Source of the DNA: Akkermansia muciniphila
GTDB taxonomy: Bacteria; Verrucomicrobiota; Verrucomicrobiia; Verrucomicrobiales; Akkermansiaceae
Length of the DNA stretch: 64,000 bases
Direction of reading: 5' to 3'
Assembly (NCBI GenBank): GCA_945873305.1
Contig: CAMCCX010000003.1
Coordinates: 1-64,000 of the forward strand
Both the position numbers and the translations under genes were made by a program. Positions 1 through 64,000 of the stretch are shown in pieces. The notes beneath the pieces were generated by a model. The model saw nothing but the letters and a program-made list of their open reading frames with translations, did not search any database and was not told the origin of the DNA. Every line of letters begins with the position of its first letter. Position 1 is the stretch's first letter.

Positions 1-1
1 C

Positions 2-139
2 AAAAACCTCGGAGCCTTGCGCCGGATTGTCCTCAACCTGCTCAAAATCGATCTATCCGACACCCGCAGCCTGCCGAAGAAGCGCCGCCGCGCCATGCTC
101 GACCTCAACTACCGCAATTCTTTGCTCTCCCTAGCTTGA
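2..139 (+). mobile_element. C-terminal end of an ISAs1/H-repeat-like transposase, truncated by window edge
   Basis: Frame from nt 2 reads KNLGALRRIVLNLLKIDLSDTRSLPKKRRRAMLDLNYRNSLLSLA*, resembling the C-terminus of ISAs1-family transposases (N.A.LRRIALNLLK..KS.K.KR..A..D..Y). Confidence 0.7.
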
Positions 140-205
140 TCGCCGTGCCGCTCGGGGCCTCAACAGCGCTTGCACTCCGCCGGGGATTCCCGTAGGAAGC
201 CCCCG

Positions 206-811
206 ATGAAACGCCGACTCGCCCTCATTTCCCTTGTTCTGTTTCCGGCTCTCGCCCTTTGCGAACCTGCCAAGGAAGCGGAGAAACCCGCCACAACCAC
301 CGCCGCCGCCAAGGCCGCGAAAGTCCGCCTGAAAACCAGCAAGGGCGACATCGTCCTCGAGCTGAACGCGGAAAAAGCCCCCGTCACGGTCGCCAATTTC
401 CTCGGCTACGTGAACAAGAAGCACTACGACGGCACGGTCTTCCACCGCGTCATCGACGGCTTCATGATCCAGGGCGGCGGTTTCAAACTCAACAGCGAGA
501 ACCTCGTCGAACAGGAAACCGGCAAAGGCATCGTCAACGAAGGCCAGAACGGCCTCAAGAACGACCGCGGCACCATCGCCATGGCCCGCACCAGCGATCC
601 GAACAGCGCGACCGCCCAGTTCTTCATCAACGTGGTGGACAACAACATGCTCAACTACCCGAGCAACGGCGGCTACGCCGTGTTCGGCAAAGTCGTGGAA
701 GGCATGGACGTGGTGGACAAGATCAAGGCGGTCAAAACCCGTGCCGACGCGCGCCTCGGCGGCGACGTGCCGGTGGAGCCCGTGACGATCACCTCCGCCA
801 CCGCCGAGTGA
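206..811 (+). CDS. Cyclophilin-type peptidyl-prolyl cis-trans isomerase, exported
   Basis: Signal peptide [19 protein letters not shown], then cyclophilin motifs [32 protein letters not shown]. Confidence 0.93.
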
Positions 812-832
812 CGCGCCCCTAACCGCCGCCGC

Positions 833-1576
833 ATGCAACTCTGGCTCTGCCCGCTCACCGCATTCCTGTTAGGATCGATCCCTTTCGGCCTGATCATCTC
901 CAGGATGAAGGGCGTCAACATCCGCGAGCACGGCTCGGGCAACATCGGCGCGACCAACGTGCTGCGCGTCGTCGGCAAGAAATTCGGAATTGCCTGCCTG
1001 CTACTCGACGCGCTCAAGGGCTTCATCCCCGTGGTGCTCGCGGTCAACCTGATCCAAATCGAAGGGAAAAAAGTCGGCTTGTTCCACATCGGCGGGCTGG
1101 ATTCGCTCGCGCTGGTCCTCCCCGCCGCCGCTCAATTCAAGGGCCAGTTCGTCCACGTCATCACCGCCTTCGCGGCGGTGCTCGGACACAACTACTCGCC
1201 ATGGGTCGGCTTCAAGGGCGGCAAGGGCATCGCCACTTCCGCCGGAGTCCTGTTAGCGCTGATGCCGGCCGGCGTGGTGTTGCTGGTCCTCGTGTGGCTC
1301 GGCGTGTTCGTGGTCAGCCGCTACGTTTCCTTGGCCAGCATCGTCGCCGCCGCGTCGCTGCCGCTCATCACCCACTTCGGCGCGCGCTTCCACCATTTGG
1401 AAAATAACAAATCCATGCCGACCTTGTGGGAAGCCGGCGTCTGGAACAAACCGCTGTTCTTCTTCAGCCTGACCCTCGCGATCCTCGCCATCTGGAAACA
1501 CCGCTCCAACATCCAGCGGCTTCTCGCAGGCACCGAGCACCGCTTCACCCGCAAACCCAAATCCGGCGATGTCTGA
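833..1576 (+). CDS. plsY: Acyl-phosphate glycerol-3-phosphate acyltransferase
   Basis: GSIPFGLI, GSGNIGATNVLR and GFKGGKGIATSAG motifs, multi-TM, adjacent to gpsA. Confidence 0.92.
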   Translation: MQLWLCPLTAFLLGSIPFGLIISRMKGVNIREHGSGNIGATNVLRVVGKKFGIACLLLDALKGFIPVVLAVNLIQIEGKKVGLFHIGGLDSLALVLPAAAQFKGQFVHVITAFAAVLGHNYSPWVGFKGGKGIATSAGVLLALMPAGVVLLVLVWLGVFVVSRYVSLASIVAAASLPLITHFGARFHHLENNKSMPTLWEAGVWNKPLFFFSLTLAILAIWKHRSNIQRLLAGTEHRFTRKPKSGDV

Positions 1577-2579
1577 AACGAAATTCACCTCCACCGCCAT
1601 CGTGGGTTCCGGCTCCTTCGGCACGGCGATGGCGAAATTGCTGGCTCCGAAACTCGAATCCATCCTGCTGATCGGCCGCGACCGGGAAACGGCGGAAGCC
1701 ATCAACCGCGAGCATAAAAACCCGCACTACCTGAGCGACATCCCGCTGGGCGAAAACACCCGCGCCTCCTGCGACCTGAATGACGCGCTGGCCCAACCGC
1801 TCGTCATTTTCGCGGTCCCCACCTCCGCCACCCGCGAGACCGCCCGCAAGCTGGCCGCCGCCGGACTGCCGGAACACGCCATCCTTCTTTCCTGCGCGAA
1901 AGGCATCGAGAAACACACCGGCGACCGCATGAGCCAGATCCTCCGCGAGGTCTTCCCGGTCAATCCGATCGCCGTCCTGTCAGGTCCTAACCACGCCGAG
2001 GAAATCGCCGCCGGCATGGCCACCTGCGCCGTCATCGGCTCCGAGGACCACGACTTGGCGGTCCGCCTCCAGGAACTTTTCACCCTGCCCCATTTCCGCT
2101 CCTATACCAGCAACGACCTCGCCGGCATCGAGTTCGGCGGCGCGGTGAAAAACGTTTACGCCATCGCCGCCGGCATGGCCCACGGCCTCGGTCTGGGAGA
2201 CAACGCGGTGGCCGCCCTCGTCACCCGCGCGCTGGCGGAAATGACCCGCCTCGGCACCGCGCTCGGCGGCCGGTTGGAGACGTTTTCCGGACTCTCAGGC
2301 GTCGGCGACCTCATCGTCACCTGTTTCTCCGAGCACTCGCGCAACCACCGCGTCGGCCTCGCCCTCGGCGGCGGCAAGACGCTGGAAGAAGCCGTCACCG
2401 CGCTCGGCATGGTCGCGGAAGGCGTCCCTAACACACTCTCGATCCACGAGGCCGCGCGCCGCGTCGGCGTCCGCACGCCGATCATCGACTCGGTTTACAG
2501 CATCCTTTACGAAGGCAAGTCCGCCCCGCTCGCGATGCGCGACCTCCTCACCCGCGATCCGCGCCCCGAGCACAGTTAG
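1569..2579 (+). CDS. gpsA: NAD(P)H-dependent glycerol-3-phosphate dehydrogenase
   Basis: GSGSFGTAMAKLLA, LSGPNHAEEIA, GGAVKNVYAIAAGM, SGVGDLIVTC motifs; overlaps plsY. Confidence 0.95.
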   Translation: MSETKFTSTAIVGSGSFGTAMAKLLAPKLESILLIGRDRETAEAINREHKNPHYLSDIPLGENTRASCDLNDALAQPLVIFAVPTSATRETARKLAAAGLPEHAILLSCAKGIEKHTGDRMSQILREVFPVNPIAVLSGPNHAEEIAAGMATCAVIGSEDHDLAVRLQELFTLPHFRSYTSNDLAGIEFGGAVKNVYAIAAGMAHGLGLGDNAVAALVTRALAEMTRLGTALGGRLETFSGLSGVGDLIVTCFSEHSRNHRVGLALGGGKTLEEAVTALGMVAEGVPNTLSIHEAARRVGVRTPIIDSVYSILYEGKSAPLAMRDLLTRDPRPEHS

Positions 2580-2584
2580 ACACC

Positions 2585-3241
2585 ATGAAAGACATCCTCG
2601 ACCTCTTCCTTCACCTCCCCGACCACCTCCGCGACTTCATCAGCGCCCAAGGGCCGCTCGTTTACGGGCTCTTGTTCCTGATTGTTTTCTGTGAGACCGG
2701 CCTCGTCATCACGCCCTTCCTGCCGGGCGACTCGCTGCTCTTCGCCATCGGCGCGATCGCCGCCGACCCCACCGCCAACCTCAACATCTGGATCGCCGCC
2801 ATCATCCTCCTGGTCGCCGCCATCCTCGGCGACACCGTCAACTACTGGATCGGCCGGAAATTCGGCGGCTGGATGATGCGGACGTTTCCCAAAGTCGTGA
2901 AACCCAGCCACATCGCGAAAACCAACGAGTTTTTCGTCCGCTACGGCGGCAAGACCATCATCATCGCCCGCTTCGTGCCCATCGTCCGGACCTTCGCCCC
3001 ATTCGTCGCCGGCTCCGGGGAAATGGACTACCGGCGCTTCATGTTTTTCAACGTGACCGGCGCGCTGCTGTGGGTGGGACTCATCCTGCCCTGCGGCTGG
3101 TTCTTTGGAAATATTCCGATCGTCAAAGCGAACTTCGAACTCGTCGTGCTGGGCATCATCGGAATCTCGGTGCTGCCGATGGTGATCGAAATCGCGCGGG
3201 CGAAATTCAAGAAGGCGCCCGAGGCCGAGCCCGCGGAGTAA
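2585..3241 (+). CDS. DedA family membrane protein
   Basis: FCETGLVITPFLPGDSLLF, GDTVNYWIGRKFG, IARFVPIVRTFAPFVAG motifs. Confidence 0.92.
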   Translation: MKDILDLFLHLPDHLRDFISAQGPLVYGLLFLIVFCETGLVITPFLPGDSLLFAIGAIAADPTANLNIWIAAIILLVAAILGDTVNYWIGRKFGGWMMRTFPKVVKPSHIAKTNEFFVRYGGKTIIIARFVPIVRTFAPFVAGSGEMDYRRFMFFNVTGALLWVGLILPCGWFFGNIPIVKANFELVVLGIIGISVLPMVIEIARAKFKKAPEAEPAE

Positions 3242-3386
3242 TCTCTTGGTGGCGGCGTCTCGAATCCGGCATCGTCGCAATCCTACACAAGCCCGCCGCG
3301 AATCTACAAGCCGCTCGGGGATTTTCCGCTAAGATCGCGCGAGATGCGGTGCCAAGCCGCCCATGCAAATCCCAACGCCAAAATTC

Positions 3387-3962
3387 ATGCCACAAATCAA
3401 CTTCGCCATCGTCGGTCTCGGCTTCGGAGCCGAGGAAATGCACGCCTGCCACGGCTCCACCTTCGCCGTGGAATCCTGCCACATCAAATTCAAGGACAGC
3501 GATCTATCCGCCCAACTCCACCGCTCGCTCTTCGACGTCGCCCGCCAGTATCGCGAATCGTTCGAGGTTTACGGCACCAAGAAATCCGTCGAGTGGCCGC
3601 TCGTCGAACATGATCCGTTAGTCGTGCACACCGCGAAGCTTCCCGAGCCCGAGATCCCGAAAGATGTGACTTGCCCGGACTTCGCGCACTATCTGCCGAA
3701 GGAAATCCAAGCCTTCACCACCGGCGGCGTCTATGGCGGCGACGGAAAGGAAGACCACCTTTCCTTCACCCAGGGCGGCGGCCACGGCGGATCACACCCG
3801 CACTTGACGCACCAGTTCATCCAGATGCTCAAGTCCGGTGACGACGCCTATCCAAACGCCGTCGAAAGCGCCAACATCACCTGCACCGGCATCCTCGCCC
3901 ACGAGTCCGCGCTCAAGGGTGGCGAGATCGTCCACCTGCCGGCGTGGACGCACCGCGCCTGA
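3387..3962 (+). pseudogene. Gfo/Idh/MocA-family oxidoreductase with large in-frame internal deletion
   Basis: N-terminal Rossmann start MPQINFAIVGLGFGAE runs directly into the C-terminal part (CHGSTFAVESCHIKFKDSDLSAQLHRSLFDVARQY...ALKGGEIVHLPAW); the rest of the NAD-binding domain is missing. Confidence 0.7.
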
Positions 3963-3966
3963 AACA

Positions 3967-4983
3967 TCACCGACCCCTGATTTGACCGATCGCCCAGCGG
4001 GCATGCTCGGCGATCAACGGGTCGGCATCGGCCGCGGCGAGTTCCAGGGCGGGGAGATCCTCAAGCGTCCCGGTGTTTCCTAACGCCACGCAGACGTTTC
4101 TCAGGAACCGCGGGCGCTTGATGCGCTTGATCGGCGACTTGGCGAACAGCGTGCGGAACCCGTCGTCATCGAGGTCGAGGAAATCCCGCAGGCGCTTTTC
4201 AAAAACCGTGGCCCGCGCGTGGAAGGTCATTTCCCGCGACTCCACGGCAAAGCGATTCCACGGGCAGGCGTCCAGGCAATCGTCGCAGCCATAAATCCGG
4301 TCGCCCATCGCGACGCGGAACTCCTCGGGGATGGCTCCCTTGTGCTCTATCGTTAGATAGGAAACACAGCGCCGCGCGTCCACCCGCCGCGGTGCGGTGA
4401 TGGCTTGCGTCGGACAAGCGGTGATGCAGGCGGTACATTTCCCGCAGTGGTCGCCGAAAGGCTTGTCCGGCGTCAGATCGAGCGTGGTCAGCAATTCCGC
4501 CAGGAAAAACCACGCGCCCATGTGGCGGTGGATCTGCACCGTGGATTTCCCGTTCCAGCCGAGGCCGGCGTCGCTCGCGAAATCCCGTTCCAACACCGGG
4601 CCGGTATCCACGTAGAAGCGCTGGGTGCCGCCGAGGGTTTGGAGTTTCCCGTCGAACTCTCGCAGGCGCGATTCGATTAGATCGTGATAGTCCTCGTTCC
4701 AAGCATACCGCGCGATTCGATAGCCGCCTTCATGCCCCTCAGGAAACGGAGTGCTTCCCGGATAGTAGTTCACCGCCAGGCAGATGATCGACTTGCACCC
4801 CGGCAAGACCTCGCGCGGATCGCAGCGCCGCTCCGGTGTCCGCTCCAACCACGCCATTTCGCCGTGCTTCCCCTCCCCGATCCAGTCGCGGAACAAATCC
4901 GCATGGCTCGCCTCCTTCGCCACCGCGATCCGGCAATCATCGAATCCCAGATCCGCCGCCCACGCTTTCACCTGCCCTACCAT
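3967..4983 (-). CDS. queG: Epoxyqueuosine reductase
   Basis: 4Fe-4S motifs CGKCTACITACPTQAI and CDDCLDACPWNRFA, FYVDTGPVLERDFASDAGLGWNGKST; start chosen at MVGQVKAW. Confidence 0.93.
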   Translation of the reverse strand: MVGQVKAWAADLGFDDCRIAVAKEASHADLFRDWIGEGKHGEMAWLERTPERRCDPREVLPGCKSIICLAVNYYPGSTPFPEGHEGGYRIARYAWNEDYHDLIESRLREFDGKLQTLGGTQRFYVDTGPVLERDFASDAGLGWNGKSTVQIHRHMGAWFFLAELLTTLDLTPDKPFGDHCGKCTACITACPTQAITAPRRVDARRCVSYLTIEHKGAIPEEFRVAMGDRIYGCDDCLDACPWNRFAVESREMTFHARATVFEKRLRDFLDLDDDGFRTLFAKSPIKRIKRPRFLRNVCVALGNTGTLEDLPALELAAADADPLIAEHARWAIGQIRGR

Positions 4984-4988
4984 TTTAC

Positions 4989-5540
4989 TCACAGGTGGCC
5001 GGTGAAAAAATAACGCGCGCTTTCCAGAATCCCCGTCGCCAACTCGCCGCAATCCAGGCCGGAAGTATCGACATGCAAGTGGGCGGCCTCCGCGTAAAGC
5101 GGCTTCCTAACCGCCATCAACGCCTCCACCCGCGCCACCGGGTCATCCGTATGGAGCAACGGCCGGTCGCGGTTTCTCCCGGTCCGATCAAGGATCACCG
5201 CCAGCGGCGCGTGCAGCCACACGACGTATCCCAGATGCCGCAGCAACGCCCGGTTCCGCTCGCGCCCGATCACCCCGCCGCCCGTCGAAATGATCCGCCG
5301 CGGCGCGGCAGGATCGTTGAGCTCCTCTAGCAAAGTCGTCTCCATGTCCCGGAACGCTTCCTCCCCCTCGTCAGCGAAAATCGCCGCGATCGACTTCCGC
5401 GCCCGCTGCTCGATCACCTGATCCATATCCACTAACGGATAACCGAGCCGGTGTTGCAGCTCGCGCCCCACCGTCGATTTCCCACTGCCCATGAAGCCGA
5501 TGAGAACAATGCTCTTCGGCGGAGGTTGTGATTCGTTCAT
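4989..5540 (-). CDS. aroK: Shikimate kinase
   Basis: IVLIGFMGSGKSTVGRELQHRLGYPLVDMDQVIE P-loop, STGGGVIGR. Confidence 0.93.
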   Translation of the reverse strand: MNESQPPPKSIVLIGFMGSGKSTVGRELQHRLGYPLVDMDQVIEQRARKSIAAIFADEGEEAFRDMETTLLEELNDPAAPRRIISTGGGVIGRERNRALLRHLGYVVWLHAPLAVILDRTGRNRDRPLLHTDDPVARVEALMAVRKPLYAEAAHLHVDTSGLDCGELATGILESARYFFTGHL

Positions 5541-5644
5541 GCGCCCACCCTAGTTACCGAAGCGCTGGGATAAACCGTAAAAACCATGCGAGGCGTCATT
5601 TTGAGGAAAATCCCCCGCCCGGCCCATTCCGCAGTGGCTCGAAC

Positions 5645-5663
5645 TTGGTATGGCCCGTGCTTA
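5645..5663 (+). promoter_or_regulatory. Candidate sigma54 -24/-12 promoter upstream of the nitrogen-scavenging island
   Basis: TTGGTATGGCCCGTGCTT: GG (5647-5648) N10 GC (5659-5660), the spacing required for sigma54; about 67 bp upstream of the binding-protein start. Confidence 0.45.
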
Positions 5664-5729
5664 AATCGGTGTGAACAAACGGCGCGAACTTCATACCGCG
5701 CCGTTCACCAACCCCAATTCCCTACCGCC

Positions 5730-6719
5730 ATGAAATTGTTTCGCCGCCTCGGATCCGCAGCGTTTGGACTCCTCGCCTTGAGCGGGTTCGCCAACGCAGA
5801 ACCCCTCAAAATCGCTTACTCCGACTGGCCCGGCTGGGTCGCTTGGGAAATCGGCGTGCAAAAAGGCTGGTTCAAGGAAGCCGGCGTGGACGTCGAGTTC
5901 CTGTGGTTCGACTACGTGCCGTCGATGGACGCCTACGTCTCCGGAAAAGCCGATGCGGTCTGCATCACCAATGGCGACGCCCTCGTCACCGGCGCGACCG
6001 GCAAGCCATCCGTCGCCATCATCATCAACGACTTCTCGAACGGCAACGACATGATCGTCGCCGCGCCCGGCATCGAATCGATGAAGGACTTGAAGGGCAA
6101 AAAAGTCGGCCTCGAAGAAGGCTTCGTTTCCCATCTCCTGCTGCTCACCGGCCTCGAAAAAGCCGGCATGAAGGCCGAGGACGTCACCATCGTCAACACG
6201 CCCACTAACGAAACCCCGCAAGTCCTCGCCTCGAAGGCCGTGGACGCCATCGGCGCCTGGCAGCCGAACTCCGGCCAAGCGCTCAAGGTCCTGCCCGGCT
6301 CCAAGCCGGTCTTCACCTCCGCCGACGCTCCGGGCATCATTTATGACGTGCTCGCCGTTTCCCCCGAGAGCCTCGAAAAGCGCAAGGACGACTGGATGAA
6401 AGTCACCAAGGTCTGGTACCGCATCGCCGACTACATGCACGACGAGGCGAACCTCGACGACGTCCTGAAAATCCTCTCCGCCCGCGTGAAAATCACTCCG
6501 GAAGAATACGAACCGTTCCTCAAAGGCACTTCCATACTCTCACTGGCGGACGCCCTCAAGCGCTGGGAAACCACTCCCGGCCTCGGCACCATTTACGGCT
6601 CCTCCAAAGTCGCGGACGACTTCAACCTGAAGTTCAAGGTCTATGAGAAAAGCCAGGACGTCGCGAAATACCTCGACCCGTCGTTCACCAAAGCCCTCGC
6701 CGCCGAGAAGGCCAAGTAA
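5730..6719 (+). CDS. ABC transporter substrate-binding protein (SsuA/TauA/NMT1-like)
   Basis: Signal peptide [68 protein letters not shown]. Confidence 0.9.
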
Positions 6720-6770
6720 GACATCTGCCTGACTTCCCAAACAGCCGTGCCGCCGCGAACCCAGAGCGGC

Positions 6771-8162
6771 ATGGCTGCTAACACCCACCGATCTTCAGCT
6801 TCCCCAATGACCCGCCCCGGCATTTTCAGAGATTGGTTCCTCATCCGCCGGGATCTGCCACAATCCCGGCGGCTCATCCTCACCTGCGTTTCGTTCCTGC
6901 TCCCGATCGCGGTGTGGTGCTTCGTCTCCTACGTGCCGTGGATCTGGCATCCGGATGTGAAGATCGAACTCTCCGCCGAGCGCGAGGGAGTCACCACCGT
7001 ATTCACCGCGGGCGACCACGTCAGCCGGGAGTTTTTCCCGGAGTTCGTGGAAGCGGTGAGAAAGGACAACGCGGTCGTCCTGGCCGCGCGCAGCGCCGGA
7101 ACTCCCGAGCCCGGAGCCAAGCGGAAGAACCAGAAACTCCTCCGCCAACTCGCCCCGCTCGCCGTTTCACACGACTGGCTGCCATACACCGAGGCGCAGA
7201 ACGACGCCATCCTCTACACCCTCTGGCGCGACATCGCCACCGGCGCGAAAACCACCCGCAAACCCGCCCTCACCGCCGAGAACCTCGACATCGTCCGCCA
7301 GAACTGGGCGCTCCTCGCCGTAGCCTCGCCCGAGTTCTCCTACGCGAAACTTCCCGAGCAATCCCTCCTCAAGCTCATCCCTCAAGGCAAGCCCGCGAAC
7401 CCGATCTATCTGCCCGCTCCCGACGAGGTCATCCATACCGGCTACCGGGACTTCACCGCCAAGGTCCCCGCCGGGGAACTCACCATGGGCGACCGCTACA
7501 AGCGGTCCCTGCAGGTGATTTTCCTCGGCTTCTTCTGGGCCTGCGTCGTCGGCATCCCCATCGGTATCCTCTGCGGCGTCTTTGATTTCTTCTCGAAACT
7601 CTTCGAACCGTTCGTCGATTTCTTCCGCTACATGCCGGCCCCCACCTTCAGCACGCTGCTGGTCGCTGTTTTGTTAGCTGGCGACGCGCCCAAGATCGCG
7701 CTCGTCTTCATCGGCACCGTTTTCCAACTGATCCTCGTCGTTTCCAAAACCACCCGCCTGCTCGATCCATCGCTGTTGGAAGCCGCGCAGACGCTCGGAG
7801 CCAAGCCCCGCCAGTTGGTCACCCACGTCGTCATCCCTGGCATTTTGCCGAACCTCTACAACGACCTTCGCATCCTCCTCGGCTGGGCCTGGACCTGGCT
7901 CGTCATCGCCGAACTCATCGGCGTCAAGAGCGGCCTAACGGAATTTATCGAGACGCAAGGCCGCTTCCGGAACTTCGATCGGGTGTTTCCCGTCATCATC
8001 CTCATCGGCGTCACCGGCTTCGTGATGGACCAGTTCCTCTCCTGGTTGCACGGCATCTTCTTCCCATGGGCCGGCACCTCCGGCCCGCTCTCCCGCGGCA
8101 TCGTCAGCGCCTTGAAGTGGCCTGTCCAAGCGATCTCACGAAAAAGCCCCGCCCAGCCATGA
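6771..8162 (+). CDS. ABC transporter permease (SsuC/TauC-like) with ~200-aa extra region between first TM helix and permease core
   Basis: C-terminal core [49 protein letters not shown]; start uncertain (6771 or 6807). Confidence 0.88.
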
Positions 8163-9055
8163 CCGCCGATCCCACACTCCCGGACTACCGGGAACAAACA
8201 CCCGAGGTGGCGGCACGCTTCGAGCGTCTGCTCGAGCGCCCGGTCGCACTGGAAGTCAGCGGCCTCACCAAGCGCTTCGAGTCGTCGCGCAACGTCGTCA
8301 CCGCGCTCGATAACGTTTCATTCTCCGTCCACAAGCGCGAGCTGCTCAGCGTCATCGGCCCGTCCGGTTGCGGAAAATCCACTCTCGTTAGAATTCTCGC
8401 CGGCCTGGAGACACCCACCTCCGGCGAGCTCCGCGTCTATGGAGAACCCGTCTCCGGCCCCGGTCCGGACCGCGGCATGGTGTTCCAGGGCTACACGCTC
8501 TTCCCCTGGCGCACGGTTAAGGAGAACGTCATATTCGGCCCGCGCATGGCCGGGACCTCCGCCTTCAGCGCCGAGTCGCAGGCCCGCGAATGGATCGAAC
8601 TCGTCGGCCTCTCGAAATTCGAAAACGCCTATCCGCACCAGCTTTCCGGCGGCATGAAACAACGCGTCGCAATCGCCCGCGCCCTCGCCAACCAGCCGCG
8701 CGTGCTTTTCATGGACGAGCCGTTCGGCGCGCTCGACGCCCAGACGCGCTGCCAGATGCAGTCCTATCTGTTGGAAATCTGGAAGAACGTGGACATCACC
8801 ATCGTCTTCATCACCCACGATCTCGACGAGGCGGTCTTTCTATCCGACCGCATCCTCGTGCTCGACGCCAACCCCGGACGCGTCCGCGAGGTAGTCCAAG
8901 TGCCGGTCCCCCGCCCCAGAAAACCCGAGCAGCTTTTCCTCCCGTCCTTCATGGGAGTCCGCCAGCACATCGACCGTTTGATCCACCCGCCCGGCCAGGA
9001 ACAAAAGGAAGCTCCCGTCCTGCGCCACGCCATTTCAGACCCGGACGTCATCTAG
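8159..9055 (+). CDS. ABC transporter ATP-binding protein (SsuB/TauB-like)
   Basis: Walker [13 protein letters not shown], signature [19 protein letters not shown], Walker [17 protein letters not shown] overlap with permease. Confidence 0.95.
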
Positions 9056-9117
9056 CACATCTTCCCCCGCATCGGCTTTTCACACACCCATCACTTCACA
9101 CCAATTCACCAAATCGT

Positions 9118-10476
9118 ATGAACCAAGAACAGATCCGCGCCATGCGCGACGACCTTAAAACCCAAGGCGTCAAATATTGCATCGGAGCGTTTGTCGATAT
9201 CCACGGCGTCCCCAAGGGAAAATTCGTGCCCATCGATCACTTCGAAGACTTCGCCGCCGGCAGCGAGCTCTATACCGGCTATGCGTTGGACGGCGTCGGC
9301 CAGCGCCCTAACGACGACGAAATCGCCTCACTTCCCGATCTCACCCGCGGCTGCGTCCTGCCCTGGAACAAGGAAGTCGCCTGGTTCCCGGCCGACAACA
9401 CTTTCAAAGGCGCGCCCTACGAAGTCTCCACCCGCGTCGCGCTCAAGAAGCAACTCGCCGCCGCCGCGGAAATGGGGTTCGGCATGAATCTCGGCATCGA
9501 GTGCGAGCTCTACGTCGTCAAACTCGCGGACGACGGCAGCCTGCAAATCCCCAATCCCGACGACGACCTCGTCAAGGCCTGTTACGACGTGAAGCGTTTC
9601 ATGGACCGCTACACCTGGCTCGATAAAATGGCCACCGGCATCAACGGCCTCGGCTGGGACCTCTACTCGCTCGACCACGAGGACGCCAACTCCCAGTTCG
9701 AGTTCGATTTCAAATACGCCGACGCCCTCACCATGTGCGACCGCTACGTCTTCTTCCGCCTCATGGCGAAACACTACGCCGCCGAGGAGGGATTGTTAGC
9801 CACCTTCATGCCCAAGCCCTTCGCCAACCGCACCGGCAGCGGCGCGCACTTCAACATGTCGCTCTATGATCTGGCGGACGGCTCCAATCTCTTCAAATGC
9901 CCCCATGCCGAGGACCCGCGCGGCCTCGGCGTCAGCAAGACCGCCTATCAGTTCATCGCCGGAGTCCTGAAACACGGCCCCGCCCTCTGCGCCGCCTTCG
10001 CCCCGACCGTGAATTCCTACAAGCGCCTCGTCCGCAAGGGCCTCATGTCGTACTACTCGTGGGCCCCCGTCTTCAACAGCTACGGCCGCAACAACCGCAC
10101 CAACTCCGTGCGCGTGCCCATGGCTGGCGGCCGCTTCGAGAGCCGCAACGCGGACGCCGCCTGCAACCCGTATCTCGCCGCCACCCTGATGCTCGCCGCC
10201 GGCCTCGAAGGCATCCGCGAGGATCTCGACCCCGGCCCCGCGCAGGAGGAAAACCTCTACGAACTCACCCCCGAGGAATTCGCCGCACGCGGCATCAGCG
10301 AGCTGCCGAAAACTCTCGATGAAGCCGTCGCCGCCTTCGCCGCGGATCCCTTCGTCGAAAAGACCCTCGGCACCGAACTCCGCAACGAATTCATCACCTA
10401 CAAATCCGAAGAATGGCGGCAATACCACCAACGCGTCAGCCAGTGGGAAATCGACACTTACGCGAGAATGTTCTGA
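9118..10476 (+). CDS. Type III glutamate-ammonia ligase / gamma-glutamylmethylamide synthetase-like (GlnT family)
   Basis: [62 protein letters not shown] motifs. Confidence 0.88.
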
Positions 10477-10492
10477 TTTGGAGTCACAATTA

Positions 10493-10520
10493 TTGCAAAA
10501 GCATCCATTTGGACTAAATT
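10493..10520 (+). promoter_or_regulatory. Candidate sigma70-type promoter of the toxin-antitoxin module
   Basis: TTGCAA (10493-10498), 16 nt, TAAATT (10515-10520) in a locally AT-rich gap. Confidence 0.35.
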
Positions 10521-10526
10521 TCTGAC

Positions 10527-10835
10527 ATGCCAGACTCCACAGCCAAACTCCAGATCCGGATGGATCGCCGTCTCAAGGAAGCCGCCGACGAAGTTTTTTC
10601 CGAAATCGGCCTCGATGCCACGACCGCCGTGCGCCTCTTTTTCACCAAAGTCGCGCAGACTCGCAGCATTCCCTTCCGCCTCAAGGCCGAACCGGAATTC
10701 AGCCCCGAGGCAGAAGCACGAATCCTCGCCGCCTGGGAAGAATCCAAGGATCCGGCGAATCTCAGCAAGCCGTATTCTGATATCTCTGAAATGTTCAGAG
10801 ACATCAGAAAGGAGATTGAGGAAGAAAAACCCTGA
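10527..10835 (+). CDS. RelB/DinJ-family antitoxin
   Basis: Ribbon-helix-helix N-terminus LQIRMDRRLKEAADEVFSEIGLDATTAVRLFFTKVAQTRSIPF; followed by toxin gene. Confidence 0.9.
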   Translation: MPDSTAKLQIRMDRRLKEAADEVFSEIGLDATTAVRLFFTKVAQTRSIPFRLKAEPEFSPEAEARILAAWEESKDPANLSKPYSDISEMFRDIRKEIEEEKP

Positions 10836-10847
10836 TCATTTTTTCAA

Positions 10848-11108
10848 GTGGAAGTGATCTATACAAAACCGTTCCGCAAGGCCCTGTCTCGACTTCTTCC
10901 GCGCGAGATCGCCAACGTTGAGGAAGCGGTAGCCCTATACAAATACAACCGCGCCGACCCAGCCCTTCGCGACCACGCGCTTAAAGGGAAAATGAAGTCC
11001 CTCCGCGCCTTTTCGGCCGGTCACGACCTGCGCGTGATCTACCGCGAGGAAGGAGGATTAATTACCATCCTCCTCCTCGATGCGGGAACGCACAACCAGG
11101 TTTACTAA
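10848..11108 (+). CDS. RelE/YafQ-family mRNA interferase toxin (GTG start)
   Basis: YTKPFRKALSRL...LRDHALKGKMKSLRAFSAGHDLRVIYREEGGLITILLLDAGTHNQVY. Confidence 0.9.
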   Translation: MEVIYTKPFRKALSRLLPREIANVEEAVALYKYNRADPALRDHALKGKMKSLRAFSAGHDLRVIYREEGGLITILLLDAGTHNQVY

Positions 11109-11132
11109 CACCATCACTCCCGCCAAGCCACC

Positions 11133-11918
11133 ATGCCCGTCATCCTCGAAAATCTAGCTTGGCCGGAAATCGCCGCCCTTCGCGAAAAAAAGGGCGGCCT
11201 CCTGCTGCTTCCACTTGGCGCGACCGAGCAGCACGGCCCACACCTGCCGGTCGCGATGGACACCCTGTTAGCAGAAGCCGTCTGCCACGCGGCCTCCGAC
11301 ATAACAGGCGTCCCGGTCATGTCCGCCCTGCGCTACACCGTCTCCCAAGGGCACACTCCCAAATGGCCGGGGACCTTCTCGCTGCGGCACGAGACGTTCA
11401 TCGCCACCCTCCGCGACATCGCCGCGTGGGCCGTCGCTACCGGGTGGAAAAAACTCATCCTCATCAACTCCCACTTCGGCAATGACGCACCCGCCCGCGT
11501 CGCCTTGGACCAGCTCCGTCTCCTCCATCTTGGAAAACTCCAGATCGGCCTCATCCACGTCTTCAAGCTCAGCGACGCGATCTGGCAGGAATACACCCTG
11601 GATGCCGGCGACCTGCACGCCAACCAGGCGGAAACTTCGCTCATGCTGCACCTCCACCCGGAACTCGTCCACATGGACCGCCTGACCGAGGCCGACGATC
11701 CGGACCGCACCGGGGACAGCGTGTTCTGTTATCCCGTCGCCCAGACCAGCCTCAACGGCGTCACCGGCCATCCCTCACGGGCCACGGCCGAGCAGGGACG
11801 GATTTTGTTTCACGGCATGGTCCACGCCCTCGCGGAAAAAGTCACCGCGGCCATCTCCGAGACACCCCCGCTCGCCCCGGAGCATTGGGCGGACATCCCA
11901 TCGGTGCCTTATGATTGA
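11133..11918 (+). CDS. Creatininase-family amidohydrolase
   Basis: LLLPLGATEQHGPHLPVAMDTLLAEAV, LILINSHFGNDAPAR, GDLHANQAETSLML metal-site motifs. Confidence 0.9.
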   Translation: MPVILENLAWPEIAALREKKGGLLLLPLGATEQHGPHLPVAMDTLLAEAVCHAASDITGVPVMSALRYTVSQGHTPKWPGTFSLRHETFIATLRDIAAWAVATGWKKLILINSHFGNDAPARVALDQLRLLHLGKLQIGLIHVFKLSDAIWQEYTLDAGDLHANQAETSLMLHLHPELVHMDRLTEADDPDRTGDSVFCYPVAQTSLNGVTGHPSRATAEQGRILFHGMVHALAEKVTAAISETPPLAPEHWADIPSVPYD

Positions 11919-12324
11919 AGGTCCGTTCCAGGGCGGCTGCCTTTGCGGCGCCATTCGCTATCAAGTGAGTGGACCGGCATTGCAAACCAGTTATTGCCAC
12001 TGCGAGGACTGCCGCAAGGCCAGCGGCGCACCCGCCGTCGCATGGACGTTTTTCAAAACCGGCACACTCACATGGCTGCGCGGCAGTCCCAAGGTCGTGA
12101 ATTTCGCCGGCCGCGAGCGCTCCTTCTGTGGCGACTGCGGCACTCCACTCGTGTTTTTCGATCCGTCCATCCCGGAACTATTCGAAACGAACACCTGCAC
12201 GTTAGACAATCCCGCCTCTCACGCGCCAAGCGATCACTGCTGGGTGGCGGATGAAATCCCCTGGGCGTCAAAGCTCGCGGAGCTACCCCGCTACGAACTT
12301 TCCTCACCGCCGCCTCTTCCATGA
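11911..12324 (+). CDS. GFA-family (glutathione-dependent formaldehyde-activating-like) zinc protein
   Basis: GGCLCGAIRYQVSG, YCHCEDCRKASGAPAVAW, FCGDCGTPL cysteine motifs. Confidence 0.9.
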   Translation: MIEGPFQGGCLCGAIRYQVSGPALQTSYCHCEDCRKASGAPAVAWTFFKTGTLTWLRGSPKVVNFAGRERSFCGDCGTPLVFFDPSIPELFETNTCTLDNPASHAPSDHCWVADEIPWASKLAELPRYELSSPPPLP

Positions 12325-13007
12325 GCATTCCCCCATGCGCGGAAATCCCCACCGGATCATTTCTGATGGGCGGCATTCCGGAGGACAAGTTCGTCTCATC
12401 CGTGGAACTTCCGCAACACAAGGTCGCCATTGGCAATCGATTCGCCATGGGCGTCTTCCCGGTCACCCGTCGTGAGTGGTTTGAAGTCACCGGTGAAAAT
12501 CCCACGGACTCCACACTTCCCGTCACCGGAATCGACTTCCGACAAATCAGCCGGTTCCTGCGTCTTCTATCCGATCAATCCGGCAGGCAATTACGCCTAC
12601 CCAGCGAGGCCGAGTGGGAATACGCCTGCCGCGGGTCAAGCGTCACGATCTTCCCCGGCGGCAACAGCCTCGATGCCAGCCAGGCGAATTTTCTCTACGA
12701 CGAGTCCGGCGGAGAAGTAGGCCTCGGCTCCACCACTCCAGTCGGACACTACCCACCTAACACATTAGGCCTTCACGACATGCCGGGGAATGTCTGCGAA
12801 TGGACGGCGGACGCTTGGCACCCCGATTTCCACGACGCGCCTGCCGATGGTTCGCCATGGTTGGAGGGAGGAAAACCCGGTTGCCGCGTCATCCGCGGCG
12901 GCGCGTGGGACCACCTGCCGCGAGTCCTCCGCGCCTCGTGGCGGGATTGGGCGCCGGAAAGCGCCCGCTGGGACAACCTCGGATTCCGCGTGGCTCTCAC
13001 TCTCTAG
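12321..13007 (+). CDS. FGE/SUMF1-like domain protein
   Basis: IPTGSFLMGG, FPVTRREWFEV, LPSEAEWEYACRG, LGLHDMPGNVCEWTADAW, VIRGGAWD, LGFRVAL. Confidence 0.88.
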   Translation: MSIPPCAEIPTGSFLMGGIPEDKFVSSVELPQHKVAIGNRFAMGVFPVTRREWFEVTGENPTDSTLPVTGIDFRQISRFLRLLSDQSGRQLRLPSEAEWEYACRGSSVTIFPGGNSLDASQANFLYDESGGEVGLGSTTPVGHYPPNTLGLHDMPGNVCEWTADAWHPDFHDAPADGSPWLEGGKPGCRVIRGGAWDHLPRVLRASWRDWAPESARWDNLGFRVALTL

Positions 13008-13013
13008 CAATCC

Positions 13014-13880
13014 ATGGAACTCGCACTTTACAAAACCCTCTGGGGCCATGACGGCGGCTTGGGCCACGCCATCCAACTCTGCGCGGAGTCGGGCTTCCAG
13101 GGCATCGAGGGACCAGTTCCGCTGGATCCGGCGGGGCGGGCGGAGTTTTTTGAAACCCTCCATCAGTCCGGACTCGGATGGATCGCGGAAGTCAGCACCT
13201 GCACACCCGCAGGCTTTTATGTCCCTCTCCCCGGCCGGAGTGTGGAGCAGCACTTGGAATCCCTCGAAGACGGAATTATCCGCAGCCTCAAAGGCTCACC
13301 CCGCTTCATCAACACGATGGCCGGCTACGACGCGTGGAGTTTCAACGATTCGCTCCGTTTCCACACCGGTGTCGTCCGGCTTCAGGAAAAGCATGGAATC
13401 ATCATCTCCGTCGAAACCCATCGCGGTCGCTCCACCTATAATCCATGGCTCACCCGCGATCTGTTGGAAGCGCTACCGGACCTTCGGATCACCTGCGACT
13501 TCAGCCACTGGTGCGTCGTCAGCGAGCGTCTCGTTCTCGATGAATTCGATGACATCCTCGCGCTCACCGCCCGGCACGCCCACCACATCCAGCCGCGCGT
13601 CGGCTACAGCCAGGGGCCGCAAGTGCCGGACCCGCGCGCGCCGGAATACGCGGACGCACTCGCCGCCCACGAGCGCTGGTGGGCCGTCGTCTGGGATTCC
13701 ATGGCTGCCAGAGGCTTCACGAGATTCACCATGACCCCTGAGTTCGGCCCGGACGGATATCTCCAACAGACCCCCTTCACTCAAATCCCCGCCGCCGATC
13801 TCTGGGAGGTCAACCGCTGGATCGGCCTGAGACAGCGCGACCGGTTTCAACGTCATTTCCACAACCACCCGCCACGATGA
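13014..13880 (+). CDS. Sugar phosphate isomerase/epimerase-like (AP endonuclease 2 TIM barrel)
   Basis: ELALYKTLWGH..., SGFQGIEGPVPL, ISVETHRGRSTYNPW, ITCDFSHW, HIQPRVGY. Confidence 0.8.
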   Translation: MELALYKTLWGHDGGLGHAIQLCAESGFQGIEGPVPLDPAGRAEFFETLHQSGLGWIAEVSTCTPAGFYVPLPGRSVEQHLESLEDGIIRSLKGSPRFINTMAGYDAWSFNDSLRFHTGVVRLQEKHGIIISVETHRGRSTYNPWLTRDLLEALPDLRITCDFSHWCVVSERLVLDEFDDILALTARHAHHIQPRVGYSQGPQVPDPRAPEYADALAAHERWWAVVWDSMAARGFTRFTMTPEFGPDGYLQQTPFTQIPAADLWEVNRWIGLRQRDRFQRHFHNHPPR

Positions 13881-15055
13881 ATCCCGACCCGGAATTGCTA
13901 GAAAACATTCGTGCCGCAGCGGATCTGCCCCGTGAGCGGTCCTGTACGCTGCCTGCCGCAGCATACACCGACCCGGCGTTTCATGCCTTCGAGAACACGG
14001 AAATCTTTCACAAGGAGTGGATTTCACTCTGTCATGTCTCCCAGCTTCAGAAGCCCGGCGACTTCGTGCGCGTCGATCTTTGTGACGAGCCGCTCATCGT
14101 GCTGCGCGGCAAGGACGACGTCATCCGCGTGCTGTCCCGCACCTGCCGCCACCGCGGGATGGACGTCATGCCAAGCGGCTTCGGCCATCCGGACGAGGGG
14201 AACAAACGCGTCATCCTCTGCCCCTATCACATGTGGAGTTACGACCTGACTGGCAGGCTCGTCGGCGCGCCGGAAATGCAGCAGGCGGAGGACTTCGACC
14301 GCAGCGAGGTCTGTCTGCACGAGTTCCGCAGCGAAATTTGGGAAGGTTTTGTCTTCGTGGATCTATCAGGAAAAGCGCCGCCGCTCGCTGGCAAGCTCGC
14401 GGAGCTCAGGGAAAAGCTCATCGGCAAGTGGCACATGGCCGGGGCCGAAATCGTCTGGTCCGCTCACTGGGACTGCCCGTTCAACTGGAAGATCCTCGTT
14501 GAAAATTTCATGGAGTGCTATCATCACCTCGGCGCGCACCGCAAGACACTCGAACCCTTCCTCCCGGCGAAGGGCTGCTGGACAGAACCCTACAACGAGA
14601 ATTTCTCCGCCATGCACCTGCCGCTCAAGGAGGTCATGCAAAACGAAATCCGCAATGCAGGCCAAGCCGACACCGCCTTCCCCGTTTTCCCCGGGCTGAG
14701 CCTCGAAGACTGCCTGGAGTGGTCGATCTACCTCGCCTATCCGAACTGCCTTTTCTTTAACGCCCCGGACCGCGCCTATTGGTACCGCATCCTCCCCACC
14801 GGCCCGGAAACCAGCAGTCTCACCACCACCATGCTGATCCGGCCGGACGCCAAAACCATGCCAGACTACGAGGCCGTCCTCCAACGCGAGATCCAGGCCG
14901 GCATCGCATTCCACCTCGAAGATATGGAAATGTGTACCGCCACCCAGCACGGGATGAAATCCGCCGGCTACGCCCAGGGACGCCTCAGCCACCTGGAAGA
15001 AACCATCTGGCAGCTCCAAAAATACCTTGCTGCAGTCATCCACCGCTCCGCCTGA
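13877..15055 (+). CDS. Rieske-type aromatic-ring-hydroxylating / N-demethylating oxygenase, alpha subunit
   Basis: Rieske CRHRGMDV...CPYHMWSYDLTGRL and mononuclear-iron NFMECYHHLGAHRKTL motifs. Confidence 0.92.
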   Translation: MNPDPELLENIRAAADLPRERSCTLPAAAYTDPAFHAFENTEIFHKEWISLCHVSQLQKPGDFVRVDLCDEPLIVLRGKDDVIRVLSRTCRHRGMDVMPSGFGHPDEGNKRVILCPYHMWSYDLTGRLVGAPEMQQAEDFDRSEVCLHEFRSEIWEGFVFVDLSGKAPPLAGKLAELREKLIGKWHMAGAEIVWSAHWDCPFNWKILVENFMECYHHLGAHRKTLEPFLPAKGCWTEPYNENFSAMHLPLKEVMQNEIRNAGQADTAFPVFPGLSLEDCLEWSIYLAYPNCLFFNAPDRAYWYRILPTGPETSSLTTTMLIRPDAKTMPDYEAVLQREIQAGIAFHLEDMEMCTATQHGMKSAGYAQGRLSHLEETIWQLQKYLAAVIHRSA

Positions 15056-15124
15056 GCGCACCCGCCGGTATGACGAATGAAAAAACTCCTCATACTGGCC
15101 CCGTCCGTGCTTATCGTCCCGCAC

Positions 15125-15577
15125 ATGGCAGGCGACGATACCAACGACGGCGTGAGACGAGTGACCGTCTCGATGCGGGAGGAAACCTTTCAGGCCCTCG
15201 ACCGCCTCACCGCAGCACGTGGTTTCGAGAGCCGTTCCCAAGCGGTTGCCGAGATGATCCACCAGCACGCCGCCCAGCATTTGGGAAAAATCGGCACCGA
15301 AGTCATGGCCGGCACGCTTTCCTTGGTTTACGACGAGTCCAAGAGCACGCTGCTCCGGGATATTTCCCGCATCTTCCGCGACCACATCGCCGAAGTGATT
15401 TCCTCCCAGCACATTCTCCTCGAGGAAGAGCACGTGCTCGAAGTCATCCTCATGCAAGGCCCCGCCCGCACGCTGCGTGACATCACCAACAAACTCATCA
15501 CCTGCAAGGGCGTGAAAACCGCCCATCTCACCCTCACTCCCCACCTCATCCCGCCGCTCCACGCCAAACGCGCATGA
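15125..15577 (+). CDS. NikR-like ribbon-helix-helix transcriptional regulator with non-canonical metal site
   Basis: [38 protein letters not shown] plus NikR/ACT-like C-domain [52 protein letters not shown]. Confidence 0.8.
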
Positions 15578-16290
15578 ATCCACTCTTTGAAAGAACACTC
15601 CACGGCGCCGGCATGTGGTCCGCCGTCGTCTCCCGCGGCAAACGCCTCCGCCTCACCGACCTCGACGGCGGCTCCAACGTCGGCATGCTGCTCTACAACG
15701 CCCTCGAACGCACCGAGCGCTACAACATGCCGGACACGCTCAAGGGACAGCACATTTTCTATCTGCGAGCACCCTACTGCCTGCACTCGGACATGGGCCG
15801 TCTGCTAGCCTCCGTCACCGCGGACAGCGTCGGCTGGCATGACACCGTCTGCGGTCACTCGGACTCCGCGCGCGTGCTCGCCAAATACGGCGCGAACAAC
15901 TATCAGCAGGCCAGCAACGACTGGAACCGTAACACCCGCGATTGTTTCCTCATCGAGCTCGCGAAATGGGGGCTCGGGAAAAAAGACCTCGTCCCGAACC
16001 TCAATCTCCTCAGCAAAGTCGTCGCCGATGAGGAAGGAAATCTCTCATTCGTTCCGGAAAACTCGAAACCCGGCGACTTCATCGAACTGCGGTTTGAAAT
16101 CGACACGCTCGTCGTGCTCAACACCTGCCAGCATCCGCTCGATCCGGACCCGGTCTATCGCCACCGCCACGTGAAGCTCGAAGTCTTCGCCGGCGAACCG
16201 CCCGCCTTGGACGATCCATCACTCACCGTCCGACCGGAGAACCTCCGCGCCTGGGAGAACAATCAAACCTACCACACCCTCCGCTTCTGA
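15574..16290 (+). CDS. Urea carboxylase-associated family protein (carboxyguanidine deiminase subunit type)
   Basis: [59 protein letters not shown]; directly upstream of the second subunit and carboxylase. Confidence 0.9.
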
Positions 16291-16925
16291 TGACCGAAAG
16301 CACGCTCAATCCCGAGGCCGCCATTTACCGCGAAGTCATTCCCGCGGGCGACTGGTGGGTCCACGAAATCAAGAAAGGCCAGACCCTGCGCATCCTCGAT
16401 CTCGAAGGAAACCAGGCCGCCGACACGCTCTTCTTCAGCGCCGCCGATCCCACCGAACGCTACAGCGCGGACCGCACTATCCAGGAGCAAGCCGCGCTCT
16501 ATCTGACCACCGGCACCAAACTAATGAGCACCGAAGGCAATCCCATGCTCACCATCACCGCCGACACCTGCGGGCGCCACGACACACTCGGCGGTGCGTG
16601 CTCGCGCGAGTCGAACACGATGCGCTACGCCCACGACAAGGAATGCATGCACGCCTGCCGCGACAGCTTCATCCGCGGCGCGCAGGAATGGAAAGTCGAG
16701 CTCACCAAGCGCGACATCACCTGCAACATCAACTTCTTCATGAACGTCCCGGTCTCGCCCGACGGCGGACTCACATTCGCCGACGGCATTTCCGCGCCGG
16801 GAAGATATGTCGAGATGCGGGCGGAGATGGACGTCGTCTGCCTGATTTCAAATTGCCCGCAGCTGAACAATCCGTGCAACGGGTGGAATCCCACGCCGGT
16901 CGAAGTGCTGATCTTCCCATCATGA
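16290..16925 (+). CDS. Urea carboxylase-associated family protein (second carboxyguanidine deiminase subunit type)
   Basis: [70 protein letters not shown]. Confidence 0.9.
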
Positions 16926-19900
16926 AAATCCTCATCGCCAACCGCGGGGAAATCGCCGCACGCGCCATCCGCACATTCAAGAAACTCGGCTATCAGAGCA
17001 TCGCCGTTTATTCCGATCCCGATTCCGGCGCGCCGCATGTGGATCTAGCGGATGAAGCCCATCTTCTCGGACCAGGTCCGGTTTCCGAGAGTTATCTACT
17101 CAAAGACAAGTTGCTGGAAATCGCCAGGAACTCGGAAGCCAGTGCGGTATTCCCCGGCTACGGATTACTCAGCGAGAACACCGACTTCGCCCGCATGTGC
17201 GAGGACGCCGGAGTCAAATGGCTCGGCCCCACGCCCGAGCAGATCATCGCCTTCGGGCTCAAACACGAAGCCCGCCGCCTGGCCGGCGACGCGGGCGTGC
17301 CACTCGTTCCGGGCACCGGCTTGTTGGAGAACGCGGAAGCTGCAATTCTCGCCGCGAAGGAAATCGGCTACCCCGTCATGCTTAAAAGCACCGCCGGCGG
17401 CGGCGGGATCGGCATGAAAGTCTGCCGCGATGAAGCCGAGCTTCTTCGGGAGTTCGAAAGCGTCGTTCGCTTAAGCGAGCGCAGTTTCGGATCCGGCAGT
17501 GTGTTCCTCGAGCGTTTCATCCAGCGCGGCCGCCATGTGGAAGTGCAGATTTTCGGCGATGGCAACGGCAGGGTGTTAGCGCTCGGCGAGCGCGATTGCT
17601 CGGTGCAGCGGCGGAACCAGAAAGTCTTCGAGGAAACCCCCGCGCCGGGGCTTTCCGATGAAACAAGATCCGCGCTCCACGCCGCGGCGGTGAAGCTGGG
17701 AGAGAGCGTGAACTACCGCTCGGCGGGCACCGTCGAATTCATCTACGACGCCGACCGCGATGACTTCTTCTTCCTCGAAGTGAACACCCGCCTGCAAGTC
17801 GAGCACGGCGTCACCGAGCTCGTCACCGGCATCGATCTGGTCGAGTGGATGGTCCGCCTCGCGCTCGATGAAACCTGGCAAATGCCGGAGATCTATCCGG
17901 CTCCCCAAGGCTGCGCGATCCAGGCCCGCGTCTATGCCGAGGACCCGAATCACAATTTCCGCCCGAGCTGCGGCCTACTAACGGAAGCGACATTTCCCGA
18001 GTGGACGCGCTGCGACGGTTGGATCGAACCGGGCACCGAGGTCAGTCCGTTTTATGATCCGCTGCTCGCCAAGGTCATGGTCCACGCCGCCGACCGAAAG
18101 GCAGCGGTTGCCAAGTTGGAGCAAGCGCTGGATGAGACGAAAATCTCCGGCATCGAGACGAATCTTCGCTACCTGCGCGGCATCGTCCGCTGGACGCCTT
18201 ACCTCAGTGGCGGCGTGGCGATGCGCGACATGGCGGATTTTTCCTACACGCCGCACACCATCGACGTGGTCTCGGCAGGCACGATGACGACTGTGCAGGA
18301 TTGGCCGGGCCGCGTCGGATATTGGGAAGTCGGCGTGCCGCCGTGCGGACCGTTCGACAATCTATCACTCCGCCTCGCGAACCGGCTTGTCGGAAATCCG
18401 GAAGGCACCGCCGCGCTGGAAATCACGATGACCGGGCCGACGCTGCGTTTCAACTCCGCGACGAGCATCGCGGTGGTGGGAGCTTCCGCGCTGCTGCTGA
18501 AGAACGGCGAGCCTGTGGCGATGAACGAACGCATCGAGATATCCGCGGGAGATGTTTTGAAGATCGGCCGCTTCGAAACGACCGGTGCGCGTGCCTACTT
18601 CGCGGTGTCGGGCGGGATCGAGTCGCCGGAATATCTCGGGAGTTGTTCGACATTCACGTTAGGAAAATTCGGCGGGCCGTTCGGACGCGCGCTCTTGCCG
18701 GGCGATGTGCTGGGAATATGGGGCGGGGACGTCTCGTCCCCGCATGAAGGGACGAGCCGTCCCTTCCCCTTATCTCACTCGTGGAAAATCGCCGTCCTCT
18801 ACGGCCCACACGGCGCGCCCGATTTCTTCCTCGATGAAGACATCGACACCTTTTTCGCTACGAAATGGGAAGTTCACTACAACTCCGCCAGAACCGGCGT
18901 CCGCCTCATCGGCCCGAAGCCAAAATGGGCGCGCACCGACGGCGGCGAAGCTGGCCTACACCCGTCTAACTTACACGACAACGCCTACGCCATTGGCGCG
19001 GTTGATTTCACCGGCGACATGCCCGTCATCCTCGGCCCCGACGGTCCGAGCCTCGGCGGCTTCGTTTGTCCGGTCGTGGTGGTGGACGCGGAGTTATGGA
19101 AACTCGGCCAGCTGCGGCCCGGCGACCTCATCGAGTTCGTCCCGGTCGATGAAGCGTGGGCGCGTGACCGCCAAATCGAAGTGACTGAATTCCTCGCCGG
19201 AGAGCGCACGGAACTATCCGATCCAGTGGCTGGCGAGCGCGGTTCCTGTTTCATCGATTCATTCGGCGAAGGTGACGAATCCGTGGTCGTCCGGCGCGCG
19301 GGTGACCGGTATTTCCTGATCGAGTTCGGCCCGCATCACCTCGACTTGAAACTGCGCTTCAAGGCCCACGTCGTTCACGAGTGGCTGAAGAAGCAAGACA
19401 TCGCGGGTATCATCGATCTCACGCCTGGCATCCGTTCCTTGCAGGTTCACTTCGATCCGGGCGTGATCGGGCGCTGCGATCTGTGGGAGAAAATCCGCGA
19501 AGGCATCGCGGCATTACCACCACTGGAGCAGATCGAGGTGCCGACGCGCATCGTCCATCTTCCACTGAGCTGGGACGACCCGAGCACCAAGGAAGCCATC
19601 CGCCGCTACATGCAGAGCGTGCGGCCCGATGCGCCGTGGTGCCCGAGCAATCTGGAGTTCATCCAGCGCATCAATGGGCTGGATTCCATCGACGAGGTTT
19701 ACAAAATTTTCTTCGAAGCATCCTATCTGGTGATGGGCCTCGGCGACGTCTATCTGGGCGCGCCCGTCGCCACGCCGCTCGACCCGCGCCACCGGATGGT
19801 GACCACGAAATACAACCCCGCGCGGACGTGGACGCCGGAGAACGCCGTCGGCATCGGCGGAGCCTATCTCTGCATTTATGGCATGGAAGGACCGGGTGGC

Positions 19901-20494
19901 TATCAGTTCACCGGCCGGACGATTCCCGTGTGGAACCGCTGGCGGAAGACGGAGGATTTCGAAAAGCCATGGCTGCTGCGGTTCTTCGACCAGCTGCGTT
20001 TCTATCCGGTGAGCGCGGAGGAACTGCTGCGTTTGCGGGAGGAAGTTCCGCGCGGCCGCCACAAGCTGGAGATCGAGGAAAAGGTGTTTCGTTTTTCCGA
20101 CTACGAGGCGTTCCTCGAGGCGCACTCGGAAGAAATCGACGCCTTCCAGACCAAGCAGCGCGCGGCGTTCGAAGCCGAGCGGAAGCGCTGGGAGGAAGCC
20201 GGACTATCGATGGATGCGCCTGCGGAAGCGGTTGTCGAAGTGGACGAGGTGGTGATCCCGGACGGATGTTTCACCATGGACAGCCCGGTCACCGGCAGCG
20301 TGTGGAAAATCGAGGTCAGCGTGGGATCGCTGCTCGTATCGGGCAGGTCGGCGCTGATCTTGGAAGCGATGAAAATGGAAATCCCGCTCGAAGCGGACGG
20401 CGACATCGAAATCGTCGAACTTCTGGTAGCCGAAGGCGCGAGCGTCCGCGCCGGGCAAGCATTGGTGATTGTGAAGCCCAACAATCCATCATGA
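16922..20494 (+). CDS. Biotin-dependent guanidine/urea carboxylase
   Basis: Biotin carboxylase start [27 protein letters not shown]-grasp [13 protein letters not shown], KipA/KipI-like AHS domains, C-terminal biotinyl motif [10 protein letters not shown]. Upstream in-frame ORF extension to 16355 disregarded. Confidence 0.94.
18720..18771. repeat. 52-bp double-palindromic repeat, copy A, inside the carboxylase ORF
   Basis: ggggcGGGGACGTCTCGTCCCCgcatgaaGGGACGAGCCGTCCCttcccctt; reverse complement closely matches 47413-47464. Confidence 0.8.
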
Positions 20495-22209
20495 ACATCA
20501 GCGAACTCAAAAGCCGCTATCATGCGGGCTTCACTCCATCCCAAATGATCGAGGAGGTCTGGGAGAGGATTTCAGTCTGGAATGATCCCGCGATTTTCAT
20601 TCATCTGCCGGAGAAAGCCGTCCTGCTAGTCATCGCAGCGGAGGTGGAAGCGATGGACAAAAACCTTCCTCTGTGGGGAATTCCGTTCGTGGTGAAGGAC
20701 AACATCGACGTCGCAAAATGGCCGACAACGGCAGCTTGCCCCGAGTTTTCCTACGTTCCAACGGATGATGCGGAGACTGTCAGGCTCTTGCGCGCGGCGG
20801 GTGCGATTCCGATTGCGAAGGGCAACCTCGACCAATTCGCCACGGGCCTGGTTGGCACGCGTTCGCCTTACGGCATTCCCCGGAATGCGATCGACCCGGA
20901 ATTCCTGCCGGGCGGTTCGAGCTCAGGCAGCGCGTCCGCCGTCGCGGCGGGTCTCTGCGTTTTTTCGTTAGGAACGGACACCGCGGGCTCGGGCCGGGTG
21001 CCGGCGGCGTTCCAGGAACTGATCGGCTGGAAGCCGACGCGCGGTTTGCTGAGCAACCGGGGCGTGGTTCCTGCCTGCCGGTCCTTGGATTGTATCTCCG
21101 TCTTTACTAACTGCGCCGCGGACGCGCTGTGCATCTCGGACGTGGTCGGTAGCTACGACGCTGCGGATACGTTCTCATCGCAAGTGGAGCCAGCAGGTAG
21201 AATCTGCGAGAATTTCCGGTTCGGTGTGCCCCGGGAGCTGGATTTCGCCGGCGATCCGGACACGCCCGGCTTGTTCGCCACGGCGGTGGAAAAGATGATC
21301 GCGCTGGGTGGAACTCCGGTTGAAATCGACCTCACGCCATTCACCGAGGCGGCCAAGTTGCTTTATGAAGGACCCTGGGTCGCCGAGCGCTGGGCGGCGG
21401 TGGGTGAGTTCGTGGAACTGCATCCCGAGGATGTCTTTCCGGTGACGCTGAAAATTCTGGAAGGGTCGAAGGGCTGGGACGCGGCATCGACGTTCAAGGC
21501 GCAGTATCGGTTGCGGGAGTTCGCGCGTGAGACGGAAGGAGTTTGGAAGCAAATCGATTTTCTGTTACTCCCGACGACGCCGCGACTGTACACTGTCGCG
21601 GAAAATCTAGCCGAACCATTCGGCACGAATGCCACGCTCGGCCGTTACACGAATTTCATGAACCTACTGGACTTGTCCGCCGTGGCGATGCCAGCCGGGC
21701 GGGCGAGGTCCGGGAGCGCGCCCTGGGGCGTGACGCTCGCCGCTCCGGCGGGCTGGGATTCGGCGTTGCTGGATTTCGCCGGAAAATTTCGTGGTGAAAC
21801 GATGGCTCCCCGCGTTTCCCGGAAAATCCCGCTGCTCGTCTGCGGGGCGCATTTGGAAGGCCTGGCACTGCATTGGCAACTCACGGATCGCGGGGCGATT
21901 CTCCGAGAAAAGACGCAAACAGCACCGGTTTACCGAATGTATGCGATGCCACCGAGCGGCACGATTCCCCCGCGCCCGGCGTTGATCCGGGACGACGCGG
22001 CGGGGGCGGCGATCAAGGTGGAAGTCTGGGAACTGGAGCCTGCGGCATTCGGTGATTTCGTTTCGAAAATTCCGGGACCGCTGGGAATCGGCAAGGTGCT
22101 GCTGGAAAGCGGCGAGGAGGTTCCAGGCCTCATCGCGGAGCCGCGGGCGACGGAAGGGGCGGAAGAAATCACCCGATTCGGCGGCTGGCGGGCATGGATG
22201 GATGCGTGA
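20491..22209 (+). CDS. atzF: Allophanate hydrolase
   Basis: Amidase signature VVKDNID, LPGGSSSGSASAVAAGL, GTDTAGSGRVPAA; C-terminal AtzF domain; start in the ORF beginning at 19381. Confidence 0.93.
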   Translation: MNISELKSRYHAGFTPSQMIEEVWERISVWNDPAIFIHLPEKAVLLVIAAEVEAMDKNLPLWGIPFVVKDNIDVAKWPTTAACPEFSYVPTDDAETVRLLRAAGAIPIAKGNLDQFATGLVGTRSPYGIPRNAIDPEFLPGGSSSGSASAVAAGLCVFSLGTDTAGSGRVPAAFQELIGWKPTRGLLSNRGVVPACRSLDCISVFTNCAADALCISDVVGSYDAADTFSSQVEPAGRICENFRFGVPRELDFAGDPDTPGLFATAVEKMIALGGTPVEIDLTPFTEAAKLLYEGPWVAERWAAVGEFVELHPEDVFPVTLKILEGSKGWDAASTFKAQYRLREFARETEGVWKQIDFLLLPTTPRLYTVAENLAEPFGTNATLGRYTNFMNLLDLSAVAMPAGRARSGSAPWGVTLAAPAGWDSALLDFAGKFRGETMAPRVSRKIPLLVCGAHLEGLALHWQLTDRGAILREKTQTAPVYRMYAMPPSGTIPPRPALIRDDAAGAAIKVEVWELEPAAFGDFVSKIPGPLGIGKVLLESGEEVPGLIAEPRATEGAEEITRFGGWRAWMDA

Positions 22210-22248
22210 TCTTCACATTTCAAAAATTCAAGATTCGCCAGACGCGGG

Positions 22249-23301
22249 ATGCTCTGGCAAAACCCGCGCGTGCCTGAGACCCGAATTCTCCAAGTTGCCG
22301 ATGACGAAATGAAGGACGCCGTGACCGAGGCCTGCGCCTTGTTGCGCGCCGGTGAAATCGTCGCCCTTCCCACTGAAACCGTTTACGGCCTTGCGGCGGA
22401 CGCCTTCAATCCTGAGGCGGTTGCCAAAGTTTTCGCGGCCAAGGAGCGGCCGTCGTTTGATCCGCTCATCGTCCACATCGCCTCGCGCGGGGATTTGAAG
22501 AACGTGGCCATCGTGCCTGAGGACATCGCGGAAACGGTGAACAAATTGACCGCGGCGTTCTGGCCCGGACCGCTCACCTTGGTTTTACCGAAGCACGCCG
22601 ACGTGCCGGATTTAGTCACCAGCGGACTTCCGACGGTGGCGGTCCGTCAGAGCGCGCATCCGGTTTTCCGGGCGGTCTGCAAGGAGCTCGGCCGCCCGAT
22701 CGCGGCACCGAGCGCGAACCGCTTCGGGCGGATTTCGCCGACTTCGGCCTCCGCGGTGATGAAGGAACTCGGCGGCCGCATTCCGCTCATCGTCGATGCC
22801 GGAGCCTGCGCTGAAGGAGTGGAAAGCACGATTATTTCCATCGAGCCACGTGAAGGGAAGAAGCCGATTTTCCGGCTCCACCGCGCGGGGCCGATCACCA
22901 AGGAGCAGCTTCAGGAGTTCGGGCGAGTGGAGAAAGTCCGCGAAATCAAATCGGACGCGCCGCAGGCACCAGGCCAGCTTGATAGCCATTACGCGCCGCT
23001 CACGCCTCTAATATTATTGGAGAATCCGGCAGATTTCGTGCCTGAGGAAGGTAAGAAATACGGTCTCCTCAGCTACACCGGCGAGGACGACAGCCCGTAT
23101 GTCACACTTCACGATTGGGACCTCATCGAGTCGCTCAGCCCCGGCAGCGGCAAGCTCGCGGAAGCGGCGATCCGCTTGTTTTTCGTCATGCGCCAGCTGG
23201 ACGAGGCCGGGCTCGATGCGATCATCGCCGAGCCTGTTAGCGAAACCGGTCTCGGGGTCGCGATCATGGACCGCCTGCGCCGGGCATCCATCAACTTCTA
23301 G
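22249..23301 (+). CDS. L-threonylcarbamoyladenylate synthase (Sua5/YciO/YrdC)
   Basis: GEIVALPTETVYGLAADAFNPEAVAKVFAAKERPSFDPLIVHIAS, SANRFGRISPTSA, STIISIE, C-terminal Sua5 region LDSHYAPLTPL. Confidence 0.93.
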   Translation: MLWQNPRVPETRILQVADDEMKDAVTEACALLRAGEIVALPTETVYGLAADAFNPEAVAKVFAAKERPSFDPLIVHIASRGDLKNVAIVPEDIAETVNKLTAAFWPGPLTLVLPKHADVPDLVTSGLPTVAVRQSAHPVFRAVCKELGRPIAAPSANRFGRISPTSASAVMKELGGRIPLIVDAGACAEGVESTIISIEPREGKKPIFRLHRAGPITKEQLQEFGRVEKVREIKSDAPQAPGQLDSHYAPLTPLILLENPADFVPEEGKKYGLLSYTGEDDSPYVTLHDWDLIESLSPGSGKLAEAAIRLFFVMRQLDEAGLDAIIAEPVSETGLGVAIMDRLRRASINF

Positions 23302-27079
<3,778 letters not shown>

Positions 27080-27085
27080 TCAATA

Positions 27086-27988
27086 TTACCCCTTCGGAGT
27101 TGTCGGCGTGAGCGTGACTTCCAACTGCTCCACTCCTCGCAGCAGCTTCGCTGTTACCGGCTGGCCGGGAATGACGTAGAAAAACGCATTCACGGCGTCC
27201 GCGTAATCCGTGATTTGCCTGGCACCGATGCTGAGAAGCAAGTCGCCCGGCTGAACGCCCGCGGAGGCGGCGGGGGAATCCGGCAGCACCCGGCTGATCC
27301 GTGGAATCTGGGATTCGGCGCGCAGTGCGAGTCCGAGCCAGCCGCGGGACAGCTGGCCGCCTGCGGAAACGTCCCGGAGCACCCGGTGCACGGCCTCGGC
27401 GGGCAGGGCGTAGCCGATATTGCCGCCACCCGAGCTTTGAAAAACAATCGCGACCACCCGGCCGGCATCGTCCAGCAGCGGAGTCCCCGGCGGCGGAACC
27501 GAACGGCTGAAATTCACGCGCAGCAAGGCGAGTGGTAAAATTTTCCCTCCCACCTGTTTCACCCATCCGGTCGCGCGGCATGGGATCAATCCCGCAGGTT
27601 CCATGGATTGGAGGGTGGCGTTCGCATTCGCACCAGCATCCGCGGCCCATTCCATCGATTTCGGCGCGGTGTTTCCTTCCCCCTTGATGAATCCCAGCCG
27701 AGAAACCGGGTCGTGGCCGATCATCTTGACCGGAATGGAGCGGTTCCCGAACTGCAGCGTCGGGTTTACCGGATTCGAGCCCACGGAGACGACTACGACC
27801 ATCATCGCAGCTCCGTTGACGGGGACCGCCGTGGATTCAGCGGATTGGCCATTTGCCCCTGACGGGAAATTCACCTGCCAGCGAGGGGAAATGGCGACAG
27901 GCTGGGCAAAGCCAGCCGAAACGGAGGCGCTCGCCACCAAAAACATTCGTGCCGACCACCGTCGGCGCGGGCATTCCAGATCCACCAT
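27086..27988 (-). CDS. HtrA/DegQ-like PDZ protein with apparently degenerate protease domain
   Basis: C-terminal PDZ GWLGLALRAESQIPRISRVLPDSPAASAGVQPGDLLLSIGARQITDYADAVNAFFYVIPG; catalytic-Ser region reads SVPPPGTPLLDDAGRVV instead of GNSGGPLL. Confidence 0.75.
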   Translation of the reverse strand: MVDLECPRRRWSARMFLVASASVSAGFAQPVAISPRWQVNFPSGANGQSAESTAVPVNGAAMMVVVVSVGSNPVNPTLQFGNRSIPVKMIGHDPVSRLGFIKGEGNTAPKSMEWAADAGANANATLQSMEPAGLIPCRATGWVKQVGGKILPLALLRVNFSRSVPPPGTPLLDDAGRVVAIVFQSSGGGNIGYALPAEAVHRVLRDVSAGGQLSRGWLGLALRAESQIPRISRVLPDSPAASAGVQPGDLLLSIGARQITDYADAVNAFFYVIPGQPVTAKLLRGVEQLEVTLTPTTPKG

Positions 27989-28004
27989 TTCGGGGTTGCT
28001 GGAA

Positions 28005-28400
28005 TTAGAACACTTGCTCGCCGACGTCGCCTTGAGTCGTGGGACTCAGGTCCAACTGCTTGAGTTGCTCAAGCCCGGGCGGCGTGGGTGCCGGGACGAC
28101 TTGGTAATTCACCGGGGAAGCCGGCGTGTTTTCCTTCTCCACTTTGGGCGGCGTCAGGAAAAATGCGATGGTCAGCGCGGCGTAGGCCATGCCCGAGCCG
28201 TAAGCCCATTTGGAGGGACTCAGATCGGAAAACCAAGCGGACACGCCAGCGAAGAAATTTGAAAATCCCGAGTTCTTCACGGCCTGCTCACGCTGGCTTT
28301 GGTGAAATTCGCAGAGGAAATCCTGCCAGTAACCCTCTTCAGGACGCTCATCGCGCTTGAGGGCTAATAGGTCTCCAATTTGTTCGAGCGTCGGTTTCAC
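28005..28400 (-). CDS. Small single-TM protein, candidate anti-sigma factor
   Basis: Immediately downstream of the ECF sigma gene; soluble N-terminus, TM segment GSGMAYAALTIAFFL, proline-rich tail. Confidence 0.55.
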   Translation of the reverse strand: MKPTLEQIGDLLALKRDERPEEGYWQDFLCEFHQSQREQAVKNSGFSNFFAGVSAWFSDLSPSKWAYGSGMAYAALTIAFFLTPPKVEKENTPASPVNYQVVPAPTPPGLEQLKQLDLSPTTQGDVGEQVF

Positions 28401-28453
28401 TGCGGTTGATAATTAGGATTTATAAAATAACCCCCCGATGCGCAAGCAGAATT

Positions 28454-29053
28454 TTAAAATCTTTCTTCCCAACTGTCTTGCAAGGCTGACTGGAGTTGGA
28501 GATGCGCATAATGGAGTCGTGAGCGAATGGTGCCTTCGGAAGTCTTGAGCACCTTGGCGATCTCCCCGTGGGACATGCCTTGGATGTCAAACATCGTGAC
28601 CACCATTCTGTGGGGGTCAGACAACTTCTTCATCGCTTCGTTCAATTTTATCTGCAGCTCGTTGAGGTTGGTCTGCCGCTCGGGATTCGCCTCGTGGGTG
28701 GTGTCGATGAGCGCCGGATCCTGCTGCACGGATGAATCCATGTCGTTCAGACTCAAGCCAGTGCGGCGCTTCCGCTTCTTCAGGAAATTGAGCGTCTGGT
28801 TGACGGCTATCTGGTAGATCCAGGTGTAGAACGCCGAGTTGCCCTTGAATTTCCCGAGCGATTGATAGGAACGCGCGAAGATCTCCTGGAGCAAATCATG
28901 AGTGTCCTCCTTGTGGGAGGTCATGTTGTAAACGAGGCCGTATAGCTTGTCGCCATACTTGAGGATCAGGGCGTCGAAAGCGCGCGTATCTCCCTGTTGG
29001 GCACGCGTGACAAGGTCCTGGTCAGGGTCGGGGGGACGTGACTGACGAAACAT
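28454..29053 (-). CDS. ECF-type RNA polymerase sigma factor
   Basis: DLVTRAQQGDTRAFDALILKYGDKLYGLVYNMTSHKEDTHDLLQEIFARSYQSLGKFKGNSAFYTWIYQIAVNQTLNFLKK and region 4 MSHGEIAKVLKTSEGTIRSRLHYAHLQL. Confidence 0.92.
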   Translation of the reverse strand: MFRQSRPPDPDQDLVTRAQQGDTRAFDALILKYGDKLYGLVYNMTSHKEDTHDLLQEIFARSYQSLGKFKGNSAFYTWIYQIAVNQTLNFLKKRKRRTGLSLNDMDSSVQQDPALIDTTHEANPERQTNLNELQIKLNEAMKKLSDPHRMVVTMFDIQGMSHGEIAKVLKTSEGTIRSRLHYAHLQLQSALQDSWEERF

Positions 29054-29202
29054 GAAGATGGGTGGGGTGGGCAGCGGAAACAGGCTACACCGGAGCCGCG
29101 TGATGTAAAGAAGCGTGAAAATGACGGCCTGAAATTCCGGGTTTTTCCTGTCGAAATGAACGTTCGCCTTTTCCGTCCGGTCTGATTTTCTCGGTGGCAA
29201 CC

Positions 29203-29544
29203 ATGGCCACCTTCACCGCAAACGCCGACTACGAGGACAAGGACAGCAATCCCATCCATTTGGAACCCGGCGACGAGGTCACCGTCGGAATCGCCGACCG
29301 CGCGTGGCCCGGCTGGGTGTGGGCGACCGACAACGAGGACAACGACGGCTACGTCCCCGAGGAAATCCTCGAACCGCTCGGCGAAGGACGCTTCGCCGCC
29401 CTCGAAACCTACGATCCCACCGTGCTCACCATCAAGCGCGGCGACCGTCTCGAATCGCTGCGCCAGATCCACGGCTGGCACTGGTGCCGGAACGAGCGAG
29501 GCGAGGAAGGCTGGGTCGGCGGGTATTTGCTGAAGCCGGTTTGA
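29203..29544 (+). CDS. SH3-like domain protein
   Basis: Two SH3-like halves: ANADYEDKDSNPIHLEPGDEVTVG...GYVPEEILEPL and ALETYDPTVLTIKRGDRLESLRQIHGWHWCRNERGEEGWVGGYLL. Confidence 0.75.
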   Translation: MATFTANADYEDKDSNPIHLEPGDEVTVGIADRAWPGWVWATDNEDNDGYVPEEILEPLGEGRFAALETYDPTVLTIKRGDRLESLRQIHGWHWCRNERGEEGWVGGYLLKPV

Positions 29545-29554
29545 AATTTCCGGT

Positions 29555-31657
29555 ATGGAGGATTCCAAAAAACGCCTGATCGAAGCGGCGGTTCGGCCGT
29601 TTTCCGACAACGCGGAGATGAGGCATGCCGCTGCCGATTTTCTCGAGCAGCGGGGCACGACCAATGACAACGCCGCCGCCGCGATGGTCACTCGTTGGAA
29701 TGAGGTGGATGGACGGAAGCACAAATCCTTCTGGCACATCGGCCTCTGGGTGGTGGTCGCAGTGGCCTCGATGACCACGGTTTACTCGGACTTCGACGAA
29801 ATTTCCCGGCTTGGGACGTGGGGGAAATGGATTGCCGGAGGATCGATATTCACCCCTCTGCCCGATGCCACGCAACGCGTCGCCAGCAAGCTCAGTGAGG
29901 CGGACAAGCTGCTGCTATTCGGAGACCTCGCCAAGGACAGCAAAAGCGAGCGAAAGGAGGCGCTGTGGCGCAGCGAGCCGGAGAATCCCGCCTATTTCGC
30001 GGACTACGCCGGGGCATTCATCTCAGACAACGACAAGCTGCCGCCGGATTTTCTGGAAACCGCCAGACGCCTCGATCCCACCAACGCTTGGTTCACCTAC
30101 CTGGCCGCCGCAGTCGAGGCGAGGGACTCCGTGAAAAGCAAGTCCCGCAAAAGCAAGCGGGTGGCGGGCAAGATCGTCTTTGAAAGCCCGCGCGAGTGGG
30201 AAATCCTCGATCAGGCTCGTTTGGATCGCGCTATGGCGCTGCTGGTCGAGGCCCGGAACCAGCCGAAATGCAACAGCTACAGAGCAGAAATGTTGCAAAG
30301 ACGTCTGCCCTTATTGCCACAAGCAACCAGCATCGAGCAGCTCGACTCAGCCAGCTGTCTATCTGCCATCTCGGTGTTTTCGAGTATCCGGCTGAGGGTA
30401 TTGGGGGACTCCATCGCGGTGAGGGCGTGGAGCGCGGGGGAATCAGGTGATGTTCGGGGGTTTCAGGAAATTTCCAGCGACGGGGAACTGTTTCTCCGCA
30501 GGATTTGCAGTGCGGAAACCGGGACTCTCGTGGACGAACTGGTGGGCAAAGTCATCGCCTCGACCCTTGCGGATAGTTTCGCTATCGCTGCGGAAAAGCT
30601 GCGCCTTGAACAGGATGCCGCGCGTTGGAAACCCATCGCGAAGTGGATGATGGAGACCAAAGAACGACGCGACTCCCGCGAATTCATCGTGGATGGCAAG
30701 GCGGTGGAGTCCGGGACGCGCACTGGCGGATTCATGACCGGCTCTCTCGAAATGGTGGCCAAACAAGCGGAAACCCAGCCGCCACTGACAGACGCGGATT
30801 TAAAGCCGATGCGTTTGCATGACCATGAGCTTCTATCATGGATTTTCGGTTACGGATCGTGGCTTGTGATGGCGTTGTGCGTGGGGCTTGTCGCGAGCTA
30901 TCGGTTCCGGGTGGCGGTCTTGTCCCGGCGGCTGGCGCGGCGGATGGAGGATCTGCTTCGTCCGTCCGACTGGGGATGGATCATCGTAGCGGGCGTGGTG
31001 CTGCCGTTTGTTTTCGTGATGGCCGTCAATCGGCAGACGCCGCTGGGCGGGCGGGAATTAGGGGCGCTGCTGATGCCGGCGGGGCATTTCCTCGGGCTGT
31101 GGGCCTTGTGGCTGATCCTGCCGGCGCAGATCGTCCGCTGGCGCTTGGCGAAACGTGCGGGCGGATTCGGTTTTCCCGGACCGTCGTGGATGGGCTGGCT
31201 CGCCGTTGCTTGCGCGGCGGCGTTTGTGCCGATGATCGGCTGGGCGGCGATTTCCGGTTCATACGAGGTATTCTGGCTGCATTGGGTCCACTCGACAGGA
31301 ATCGATTCCCCGATAAATCCGGGGGCCTCGTGGGCGTTCCGGCTAGCGGCGGCGCTATTGGGCACTTCCGTGCTTTGGCTCGCGGTGTCGCTTTCCATCG
31401 CGCTCTTGAGCCGCGCTGAGCGGCAACTTTACAGAGCGACATCCTCACGGGTGTTGGTCACGGTTTATTTGGCGGCCCTGCTGGTCAGCGCGCTGGCCAC
31501 CATCGGCTTCAAGGCTTCGCAGCAGTATTGGTTTACGCAGGACACGCTCACAAAATTCGACGTTTCCGGTCCCGGCTGGACACGCTATGAGTCAAAAGTC
31601 GCCGCCCGGATGAGAACCGAGCTCCAGGAAATTTTAGGATATGACCGAGCACCCTGA
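29555..31657 (+). CDS. Large multi-TM protein of unknown function, paralog 1
   Basis: Full-length 700-aa ORF, several C-terminal TM segments, homologous along its length to the next gene. Confidence 0.8.
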   Translation: MEDSKKRLIEAAVRPFSDNAEMRHAAADFLEQRGTTNDNAAAAMVTRWNEVDGRKHKSFWHIGLWVVVAVASMTTVYSDFDEISRLGTWGKWIAGGSIFTPLPDATQRVASKLSEADKLLLFGDLAKDSKSERKEALWRSEPENPAYFADYAGAFISDNDKLPPDFLETARRLDPTNAWFTYLAAAVEARDSVKSKSRKSKRVAGKIVFESPREWEILDQARLDRAMALLVEARNQPKCNSYRAEMLQRRLPLLPQATSIEQLDSASCLSAISVFSSIRLRVLGDSIAVRAWSAGESGDVRGFQEISSDGELFLRRICSAETGTLVDELVGKVIASTLADSFAIAAEKLRLEQDAARWKPIAKWMMETKERRDSREFIVDGKAVESGTRTGGFMTGSLEMVAKQAETQPPLTDADLKPMRLHDHELLSWIFGYGSWLVMALCVGLVASYRFRVAVLSRRLARRMEDLLRPSDWGWIIVAGVVLPFVFVMAVNRQTPLGGRELGALLMPAGHFLGLWALWLILPAQIVRWRLAKRAGGFGFPGPSWMGWLAVACAAAFVPMIGWAAISGSYEVFWLHWVHSTGIDSPINPGASWAFRLAAALLGTSVLWLAVSLSIALLSRAERQLYRATSSRVLVTVYLAALLVSALATIGFKASQQYWFTQDTLTKFDVSGPGWTRYESKVAARMRTELQEILGYDRAP

Positions 31658-33680
31658 TCCACTCATCGCGGCGGCGCTGCGCCCCTTGACCGGGGACGCG
31701 GAATCGAGGTCTTCCGCGCGGATGCTGTTGGAGACGCTGCGGGAGGAGCACGCGGCTCAGGCGGATGCCGCGCTGAAACGATGGGGCGCACATGACGGGA
31801 AAAAGCGCCGGCTGTCGTGGCGGGTGGTTTTCATGAGCCTCGCGGCGGTGATCTCCGCGGTGATGCTGACTTCCGGAGTGCAGGATTTCATGGGCTATCG
31901 GCGGATTTTCCGGGCGGTGTCGGGCTACGAATTTGATGACGTCGCGAAAACATTCGACCTCACACGCTTCACCGCGCGGGAGAAGCAGCTGCTGAAAATC
32001 CGCGATGCCGGGCAGTCGCCGCTCGATCTCGCGAAAGTCTTGTGGGAAAGCGATCCCGCCAACGCCGCTTATTTCTCCGATTACTGCGCGACTTATTTCT
32101 CGGAAAACCACGAAACACTCCCTCCGGACTTCCTGGAGAACGCCGCCCGCATCGCTCCCCACAACGCCTTTTTCCCCTACTGGGCAGCGGGAATCGAAGC
32201 CAAGAACGCGGTCAAAAAGCGCTCGCTCCCCAAAGCCGCGCGCGCATCCGGCGCGGCGCCGGAATGGGATGTGAGCGACGAACCCAAGATCGACCGCGCT
32301 TTGGCCATCCTCCGTGGAATCAACGATCTGCCAGATCATGAGAGCTATGAGATCGAGTTGATGAGAGAACGGATTCCCCTGCTCTCGCAGAAAAATCCAT
32401 CAGAATACTACAGCGCCGTTTCCTATCTGGCGATGACCGCCACCATGTATTCCCTTTCCCGGGACTTGCCGAATGCGATCGCGGCCAAAGCCTGGTTGTT
32501 CGGCGAGCGCGGCGATGCCGGCGGACTCCTCGCGCTGAAAGCCGATGCGGATGCGTATTTGCGAAACATTTCCCTCAGCGAGCCCGGATTTCTCATCCAG
32601 GATCTCATCATCGAGGCTCACGCCAAAATCATCCTGGAAAATTTGGCGGCATCCGCGACGAAACTCGGCCTCCTCGCCGAGGCGGCGGAAACCCAGGGAA
32701 AACTCGACCGCCTCGAGAAACTCACCACCGACCGCAAGGCCGTTACCTTTGAAATCGATGGCAAGGACGCGTCTCAGAAATTCGGCGCGCTCAAACGATA
32801 TTCCATGTCGTATCTCGCGAAACGCACGCTCCACCCACCGGTGCTCCGCGACCGCGACGTGAAACCCGGCCGGATGACCGAGCACGAAATTCTCGCGCAA
32901 CTTTGCACCTATGCGACGTGGGCGCTGCTCGGGATCGCCAGCGGTTTGGCCGCGCTCTATCGCTTCCGCTCGCCGCGCCTGGTCCGGGGCCTGGCGGCGC
33001 GGATGGAACTGTTGCTGCGGCCCGCGGACTGGGCGTGGTTGTTCGTGGCCGGCATTCCGCCGTTCATCTATCTGATGTTGATCGCGCGTTTGACGACCTT
33101 GGGCGGCACGGAGTTGAACATCCTCTCGCTCTCCATCGACCTTCCCTACTACGACGGCCTGCCGCTGCCGTTGGCGCAATTCGTCGGCATGTTCCTCACG
33201 GCGCTCATCCTGCCGGTCCTCGCCGCCCGGTGGCGGATCGGGAAACGAGCGGCGTTTTTCGGATTTGGAAAGACCCGACCGTGGTCAGGCGGGCTGGCAC
33301 TCATCAGCGCGGCGGCCTTCATTCCGGTGCTCGGCTGGGCCGTCACCACCGGATCCGATACCGGGCTCAAAATCGCCTGGCCGCTGTTTGTCATTCCGTT
33401 GGGCTGGGTCCTCGCCGTCATGATCCGGGCCATGACCACGGGAATGAGCCAGCTGCTCCACCTCAACACCGTCGCGCGAATCCTCGTCCCGACCTACCTG
33501 GCCGCCGCGGTCGTCCTGCTGCTCGCCACCCCGTATTTCAACTGGGCCCGCCAAAACTGGTTCGAAAAAGACCCGATGGCGCGGCTGGAGGTCGCCTATC
33601 CGTCGTTGACGAAATTCGAATACGAAATCTCGGTGGCCGCCCGCCAGGAAGTCCGCGAAGCGCTGGGATACGGCCGATAA
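31641..33680 (+). CDS. Large multi-TM protein of unknown function, paralog 2
   Basis: 679-aa ORF overlapping the previous gene by 17 bp; shared elements such as LW.S.P.N.AYF.DY...LPPDFLE.A.R..P.NA.F.Y.AA..EA...VK. Confidence 0.8.
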   Translation: MTEHPDPLIAAALRPLTGDAESRSSARMLLETLREEHAAQADAALKRWGAHDGKKRRLSWRVVFMSLAAVISAVMLTSGVQDFMGYRRIFRAVSGYEFDDVAKTFDLTRFTAREKQLLKIRDAGQSPLDLAKVLWESDPANAAYFSDYCATYFSENHETLPPDFLENAARIAPHNAFFPYWAAGIEAKNAVKKRSLPKAARASGAAPEWDVSDEPKIDRALAILRGINDLPDHESYEIELMRERIPLLSQKNPSEYYSAVSYLAMTATMYSLSRDLPNAIAAKAWLFGERGDAGGLLALKADADAYLRNISLSEPGFLIQDLIIEAHAKIILENLAASATKLGLLAEAAETQGKLDRLEKLTTDRKAVTFEIDGKDASQKFGALKRYSMSYLAKRTLHPPVLRDRDVKPGRMTEHEILAQLCTYATWALLGIASGLAALYRFRSPRLVRGLAARMELLLRPADWAWLFVAGIPPFIYLMLIARLTTLGGTELNILSLSIDLPYYDGLPLPLAQFVGMFLTALILPVLAARWRIGKRAAFFGFGKTRPWSGGLALISAAAFIPVLGWAVTTGSDTGLKIAWPLFVIPLGWVLAVMIRAMTTGMSQLLHLNTVARILVPTYLAAAVVLLLATPYFNWARQNWFEKDPMARLEVAYPSLTKFEYEISVAARQEVREALGYGR

Positions 33681-33847
33681 GCGGATTCCAAAATCAGGAT
33701 TTCCCTTGCCAAGTCCGGGCCGGTTCCCTATCTCCCGCGTCCCTCTTCACGCCGCCTTATTCACCAACGAAGATCCGGAGGGGCTCCATGCGGCAAATCT
33801 TCAAAAATCGCCCGTCCTGATTTCAAGGCGGGAAAACAGAACAACAC

Positions 33848-34531
33848 ATGATCAACGAACTCATCAACGAAATGGTGGACGCCGGCGTCCACTACGGCCA
33901 CCAAACCAAAAAATGGAACCCGCGCATGAAGCCCTTCCTCATGAAGGACAAAGGCGGAATCTACATCATCGACCTGGAAAAAACCGTCCAGCAGCTCGAT
34001 AAAGCCTCCGATTTCCTCGCCGACCTCGTCGGCAAGGGCAAGAAAGTCCTCTTCGTCGGCTGCAAGCGCCAAGCCCAGGACGCCATCCGCGAAGCCGCGG
34101 AAGCGACCGGCCAACACTACGTCAACCACCGCTGGTTGGGCGGCATGCTCACCAACAGCCTCACCGTCCGCAAGTCGGTCGAGCGCCTCAAGTATCTCGA
34201 AAACATCGAGAAGCAGCCTGAATTCAAGGCCATGTCGAAAAAGGAACTCGCCGCCCTCGGCCGCGAGCGCGAAAAGCTCCTCCGCAACCTCCGCGGCGTG
34301 CGCGACATGGACAAGAAGCCTGACGCCGTCGTCATCGTCGACTCCGCCCGCGAAACCATCGCCGTGGCCGAAGCCCGCCGCTTGAACATCCCGATCATCG
34401 CCCTCGTCGACACCAACGCCGACCCGGCGCTCGTCCAATTCCCGATCCCGGGCAACGACGACGCGATCCGCTCGATCCGCATCATCCTCCAGAATCTGGT
34501 CGATGCCATGGTCGCCGCCCGCAAAAACTAA
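33848..34531 (+). CDS. rpsB: 30S ribosomal protein S2
   Basis: MVDAGVHYGHQTKKWNPRMKPFL, HRWLGGMLTN, IPIIALVDTNADP, IPGNDDAIRSI. Confidence 0.97.
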   Translation: MINELINEMVDAGVHYGHQTKKWNPRMKPFLMKDKGGIYIIDLEKTVQQLDKASDFLADLVGKGKKVLFVGCKRQAQDAIREAAEATGQHYVNHRWLGGMLTNSLTVRKSVERLKYLENIEKQPEFKAMSKKELAALGREREKLLRNLRGVRDMDKKPDAVVIVDSARETIAVAEARRLNIPIIALVDTNADPALVQFPIPGNDDAIRSIRIILQNLVDAMVAARKN

Positions 34532-34545
34532 CTTGTTTTCCGATT

Positions 34546-34580
34546 GCGGGCGTCCTGTCTCACGACGGGCCGCCCGTTTT
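34546..34580 (+). terminator. Terminator/attenuator-like hairpin between rpsB and tsf
   Basis: GCGGGCG (34546-34552) can pair with CGCCCGT (34571-34577, one G-T pair), additional inner pairing, then TTTT. Confidence 0.5.
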
Positions 34581-34609
34581 CATCTCCAGAACCAACCTCT
34601 ATTTCCCAA

Positions 34610-35476
34610 ATGATCACCGCATCAATCGTCAAAGAACTCCGCGACAAGACCAACGCCGGCATGATGGACTGCAAGAAAGTCCTCACCGAAACCAACGGCG
34701 ACATCGAAGCCTCCATCAAGCTGCTCCGCGAGCGGGGCATCATGAAGTCCAGCAAGATGGCCGACCGCGCCGCCACCGAGGGCGTCATCACCGCCCGCGT
34801 CAACGTCGGTGCCACTTCCGGACTCCTGCTTGAGCTCAACTGCGAGACCGACTTCGTTTCGAAAAACGAGAATTTCCAAGCGTTCGTCGGCGGCCTCGCC
34901 GACAAGCTCGCCGAATCCAGCGCCGCCGACCTCGACGCCGCGCTTGCGCTGCAAGTCGGTGAGCAAAGCATCGAAGACACGGTGAAAGCCAAAGTCGGCG
35001 AAGTCGGCGAAAACCTCCAGTTCCGCAAATACGTCCGCTACGACGCGGCTCCGGGCGGCGTCGTCGCTTCCTACATCCACCTCGGTGGCAAGGTCGGCGT
35101 GCTCATCGAAGTCGGCACCACCCAGCCGGAAACCCGCGGCACGGACAGCTTCAAGGAGCTCATCAAGGACCTCACGCTGCACATCGCCGCCTGCGCGCCG
35201 AAGGGGCTTTCCCGCGAGGACATCCCGCAATCCGTGGTGGACAACGAGCTCGACATTTTCCGCGCCCGCCTCGAAGCCGAGGGCAAGCCTGCGAACATCA
35301 TCGAGAACATCCTCAAGGGCCAGATCGGCAAGTTCTTCGCCGAAAGCTGCTTCCTCGAGCAAGGTTTCGTGAAGGATTCCGACATCAAGATTTCCGCGCT
35401 GCTTGAAGCCAAGGGCAAGGAACTCGGCGACACCCTCACCGTCACCCGCTTCGTCCGCTTCGGACTCGGCGAGTAA
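34610..35476 (+). CDS. tsf: Translation elongation factor Ts
   Basis: MITASIVKELRDKTNAGMMDCKKVLTETNGDIEASIKLLRERG, LNCETDFVSKNENF. Confidence 0.97.
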   Translation: MITASIVKELRDKTNAGMMDCKKVLTETNGDIEASIKLLRERGIMKSSKMADRAATEGVITARVNVGATSGLLLELNCETDFVSKNENFQAFVGGLADKLAESSAADLDAALALQVGEQSIEDTVKAKVGEVGENLQFRKYVRYDAAPGGVVASYIHLGGKVGVLIEVGTTQPETRGTDSFKELIKDLTLHIAACAPKGLSREDIPQSVVDNELDIFRARLEAEGKPANIIENILKGQIGKFFAESCFLEQGFVKDSDIKISALLEAKGKELGDTLTVTRFVRFGLGE

Positions 35477-35490
35477 GTTGATTCACAAAA

Positions 35491-35524
35491 AAGCCCGGCT
35501 CCATCACTGGAGCCGGGCTTTTTT
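35491..35524. terminator. Intrinsic terminator downstream of tsf, possibly bidirectional with hemQ
   Basis: AAGCCCGGCTCCA tcac TGGAGCCGGGCTT, perfect 13-bp stem, flanked by A-run 5' and T-run 3'. Confidence 0.92.
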
Positions 35525-35534
35525 GTGTTTGAAA

Positions 35535-36362
35535 TCAAAGGCAGATCCGCCGGAACAACACGTCGAGCGGCAGCTGCATGCCGATGTAGAAATCCCCGAA
35601 CTCGCCGTAGCGCGCGGTGACTTCGTCGAAGCGCATTTCGTAAACGATCGACTTGATGTCGATGGTGTCCTTGGCGAGCAAAGTGACGCCCCACTCGAAT
35701 TCATCGAGCCCGGTCGAGCCGGTGATGAGCTGGAGAATCCTGCCGGAATACGTGCGACCGACGCGGGCGTGGCCGGCCATCAGCTTCTTGCGCGCTTCGA
35801 AATCGAGCGAATACCAGTTGTCCGCGCCGTTGCGGCGCTTGGACATCGGATAGAAACAAATCACCGGCCAGTCCGGCAGGACCGGATAGAGGCGGTGTTT
35901 CAAATAATGCGCCATCCGTTCGTCGAAGGCCTTGAGCCCCGCTTCGAACTCGGGACTCCCCTCGACGAGACCGTCCTCGGCCACCAAGGTTTCCGCGGCG
36001 TATTGCTCGCGGCTGGTGGTGTATTCCGAGCTCTCGGTTTGCGAAAGGTAGGAATACGTCGGGCTAAGAATCTCCGGCCCGAGCGACAGGCTGAGCTGTT
36101 TTTCAAACATGTTCGCCACCTGCAAGTCCGGGGTCAGCAGCATGAAGCCGAGGTCCGCCTTCGGAGTCGCGACCGAGAAAATCAACAGGTGCGTGTCCGG
36201 CGTGGCGCGGATTTCCTGCACCAGTTCGGTGAGGCGGGTCTTGGCCTGGCGCTGTTCCTCGTCGCTGTAAAGCGACCATTGCGCGTGATCGACGTGATAG
36301 AACAAATGCATGACGTGCCAGCCTTCCCTGGGCACGAGTGGAGTGATTTCTTGGTTGGACAT
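35535..36362 (-). CDS. hemQ: Coproheme decarboxylase / chlorite dismutase-like family
   Basis: CFYPMSKRRNGADNWYSLDFEARKKLMAGHARVGRTYSGRILQLITGSTGLDEFEWGVTLLAKD...VYEMRFDEVTARYGEFGDFYIG. Confidence 0.9.
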   Translation of the reverse strand: MSNQEITPLVPREGWHVMHLFYHVDHAQWSLYSDEEQRQAKTRLTELVQEIRATPDTHLLIFSVATPKADLGFMLLTPDLQVANMFEKQLSLSLGPEILSPTYSYLSQTESSEYTTSREQYAAETLVAEDGLVEGSPEFEAGLKAFDERMAHYLKHRLYPVLPDWPVICFYPMSKRRNGADNWYSLDFEARKKLMAGHARVGRTYSGRILQLITGSTGLDEFEWGVTLLAKDTIDIKSIVYEMRFDEVTARYGEFGDFYIGMQLPLDVLFRRICL

Positions 36363-36374
36363 GGCGGTGGAAAT

Positions 36375-37487
36375 TCAGCGGCGGTCGGTGGAGACGTTCA
36401 TTTCGAAAAGCTTCTTGAAAGCAGGGCCCGGCGAGTTCTCCGAAGGCGCTTCATAAACCTCCACCGTCCATGGCTTGCTCTGTCCGGTGCGGTAGGCGGC
36501 GTGCATTCCCACGTCCTCAAAGCCGGCCGTCGCGGCCACCTCCAGCGACGCTCCAGCCTGGATCGTGCGGGTCACCGCATCGCCGATGACATCGCCGTCG
36601 CTGTTGCGGAAAAACACCCGCACCGCGGCCGGGCCGCCCTTCACCGTTAGATCGACCACCGGCAGCAACTGGGTGCCGCGGCGGAAGGTCTCCGCATTGG
36701 CACCCTCGGTAATCGGAGCACGCCAGTAGCTGCCGGCGGAGACGATCGTTAGGTTCGCCCCTTTGACAGGAAAATCGTTTTCCTCCAAACTCCCCGACCC
36801 GGCCGGCAGACGGTGGATCGTTTTGAAATAAACCACTCCCCCGCCGATCAGCAGGACTCCCAGCAAAGCCGCCAGCCCGATCCGCTCCAGCTTGGACAAA
36901 CCCAAATGCGGACGCAGCGAGACCGGCTCGGCGTTTTCCCGGACTCGCGGCGAAAACTCGTCCTGTTCGGGAACGGCCGCAGCAACCGGCGGCGCGGTTT
37001 CCGGAACGATTTCCTCAACGGCGGGCTCAGGCGGAGCAGGCTCATCCACAACAACCGTTTCGGCCACGGTCGCCTCTTCAAAAATCTCCGGCTCCGGCTC
37101 GCTCCCGTCATCGAGCTCGTCAAATTCGCCGCCCACCATGGAATGATGCACCGGATGAGACGCCGGTGCCGCTTTCGGACGCTTCTTACTCACGTTGATC
37201 TGAATGCGATCCTCGGCGCTGGAAACTGGCTTTGGCGGCGATTGCTCGCCTGCCTCGGGAACGCTAACCGGCGGCTTCTTCACATTCGCCAAACTGCGTG
37301 GAACGGGAATCCCCAACGAGCGGCCGGACTTTGGAGCGGGCTCCGCATTTTCCTCGTCCGACCGGGCGGGCTCGTCGAAGGCCCATAAATCCTGTTCTGT
37401 CGAGTCCTTGATCAGATCGTTCTTACTCGGGCGGTGTCGCGGAGGAAGGGATGATCCGTCGGAGGATGAAGGTGGCTTGGGTGTCAT
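36375..37487 (-). CDS. Hypothetical single-TM protein with long low-complexity Pro/Glu-rich N-terminus
   Basis: ORF with TM IGLAALLGVLLIGGGVVYF after an acidic, proline-rich stretch; start chosen at MTPKPPSSS. Confidence 0.6.
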   Translation of the reverse strand: MTPKPPSSSDGSSLPPRHRPSKNDLIKDSTEQDLWAFDEPARSDEENAEPAPKSGRSLGIPVPRSLANVKKPPVSVPEAGEQSPPKPVSSAEDRIQINVSKKRPKAAPASHPVHHSMVGGEFDELDDGSEPEPEIFEEATVAETVVVDEPAPPEPAVEEIVPETAPPVAAAVPEQDEFSPRVRENAEPVSLRPHLGLSKLERIGLAALLGVLLIGGGVVYFKTIHRLPAGSGSLEENDFPVKGANLTIVSAGSYWRAPITEGANAETFRRGTQLLPVVDLTVKGGPAAVRVFFRNSDGDVIGDAVTRTIQAGASLEVAATAGFEDVGMHAAYRTGQSKPWTVEVYEAPSENSPGPAFKKLFEMNVSTDRR

Positions 37488-37587
37488 AACGGGTGCTGCG
37501 GGATTTTTAGAACGGGGACTTCCACTTGACCAGTGCGAAAGCCGAAGCCGAAATCCCCTCGCCAACTCAACGGCCTTGCCGGACCTG

Positions 37588-38781
37588 TCAAAACGGCCAT
37601 CCCCCAAGCGCCGGCGGCCCCAAGGTTTCCTGCTCGAAATCTCCCCGGTCGTTTCGTTCCGCGATTGCCGCGATTTCCGCCCGAACATCGGCAAGGCGCC
37701 GATCCGCCAGCAGTTTCGGCAAGAGCTGGATGTCGTAGGGCGTCAGCGGACTGGGCCGCCCACCGGACCGCCAGCGCATGCGGAACGCCTCGACCGGCCG
37801 CGGTGTGACCTCGCGGAGTTTGAGTAAAATCCGCCAACCCGCCGGATCCGTGTCGCCGAAATGATGGTGCGGCAGCGCGGCCGGCAGCTTCTCCAACAGA
37901 TACCGGAACGCCTGCGTCGGGAACGAAGTGGCCGCCACCAAGGTCCGCCGGTCCTGATTCGCAGCGGCGTATTGACGGAAAGTCGTCTTGCGGTTCTCGA
38001 TGCTCAGCAACCGCTCCGCCGTGGTGGAAACCGACGCGCACCGCGCCAGATCGGCGGCGGAAATGAGCACGTGCTCCAAGCCGTCGAAGTCATGCACGCT
38101 GCCGTCCGGGAAATGCAGACACAACGGCCCGTGCAGCTCGACATGGGAATCCCCCGCCGCGAGTCCCAGCGATTTCAGCGAAATTTCCGCGCCGAACAAT
38201 CGCGCCAAGCCGGACTCGAAAGTCCGTTGATGGCGTTCGAGTTCTTTCGAATCCAACCCGATGTCCACGCTCGCCGCACGGATCAAGGTTCCGGCCGGCC
38301 ATTCATTTTCGCTGAGTTTTTTCACCCCATCGAGCAAGCGCCGCAGCGTCTCCGGATGGTTCCAGTGAAACGGACGCAGCGACCGACCTCGGGAAAACGC
38401 CACGCGCAACGACTCGCAAAGCGCCGTCCATTCTGTTGGAAACCGCGAGTGCCCGCGCCGGGAAAACTCCGCGACAACCGCCAGCGCCGCCGCCTGCAAT
38501 TCCACACCCGCGATCCCGCCGAAGCGCTCGATCAGCCACGGTTCGGAAGCCAGCGGCAGCGTCACCCGCTCGATTAGATATTTTCGATAGCGATGGCGTT
38601 TCAAAACCAGCTGACCACACGCCTCAGCTTCCCTCGCCGCCGTCGCCTGGTCTTCCGCACTGGTGATCCCGGCGGCTTCCAACAGTTTCACCCAATCCTG
38701 CGAAAAGGCACGACTCGAAGCACTCACCCGCCTGCCTCGTGCGGCTTGCCATCGGCGGTGAAATTCGGCGAGCCAGTTCAT
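37588..38781 (-). CDS. jetD: Wadjet component JetD (Toprim-like)
   Basis: SIENRKTTFRQYAA and HHHFGDTDPAGWRILLKL Toprim-type motifs; ATGA overlap with JetC. Confidence 0.88.
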   Translation of the reverse strand: MNWLAEFHRRWQAARGRRVSASSRAFSQDWVKLLEAAGITSAEDQATAAREAEACGQLVLKRHRYRKYLIERVTLPLASEPWLIERFGGIAGVELQAAALAVVAEFSRRGHSRFPTEWTALCESLRVAFSRGRSLRPFHWNHPETLRRLLDGVKKLSENEWPAGTLIRAASVDIGLDSKELERHQRTFESGLARLFGAEISLKSLGLAAGDSHVELHGPLCLHFPDGSVHDFDGLEHVLISAADLARCASVSTTAERLLSIENRKTTFRQYAAANQDRRTLVAATSFPTQAFRYLLEKLPAALPHHHFGDTDPAGWRILLKLREVTPRPVEAFRMRWRSGGRPSPLTPYDIQLLPKLLADRRLADVRAEIAAIAERNDRGDFEQETLGPPALGGWPF

Positions 38782-41700
38782 GACAACGCTTCAACCAGCT
38801 TGTCCCGGTCCACCTTCACCACCCAGTTCTCGATGTTCGTGATCTGGCCGCTCTTCTCATCATAACTCCGCTCGACGCGGCACTGCACCACCGTTTCCGC
38901 ATGCTGGATCATCGTCGGCAGGCGGTCTTCAGGAAATGCCATGATCAGTTGCAGGCCGAAATTCCGCGCCAAATCGAGGCACGCGTCGATGCGGTCGCCG
39001 GACAATTTCGAAAACGCCTCGTCCATGATCACGATCCCGAGATTCTTCCGCGACTCGCGCGGGCCGAGGTCGTAAACGCGCTGGAACGCGGCGAGCATCG
39101 CCACGAAAAACGGCGCCTGGTTCTCGCCGCCGCTTTGTTTCTTCGCATTGCGGTTGAGCGAAATCGCCGCGCCCTCGCCCTTGCCGGTCGGCGTGGCCTG
39201 GATGTCCCAGTGGTGATAGTAGCGATAGTCGAGCGCCCGTTGTTGGCGCGGGTCCTCGGCGTTTTCAATTGCCGCCATCAGCGCGGCTTTCGCCTTCTCG
39301 ATTTCCTCCTTCGCGCCGGATGCAAAAAGCTCCAAGCCGGGATTCAACCCTTTTTCCACCAACGCCCAGATCGCGCTGTGGCTGCGGTCCGCCTTCATCG
39401 AAAGCTGATAGCGCCAGCCGCCGATGTCGTGGTCCATCGCGCGATTGAGCTCGCGCTTGGTGCGCTCCGCTTCGTCTAACTTCTCCTTCAAAACATCCAA
39501 CACCTGATGCTGGAGCCGGTCCTCCCACTCCTTGCGCGCGTCCTCTGCGGCGGCGGTGTATTTCTCCAGCTCGTGCGATTCCAGCTCGATCCGGCGGGCG
39601 TCGTAGCGGAAATTTTCGTCATCGCCGGGATCAAACGCCTCGGCGGTTTCCGGGTGTTTTTCGGCAAGTGCATGGCGCTCCAGATCGCGGTCCCGCCGGG
39701 CCTTGTCCGAATCGAACTCGCGGATACGCGCCATTTCCGAAGACGCGTCGAGCCGTTGCTGCCACTTGGGAAACTGTTGCCGCGCCGCGGCGATGAGTTC
39801 GGAAATTTCCGTGTCCCGCACGCCTTCCAGCGATTCACGGCTGAGCTGGCGTTCCGTGAGCGATGCCGCTTCATCCTCCATCAGCGTGGCCATGCCGTCC
39901 TGCAACACGCGCTCCTGTTGGGCGAATTTCTCGATGCTGTTCGCCAGCCGACCGGTGCGTTCGATGACGCCTTGGAAGGTCTTTTCCAGCACCCGCAGCT
40001 TCTCCACCGTCGCCTCGCGCTCGGGCGTGGCGAGCAGGCGGATCGTCTCGTCGAGCTGGGCGAGTTCCTTCCGGAGTCGGGGCAAATCGCGGAGCTTGGA
40101 GCTGCCAGCCGGTGGGTCGGCTTTGTCGAGCGTCCACTGCTCGCCGCGGTGCAGGAACGTCCGCCAATCCTCGCGCAGACGAAGTTTCAAAGTGAGCTCT
40201 TCCTTCACTTCCGCGAGCTCGTCCTGACGCAAAGTTCTCAGTCTTCGCAGGCCTTCCTCGCCGATGGTGAATTCCTTGGCTGGCTGAAAATGCTGCCGAT
40301 GCGGCGGATCCTTGAGCCAGCCGTCTTTGGAAAACGCACGCGGATGCGAATCGAGCTGGCTGACTTTTTCAACTGCGATTAGATCGCCGTAGAGATGCTG
40401 AAGATACGCTTTCGCGAGTTCGTGTTTGGTTTCAAAAAACGCGGCGACAGTCCCGGGCTTCGCGTCCTTGGAACCGGAAAGCTCTCCGGCATGAACGAGC
40501 GGTTCCTCGACGTGCCCGAGGCGCCGGGCTTGTTCCCACGCCGCTTTGAAATCTTCGGCCAGCACCGCGCCGCGCTTGTTTCCTAGCAACGATTCAAGCA
40601 GCGGCCACCACGGTTCGGCCTCGGCCTTCACCTCGATTACGCGGCCGAACGCGTCGGCGCGCTGACCGCGGGATTTCAAGGCATCCAACAACGGCGACGG
40701 CGCGGCGCTGCCTTTGTGATCCAGATCATCCAGCTCGCGGCGGAGGCGGGACTCGCGGTTTTCCAACACCTTGATTTCCTCCTCGATCGGCCGCAGCCTT
40801 TCGCGGGCGTCGTTGACAAGTGATTGATAGATCCGCGGCATCCGCTGGGCGGCGTCCAGCGCGGCCGACTCGTCCGCTCCCTGCATTTGCTTGAGCCAAT
40901 TGGCGGCGGGTTCCGGTTCCTCCAGCCCGAATTCCTGCGCGAGTCGCAGCCATTGTTTCCAATACTGCGTGCGGTCGTGGAGAAACTGACGGGCGGATTT
41001 TTCCGTCTCACGCAACGCGTCCAGCTCGCGGGCGACTTCATCCCGGTGGCTGCGATCCTCGGCGAGGCGGGTGATTTGAAGGTCGTTTCCAGCGACGAGC
41101 CGGATCTTGGCGAGTTGGGAATCCAACTCATTGCGCTCCCCAAGCGCGGACTCGTAGTCGGCGCGGGTCTCGGCATTTTGCGAGCGGAGTTGTTCCAGTT
41201 CGGACTGGCGCGAAGTTAGATTTTCCAGCTTCTGCTCGTGCCCCAGCGCGATGCGCAAATGGGAGTGCAGCCGCGCGTCGCGGCGGGCGGTGACGTATTC
41301 CTGATGCCGCTCGCTGATGCGGACGAGCCGCGCGTGCTGGTCGTGCATTTTCTCCAAGCGTTCCTGTGCGCGGCGGTGCGCATCGACGCTGGCGCGGACG
41401 GCTTTCACGTCTGGCAAGCCCGGCTCCAGCAAGTAGTCGCGAATGAATTTCTCGAACGACTCGACCGGTTGGAAGGCCATCGAGTTCGGCAGGGTTTTAT
41501 TCATCTGCACCCGGTCGAATCCGAGATGGCTGCGCGAGCCCATTTCATCGAGATACGAGGCTTGGCGGTCAAACACCTCGCCGCCGAGATCGCGCTTCAC
41601 GTGGACGCGGAACTCCTCCTCCGACATGAAAGCGACGGCATCCGGATCAAGTTCGGCGCTGAGGAAATCCTCACGCTCCAGGCGGTTGGGAATGGTGAAC

Positions 41701-42104
41701 CACAGCGTGCGGGCTTTGGCGGTCGGGCCTTCGAATTCGATGCGCGCGCCCCAGGTTTCGCGGCGCGGGGTTTCCTCGCCCTTTGCCAGCGGCCAGACGA
41801 ATTCCAAGCCTGCCAGAGTCACGCCGGAAGGGCGCAGGTAGCGTTCCTGGCCGTCGTTGCCCTGCGTGTTCGTATCGCAAAGACAGTAACCGCGCAGTGA
41901 GCGGCCGCTGCCCGCACCGGCGGCGGCTTTGTTGAAACGGCTGAGCGATTCGCCGAGCATGACGAACTGGATCAAGTCCAACAGCACGCTTTTTCCCGAG
42001 CCGTTAGCGCCGGTGATGAGGGACAACCCGGAGACGTCGATGAAGCGGCGGTAGCCATACCAGTTGATGGCGAGGATGCGGCTGAGGTGGACGCGTTTGA
42101 TCAT
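38778..42104 (-). CDS. jetC: Wadjet component JetC (MukB/SMC-like ATPase)
   Basis: Walker A ITGANGSGKSVLLDLIQFVMLG, long coiled coil, C-terminal SGGENQAPFFVAMLAAF and VIMDEAFSKLSGDRI; start chosen at MIKRVHLSR just after the JetB stop. Confidence 0.92.
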   Translation of the reverse strand: MIKRVHLSRILAINWYGYRRFIDVSGLSLITGANGSGKSVLLDLIQFVMLGESLSRFNKAAAGAGSGRSLRGYCLCDTNTQGNDGQERYLRPSGVTLAGLEFVWPLAKGEETPRRETWGARIEFEGPTAKARTLWFTIPNRLEREDFLSAELDPDAVAFMSEEEFRVHVKRDLGGEVFDRQASYLDEMGSRSHLGFDRVQMNKTLPNSMAFQPVESFEKFIRDYLLEPGLPDVKAVRASVDAHRRAQERLEKMHDQHARLVRISERHQEYVTARRDARLHSHLRIALGHEQKLENLTSRQSELEQLRSQNAETRADYESALGERNELDSQLAKIRLVAGNDLQITRLAEDRSHRDEVARELDALRETEKSARQFLHDRTQYWKQWLRLAQEFGLEEPEPAANWLKQMQGADESAALDAAQRMPRIYQSLVNDARERLRPIEEEIKVLENRESRLRRELDDLDHKGSAAPSPLLDALKSRGQRADAFGRVIEVKAEAEPWWPLLESLLGNKRGAVLAEDFKAAWEQARRLGHVEEPLVHAGELSGSKDAKPGTVAAFFETKHELAKAYLQHLYGDLIAVEKVSQLDSHPRAFSKDGWLKDPPHRQHFQPAKEFTIGEEGLRRLRTLRQDELAEVKEELTLKLRLREDWRTFLHRGEQWTLDKADPPAGSSKLRDLPRLRKELAQLDETIRLLATPEREATVEKLRVLEKTFQGVIERTGRLANSIEKFAQQERVLQDGMATLMEDEAASLTERQLSRESLEGVRDTEISELIAAARQQFPKWQQRLDASSEMARIREFDSDKARRDRDLERHALAEKHPETAEAFDPGDDENFRYDARRIELESHELEKYTAAAEDARKEWEDRLQHQVLDVLKEKLDEAERTKRELNRAMDHDIGGWRYQLSMKADRSHSAIWALVEKGLNPGLELFASGAKEEIEKAKAALMAAIENAEDPRQQRALDYRYYHHWDIQATPTGKGEGAAISLNRNAKKQSGGENQAPFFVAMLAAFQRVYDLGPRESRKNLGIVIMDEAFSKLSGDRIDACLDLARNFGLQLIMAFPEDRLPTMIQHAETVVQCRVERSYDEKSGQITNIENWVVKVDRDKLVEALS

Positions 42105-42105
42105 T

Positions 42106-42720
42106 TCAGGCTTCGGCGGCAGGTTGATAGAGGGCGGCACGGGCGAGACAGGATTCGAGGCTGTCAAAAGGGATCACGCGCGGCAGGCTGGGCAGGATTT
42201 CGATAAGCGTCTCGCCAAGCTGGAGCGCTCCTTCCGGCTTGTGAGTGCGGATCAGGCGGTGGCGCTTCAGGCGGCTCAGAAGCGAGTCGAGGTGGGTTTT
42301 TTCCGGCGGGTCGATCTTGTCGAAGGTGTTGCGGAAACGCGTCCACAAATCATCGACCGTGAGGATGACCGCGCTGCTGGCTTCGTTCGTGCGGTGGTCG
42401 TCCCAGACACGCCACAGGACTAACAACAGCAGCGTTTCATCCTTGGTGAACTGCGCCAACAAGTGACAGGCCTCGGGCCGCGGGCGGGCTTGGAGGATGA
42501 AAAAATCATCGTCGATGATGAGCTCCAACCCGAGCGGCGCGAGGTAGTCCTTCAAGTGTTCCTGATAGTGATCGCGGGCGAGCAGGAAATGATCGCGCCC
42601 CGCGCCGCTGCTGCCGAGCAAGGTGCCGCGGCCGATGAGCTCGGCGAGGATTTCGCGGATTGCCGGGCGGTCGTCGTCGGGGACCTCGGACCAGAAGCGG
42701 GGCCAGTTGGGATCGGACAT
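42106..42720 (-). CDS. jetB: Wadjet component JetB (DUF4194-like, MukE-like)
   Basis: Position between JetA and JetC; ARPEACHLLAQFTKDETLLLLVLWRVWDDHR, winged-helix-like. Confidence 0.85.
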   Translation of the reverse strand: MSDPNWPRFWSEVPDDDRPAIREILAELIGRGTLLGSSGAGRDHFLLARDHYQEHLKDYLAPLGLELIIDDDFFILQARPRPEACHLLAQFTKDETLLLLVLWRVWDDHRTNEASSAVILTVDDLWTRFRNTFDKIDPPEKTHLDSLLSRLKRHRLIRTHKPEGALQLGETLIEILPSLPRVIPFDSLESCLARAALYQPAAEA

Positions 42721-42721
42721 G

Positions 42722-44200
42722 TCAGGTTCTTTGGATTTGAAAGCGCTCGACGTTCCAGCCGGCGTGGGAGTCGGCGGGGATTTTTTCGGGGGTGAGGCCG
42801 GTGGTTTTGCCGGGGCCGTCGATGGTCCATTTCACGCGCTGGCCGTCGGCGGTGACAGCGTGCTCGTAGGCGGCGATCGCGAGCAGATCGAGCATTTCAT
42901 CGAGGTCAGTGGCGGCGAAATCCGAAGTCATGACGACGCTGGATTTCTCCGGTAGCAGACGGGCGACGAGGCGGGCGGCGCGTTGCGGAGTCAGGGCGAG
43001 GCGCTGGCGTTCGCGGAGGGCGGCGAGTGTTTCCTCGGCGGTTTCATCGCGGCCGCCGGAGTCGCTGCCGAAGGTGAGATCGGCCGGTGCTTTCACGCGG
43101 CGGGTGCGGGCGAGCGACTCGCTGCCGAAGAAGAATTTCACCTCGGGCACGAGCGGCGCGAAGTCCGGCTCGGCGTCGCGCATGGCGGCGAGGCGGGTGC
43201 CTTCGTGGGCGGCGTTGATGGCGTCGCAGTAGGCTTTGACGATTTCCGGGCGGCGGCCACGGAGCTCGGTTTGGTAGCGGTAGCGTTGTTGGGAAAGTTG
43301 GTTGAACGAGGCCATCCGGGCGTCGATGGCATCGGCGACGAGGCGGATCGCGGAGAGTCGGTGTTCGAGGTCGCGCAGGGCTTTTTCCGCGCGGTGGTAG
43401 GCTTCGTTTTCATCCCAGTGGTAGTGGGCGGCGAGTCCTTCTGCGAGGCGCTCTTTGACGAGTGGATCGTCGCGGCGATCGGCGATGTAGGAGCGCAGGA
43501 CCTGCAACCGGGGCAGCAGGCCGTTTCTACGGAGCGCGTCGTAGCAAACCATGTGCTGGCCCGCGCCGAACTCGGAGTAGAGCAGCCGCAGGGTTTCCGC
43601 AGGCGAGTCGCTGAGGCGTTGGCGGCGGTCGAAGAGCGAGATGAGCTTTTCCACGCCGTGGAGCTGGATGATCGCGCTTTCGAGGCGCGCGTTGCAGTCG
43701 GTGACGGTGCTGCGGATTTCGTCGGATTCCTGCAGACGCGGGTCGAGGATGTTCGGGCGTTCGAGGGTTTCGCAAACGCCGCGGACGGTGTCGGCGAAGG
43801 TTTTGAGCTCGGCGATTTCATCCTCGGCGAGTTCGCGCAGCAGCCGGAGCAACGGGCGCAGGCCGGGGGAAACGAGAGCCCAGCGTTCGTGCAGGCCGAG
43901 TTGCTGGTCTTCGAGCCAGCGGGAATCGCAGAGGCGGTTGAAAAACTGGCCGGCGCGCTGGCGGGCGTCGCGCAGGGACGCGCCTTCGTCGTCGTCGAGC
44001 ACGATGTCCGGGTGCGCGGCGAGGATTTCCCGGATCAGGGCGATGGCCTCGGCGTGGGGAATCCGCCCGGCCTCGCCCGCGACGTCGGCCAGGCGTTCCG
44101 CGCAATCGACGTAAATCGCCGCCGACGGCCGGGTCAGCGGGCGGAAAAAATCCCGCGAGACGGAGGCGAGGAGCTTTTCACTGAGATTCGGCGGGGACAT
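42722..44200 (-). CDS. jetA: Wadjet component JetA (DUF3375-like, MukF-like)
   Basis: 492-aa helical protein from MSPPNLSEKLLASVSRDFFRPL, first gene of the jetABCD order. Confidence 0.85.
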   Translation of the reverse strand: MSPPNLSEKLLASVSRDFFRPLTRPSAAIYVDCAERLADVAGEAGRIPHAEAIALIREILAAHPDIVLDDDEGASLRDARQRAGQFFNRLCDSRWLEDQQLGLHERWALVSPGLRPLLRLLRELAEDEIAELKTFADTVRGVCETLERPNILDPRLQESDEIRSTVTDCNARLESAIIQLHGVEKLISLFDRRQRLSDSPAETLRLLYSEFGAGQHMVCYDALRRNGLLPRLQVLRSYIADRRDDPLVKERLAEGLAAHYHWDENEAYHRAEKALRDLEHRLSAIRLVADAIDARMASFNQLSQQRYRYQTELRGRRPEIVKAYCDAINAAHEGTRLAAMRDAEPDFAPLVPEVKFFFGSESLARTRRVKAPADLTFGSDSGGRDETAEETLAALRERQRLALTPQRAARLVARLLPEKSSVVMTSDFAATDLDEMLDLLAIAAYEHAVTADGQRVKWTIDGPGKTTGLTPEKIPADSHAGWNVERFQIQRT

Positions 44201-44340
44201 GCGGTGAGGCCGAGCTTTATGGCTGCGGAACGGGCAACCCAAGCAAGAACTGTCCGGCCGAATCCGAATTATCGAAAAAATCGAGTTGCATCCAAAGCCC
44301 GGTGAAGTCATCCAAGGGGCTGTTAATCCCTATATTTCCT

Positions 44341-44577
44341 ATGGCTGACCGCGAAGACAAGAATGTGGAAAACGTGCCCGGCAAGTTCTATGTGGACAGC
44401 CAGTGCATCGATTGTGATCTCTGCCGGGAGACCGCGCCGAACAATTTCACCCGTGCCGAAGACGAGGGTTATTCCTACGTTTTCAAGCAACCCGAAAACG
44501 ACGAGGAAATCGCGCAATGCCGCGAAGCCATGGAAGGCTGCCCGGTGGAGGCCATCGGCGAAGATGGCGACGCCTAA
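44341..44577 (+). CDS. 4Fe-4S ferredoxin
   Basis: FYVDSQCIDCDLCRETAPNNF...REAMEGCPVEAIG. Confidence 0.9.
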   Translation: MADREDKNVENVPGKFYVDSQCIDCDLCRETAPNNFTRAEDEGYSYVFKQPENDEEIAQCREAMEGCPVEAIGEDGDA

Positions 44578-44590
44578 GCGCCACGCCGCG

Positions 44591-44962
44591 ATGAAAAAGC
44601 CGCCGCGTTCCAGCAGAATCCGAGAGGAAATCCTGCGGGAATGGCGCGGTGCCGAAGAGCCGGCGGATCTCAACGCCGGCATTCATCTCGCGCAGAAATT
44701 CGTGGCCGCCATCCTGCGTGCCGCCGGGGCGGAAGATGGGTTGCACGAGGACCAAGTCCGCGCGACTTGGAAAGAGCTCGCCGGCGATTTCATCGCCCGC
44801 CACACCGAGCCGATTTCCGTGAAAGGCGGCAATCTCGTCCTGCGCGTGACCCAGCCGGCGCTGCGCTTCCAACTGGAGCAAATGAAACCGATGCTCCTCA
44901 CCCGCATCCGCAACCAACTCGGCGAGGGGCGGATCAAATCCATCAAGTTCCAACTCGGCTAA
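44591..44962 (+). CDS. DciA/DUF721-like protein
   Basis: VRATWKELAGDFIARHTEPISVKGGNLVLRVTQPALRFQLEQMKPMLLTRIRNQLGEGRIKSIKFQLG. Confidence 0.8.
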   Translation: MKKPPRSSRIREEILREWRGAEEPADLNAGIHLAQKFVAAILRAAGAEDGLHEDQVRATWKELAGDFIARHTEPISVKGGNLVLRVTQPALRFQLEQMKPMLLTRIRNQLGEGRIKSIKFQLG

Positions 44963-44974
44963 CTCCCCTTCCTC

Positions 44975-46027
44975 ATGTTTCGCAATCTCATCTTCGACTG
45001 GTCCGGCACGCTGGTGGACGATCTCGGCCCGGTGATCGAGGCGACGAACGCCGTCCTCGGGAAATATGAAATCGCCGCGTTTGATCGCGAAAGTTTCCGT
45101 CGCGCCTTCCGGCTGCCTTACCGGGAATTCTATGCCGAGCAGCTGCCGAACGTCCCGCTGGAGGAACTCGAGGCCCATTTCCGCCCGGCCTTCGACGCCG
45201 CCGTCACTCCCGTCACCGTGCTGCCGCATGCCCGCGAAAAACTTGAATGGTGCACCGCCCTCGGCATCCGCACGTTTGTCCTCACTTCGATGGACTCGCT
45301 CGCTTTCGAGCGCCAGATGGACGATTTCGGTCTCCGCCACCATTTCGAGGCGACCTATTCCGGCGTTTTGGACAAGCGGGAAATCATCCACCAAATCCTC
45401 GAAACCCACGGGCTCAATCCGGCCGAGACCGCCTTCGTCGGCGACATGACGCACGACGTGGAAACCGCGCGTCACGGCGGCATTTCCTCCATCGCCGTGC
45501 TCACCGGCTACAACCACGCGGAGATCCTCGCCGCCGTCCGCCCGGACCTCACGGTGCCCGACCTCGGCGTCCTCCGCACTTTGCTCGACCGCCGCCGCGG
45601 CGTTTCCCGCCCCGTCGCCACCGTCGGCGCGCTGATTCACGATGGAAACGGCCACGTCCTCATGGTCCGCACTCACAAATGGGGCGACCGCTGGGGCATC
45701 CCCGGCGGAAAAATCGAGCGCGGAGAATCCTCCACCGACGCCCTCCGCCGCGAGATCCGCGAGGAAACCGGACTTGAGCTCCGCGAGATCGAGTTCGCCC
45801 TCGTTCAGGACTGCATCGACTCGCCCGAATTCCAGCGTCCGGAGCATTTCCTCCTGCTCAACTACGTCGCGCGCGCCACCTCCACCGCCGTCGAGCTCAA
45901 CGACGAAGCCGAGGAATTCCGCTGGCTCTCCCCCGCCGACGCCCTCGCCCTCAATCTCAACCAGCCCACCCGTTTCCTGCTGATGGAAGCCCTCGATCGC
46001 GACCTCATCTCCCATGCATCCGCCTGA
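44975..46027 (+). CDS. Fused HAD phosphatase - Nudix hydrolase
   Basis: N-terminal HAD LIFDWSGTLVDDLG...FVGDMTHDVETARHGG; C-terminal Nudix box GIPGGKIERGESSTDALRREIREETGLEL. Confidence 0.92.
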   Translation: MFRNLIFDWSGTLVDDLGPVIEATNAVLGKYEIAAFDRESFRRAFRLPYREFYAEQLPNVPLEELEAHFRPAFDAAVTPVTVLPHAREKLEWCTALGIRTFVLTSMDSLAFERQMDDFGLRHHFEATYSGVLDKREIIHQILETHGLNPAETAFVGDMTHDVETARHGGISSIAVLTGYNHAEILAAVRPDLTVPDLGVLRTLLDRRRGVSRPVATVGALIHDGNGHVLMVRTHKWGDRWGIPGGKIERGESSTDALRREIREETGLELREIEFALVQDCIDSPEFQRPEHFLLLNYVARATSTAVELNDEAEEFRWLSPADALALNLNQPTRFLLMEALDRDLISHASA

Positions 46028-46370
46028 CACCATCGAGATCCGCCGCCTGCGCGTCAGCACCCTCATCGGCGTGCCCGACGAGGAACGCGCCGTTTCCCAA
46101 ACGCTGCTCGTCACCGTCCGCATGACCCCGTCGCAAGGTTTCGACGGCTTGGCGGATGAAATTTCCCGGACCGTTGATTATTACGCCGTCTCGCAGGAAA
46201 TCGAGACCCTCGCCGCCGCCCGCCCGCGCCGCCTCATCGAGACGCTCGCCGTGGAAATCGCCGGCCACCTCCTCCGAAATCACCCGTTGCAACACGTCGC
46301 CATCAGCATCGAGAAACACATCCTTCCGAACACCGAGTGCGTCGCCGTGCACATCGAGAGGCGGCGTTAG
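46014..46370 (+). CDS. folB: Dihydroneopterin aldolase family
   Basis: IEIRRLRVSTLIGVPDEERAVSQTLLVTVRM...TVDYYAVSQEIE...RRLIETLAVEIAGHLL...VAISIEKHILPNTECVAVHIER. Confidence 0.85.
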   Translation: MHPPDTIEIRRLRVSTLIGVPDEERAVSQTLLVTVRMTPSQGFDGLADEISRTVDYYAVSQEIETLAAARPRRLIETLAVEIAGHLLRNHPLQHVAISIEKHILPNTECVAVHIERRR

Positions 46371-46419
46371 TCTCGTTTCCTTGACCTGACGGGTTTCCGC
46401 GTGCAGTCTGCGCCTCAAA

Positions 46420-47046
46420 ATGAAATCAACCTTCCTTAACTATCTGCCGATTTTCGGGCTCGCGGCATTCGTGCTGAACTCCTGCGGGCCGACAGTTCCC
46501 GGACAGTCCAACTACCTCAAAGGACTCGGCGGACCGATCCACCAACAGACGTCCGGCGGACCGCACCACCCGCCACCGGCCATCCCGGACGACGTTTCCT
46601 ACTGGGACGGCGACAGCGCGACGGGCAGCCCGCTGATCAAAATCAACCGCGGCCAGCAGAAGGCGTTTTTCTACAAAGGCGGCGTGCTGGTGGGGATTTC
46701 CCGGATTTCCAGCGGCACCGAAGACCACGGAACTCCTCCCGGGAAATATAAAATCACGGAAAAGCACGCGGACCACGTTTCGTCGGTTTACGGCGTTTTC
46801 AAAAGCAAGGCCACCGGGATGACGACCAATGACAACGTGGACATCCGGGTGGATAAAATTCCTCCGGGAGAGATTTTCTACAACGCGCCGATGCCGAATT
46901 TCATGCGCTTCAACGGCGGAATCGGGATGCACACCGGCTATCTTCCGGGCTACGCGGCCTCGCACGGCTGCATCCGGATGCCGCACCACATGTCCACCCA
47001 CTTTTTCGAAAACGTCCAGCTCGGCACGCCCGTCATCGTCGAATGA
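46420..47046 (+). CDS. L,D-transpeptidase (YkuD), lipoprotein
   Basis: Lipobox VLNSCG; catalytic HTGYLPGYAASHGCIRMP. Confidence 0.92.
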   Translation: MKSTFLNYLPIFGLAAFVLNSCGPTVPGQSNYLKGLGGPIHQQTSGGPHHPPPAIPDDVSYWDGDSATGSPLIKINRGQQKAFFYKGGVLVGISRISSGTEDHGTPPGKYKITEKHADHVSSVYGVFKSKATGMTTNDNVDIRVDKIPPGEIFYNAPMPNFMRFNGGIGMHTGYLPGYAASHGCIRMPHHMSTHFFENVQLGTPVIVE

Positions 47047-47411
47047 ACCCAGACACGCCATTTCTCCCGAACTCCGGAAAAACCTTGGAAATCACTCCCG
47101 CCGAGGTGGCGGCGTGGGTCGCGCTGCCGCCCGAGCAACGGCCGCGGCTGATTGATTGCCGGGAGGCCGACGAGCTGGCGATTTGCCAAATCGCCGGCAA
47201 CGAGTGGTTCCCGCTCGGCAGCTTTTCCGAGGCTGGCACCCGACTGACGGCGGACGCTGCCCGCGGGGCCGTCGTTTACTGCCACCACGGCGTGCGCTCG
47301 CTGCGCGGCACCTTGTTTTTGCGGGCGCACGGGGTGAAAAACGCGTTTTCCATGACCGGCGGCATCGAGGCTTGGTCGCGGCTCATCGATCCGGAAACGC
47401 CACGTTATTAA
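47043..47411 (+). CDS. Rhodanese-like domain protein
   Basis: LIDCREADELAICQIAGNEWFPLG...VVYCHHGVRSLRGTLFLRAHGVKNAFSMTGGIEAWS. Confidence 0.9.
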   Translation: MNPDTPFLPNSGKTLEITPAEVAAWVALPPEQRPRLIDCREADELAICQIAGNEWFPLGSFSEAGTRLTADAARGAVVYCHHGVRSLRGTLFLRAHGVKNAFSMTGGIEAWSRLIDPETPRY

Positions 47412-47412
47412 T

Positions 47413-47464
47413 AGGGGGCAGGGACGTCCCGTCCCTGCGTGGGGACGAGACGTCCCCACCCCCT
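47413..47464. repeat. 52-bp double-palindromic repeat, copy B, between convergent genes
   Basis: agggggcaGGGACGTCCCGTCCCTgcgtGGGGACGAGACGTCCCCaccccct; reverse complement matches 18720-18771. Confidence 0.8.
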
Positions 47465-47786
47465 AGGATTTTCGGGCCTCGGCGCACACCCAGGCTCGAT
47501 ACGTTTCTGAGATTTTCTCGGGCTCCAGCGCAATGATTTCCGGCACGTCGTAAGGATGCAGCTCGGTCAGCATTTTCTCAAACTCGGGGAACGCGGCGGC
47601 GGTGGTTTTGAAAATCGCGAGCGTCTCGGCGGCGGTTTCGACTTTCCCCTGCCAGCGGTAGATCGACTCCACGGCGGGCAGGAGATTGACACAAGCCGCG
47701 AGTTGCGCTTCAACTAGGACCGTGCCAATTTGTCGCGCCTGTCCGGGATCCGGGAAGGTGCAAAGGATTACTAAAACGTCGCTCAT
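47463..47786 (-). CDS. cutA: Divalent-cation tolerance protein CutA
   Basis: LVILCTFPDPGQARQIGTVLVEAQLAACVNLLPAVESIYRWQGKVE...LHPYDVPEIIAL. Confidence 0.93.
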   Translation of the reverse strand: MSDVLVILCTFPDPGQARQIGTVLVEAQLAACVNLLPAVESIYRWQGKVETAAETLAIFKTTAAAFPEFEKMLTELHPYDVPEIIALEPEKISETYRAWVCAEARKS

Positions 47787-49008
47787 GGCCTCTCCTGAAC
47801 ACCGAAAACCCCGAACAAGCAAACTCAAGGTGAAATCCGGCTTTCTTGAAAAGCTGGTCGCCCGCTTGGATCGCGTGGTCCCCGGCGACGTCCAGCAGAT
47901 GGTCACCCGCTTGATCCGCGAGAAGGGATTTCTGGAAAAAGTCTTCGAAGCGCTCCACGAGGGCGTCATCATCCTCGACCCGAAAGGCGTGATCGGCTTC
48001 CTCAACCACGCGGCCTGCCAGTTTTTCGGGCTCGATCCGGAACGGGCGACCGGCGAGTACATCTCCACCCAGATCCGCGGGCTGGACTGGGCGACGCTGG
48101 GGAAACCCGGCCGCACGATCAGCCGCGACCTGGAGGTTTTCTATCCGGAGAACCGCTACCTGAATTTCTACCTCGCGCCGATCGACGGCGCGGAGGACGA
48201 CCACGAACCGCTCGGCTACGTGATGCTCGTCCGCGACCTCACCACCACCCGCGCGGAGGCGGAGGAAACGCTGGAATCCGAGCGCCTCAACGCGCTCACC
48301 CTGCTCGCCGCGGGCGTCGCCCATGAAATCGGCAACCCGCTCAACTCGCTCGACATCCACCTCCAACTGCTCGGCCGCAAGCTGCGCAAACTGCCGCCCG
48401 GCGACCGCGGCCCGCTGGAGGAAAACCTCACCACCGCGCGCGAGGAAATCCAGCGGCTGGACCTCATTCTCAAGCAATTCCTCCACGCCGTCCGGCCCAC
48501 CGCGCCGCTCCGCGAGAAGCAGGACCTGCACGCGATTTTACACGACACCCTGCGCCTGCTGGAACCGGAGCTCGCCTCGCGGAAAATCGCCGTGCAGCTC
48601 GATCTCGCGGATTCGCTGCCGCCCGCGTTCATCGATCCGGGCCAGTTCCAACAGGTTTTCTACAACCTCATCCGCAACGCGTTCCAGGCGATCTCCTCCG
48701 ACCAAGGCCACGTCACCATCCGCACGCGGGTCAGCGATTTCGAATACATCATCTCCATCGAGGACAACGGCACCGGCATTTCCCCGGAGCACATGGGCGC
48801 GCTGTTCGAGCCTTACCGCACCACGAAATCCTCCGGCTCCGGGCTCGGCCTGCTCATCGTGCGGCGGATCATCCGCGAACACGGCGGGGCGATCGCCATT
48901 GAGAGCGAGGAAAACCAAGGCACCCGCGTGCTGATCAATTTCCCCCACAAAGAGCGGCCGGTGCGGCTGCTCGCCGCGCCCGAACCTGATCCGGTCATCG
49001 ACCTCTAA
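47785..49008 (+). CDS. NtrB-like cytosolic PAS sensor histidine kinase
   Basis: PAS region, H-box LLAAGVAHEIGNPLNSLDIHLQLL, N-box FYNLIRNAFQAI, G-box SGSGLGLLIVRRIIREHGG; no TM segment. Confidence 0.93.
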   Translation: MASPEHRKPRTSKLKVKSGFLEKLVARLDRVVPGDVQQMVTRLIREKGFLEKVFEALHEGVIILDPKGVIGFLNHAACQFFGLDPERATGEYISTQIRGLDWATLGKPGRTISRDLEVFYPENRYLNFYLAPIDGAEDDHEPLGYVMLVRDLTTTRAEAEETLESERLNALTLLAAGVAHEIGNPLNSLDIHLQLLGRKLRKLPPGDRGPLEENLTTAREEIQRLDLILKQFLHAVRPTAPLREKQDLHAILHDTLRLLEPELASRKIAVQLDLADSLPPAFIDPGQFQQVFYNLIRNAFQAISSDQGHVTIRTRVSDFEYIISIEDNGTGISPEHMGALFEPYRTTKSSGSGLGLLIVRRIIREHGGAIAIESEENQGTRVLINFPHKERPVRLLAAPEPDPVIDL

Positions 49009-49020
49009 AATTTCACGCCC

Positions 49021-50388
49021 ATGCTCCCCACCTTGCTCATCGTAGAAGACGAACGCGCGACCCGCGAGGGGTTGCGCAGTGCGTTGGAAGAGGAATTCGA
49101 CGTTTACACGGCCTCCAGCGCGAGCGAGGCGCTGGCGATTTTGAAATCCGAGCCGATCAAAATCCTGCTCACCGACCTCCGGCTCGGCGGCGACTCGGGC
49201 ATGGACCTGCTCGACGCGGCGCTGGCCCTGCCCGAGCCGCCGGTCGCCATCATGATGACCGCCTACGGCTCGGTGGACACCGCGGTCGAGGCGATGCGCC
49301 GGGGCGCGTGGCACTTCGTCACCAAGCCGCTCAACCTCGACGAAGTGGAAATGCTGCTCAAGCGCGCTCTGCGCAACCGGACGCTCGAAACCGAAAACCA
49401 ACAGCTCGTCCAACAGGTCAAGAAATCCCACAAGCTCGACCGCCTGATCGGCAAATCCACCGCCATCGGCCGGGTTTCCGAGCTCGTCCAGCAAGTCGCG
49501 CCGACGCGGGCCACCGTGCTCATCGAGGGCGAGTCCGGCACCGGCAAGGAAGTCGTCGCGCACACGCTGCACCATCTTTCCGGCCGGCCGGCGGCGAAAA
49601 TGGTCATCGTCCACTGCGCCGCGCTCTCGCCGCAGTTGTTGGAAAGCGAGCTCTTCGGCCATGAGAAAGGCGCGTTCACCGGAGCCTCGCAACGCCGGAT
49701 CGGCCGCTTCGAGCAGGCGGACGGCGGCACGCTTTTCCTCGATGAAATCGGCGAGATCGACGCCTCCACCCAAGTGAAACTGCTGCGCGTGCTGTCCGAG
49801 CGGACCTTGGAACGCGTCGGCTCGAACTCACCGATCAAGGTCGATGTGCGGGTCATCGCCGCGACCAACAAGAACCTCAAGGAGCTGGTGGGAAAAGGAG
49901 CTTTCCGCGAAGACCTCTATTTCCGGCTCAACGTGGTGAAAATCGAAATGCCGCCGCTGCGCGACCGGCGGGAGGACATCGTCTTGCTGGCGGGAAGCTT
50001 CCTCCAGGAATTCGCCAAGGAAAACGACCGCCCGGTCAAGCCGCTAACGGACGAAGCGATGCAGCTCCTGCTCGCCTATTCGTGGCCCGGCAACGTCCGC
50101 GAACTCCGCACCGCCATCGAGCACGGCGTGGTGATGAGCAACGACCCGGTCATCGAGGCACGCCACCTGCCGCAATTCCTGCATTTCCCGGCGGCCGCCA
50201 TCGGCATTTCCACTCCGCCGACCAAAAACACCCTTGCCGCTCCGGCCGAATTCAACTTGCATGCGCTCGAAACCAATACGATCCGAGCCGCACTCTCCCT
50301 CGCCGGAGGAAACCGAACCCATGCGGCGGATCTGCTTGGCGTCAGCCGCAGAACCCTTCAGCGCAAATTGAAAGATCTCGGTTTCTGA
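49021..50388 (+). CDS. NtrC-family sigma54-dependent response regulator
   Basis: Receiver LLIVEDE...LLTDLRLGG; AAA+ GESGTGKEVVAH, GAFTGA; C-terminal Fis-type HTH IRAALSLAGGNRTHAADLLGVSRRTLQRKLKDLGF. Confidence 0.95.
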   Translation: MLPTLLIVEDERATREGLRSALEEEFDVYTASSASEALAILKSEPIKILLTDLRLGGDSGMDLLDAALALPEPPVAIMMTAYGSVDTAVEAMRRGAWHFVTKPLNLDEVEMLLKRALRNRTLETENQQLVQQVKKSHKLDRLIGKSTAIGRVSELVQQVAPTRATVLIEGESGTGKEVVAHTLHHLSGRPAAKMVIVHCAALSPQLLESELFGHEKGAFTGASQRRIGRFEQADGGTLFLDEIGEIDASTQVKLLRVLSERTLERVGSNSPIKVDVRVIAATNKNLKELVGKGAFREDLYFRLNVVKIEMPPLRDRREDIVLLAGSFLQEFAKENDRPVKPLTDEAMQLLLAYSWPGNVRELRTAIEHGVVMSNDPVIEARHLPQFLHFPAAAIGISTPPTKNTLAAPAEFNLHALETNTIRAALSLAGGNRTHAADLLGVSRRTLQRKLKDLGF

Positions 50389-50417
50389 ATTCACCGCCGC
50401 TTTTAGCCCCATTTTTC

Positions 50418-52232
50418 ATGAGTATCACTTCCTCTCAGCTGGACACCGGCATCATCATCCGCCGCAGCCTGTTTTTCCTCGTTTTGATCATCCTGACTCT
50501 TGGGAATCTCTTCGTCCTGTTCCGCGGCCTGAACTCGCCGCAGGCAATGGACCAAGCGCAGATTTCCCGGGAAATCGCCCGCGGCAACGGCTTCACCACC
50601 AAATTGATCCGCCCGGTCGCGTATTATCAGGCGCAAAAAGCCCAGAACAGCTCCGTTTCCCTCGTCGGATTCCAAGATACCTACCACTCCCCGCTCAACC
50701 CCCTGATCAACGCCGCCGTCCTCAAACTGATCGGTGCCGATGATCCGGATGCCTGGCAGATGGGCGAAAACGAGATGGTCTTCCCGCTCGACCGGGTCAT
50801 CGCCACGGTTTCCACCTTGTTTTTCCTGATGGCCATCGGGGTGAATTACCTGCTGATTTCACGGATTTTCGACCCGAAAATCGCCGGCGTCGGCGCGATC
50901 CTGATGCTGTTTTGCGAGACCATGTGGAACTACTCGCTGAGCGGACTGCCGCAGATGTTGATGCTGCTGCTGTTCTCCTGCGCCATTTACTTCGTCTATC
51001 GCGCCGTCGAGGCCGCCGCGGAAGGCCGCATCGCCATGACTCCGGCCATCATCGCCGGCGTGTTCTTCACCCTGCTGGCGCTCACCCACTGGATGACGGT
51101 GTGGATCGCGCTGGGCTACATCATTTTCGCGGCCATCGCTTTCCGCCCTCGCGGCATCGTCGGACTCTCGGTTCTCGCGCTGCTTCTCTTCGCCGCCATC
51201 GGCCCGATGTTGCGCAACGAGAGCATCACCGATTCGCCGTTCGGCACGGCGTTTCTCACCCTTTACGGCGGCTTGGGCAGCGGCTCGGAATCCGCCGTGA
51301 TGCGCACCATCGACTTGGAAGCCGAACCTCTCGTGCTCGACGGCCTCATTTCCAAAATCCTCCGCACCACCCTGCTGCAAGCCACCGACATCATTCCGTT
51401 TCTCGGCGGCATCATCATCGCGCCGTTGTTTTTCATCTCGCTGCTGCACCCGTTCAAGCGGGCGGCCATCGCCAATTTCCGCTGGGCCATCCTGTTGATG
51501 TGGGTGAGCGCCGCCTTCGGGCTGGCGTTCTTCGGGATTTCCAAAAACGAACTCGACCCCAACCAGCTCCACTTGCTGTTCGCGCCCATCATGATGGCTT
51601 ACGGCCTCGCGTTCATTTCCATCCTCTGGAGCCGCCTCGATTTCGTCGCCAGCACGCCGATCCTCCGCAACGTCCACCACTTCGTGATCATCGGCATTTG
51701 CGCGCTGCCGCTGGTGCTCGCCCTGCCGATGAAAGTGCGCGTCGGCATGCACCTGCGCGACCGCGGCGGCGTCCCGCATTGGCCGCCTTACTACGCCCCC
51801 GCCCTCAACAGCAAAAAGGCCGGCCTCAAGGGCTGGATCACCGACAAGCAAATCACTTTCTCCGACCAACCGTGGGCCGTCGCCTGGTACGCCGACCGCG
51901 TGAGCGTCTGGCTGCCACCGACTTATGCCGGCTTTGAGAAAATCGAAACCATCGCCGCCGACCTCCAAACCCCGTGCGCCGGCGTGCTGATTTCCCCGCT
52001 CTCGCACGGATCGGGTGGGCTGAGCGAAATCGCCGCCCAATACAAGGACTTCACCTTCATGGTTCTCGATGGCCGCACCTTCTTCACCAATTACCCGTCC
52101 GGCGTCTCGCTGTTCGACAAGGATCCCAAGATCCAAGGCGTGGCCAAACGTTACCCATACCGCCAGCCGCTCGTCGGCATGGACATGGTCTATTACGGCG
52201 ACCGCCCCGTCCGCGCCGCCAAGGAAAACTGA
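50418..52232 (+). CDS. Multi-TM membrane protein, GT-C-glycosyltransferase-like architecture
   Basis: About 10 hydrophobic segments followed by a soluble C-terminal domain; start chosen at MSITSSQLDTG. Confidence 0.6.
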   Translation: MSITSSQLDTGIIIRRSLFFLVLIILTLGNLFVLFRGLNSPQAMDQAQISREIARGNGFTTKLIRPVAYYQAQKAQNSSVSLVGFQDTYHSPLNPLINAAVLKLIGADDPDAWQMGENEMVFPLDRVIATVSTLFFLMAIGVNYLLISRIFDPKIAGVGAILMLFCETMWNYSLSGLPQMLMLLLFSCAIYFVYRAVEAAAEGRIAMTPAIIAGVFFTLLALTHWMTVWIALGYIIFAAIAFRPRGIVGLSVLALLLFAAIGPMLRNESITDSPFGTAFLTLYGGLGSGSESAVMRTIDLEAEPLVLDGLISKILRTTLLQATDIIPFLGGIIIAPLFFISLLHPFKRAAIANFRWAILLMWVSAAFGLAFFGISKNELDPNQLHLLFAPIMMAYGLAFISILWSRLDFVASTPILRNVHHFVIIGICALPLVLALPMKVRVGMHLRDRGGVPHWPPYYAPALNSKKAGLKGWITDKQITFSDQPWAVAWYADRVSVWLPPTYAGFEKIETIAADLQTPCAGVLISPLSHGSGGLSEIAAQYKDFTFMVLDGRTFFTNYPSGVSLFDKDPKIQGVAKRYPYRQPLVGMDMVYYGDRPVRAAKEN

Positions 52233-52237
52233 TCCTC

Positions 52238-52561
52238 ATGGCTCGCCGCAAATCCAGCGCTGAAGAAGACGACTCGACGCAACCCTCCTTCGAGCAAGCC
52301 CTCACCGGCCTCGAAACGATCGTCGAGGAAATGGAGCACGAGCACCTCGCGCTCGAAGATCTCGTCGCGCATTACGAAAAAGGCTCCGCATTGCTCAGCC
52401 GCTGCGAATCGATCCTCCAGTCCGCCCGCGACCGGATCGAACTCATCACTCTCCGCAACCAGCACGAAATCCCACTGGATTCCGCCACCCAAAGCGCGGA
52501 TGTTGCCGAACTTCCCGGCGATTCTGACGACGACGACGATAATGACATCCGCCTCTTCTAA
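52238..52561 (+). CDS. xseB: Exodeoxyribonuclease VII small subunit
   Basis: SFEQALTGLETIVEEMEHEHLALEDLVAHYEKGSALLSRCESIL. Confidence 0.9.
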   Translation: MARRKSSAEEDDSTQPSFEQALTGLETIVEEMEHEHLALEDLVAHYEKGSALLSRCESILQSARDRIELITLRNQHEIPLDSATQSADVAELPGDSDDDDDNDIRLF

Positions 52562-54440
52562 GCCCCCGGCCCTCGGCCCTCTGCTTTCCACGATTCATTC
52601 ACCCTGCGATGTCAAAAATCTCGCTGACGAGGATTTGCCGAAACTCGCGGAGGAAATCCGCCACACGCTGATCGATTCGCTATCGAAAACCGGCGGCCAT
52701 CTCGGCCCGAACCTCGGCGTCGTCGAGCTGAGCGTGGCGATGCACCGCGTGTTCTCCACCCCCCGCGACAAGTTCGTGTTCGACGTTTCCCATCAGGGCT
52801 ACGTCCACAAAATGCTCACCGGCCGCGCCGCCCAAATTCACACCATCCGCACTTACAAAGGCCTCAACGGATTCCTCCTCCGCAGCGAATCCGAGCACGA
52901 TTCCTACGGCGCGGGCCACGCCGGCACCGCCCTTTCCGCCGCCCTCGGCATGGCCGCCGCCCGCGATCTATCCGGCGGCGACAACCACATCGTCGCCGTC
53001 GCCGGCGATGCCGCGTTCACCTGCGGACCGACGCTCGAAGCCCTCAACAACATCGCGGAAACGACCAAGAAATTCATCGTCGTCCTCAACGATAACGAGT
53101 GGTCCATCGACAAGAACGTCGGCGCCATCGCCCGTTATTTCAACGCGCTCCAGACCCACCACACCTACGCCTCCGTGCGCCGCCAGGCCGCGGATTTCGT
53201 CGAGAAAATCGCGGGCAAAGCCGTCCGCACCCTCGCCCACAAAGTCGAGGAAGGCGCCAAAAACCTGCTGTTCCAGAACGTCTTGTTCGAGAAATTCGGG
53301 ATGCGTTACTTCGGCCCCATCGATGGCCACGACCTCCCGCTGCTAGTCCGCACCTTCGAGCACCTCAAGACGCTCCACGAACCGGTCGTCCTCCACATCA
53401 TCACCGAAAAAGGCCGGGGCTATCAGCCAGCCCTCGACAACCCCGGCAAATTCCACGGGCTCGGCACCTACAAGATCGACGACGGCTCCACCGACTCCGT
53501 CACCACCCCGACCTGCTCCGACCTCTTCGGCCGCGCCGTCACCGACTTCGCGAAAAAAGACCCGAAAATCATCGCCATCACCGCCGCCATGCCCGGCGGG
53601 ACCAAGCTGGAGATTTTCAAAAAGGAACTGCCTGACCGCTACTTCGACGTCGGCATCGCCGAGGAACACGCCGCGCTTTTCGCCTGCGGACTCGCCACCG
53701 AAGGCTTCCGCCCGTTCCTGGCAATCTACTCGACCTTCATGCAGCGCGCCTACGACATGATCATCCATGACATGGCGCTGCAAGGACTCCCCGTTCGACT
53801 CTGCATGGACCGCGGCGGCCTGTCAGGCGACGACGGCCCGACCCATCACGGGCTGTTCGACATCGGTTACCTCCGCCACGTTCCCGGCATCATCCACATG
53901 CAGCCGAAGGACGAGGACGAGTTCGTGGACATGCTCCACACCATGGCGCAATACGACGCCGGCCCCTCCGCCATCCGTTTCCCGCGCGGCGTCATCAAAG
54001 GCACGCCTATCAAAGCCACGCCGCAGCTCCTCGAAATCGGCAAAGCCGAAATCGTCGCGGATGGCACCGACGTCGCCCTCGTCGGCCTCGGCACGATGTT
54101 CGAAATGGCCGAGCGCGCCAAATTACAACTCGAAGCGAAAGGCATCTCCGTCGCGCTCATCAACCCGCGCTTCATCAAGCCGCTAGACGCCACGGTGCTC
54201 CAGGAATTCGCCGCGAAATGCAAAGTCATCTGCACCTTTGAAGACCACGTGCTTCTCAACGGCTTCGGCGCTTCCGTCATCGAAAACCTCCACGACGCCG
54301 GCATCCACACCCCGGTCGAACGCATCGGCTGGCCGGATCAATTCATCGAACACGGCAAACCGGAAACCCTCCGCGAGCTCCACGGCCTAACCGCCGAAGC
54401 CGCCGTCGAGAAAGTGCTGAAACATTTCCCTGCCGTCTGA
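52542..54440 (+). CDS. dxs: 1-deoxy-D-xylulose-5-phosphate synthase
   Basis: KTGGHLGPNLGVVELSVAMHRVF, GAGHAGTALSAALGMAAARD, FDVGIAEEHAALFACGLATEG, DRGGLSGDDGPTHHG; overlaps xseB 3' end. Confidence 0.96.
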   Translation: MTSASSKPPALGPLLSTIHSPCDVKNLADEDLPKLAEEIRHTLIDSLSKTGGHLGPNLGVVELSVAMHRVFSTPRDKFVFDVSHQGYVHKMLTGRAAQIHTIRTYKGLNGFLLRSESEHDSYGAGHAGTALSAALGMAAARDLSGGDNHIVAVAGDAAFTCGPTLEALNNIAETTKKFIVVLNDNEWSIDKNVGAIARYFNALQTHHTYASVRRQAADFVEKIAGKAVRTLAHKVEEGAKNLLFQNVLFEKFGMRYFGPIDGHDLPLLVRTFEHLKTLHEPVVLHIITEKGRGYQPALDNPGKFHGLGTYKIDDGSTDSVTTPTCSDLFGRAVTDFAKKDPKIIAITAAMPGGTKLEIFKKELPDRYFDVGIAEEHAALFACGLATEGFRPFLAIYSTFMQRAYDMIIHDMALQGLPVRLCMDRGGLSGDDGPTHHGLFDIGYLRHVPGIIHMQPKDEDEFVDMLHTMAQYDAGPSAIRFPRGVIKGTPIKATPQLLEIGKAEIVADGTDVALVGLGTMFEMAERAKLQLEAKGISVALINPRFIKPLDATVLQEFAAKCKVICTFEDHVLLNGFGASVIENLHDAGIHTPVERIGWPDQFIEHGKPETLRELHGLTAEAAVEKVLKHFPAV

Positions 54441-54542
54441 AATTTCGGCAACTTCATCGGGACCGCAAAAATCATCCCTAAGTTCTGTTTTCCGGATTGC
54501 GGCGGCGCTCCCAAGCCCTAGCCTGCGGAAAAGAATTTCTCC

Positions 54543-55295
54543 ATGGCCAATCCTATCGCCCGCCCTCTCAACAAACGCGTGCTCCTCATGGGCACCTGCC
54601 TTTGCGACGCCTTCTACGACGACACCGCCAAGGCCACCGTCGAAGTCCTCGAACACCTCGGCGTGAGCGTCGAATTTCCCGACAACCAGACTTGCTGCGG
54701 CCAGCCTGCATTCAACTCCGGCGACTGGACCGCCTCGCGCAAAGTCGCCCGCCACACCGCCAATGTTTTCTCCGGCGAGCTGCCCGTCATCGTCCCTTCC
54801 GGCTCCTGCGCGGCGATGAATTTCCACGGCAATCTCCTCCAGTTCGAGGAAAACCCGGACCCCGCCATCACCTCCCTCGCCAACCGCACCTGGGAAGTCA
54901 TGGACTTCATTTACAACGGCTTGGGCATCAAAACCTGGCCCGGGAAATTTGAAAAAGCCACCCGTCTCGCCTTCCACCGTTCCTGCCACGCGCGCGGCAC
55001 CGGCACCGGCGAGGCCGTCCGCACCCTGCTCGCCTCCATCGGGAACGCGGAAGTCGTTCCCTTCGGCGAGGCCGAGCAATGCTGCGGTTTCGGCGGCACC
55101 TTTTCCGTCACCTTCCCCCATATTTCCGGTAAAATGGGCACCCTCAAGCTCGACCGGATCCTCGACATCCAGCCGGACCTGCTCGTCGGCATCGACATGT
55201 CCTGCCTCATGCACCTCAGCGGGCTGGCCCAGACCCAGGGCCGCCCCGTCAAACACCTCCACGCCATCCAGGTCCTCCGCGACACACTCCCATGA
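54543..55295 (+). CDS. lutA: Lactate utilization Fe-S oxidoreductase, LutA-like
   Basis: Two CCG motifs NQTCCGQPAFNSG and AEQCCGFGGTFSVTFP; LutB and LutC genes follow. Confidence 0.9.
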   Translation: MANPIARPLNKRVLLMGTCLCDAFYDDTAKATVEVLEHLGVSVEFPDNQTCCGQPAFNSGDWTASRKVARHTANVFSGELPVIVPSGSCAAMNFHGNLLQFEENPDPAITSLANRTWEVMDFIYNGLGIKTWPGKFEKATRLAFHRSCHARGTGTGEAVRTLLASIGNAEVVPFGEAEQCCGFGGTFSVTFPHISGKMGTLKLDRILDIQPDLLVGIDMSCLMHLSGLAQTQGRPVKHLHAIQVLRDTLP

Positions 55296-56683
55296 TCGGC
55301 AACCAACTCATCGACCAATACGCCCGCAACATCAGCGACGAGAAGCAGCACTCCGTCATCAGCGGATCCGCCGCCGGCACCGAGAAGCGCTATCAGGTGC
55401 TCCACAAGGACTATCCGGATCCCGATGCGATCCGGAAACTCGCCGCATCCATCAAGGACCACACGCTCCACCACCTCGGCGACTATCTCGCCAAGGCCGA
55501 GCAAGCGCTCGTCTCCCGCGGCGTGAACGTGCATTTCGCCGCCACCGACGAGGATGCGCGGCAGACGATTCTATCCATCCTCCAAGGCCACGGCGTCACC
55601 CAGCTCACCAAGTCCAAGTCGATGGCGGCCGAGGAAATCCACCTCAACCCGTTCTTGATCGAAAACGGCGTCGAGTGTCTGGAGTCCGACCTCGGCGAGT
55701 TCATCATCCAGCTCGATGACGACGAGCCGTCGCACATCGTCAAGCCCATCATCCACAAGAACCGCCGCGAGATCGCCGCGACCTTCCTCAGGGAAGGCAT
55801 CGCCGCCGATTACAACGACGATCCGGAGACCATCACCCGCCGCGCGCGGGTCCATTTGCGGGAAAAATACATGCAGGCGCAGGCCGGCATCACCGGCGGC
55901 AATTTCGTCTGCGCCGACACCGGCCGCGTCGCCCTCGTCACCAACGAAGGCAACTCCCGCTTCGGCATGGCTCCCGTGGGCGTCCACATCGCGCTCATCG
56001 GCATTGAGAAAATCATCCCGCAGGAAAAGGACCTCGCGGTTTTTCTCAACCTGCTAGGACGCTCCGCCACCGGCCAGCAGCTCACCGTTTACACCGAGTT
56101 CATCAACGGCCCGAAGTCCGCCAACCAACCGGACGGCCCCGAGCACATGCACGTCGTCTTCATGGACAACGGCCGCACCGACGTGCTCGCCTCGAACTGC
56201 AAGGAAATCCTCCGCTGCATCCGCTGCGGTGCCTGCCAGAACGTCTGCCCGGTCTATCGGCAGGCGTCCGGCCATGCCTACCGCTCCACTTACGGCGGAC
56301 CGGTCGGCGCGGTTCTGTCACCCATCCTTTTCGGCAGCCGTTTCCCCGAGCTCGCGGACCTTCCCAAGGCCTCCTCGCTCTGCGGTGCCTGCAACGAAGT
56401 CTGCCCGGTGGATATCCCGATCCCGGACCTGTTGCTGCGCCTGCGCGACAAGGCACACCGCGAGCACATTCACTCGCCGGCCGCCATTCCGATGTCGCCC
56501 TTCGCCACACTCGCCACCTCGCCGTCGCTCTGGCGCACCGCGATGACCATGTCCAAGGCGATGAACCACCTGCCCATCCAAGTCGCGCCGATCAAGCCGC
56601 TGCAAGACTGGCTCGGCCAGCGCACGCTTCCCGATTCCCACGGCGGCGACTTCCGCAAGTGGATGAAAAACCGTAAAAAGTAA
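55292..56683 (+). CDS. lutB: Lactate utilization iron-sulfur protein, LutB-like
   Basis: LUD domain plus ferredoxin motifs CIRCGACQNVCPVYR and CGACNEVCPVDIPIP. Confidence 0.93.
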   Translation: MIGNQLIDQYARNISDEKQHSVISGSAAGTEKRYQVLHKDYPDPDAIRKLAASIKDHTLHHLGDYLAKAEQALVSRGVNVHFAATDEDARQTILSILQGHGVTQLTKSKSMAAEEIHLNPFLIENGVECLESDLGEFIIQLDDDEPSHIVKPIIHKNRREIAATFLREGIAADYNDDPETITRRARVHLREKYMQAQAGITGGNFVCADTGRVALVTNEGNSRFGMAPVGVHIALIGIEKIIPQEKDLAVFLNLLGRSATGQQLTVYTEFINGPKSANQPDGPEHMHVVFMDNGRTDVLASNCKEILRCIRCGACQNVCPVYRQASGHAYRSTYGGPVGAVLSPILFGSRFPELADLPKASSLCGACNEVCPVDIPIPDLLLRLRDKAHREHIHSPAAIPMSPFATLATSPSLWRTAMTMSKAMNHLPIQVAPIKPLQDWLGQRTLPDSHGGDFRKWMKNRKK

Positions 56684-56694
56684 TTCTATCCGTC

Positions 56695-56799
56695 ATGAAA
56701 CTCGAAACCCTCTGCCTTCACGCCGGTTACTCATCAGCCCCCACCACCCAGGACGCGCTCGAACAGCGCGGCGACCTTGCGATAGCAGTTCAAGCATAA
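56695..56799 (+). pseudogene. N-terminal remnant of an O-acetylhomoserine sulfhydrylase-like (Cys/Met PLP) gene
   Basis: MKLETLCLHAGYSSAPTTQ then unrelated DALEQRGDLAIAVQA*; typical MetY start is ETL.LHAGY..DPTT. Confidence 0.55.
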
Positions 56800-56823
56800 G
56801 TCCTATTGCACCCATAAGACCTA
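56795..56823. repeat. Imperfect 11-bp direct repeat between lutB and lutC
   Basis: CATAAGTCCTA ttgcacc CATAAGACCTA, 18-bp period, one mismatch. Confidence 0.6.
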
Positions 56824-56831
56824 GATTCATC

Positions 56832-57437
56832 ATGAGAGCAGCCATCTTCGCCAAAATCGAGTCCGCCACCGCCGCTTTGAAAACCAAAGCCGCCTACCCG
56901 GATTATGACACGTCACTCGTCCACTCGCTGCCAAAACTCGAAGGCACCGACCTCTGGGAAATCTTTTCGCGGAATTTCAAATACGTGAACGGCAAGACAA
57001 TGACGTCCGTCGAGCAGCTCGTCGTTTTCCTTCAGGAAGGCAAACAACTTCACGGCTATTGCGATCCCGCGCTCTACGACTCTATCGGAAGCAAACTCGC
57101 CGCCGCCGGACTCACCGTGGAGACCGAGTATCACCGCGACCGCTATGACGACTATCAGTTCGGCGTCACCCGCGCCACCGGCGCCATCGCGGAGTCCGGC
57201 TCCGTCATCATCGACGACAACCGCACCTCCAGCCGCCTCGCCGCGCTCTCGCCGTGGGTCCACGTCGCCGTGTTGGAGCGCTCGGAGATCCACCGTACCA
57301 TCCCGGACGCCATCGCCGCCTTCGGCGACAGCCCTAACATCATCTGGTGCACCGGCCCCTCAAAGACTGCCGACGTGGAAGGCATCCTCATCGAAGGCGT
57401 GCACGGCCCCGGCGAGCAAATCGCGTTGTTAATGTAG
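56832..57437 (+). CDS. lutC: Lactate utilization protein, LutC-like (LUD domain)
   Basis: LUD-type fold: TRATGAIAESGSVIIDDNRTSSRLAALSPWVHVAVLERSEI...SPNIIWCTGPSKTADVEGILIEGVHGPG. Confidence 0.93.
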   Translation: MRAAIFAKIESATAALKTKAAYPDYDTSLVHSLPKLEGTDLWEIFSRNFKYVNGKTMTSVEQLVVFLQEGKQLHGYCDPALYDSIGSKLAAAGLTVETEYHRDRYDDYQFGVTRATGAIAESGSVIIDDNRTSSRLAALSPWVHVAVLERSEIHRTIPDAIAAFGDSPNIIWCTGPSKTADVEGILIEGVHGPGEQIALLM

Positions 57438-57466
57438 TGGCGGTCACCGGTCGCCACGGTTTTGTT

Positions 57467-58267
57467 ATGACCACTCTTTCCCCGCCACCCATTCCCTCCG
57501 CGATCCTCTCCTTCGATTTCGATGGAACCCTCCATCACGCGGCGAGCGACCCGCCGGTGCCTGCCGAGTTTTTCGAAATGATTCGCAAACTTCGCGAGGA
57601 ACAAAGCGTGATTTGGGGCATTAACACCGGCCGATCCATGGAGCACATGGCCGAGGGCTTTTTGGAAAGCCGCTTCCCATTCTTGCCGGATTGGGTGGTC
57701 GCCCGGGAGCGCGAGATCTATTTCCCCAGCCCGTCCGGACGCTGGCTTCCCCACCTGAAATGGAACAGAATCTGTGAGAAAGAAATCCACGGGCTCTTCC
57801 AGCACACCCGCAAACTCTTGAGTGAAATCCGCCAGCAAGTCGAGCAACACACCGGCGCGCAGTGGATCGAAATGACCGGCGAGCCCGCGGGAGTCATCTC
57901 CCAGTCCGAAGAGGAAATGGAATGGATCATCGATCGCATTGAACCTCTCGCCGCCGCCGAGCCCCACCTCACCTGGCAGCGGAACTCGATCTATCTGCGC
58001 TTCGGCCACCGCGACTTCCAGAAAGGCAGCAGCCTGAGCCAGGTCGCAGCGCACTACAGCCTAACCGCCGCCGCGTGTTTCGCCATCGGCGACAGCCACA
58101 ATGATCTTGAAATGCTCGATCCGGCCCACGCCGCGATGACCGCCTGCCCCGCCAATGCGATCCCCGCCGTCCGGGAAAAAATGACCGCTACCGGCGGCCT
58201 CATCACCCAAGCCGCCCACGGCCATGGGTCCATCGAGGCTGTGCGCCATTATTTCCCCGGTCGCTAA
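57467..58267 (+). CDS. HAD-superfamily (IIB-like) hydrolase
   Basis: AILSFDFDGTLHHAASDP...WGINTGRSMEHM...ACFAIGDSHNDLEML. Confidence 0.88.
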   Translation: MTTLSPPPIPSAILSFDFDGTLHHAASDPPVPAEFFEMIRKLREEQSVIWGINTGRSMEHMAEGFLESRFPFLPDWVVAREREIYFPSPSGRWLPHLKWNRICEKEIHGLFQHTRKLLSEIRQQVEQHTGAQWIEMTGEPAGVISQSEEEMEWIIDRIEPLAAAEPHLTWQRNSIYLRFGHRDFQKGSSLSQVAAHYSLTAAACFAIGDSHNDLEMLDPAHAAMTACPANAIPAVREKMTATGGLITQAAHGHGSIEAVRHYFPGR

Positions 58268-59115
58268 CAAAAGATCCGCCCCAGTGCTGGCGGTTTCAAA
58301 CCGGCTGCGGAGTAAAGCAAGGGGCGCAGCGTCTCCAACAGCTTGCGGGCCGCAAGGCTGTCGCCGCACAGCGCGCGGATCACATGGACGCCGCCCGCGA
58401 TCGTTCCATGGCCGAGATACACACCTTCCGTATTCAGCGCATCCAGCGCTTCCGCCGGCCAATTTGCCCCCATCTCCCCAGCGGCATAGACGGAGAGATA
58501 GTGCGCGGCGGGGAACTTCGCACGAAGCGCTTCCAAACTATCATCATCGGGCCGCAGATCATAGCGCTCCCGGGCGATCAGGTTCCCCCCAAGAGTCAGA
58601 TCCAATTCCCAACGAAGATGCTGATAGGCAAAAACTTCGCCCATCGCCACCCGCCCCGGCGCGATCCAATCGAAGAAAAGCAGGCTGGCCGCCGGATGCA
58701 GATCGATGGTCGTGCGCTGCACATACCTCGCCCCGGCATGCGGGATGAATGGCTCGGGAATCCACTCGAGCGAGCCGCTTTCCTCCACGCGGAACTTCTG
58801 ACAGCTCACCGCGGCGGCGCCGGACCGCGTGCGATAGACGCGCGACGCGGAAGGAATGCTGAGCACCAGCTTAGCTCCCGGAGCGACGTGGATGTCCGAC
58901 TGAAGATGGTCGCCATCAAAAAAACCGGCCGTCGGGTTGACAATACTTTGCACGACATGCCCGTGATCGACATGCGACTTACTGAGGTGCACCGGAGCCC
59001 GGAAGCTCTGTTCGGAAATATAGGGCACGCCATCCGCACGCCTTTCGCAACGGAGACGCAGATGTCCACTGATAGAAGAACCGGAAACGCCGGCCTCAGA
59101 CGAAGAGATACTCAT
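58264..59115 (-). CDS. ureD: Urease accessory protein UreD
   Basis: [74 protein letters not shown]. Confidence 0.92.
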
Positions 59116-59740
59116 GCTTCAACCAGGCAAGCAGATCATCCTTGCCCTTTTCGGATTTCAGATCGGCGAACAGAAACGGACGCTTGCCGCGCTGCATTTG
59201 AGAATCCCGCGCCATGACTCCGAGGTCGGCTCCGACGTACGGCGCTAGATCGGTCTTGTTAATAAGCAGAAGATCGCTGGTGCGGATGGCAGGCCCGCCC
59301 TTGCGGGGGATCTTGTCCCCTTCCGCAACGTCAATCACGTAGATGTAGGCATCGACGAGCTCGGGGGAAAACGTGGCGGATAGATTGTCGCCACCGCTTT
59401 CGATGAGGATGAGCTTCAAATCGGGATGGCGGTTTTCGAGATCGATCACAGCAGCCATGTTCATGCTGGTGTCATCCCGGATCGCGGTGTGCGGGCAGCC
59501 ACCGGTCTCCACGCCGATGACGCGGTCGGCGGCAAGCACGCCCTCGCGGAGAAGGAACTCGGCATCCTCGCGGGTGTAGATGTCGTTCGTGATGACGGCC
59601 AGCGAGATCTCGTCCTTGAGCCATTGGCTGAGACGGAGGACGCACATCGTCTTCCCGGAACCAACCGGGCCGCCGACGCCGAGTCGGAACGGACGTTTTT
59701 TCAATTCAGGAGATGAAGAGTCTGGCATGGGCGCGGGCAT
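59096..59740 (-). CDS. ureG: Urease accessory GTPase UreG
   Basis: [64 protein letters not shown]. Confidence 0.96.
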
Positions 59741-60371
59741 GGCGAAGTGAGGCGATTTCAAGAAGTGGATTGAACCAGCCATCCACGGGCCGGGAAAGGG
59801 AAACGTCGATTTCTCCGCCGAGTTCGGCAAGCGTGCGGCGCATGATTTGCTGACAGGATGTCTGGCCGATGCGCATGAGCTTCATCGACGCGGCGGTGAG
59901 TCCGGCAATCGACTGGAACGCAAACGCACGGGCCGCCTGACTAACGGGAAGACCGGAAAGCTCCAGCGCGGTGACGACGAGATGATGGCTGCGCGGGGCG
60001 AGCTCGCGATGCCGAAGAATCAGCGGAGTGGGGAAGAGTTGCGCTAGCAGATCGAGCCGCTGCGAACCGATCCTGCGGGAAGCGTCGCGGAGCTCTGCCG
60101 GAATGCGCCAGGCATCGAGCTCTGCATCCAACGTCAGAAGTTCCTCCGCATCGCCGGCGACGGCGGCCGCGTGCGCGCGGGCGAAGAATGGAATTTCAAA
60201 AGCGAGCAGCGCGGGCAGGATTTGCTTTCGCAGGAAATTCTCAAGATCAACTGCGGTTAGAACAACTCCCGATTCGACCAACTCCTCAAGCCCTAACGAA
60301 TGCGCGTAGGCACCGGACGGGTAAGCCGTGTCATTGGCCTGAAGCAGCCAGAGCCATGGGTCCGGACTCAT
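59706..60371 (-). CDS. ureF: Urease accessory protein UreF
   Basis: [27 protein letters not shown]...; gene order. Confidence 0.92.
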
Positions 60372-60799
60372 GGAGCGTGAGCCATGGTTTTCATGGGAGT
60401 GAAAACGACTTCGGGTTCCGAGTAGGACCAACCCTCGCGCTCGAGGAGTTGAGCCATCGCCTCGTCATGCAGAACCCGGATGGATTGATCGAGAATCTGC
60501 GCGGGAAGATGAAGATTCCCGACTTTCCAGCCGACAAGCGCGGCTTGGGCAGCGCTTTCAAGAGGAACTTCATAAACCATTTCCGCAAGCTGGCGGACCA
60601 CATAGTCATTTCCTGCCTGTTGGAAAATCACGCAGCCGTTGGTTAGCCGGGCTTCGAGATCAAACCCGAACTCCATGCCATCCGCCGCGGTTCCACGCCA
60701 GCGACGTTTGAGGAACTGCCGGCGCTCAGCGGCAAGGGTGATTTGCTTTTCCAAAGCCAAACTTGAAACCGGAGCGAGCGGGTGCTGGATCACATGCAT
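60368..60799 (-). CDS. ureE: Urease accessory protein UreE
   Basis: RRQFLKRRWRGTAADGMEFGFDLEARLTNGCVIF...YEVPLESAAQAALVGWKVGNLHLPAQI. Confidence 0.9.
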   Translation of the reverse strand: MHVIQHPLAPVSSLALEKQITLAAERRQFLKRRWRGTAADGMEFGFDLEARLTNGCVIFQQAGNDYVVRQLAEMVYEVPLESAAQAALVGWKVGNLHLPAQILDQSIRVLHDEAMAQLLEREGWSYSEPEVVFTPMKTMAHAP

Positions 60800-60803
60800 G
60801 GCT

Positions 60804-62525
60804 CTAAAAGAGAAAATACCGCTGTGCCATCGGCAGCACGGATATCGGCTCGCAGCGCAACTCATCACCGTCGGCAGTGACGGTGTAGGTGTCCGGATCG
60901 ACGGTGATCTTTGGCAAAGCGTCGTTGAACGGGAGATCGCGCTTGGTCACGGAACGGCAATTCTTCACCGCGACAAGTCTCTTGGTTAGGCCAAGTTCTG
61001 CGAGAGCGCCGGATTCCAGCGAGGCGGCGCTGACGAAAGTCACCGAGGTTGCGGCGATCGCCTTTCCGAAGGCTCCGAACTGCGGTCGATACATCGTCGG
61101 CTGCGGCGTGGGGATGGAGGCATTAGGGTCGCCCATGTTCGCCCAAGCGATGAGACCGCCTTTGAGAATAGTCTCCGGTTTGACGCCGAAGAAGGCGGGT
61201 TTCCAAATAACGATGTCCGCGAGTTTTCCCAACTCGATGCTGCCGACTTCGTGGGCGATGCCATGGGTGATGGCGGGGCAAATCGTGTATTTCGCGACGT
61301 AGCGGAGCGCGCGGAAATTGTCGGCGGCCGGATGAGTCGGACCTTCGAGTTTGCCGAACTGGACCTTCATCTTGTGCGCCGTCTGCCAGGTGCGGGTGAT
61401 CGTTTCGCCGATGCGGCCCATCGCCTGACTGTCGCTGGACATCATGGAAATTGCCCCCAAGTCGTGCAGGCGATCTTCCGCAGCAATGGTCTCGGGACGG
61501 ATCCGGCTTTCCGCGAAGGCGACGTCTTCCGGAATGCGCGAGTCGAGGTGGTGGCAGACCATGAGCATATCAAGATGCTCGTCGATGGTGTTAGTCGTGA
61601 ACGGCCGGGTCGGGTTGGTGGACGACGGCAGAACGTTGGCCTCGCCGCAGACGCGGATGATGTCGGGCGCGTGGCCGCCGCCGGCGCCTTCGGAGTGATA
61701 GGTGTGAATCGTGCGCCCTTTGAACGCGGCGAGGGTGCTTTCGACAAAGCCGGCTTCGTTGAGGGTGTCGGTATGAATGGCGACCTGGATGTCGAACTCA
61801 TCCGCCACGGTTAGACAAGTGTCGATGGCGGCGGGAGTGGTACCCCAGTCTTCGTGGAGCTTGAGCCCGATGACGCCTGCCAGAACCTGCTCGCGTAGAG
61901 GTTCGGGAGAAGAGCAATTTCCCTTTCCAAGGAAACCGAGGTTGACGGGAAACGCCTCGGCGCTTTCGAGCATCCGGTGGATGTTCCATTTTCCCGGCGT
62001 ACACGTCGTCGCATAAGTCCCATGCGCCGGGCCGGTGCCGCCGCCGATGAGCGTGGTCACGCCACTGGCGATGGCGTGCTCGATTTGCTGCGGGCAGATG
62101 AAATGGATGTGCGTGTCGATCCCGCCGGCGGTGACAATGCAGCCCTCGCCCGCGATGACCTCGGTGGAGGCTCCGATGGTCATGCTGATGCCGTCTTGCA
62201 GCAGCGGATTTCCCGCGTGACCGATGCCGACGATACGGCCGTGTTTGATGCCGACGTCCGCCTTGATCACGCCTTGCGCGGCGTCGAGGATGAGGGCGTT
62301 GGTGATGACGAGATCGAGCGAATCCGCATCGAGCGCGAGTGGGGACTGCGCCATGCCGTCGCGGATGACCTTGCCGCCGCCGAACTTCACTTCGTTGCCA
62401 TAGCCGCCGGCTTCGGCGATTAGATCGCGCTCGACCTCAATGAAAATCTCGGTATCTGCAAGACGGACTTGGTCACCCGTGGTGGGACCAAACATGCCGG
62501 CGTAATTGGCGCGGGTTTGTTTCAT
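60804..62525 (-). CDS. ureC: Urease subunit alpha
   Basis: [86 protein letters not shown]. Confidence 0.98.
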
Positions 62526-62839
62526 GAGTCGAGCGGGCCGTTGACGAGATTGTTGAGACCATGCACTTCGCGGGTGCCAGCAAGCGCAACCAAGGGGATT
62601 TCACGGGTGTCCCCGGGTTCAAAGCGAATGGCGGTGCCGGCCGGGATATCGAGCCGGAACCCGCGGGCTGCGGCCCGGTCAAAATGCAGGGATGAATTCA
62701 CTTCGGCAAAATGAAAATGACTACCCACCTGGATAGGGCGATCCCCGGTGTTGGCCACCACTACATTCAGCTGGGTCAGACCGGGATTCAGGATCAAATC
62801 CGGCGCTCCTAACGGGGTAATGATTTCGCCAGCGATCAT
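62522..62839 (-). CDS. ureB: Urease subunit beta
   Basis: [55 protein letters not shown]. Confidence 0.97.
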
Positions 62840-63138
62840 CTGACTGGATTGTGAACGGTGACGAGTTTGGTTCCGTCCGGGAAGGTGGCCTCCACTTGGA
62901 CGTCGTGAATCATTTCGGCCACGCCTTCCATGACTTCATCGCGGGAAATCAAAGTGGTGCCGTAACTCATGAGTTCCGCAACGGATTTTCCATCGCGCGC
63001 ACCTTCGAGCAACTCGGCGGTGATGAGGGCGACAGCTTCCGGGTAGTTGAGCTTCAACCCGCGCGCGCGGCGGCGGCCGGCAAGGTCACCGGCCACGACG
63101 ATGAGAAGCTTTTCTTGTTCGCGTGGGGAGAGATGCAT
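62836..63138 (-). CDS. ureA: Urease subunit gamma
   Basis: [60 protein letters not shown]. Confidence 0.97.
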
Positions 63139-63144
63139 CGGCGA

Positions 63145-63441
63145 TTAGAAAATGGGAAGCAGGCAGAGCGAACCTAACGCCGCGGCGAGGGCGCTGATCC
63201 GAACGCCGCGCTTTCCATGAAGGCAGGCGACCGCGACGCCTGAGATGAACAACCCCGCAAGAACGTAATCCAAGGCTCCGTGAGAATGTAAAAACGTGGC
63301 CCTCAGGAAATCAAACTCATCAGTCTCATCCGGGTGGTAATGCCCAGGGTGCGCGGACACGAATGAAGGATAAAGGCAAGCACCCGCGACAAGCAGGCGG
63401 GCGATGGATTGACGCCAATCAGACGGACTGAAAATTTTCAT
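63145..63441 (-). CDS. Short HupE/UreJ-like putative metal-related membrane protein
   Basis: Signal-like N-terminus ending SAHPGHYHPDE, HSHGALDYVLAGLFISGVAVACL; first gene of the urease operon. Confidence 0.6.
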   Translation of the reverse strand: MKIFSPSDWRQSIARLLVAGACLYPSFVSAHPGHYHPDETDEFDFLRATFLHSHGALDYVLAGLFISGVAVACLHGKRGVRISALAAALGSLCLLPIF

Positions 63442-63468
63442 AAACGGATAAAGAGCCACGCTAAGAGT

Positions 63469-63486
63469 GAGCAGCGCTCATGCCAA
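63469..63486 (-). promoter_or_regulatory. Candidate sigma54 -24/-12 promoter of the urease operon
   Basis: Minus strand TTGGCATGAGCGCTGCTC: GG (63484-63483) N10 GC (63472-63471), about 30 bp upstream of the first urease-operon ORF. Confidence 0.6.
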
Positions 63487-63496
63487 GCAAGGATTG

Positions 63497-63526
63497 AAAA
63501 AACCATGCCCTCCGAAAAGGGCATGG
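63497..63526 (-). terminator. Intrinsic terminator of urtA (minus strand)
   Basis: CCATGCCC ttttcgga GGGCATGG TTTTTT on the minus strand. Confidence 0.88.
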
Positions 63527-63562
63527 CCTGATAACCAATAGCAACCGAAAACCAAATCAGTC

Positions 63563-64000
63563 TTACTTATAGGTACCCTTCAGGAATGGCTCGCCGACGA
63601 CATCCTTGAACTCTTTGAGAATCTTGAACTGGCCGTCCGCACGAGTTTCACCGATGAAGACGTTTTTGGTGAGGTGATGATTCTTTTGAGAAGTCACCTT
63701 ACCGCCAGGGCCGTCGAACGAGATGCCGCCTTTAAGAGCAGCCATCACCTTCTCCACCTCGAATGAACCGGCCTTTTCAACAGCGGCCTTCCAGAGATAG
63801 ACGCCGTTATAGGAAAGCACCATCGGCGAGCAAGTCACGCGGCCTTCTTTGACGATGCCGGGAACGTCCGATTTGGCGAGCCAGGCTTGGAAGTTCTTGA
63901 TGAACTTGGCGTTTTCCGGGCTCTTAATCGACTGGAAGTAAGTCCAGCATCCGAGTTGACCGACAAGCTGGCTTGCGGGAAGCCCGCGGAACTCGTCTTC
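63563..64000 (-). CDS. urtA: Urea ABC transporter substrate-binding protein, C-terminal part, cut by window edge
   Basis: Frame open to the edge: [37 protein letters not shown]...[29 protein letters not shown]...[23 protein letters not shown]. Confidence 0.88.

Follow-up and report, generated by a model that had tools for sequence, protein, structure and literature searches.

The window, that is, the whole stretch of 64,000 nucleotides analysed, carries a gene in which a HAD domain is joined to a Nudix domain and which overlaps folB. Of 118 distinct homologous HAD domains, 104 adjoin folB or are fused with FolB, and judging from sequence we consider this HAD the best candidate, in this branch of the Verrucomicrobia, for the enzyme that removes the phosphate just before FolB. 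Coordinates are given in Table 1.

Table 1. Features of the HAD-Nudix-folB region and of the genes upstream of it (window positions)
Feature	Position	Strand	Basis or remark
Wadjet-like operon	37588-44311	-	
397-aa ORF in JetD position	37588-38781	-	position only
MukB-like JetC	38778-42167	-	PADLOC model match
JetB	42106-42720	-	PADLOC model match
JetA	42722-44311	-	PADLOC model match
Ferredoxin gene, upstream of HAD-Nudix	44302-44577	+	Pfam; conserved neighbour in Akkermansiaceae
ORF between ferredoxin and HAD-Nudix genes	44591-44962	+	same-place gene in L061 matches DciA (replicative helicase loader)
HAD-Nudix fusion gene, 350 aa, ATG start	44975-46027	+	ORF, Pfam, AlphaFold2 model
HAD domain, residues 1-205, C1-type helical cap at ~17-75	44975-45589	+	AlphaFold2 model, alignment
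Nudix domain, residues 206-350	45590-46024	+	Pfam, AlphaFold2 model, residue conservation
Overlap of HAD-Nudix gene and folB, 14 bp	46014-46027	+	ORF coordinates
folB, dihydroneopterin aldolase, 118 aa, ATG start	46014-46370	+	Pfam FolB E 1.3e-21; only FolB of the genome

Gene structure, linkage to folB and history of the fusions

Pfam matches place HAD_2 at residues 5-175 of the ORF (E 3.6e-22) and NUDIX at residues 214-330 (E 5.5e-23). In the AlphaFold2 model of the protein (mean pLDDT 92.6), a HAD core bearing a small helical cap and a full Nudix fold can be recognised, both domains being well folded; with a pTM of 0.61, their relative placement is not fixed in the model. The initial annotation had described HAD and Nudix domains in one polypeptide whose gene overlaps folB by 14 bp, and ORF coordinates, Pfam and the model agree on this. 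The reading frame is kept in 69 distinct HAD-Nudix homologues, down to about 48% identity, so the ORF does not exist by chance. The same 14-bp overlap, which likely reflects translational coupling, is found in many relatives; in others the two genes overlap by 4 or 8 bp or are separated by a short gap.

Relatives were taken from 80 loci of other species, and 388 genomes of the phylum were scanned with a HAD profile. Taxon labels in the record titles of metagenome-assembled genomes are not reliable taxonomy. The scan left a clean gap between 54 genomes above 230 bits and the next at 101 bits. Among the 118 distinct HAD domains, 61 belong to HAD-Nudix proteins adjoining folB (61 of the 69 HAD-Nudix homologues), 29 form a single polypeptide with FolB, and 14 stand alone next to folB. 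No folB lies near six HAD-Nudix proteins and six lone HADs. The remaining two domains are cut off by the end of the sequence stretch; one of these (G198) has no folB nearby on a longer sequence. Linkage of the fusion to folate genes elsewhere, on which the initial annotation had staked its proposal, is thus borne out, all the more as HAD-FolB fusions occur in other lineages.

These HAD-FolB fusions, in which both domains score above the Pfam cut-offs, fall in four separate clades, and a model of one of them is confident in both domains (pLDDT 89.4). In the phylum scan, the HAD of Akkermansia-like genomes (group g2), where present, is always fused to FolB; the fusion is also found in most Rubritalea-like genomes and in others. 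FolB was encoded by all 54 HAD-bearing genomes of the scan; as it is present in 346 of the 388 genomes anyway, and the genomes are related, this co-occurrence says little by itself. Another 12 HAD-bearing genomes also encode FolB without exception, including six in which the HAD-Nudix gene no longer adjoins folB.

The HAD tree was rooted on the DWNGT-type HADs described below. HAD-Nudix proteins are found at its base and in every main branch, with six changes in Nudix presence and four changes to a HAD-FolB fusion. The simplest reading of the tree would be an ancestral HAD-Nudix gene next to folB, followed by repeated loss of the Nudix domain (about six times) and about four separate HAD-FolB fusions. 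The L054/L055 fusion is firmly embedded among HAD-Nudix relatives, whereas of the other fusions two or three could share one origin. In the phylum scan, 16 HAD-fused Nudix orthologues were counted against 54 HADs, so that about two in three HAD-bearing genomes lack the Nudix half. No stand-alone Nudix orthologue was found in the HAD-only genomes checked, and relocation of the domain elsewhere in such genomes was ruled out, only generic Nudix matches being present. Repeated loss without an orthologous replacement argues that the Nudix half is not strictly required.

The HAD of Methylacidiphilaceae-like genomes (L158, L159, L162-L164 and L167) stands alone and does not adjoin folB, and no folate gene was found among its neighbours in these genomes. 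In L159 and L164 it adjoins zinc ABC-transporter genes, and L158 and L164 have a SLOG/lysine-decarboxylase-type gene close to it.

Catalytic residues and nearest relatives

Motif I of the HAD domain reads D8-W-S10-G-T12 (DWSGT). The features expected of a HAD superfamily phosphatase were found: besides the fold, the nucleophile D8, T/S104 (motif II), K134 (motif III) and the acidic pair D157/D161 (motif IV) are invariant in 118/118 domains, apart from T/S variation at 104. The exception is the general acid/base, the Asp two residues after the nucleophile (D+2), which is Ser in all 118. The usual HAD phosphomonoesterase mechanism depends on this Asp, and solved relatives aligned to the domain have it. 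Position 16 is Asp in 118/118. We take it to correspond to the hinge residue near the D+2 Asp of beta-phosphoglucomutase, so that D16 could stand in for the missing residue; by this analogy, it is perhaps the acid/base.

Among curated models, the HAD matches phosphoglycolate phosphatases best, although its Gph score of 56.2 bits lies far below the cut-off of 225. HADs of this type, which have a C1 helical cap, share with the window HAD the fold, the cap type and motifs II to IV; the window HAD differs from them by Ser at D+2, Asp at 16 and its fusion to Nudix or FolB. Within the phylum, the next-best matches to the profile (L235-L252) read DWNGTLLDD and belong to an uncharacterised group widespread in Verrucomicrobiota. 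Like the window HAD, these DWNGT proteins lack Asp at D+2 and mostly have it at position 16; unlike the window HAD, they carry Asn at D+2, score about 100 bits rather than more than 230, and have no folB within about 2 kb. As these relatives also do without the D+2 Asp, the DWSGT HADs look like a subgroup with its own catalytic arrangement rather than a dead enzyme. A divergent DWSGT relative at L253:2027-2596 (minus strand) gives a match split in two, lacks part of the domain and is perhaps degraded.

The Nudix half has the box GX5EX7REUXEEXGU and the fold of the Nudix hydrolase superfamily. The box residues G245, E251, R259-E260 and E263-E264 are invariant in 59/59 fused copies and in 7/7 stand-alone copies from Trueperaceae. 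Its score against the NudB equivalog model, 28.2 bits, is well under the cut-off of 103. Among solved structures, NudI and MutT-like proteins come closest to it, plant NUDX1 and NudB ranking lower. Function is hard to project across Nudix families from sequence (PMC1971073, PMC5389931), and the substrate of this half is not given by its sequence alone. For some organisms, the literature establishes that Nudix enzymes carry out the pyrophosphate removal. The dihydroneopterin triphosphate pyrophosphohydrolases NudB of E. coli, FolQ of L. lactis and NUDT1 of Arabidopsis share fold and box with the window protein, and folQ, which lies in the folKEPQC cluster, is likewise tied to folate genes; the window Nudix differs in being fused to a HAD, in its only general similarity to these proteins, and in being dispensable in many relatives. 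A non-Nudix phosphohydrolase candidate, FolQ2 of the HDIG superfamily, was also inferred from folate gene clusters (PMC1971073), as is the folate link here, but its fold is unrelated and it was put forward for the pyrophosphate step. In Trueperaceae (L075-L081), the stand-alone Nudix is about 55% identical to the fused domain, which suggests gene transfer; a FolB search of its flanks detected none, and a scan of one neighbour identified a methyltransferase.

FolB itself exceeds the Pfam cut-off (77.6 bits against 31.8) and that of TIGR00526 (66.7 against 45.05), and falls just under the TIGR00525 equivalog cut-off (67.3 against 72.15). The FolB proteins of the HAD-bearing clade are more divergent than those elsewhere in the phylum. 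The active-site residues E24, Y56, E76 and K101 are invariant in 105/105 relatives, from which FolB looks active.

Folate pathway context

The genome to which the window belongs (3.06 Mb, 95% complete) is from the Verrucomicrobiota, with relatives labelled Akkermansiaceae. FolE2 is present, at 265.9 bits against an equivalog cut-off of 215, and FolK is also encoded; a genome search detected no FolE. MptA, which would imply a cyclic-phosphate route, was ruled out in place of FolE2, as the protein passes the FolE2 equivalog cut-off and scores under that of MptA. Among 20 genomes checked, 17 encode FolE2 and 19 encode FolK. A bypass by PTPS-III closes the same pathway gap in some organisms; no PTPS-III was found in these 20 genomes, which have only Cys-type QueD. 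With FolE2 and FolK present and no PTPS-III bypass, the dephosphorylation steps from the triphosphate to neopterin need an enzyme. Loss of the final phosphate ahead of FolB is usually attributed to an unnamed non-specific phosphatase, and for the pyrophosphate step most bacteria have no assigned enzyme; the substrate of known FolB is the pterin after dephosphorylation (PMC1971073). A search of the open-access literature returned neither a named dihydroneopterin-phosphate phosphatase nor a HAD-FolB fusion.

On contig C7 of the same genome, folE2 directly follows queC and queD (L184:313-2290). From this arrangement, queuosine and folate synthesis probably both draw on one FolE2 for their dihydroneopterin triphosphate. 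Two Akkermansia-like genomes, G132 (a single contig) and G216, are devoid of both HAD and FolB and keep FolK and QueD; a PTPS-III bypass was ruled out as the reason, their only PTPS being of the QueD type.

Proposed function and alternatives

FolB is constantly partnered by the HAD, and the reaction immediately preceding FolB takes away the last phosphate; as far as sequence comparison can tell, a dihydroneopterin-phosphate phosphatase is therefore the most likely role of the HAD. In the scheme that we propose, the Nudix half would convert dihydroneopterin triphosphate into the monophosphate and pyrophosphate, and the HAD half, as a dedicated phosphatase, would take the last phosphate off 7,8-dihydroneopterin monophosphate and pass dihydroneopterin to FolB. 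HAD-Nudix and FolB together would thus lead from the FolE2 product to 6-hydroxymethyl-dihydropterin for FolK. The ancestral arrangement would have been HAD-Nudix followed by folB; the Nudix domain would then have been lost in several lineages, and the shortened HAD fused to FolB about four times. The Nudix half is plausibly a dispensable triphosphate pyrophosphohydrolase, replaceable by other enzymes. We infer both substrates and both reactions, as well as catalysis by a HAD with Ser at D+2, from these comparisons, and rate the scheme as a whole at marginally better than even. Counting against it are the Ser at D+2, the repeated Nudix loss, a Nudix domain nearer to NudI and MutT than to NudB, and the Methylacidiphilaceae-like HADs that lie apart from folB. 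The initial annotation had offered the protein as a candidate for both dephosphorylation steps. The folate linkage, and the presence of FolE2, FolB and FolK without FolE or PTPS-III, speak in its favour; the idea that a single polypeptide for the two steps is a conserved feature had to be given up, given the absence of the Nudix half from most HAD-bearing genomes of the phylum scan.

The Nudix loss also bears on an alternative in which dihydroneopterin triphosphate is stripped of all its phosphates by the HAD alone, either stepwise or in the form of pyrophosphate, the Nudix domain being an accessory or housecleaning NTPase. Such a HAD would explain how the Nudix domain could disappear about six times, with HAD-folB kept and no replacement orthologue; a HAD pyrophosphatase is found among the structural neighbours, and the missing D+2 acid would fit the cleavage of anhydride bonds, in which the leaving group needs no proton. 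P-type ATPases cleave an anhydride and also do so without Asp at D+2. We nevertheless hold this alternative to be unlikely: the Nudix box is invariant wherever it is present, the domain was fused in the presumed ancestor, and other, generic Nudix proteins are encoded by most of the genomes that lack the fused one. The absence of the D+2 Asp, invariant as it is, might also indicate that the HAD is not a phosphatase at all, and serves as a phosphate-binding scaffold or a regulatory domain that tethers or controls FolB. A scaffold would have no need for D8, T/S104, K134, D157 and D161, all kept in 118/118 domains, and the widespread sister group with Asn at D+2 and mostly the same D16 suggests alternative catalysis rather than decay, so that this role appears quite improbable.

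Much the same doubt attaches to a HAD acting beside the FolB reaction, for example on glycolaldehyde phosphate or 2-phosphoglycolate if FolB cleaves a phosphorylated pterin, or in clearing phosphorylated by-products. The phosphoglycolate phosphatases among its curated matches (though at 56 bits against 225) and the divergence of this clade's FolB would agree with it; set against this, the FolB active-site residues are all conserved, the known substrate is the dephosphorylated pterin (PMC1971073), and the dephosphorylation step would still be missing from the pathway in these genomes. Finally, the HAD-folB neighbourhood could be inherited gene order without functional meaning, as the upstream ferredoxin gene is also kept in close relatives. 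In distant relatives (about 50% identity), however, the ferredoxin gene is gone and folB is still directly downstream of HAD-Nudix. The pairing with folB therefore goes beyond inherited order, and the ferredoxin is probably outside the function. As the HAD-FolB fusion was moreover repeated, and the HAD was never found without FolB in either genome set, mere inheritance of gene order is very improbable indeed.

Returning to the HAD as a phosphatase acting just before FolB, it may be the dedicated phosphatase for dihydroneopterin phosphate that has long been missing from folate synthesis. This enzyme, of a type with Ser at D+2, would have its acid/base at another position (possibly D16); it would be physically attached to FolB in Akkermansia-like bacteria and, in other lineages, to the Nudix domain for the preceding step. 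We advance this reading tentatively, at somewhat short of even chances. Because HAD and FolB have fused repeatedly, a single protein family stands out for this pathway step, in a group that includes the Akkermansia-like bacteria. If the reading is true, it would also define a subgroup of HADs that are active in the absence of the canonical second Asp.
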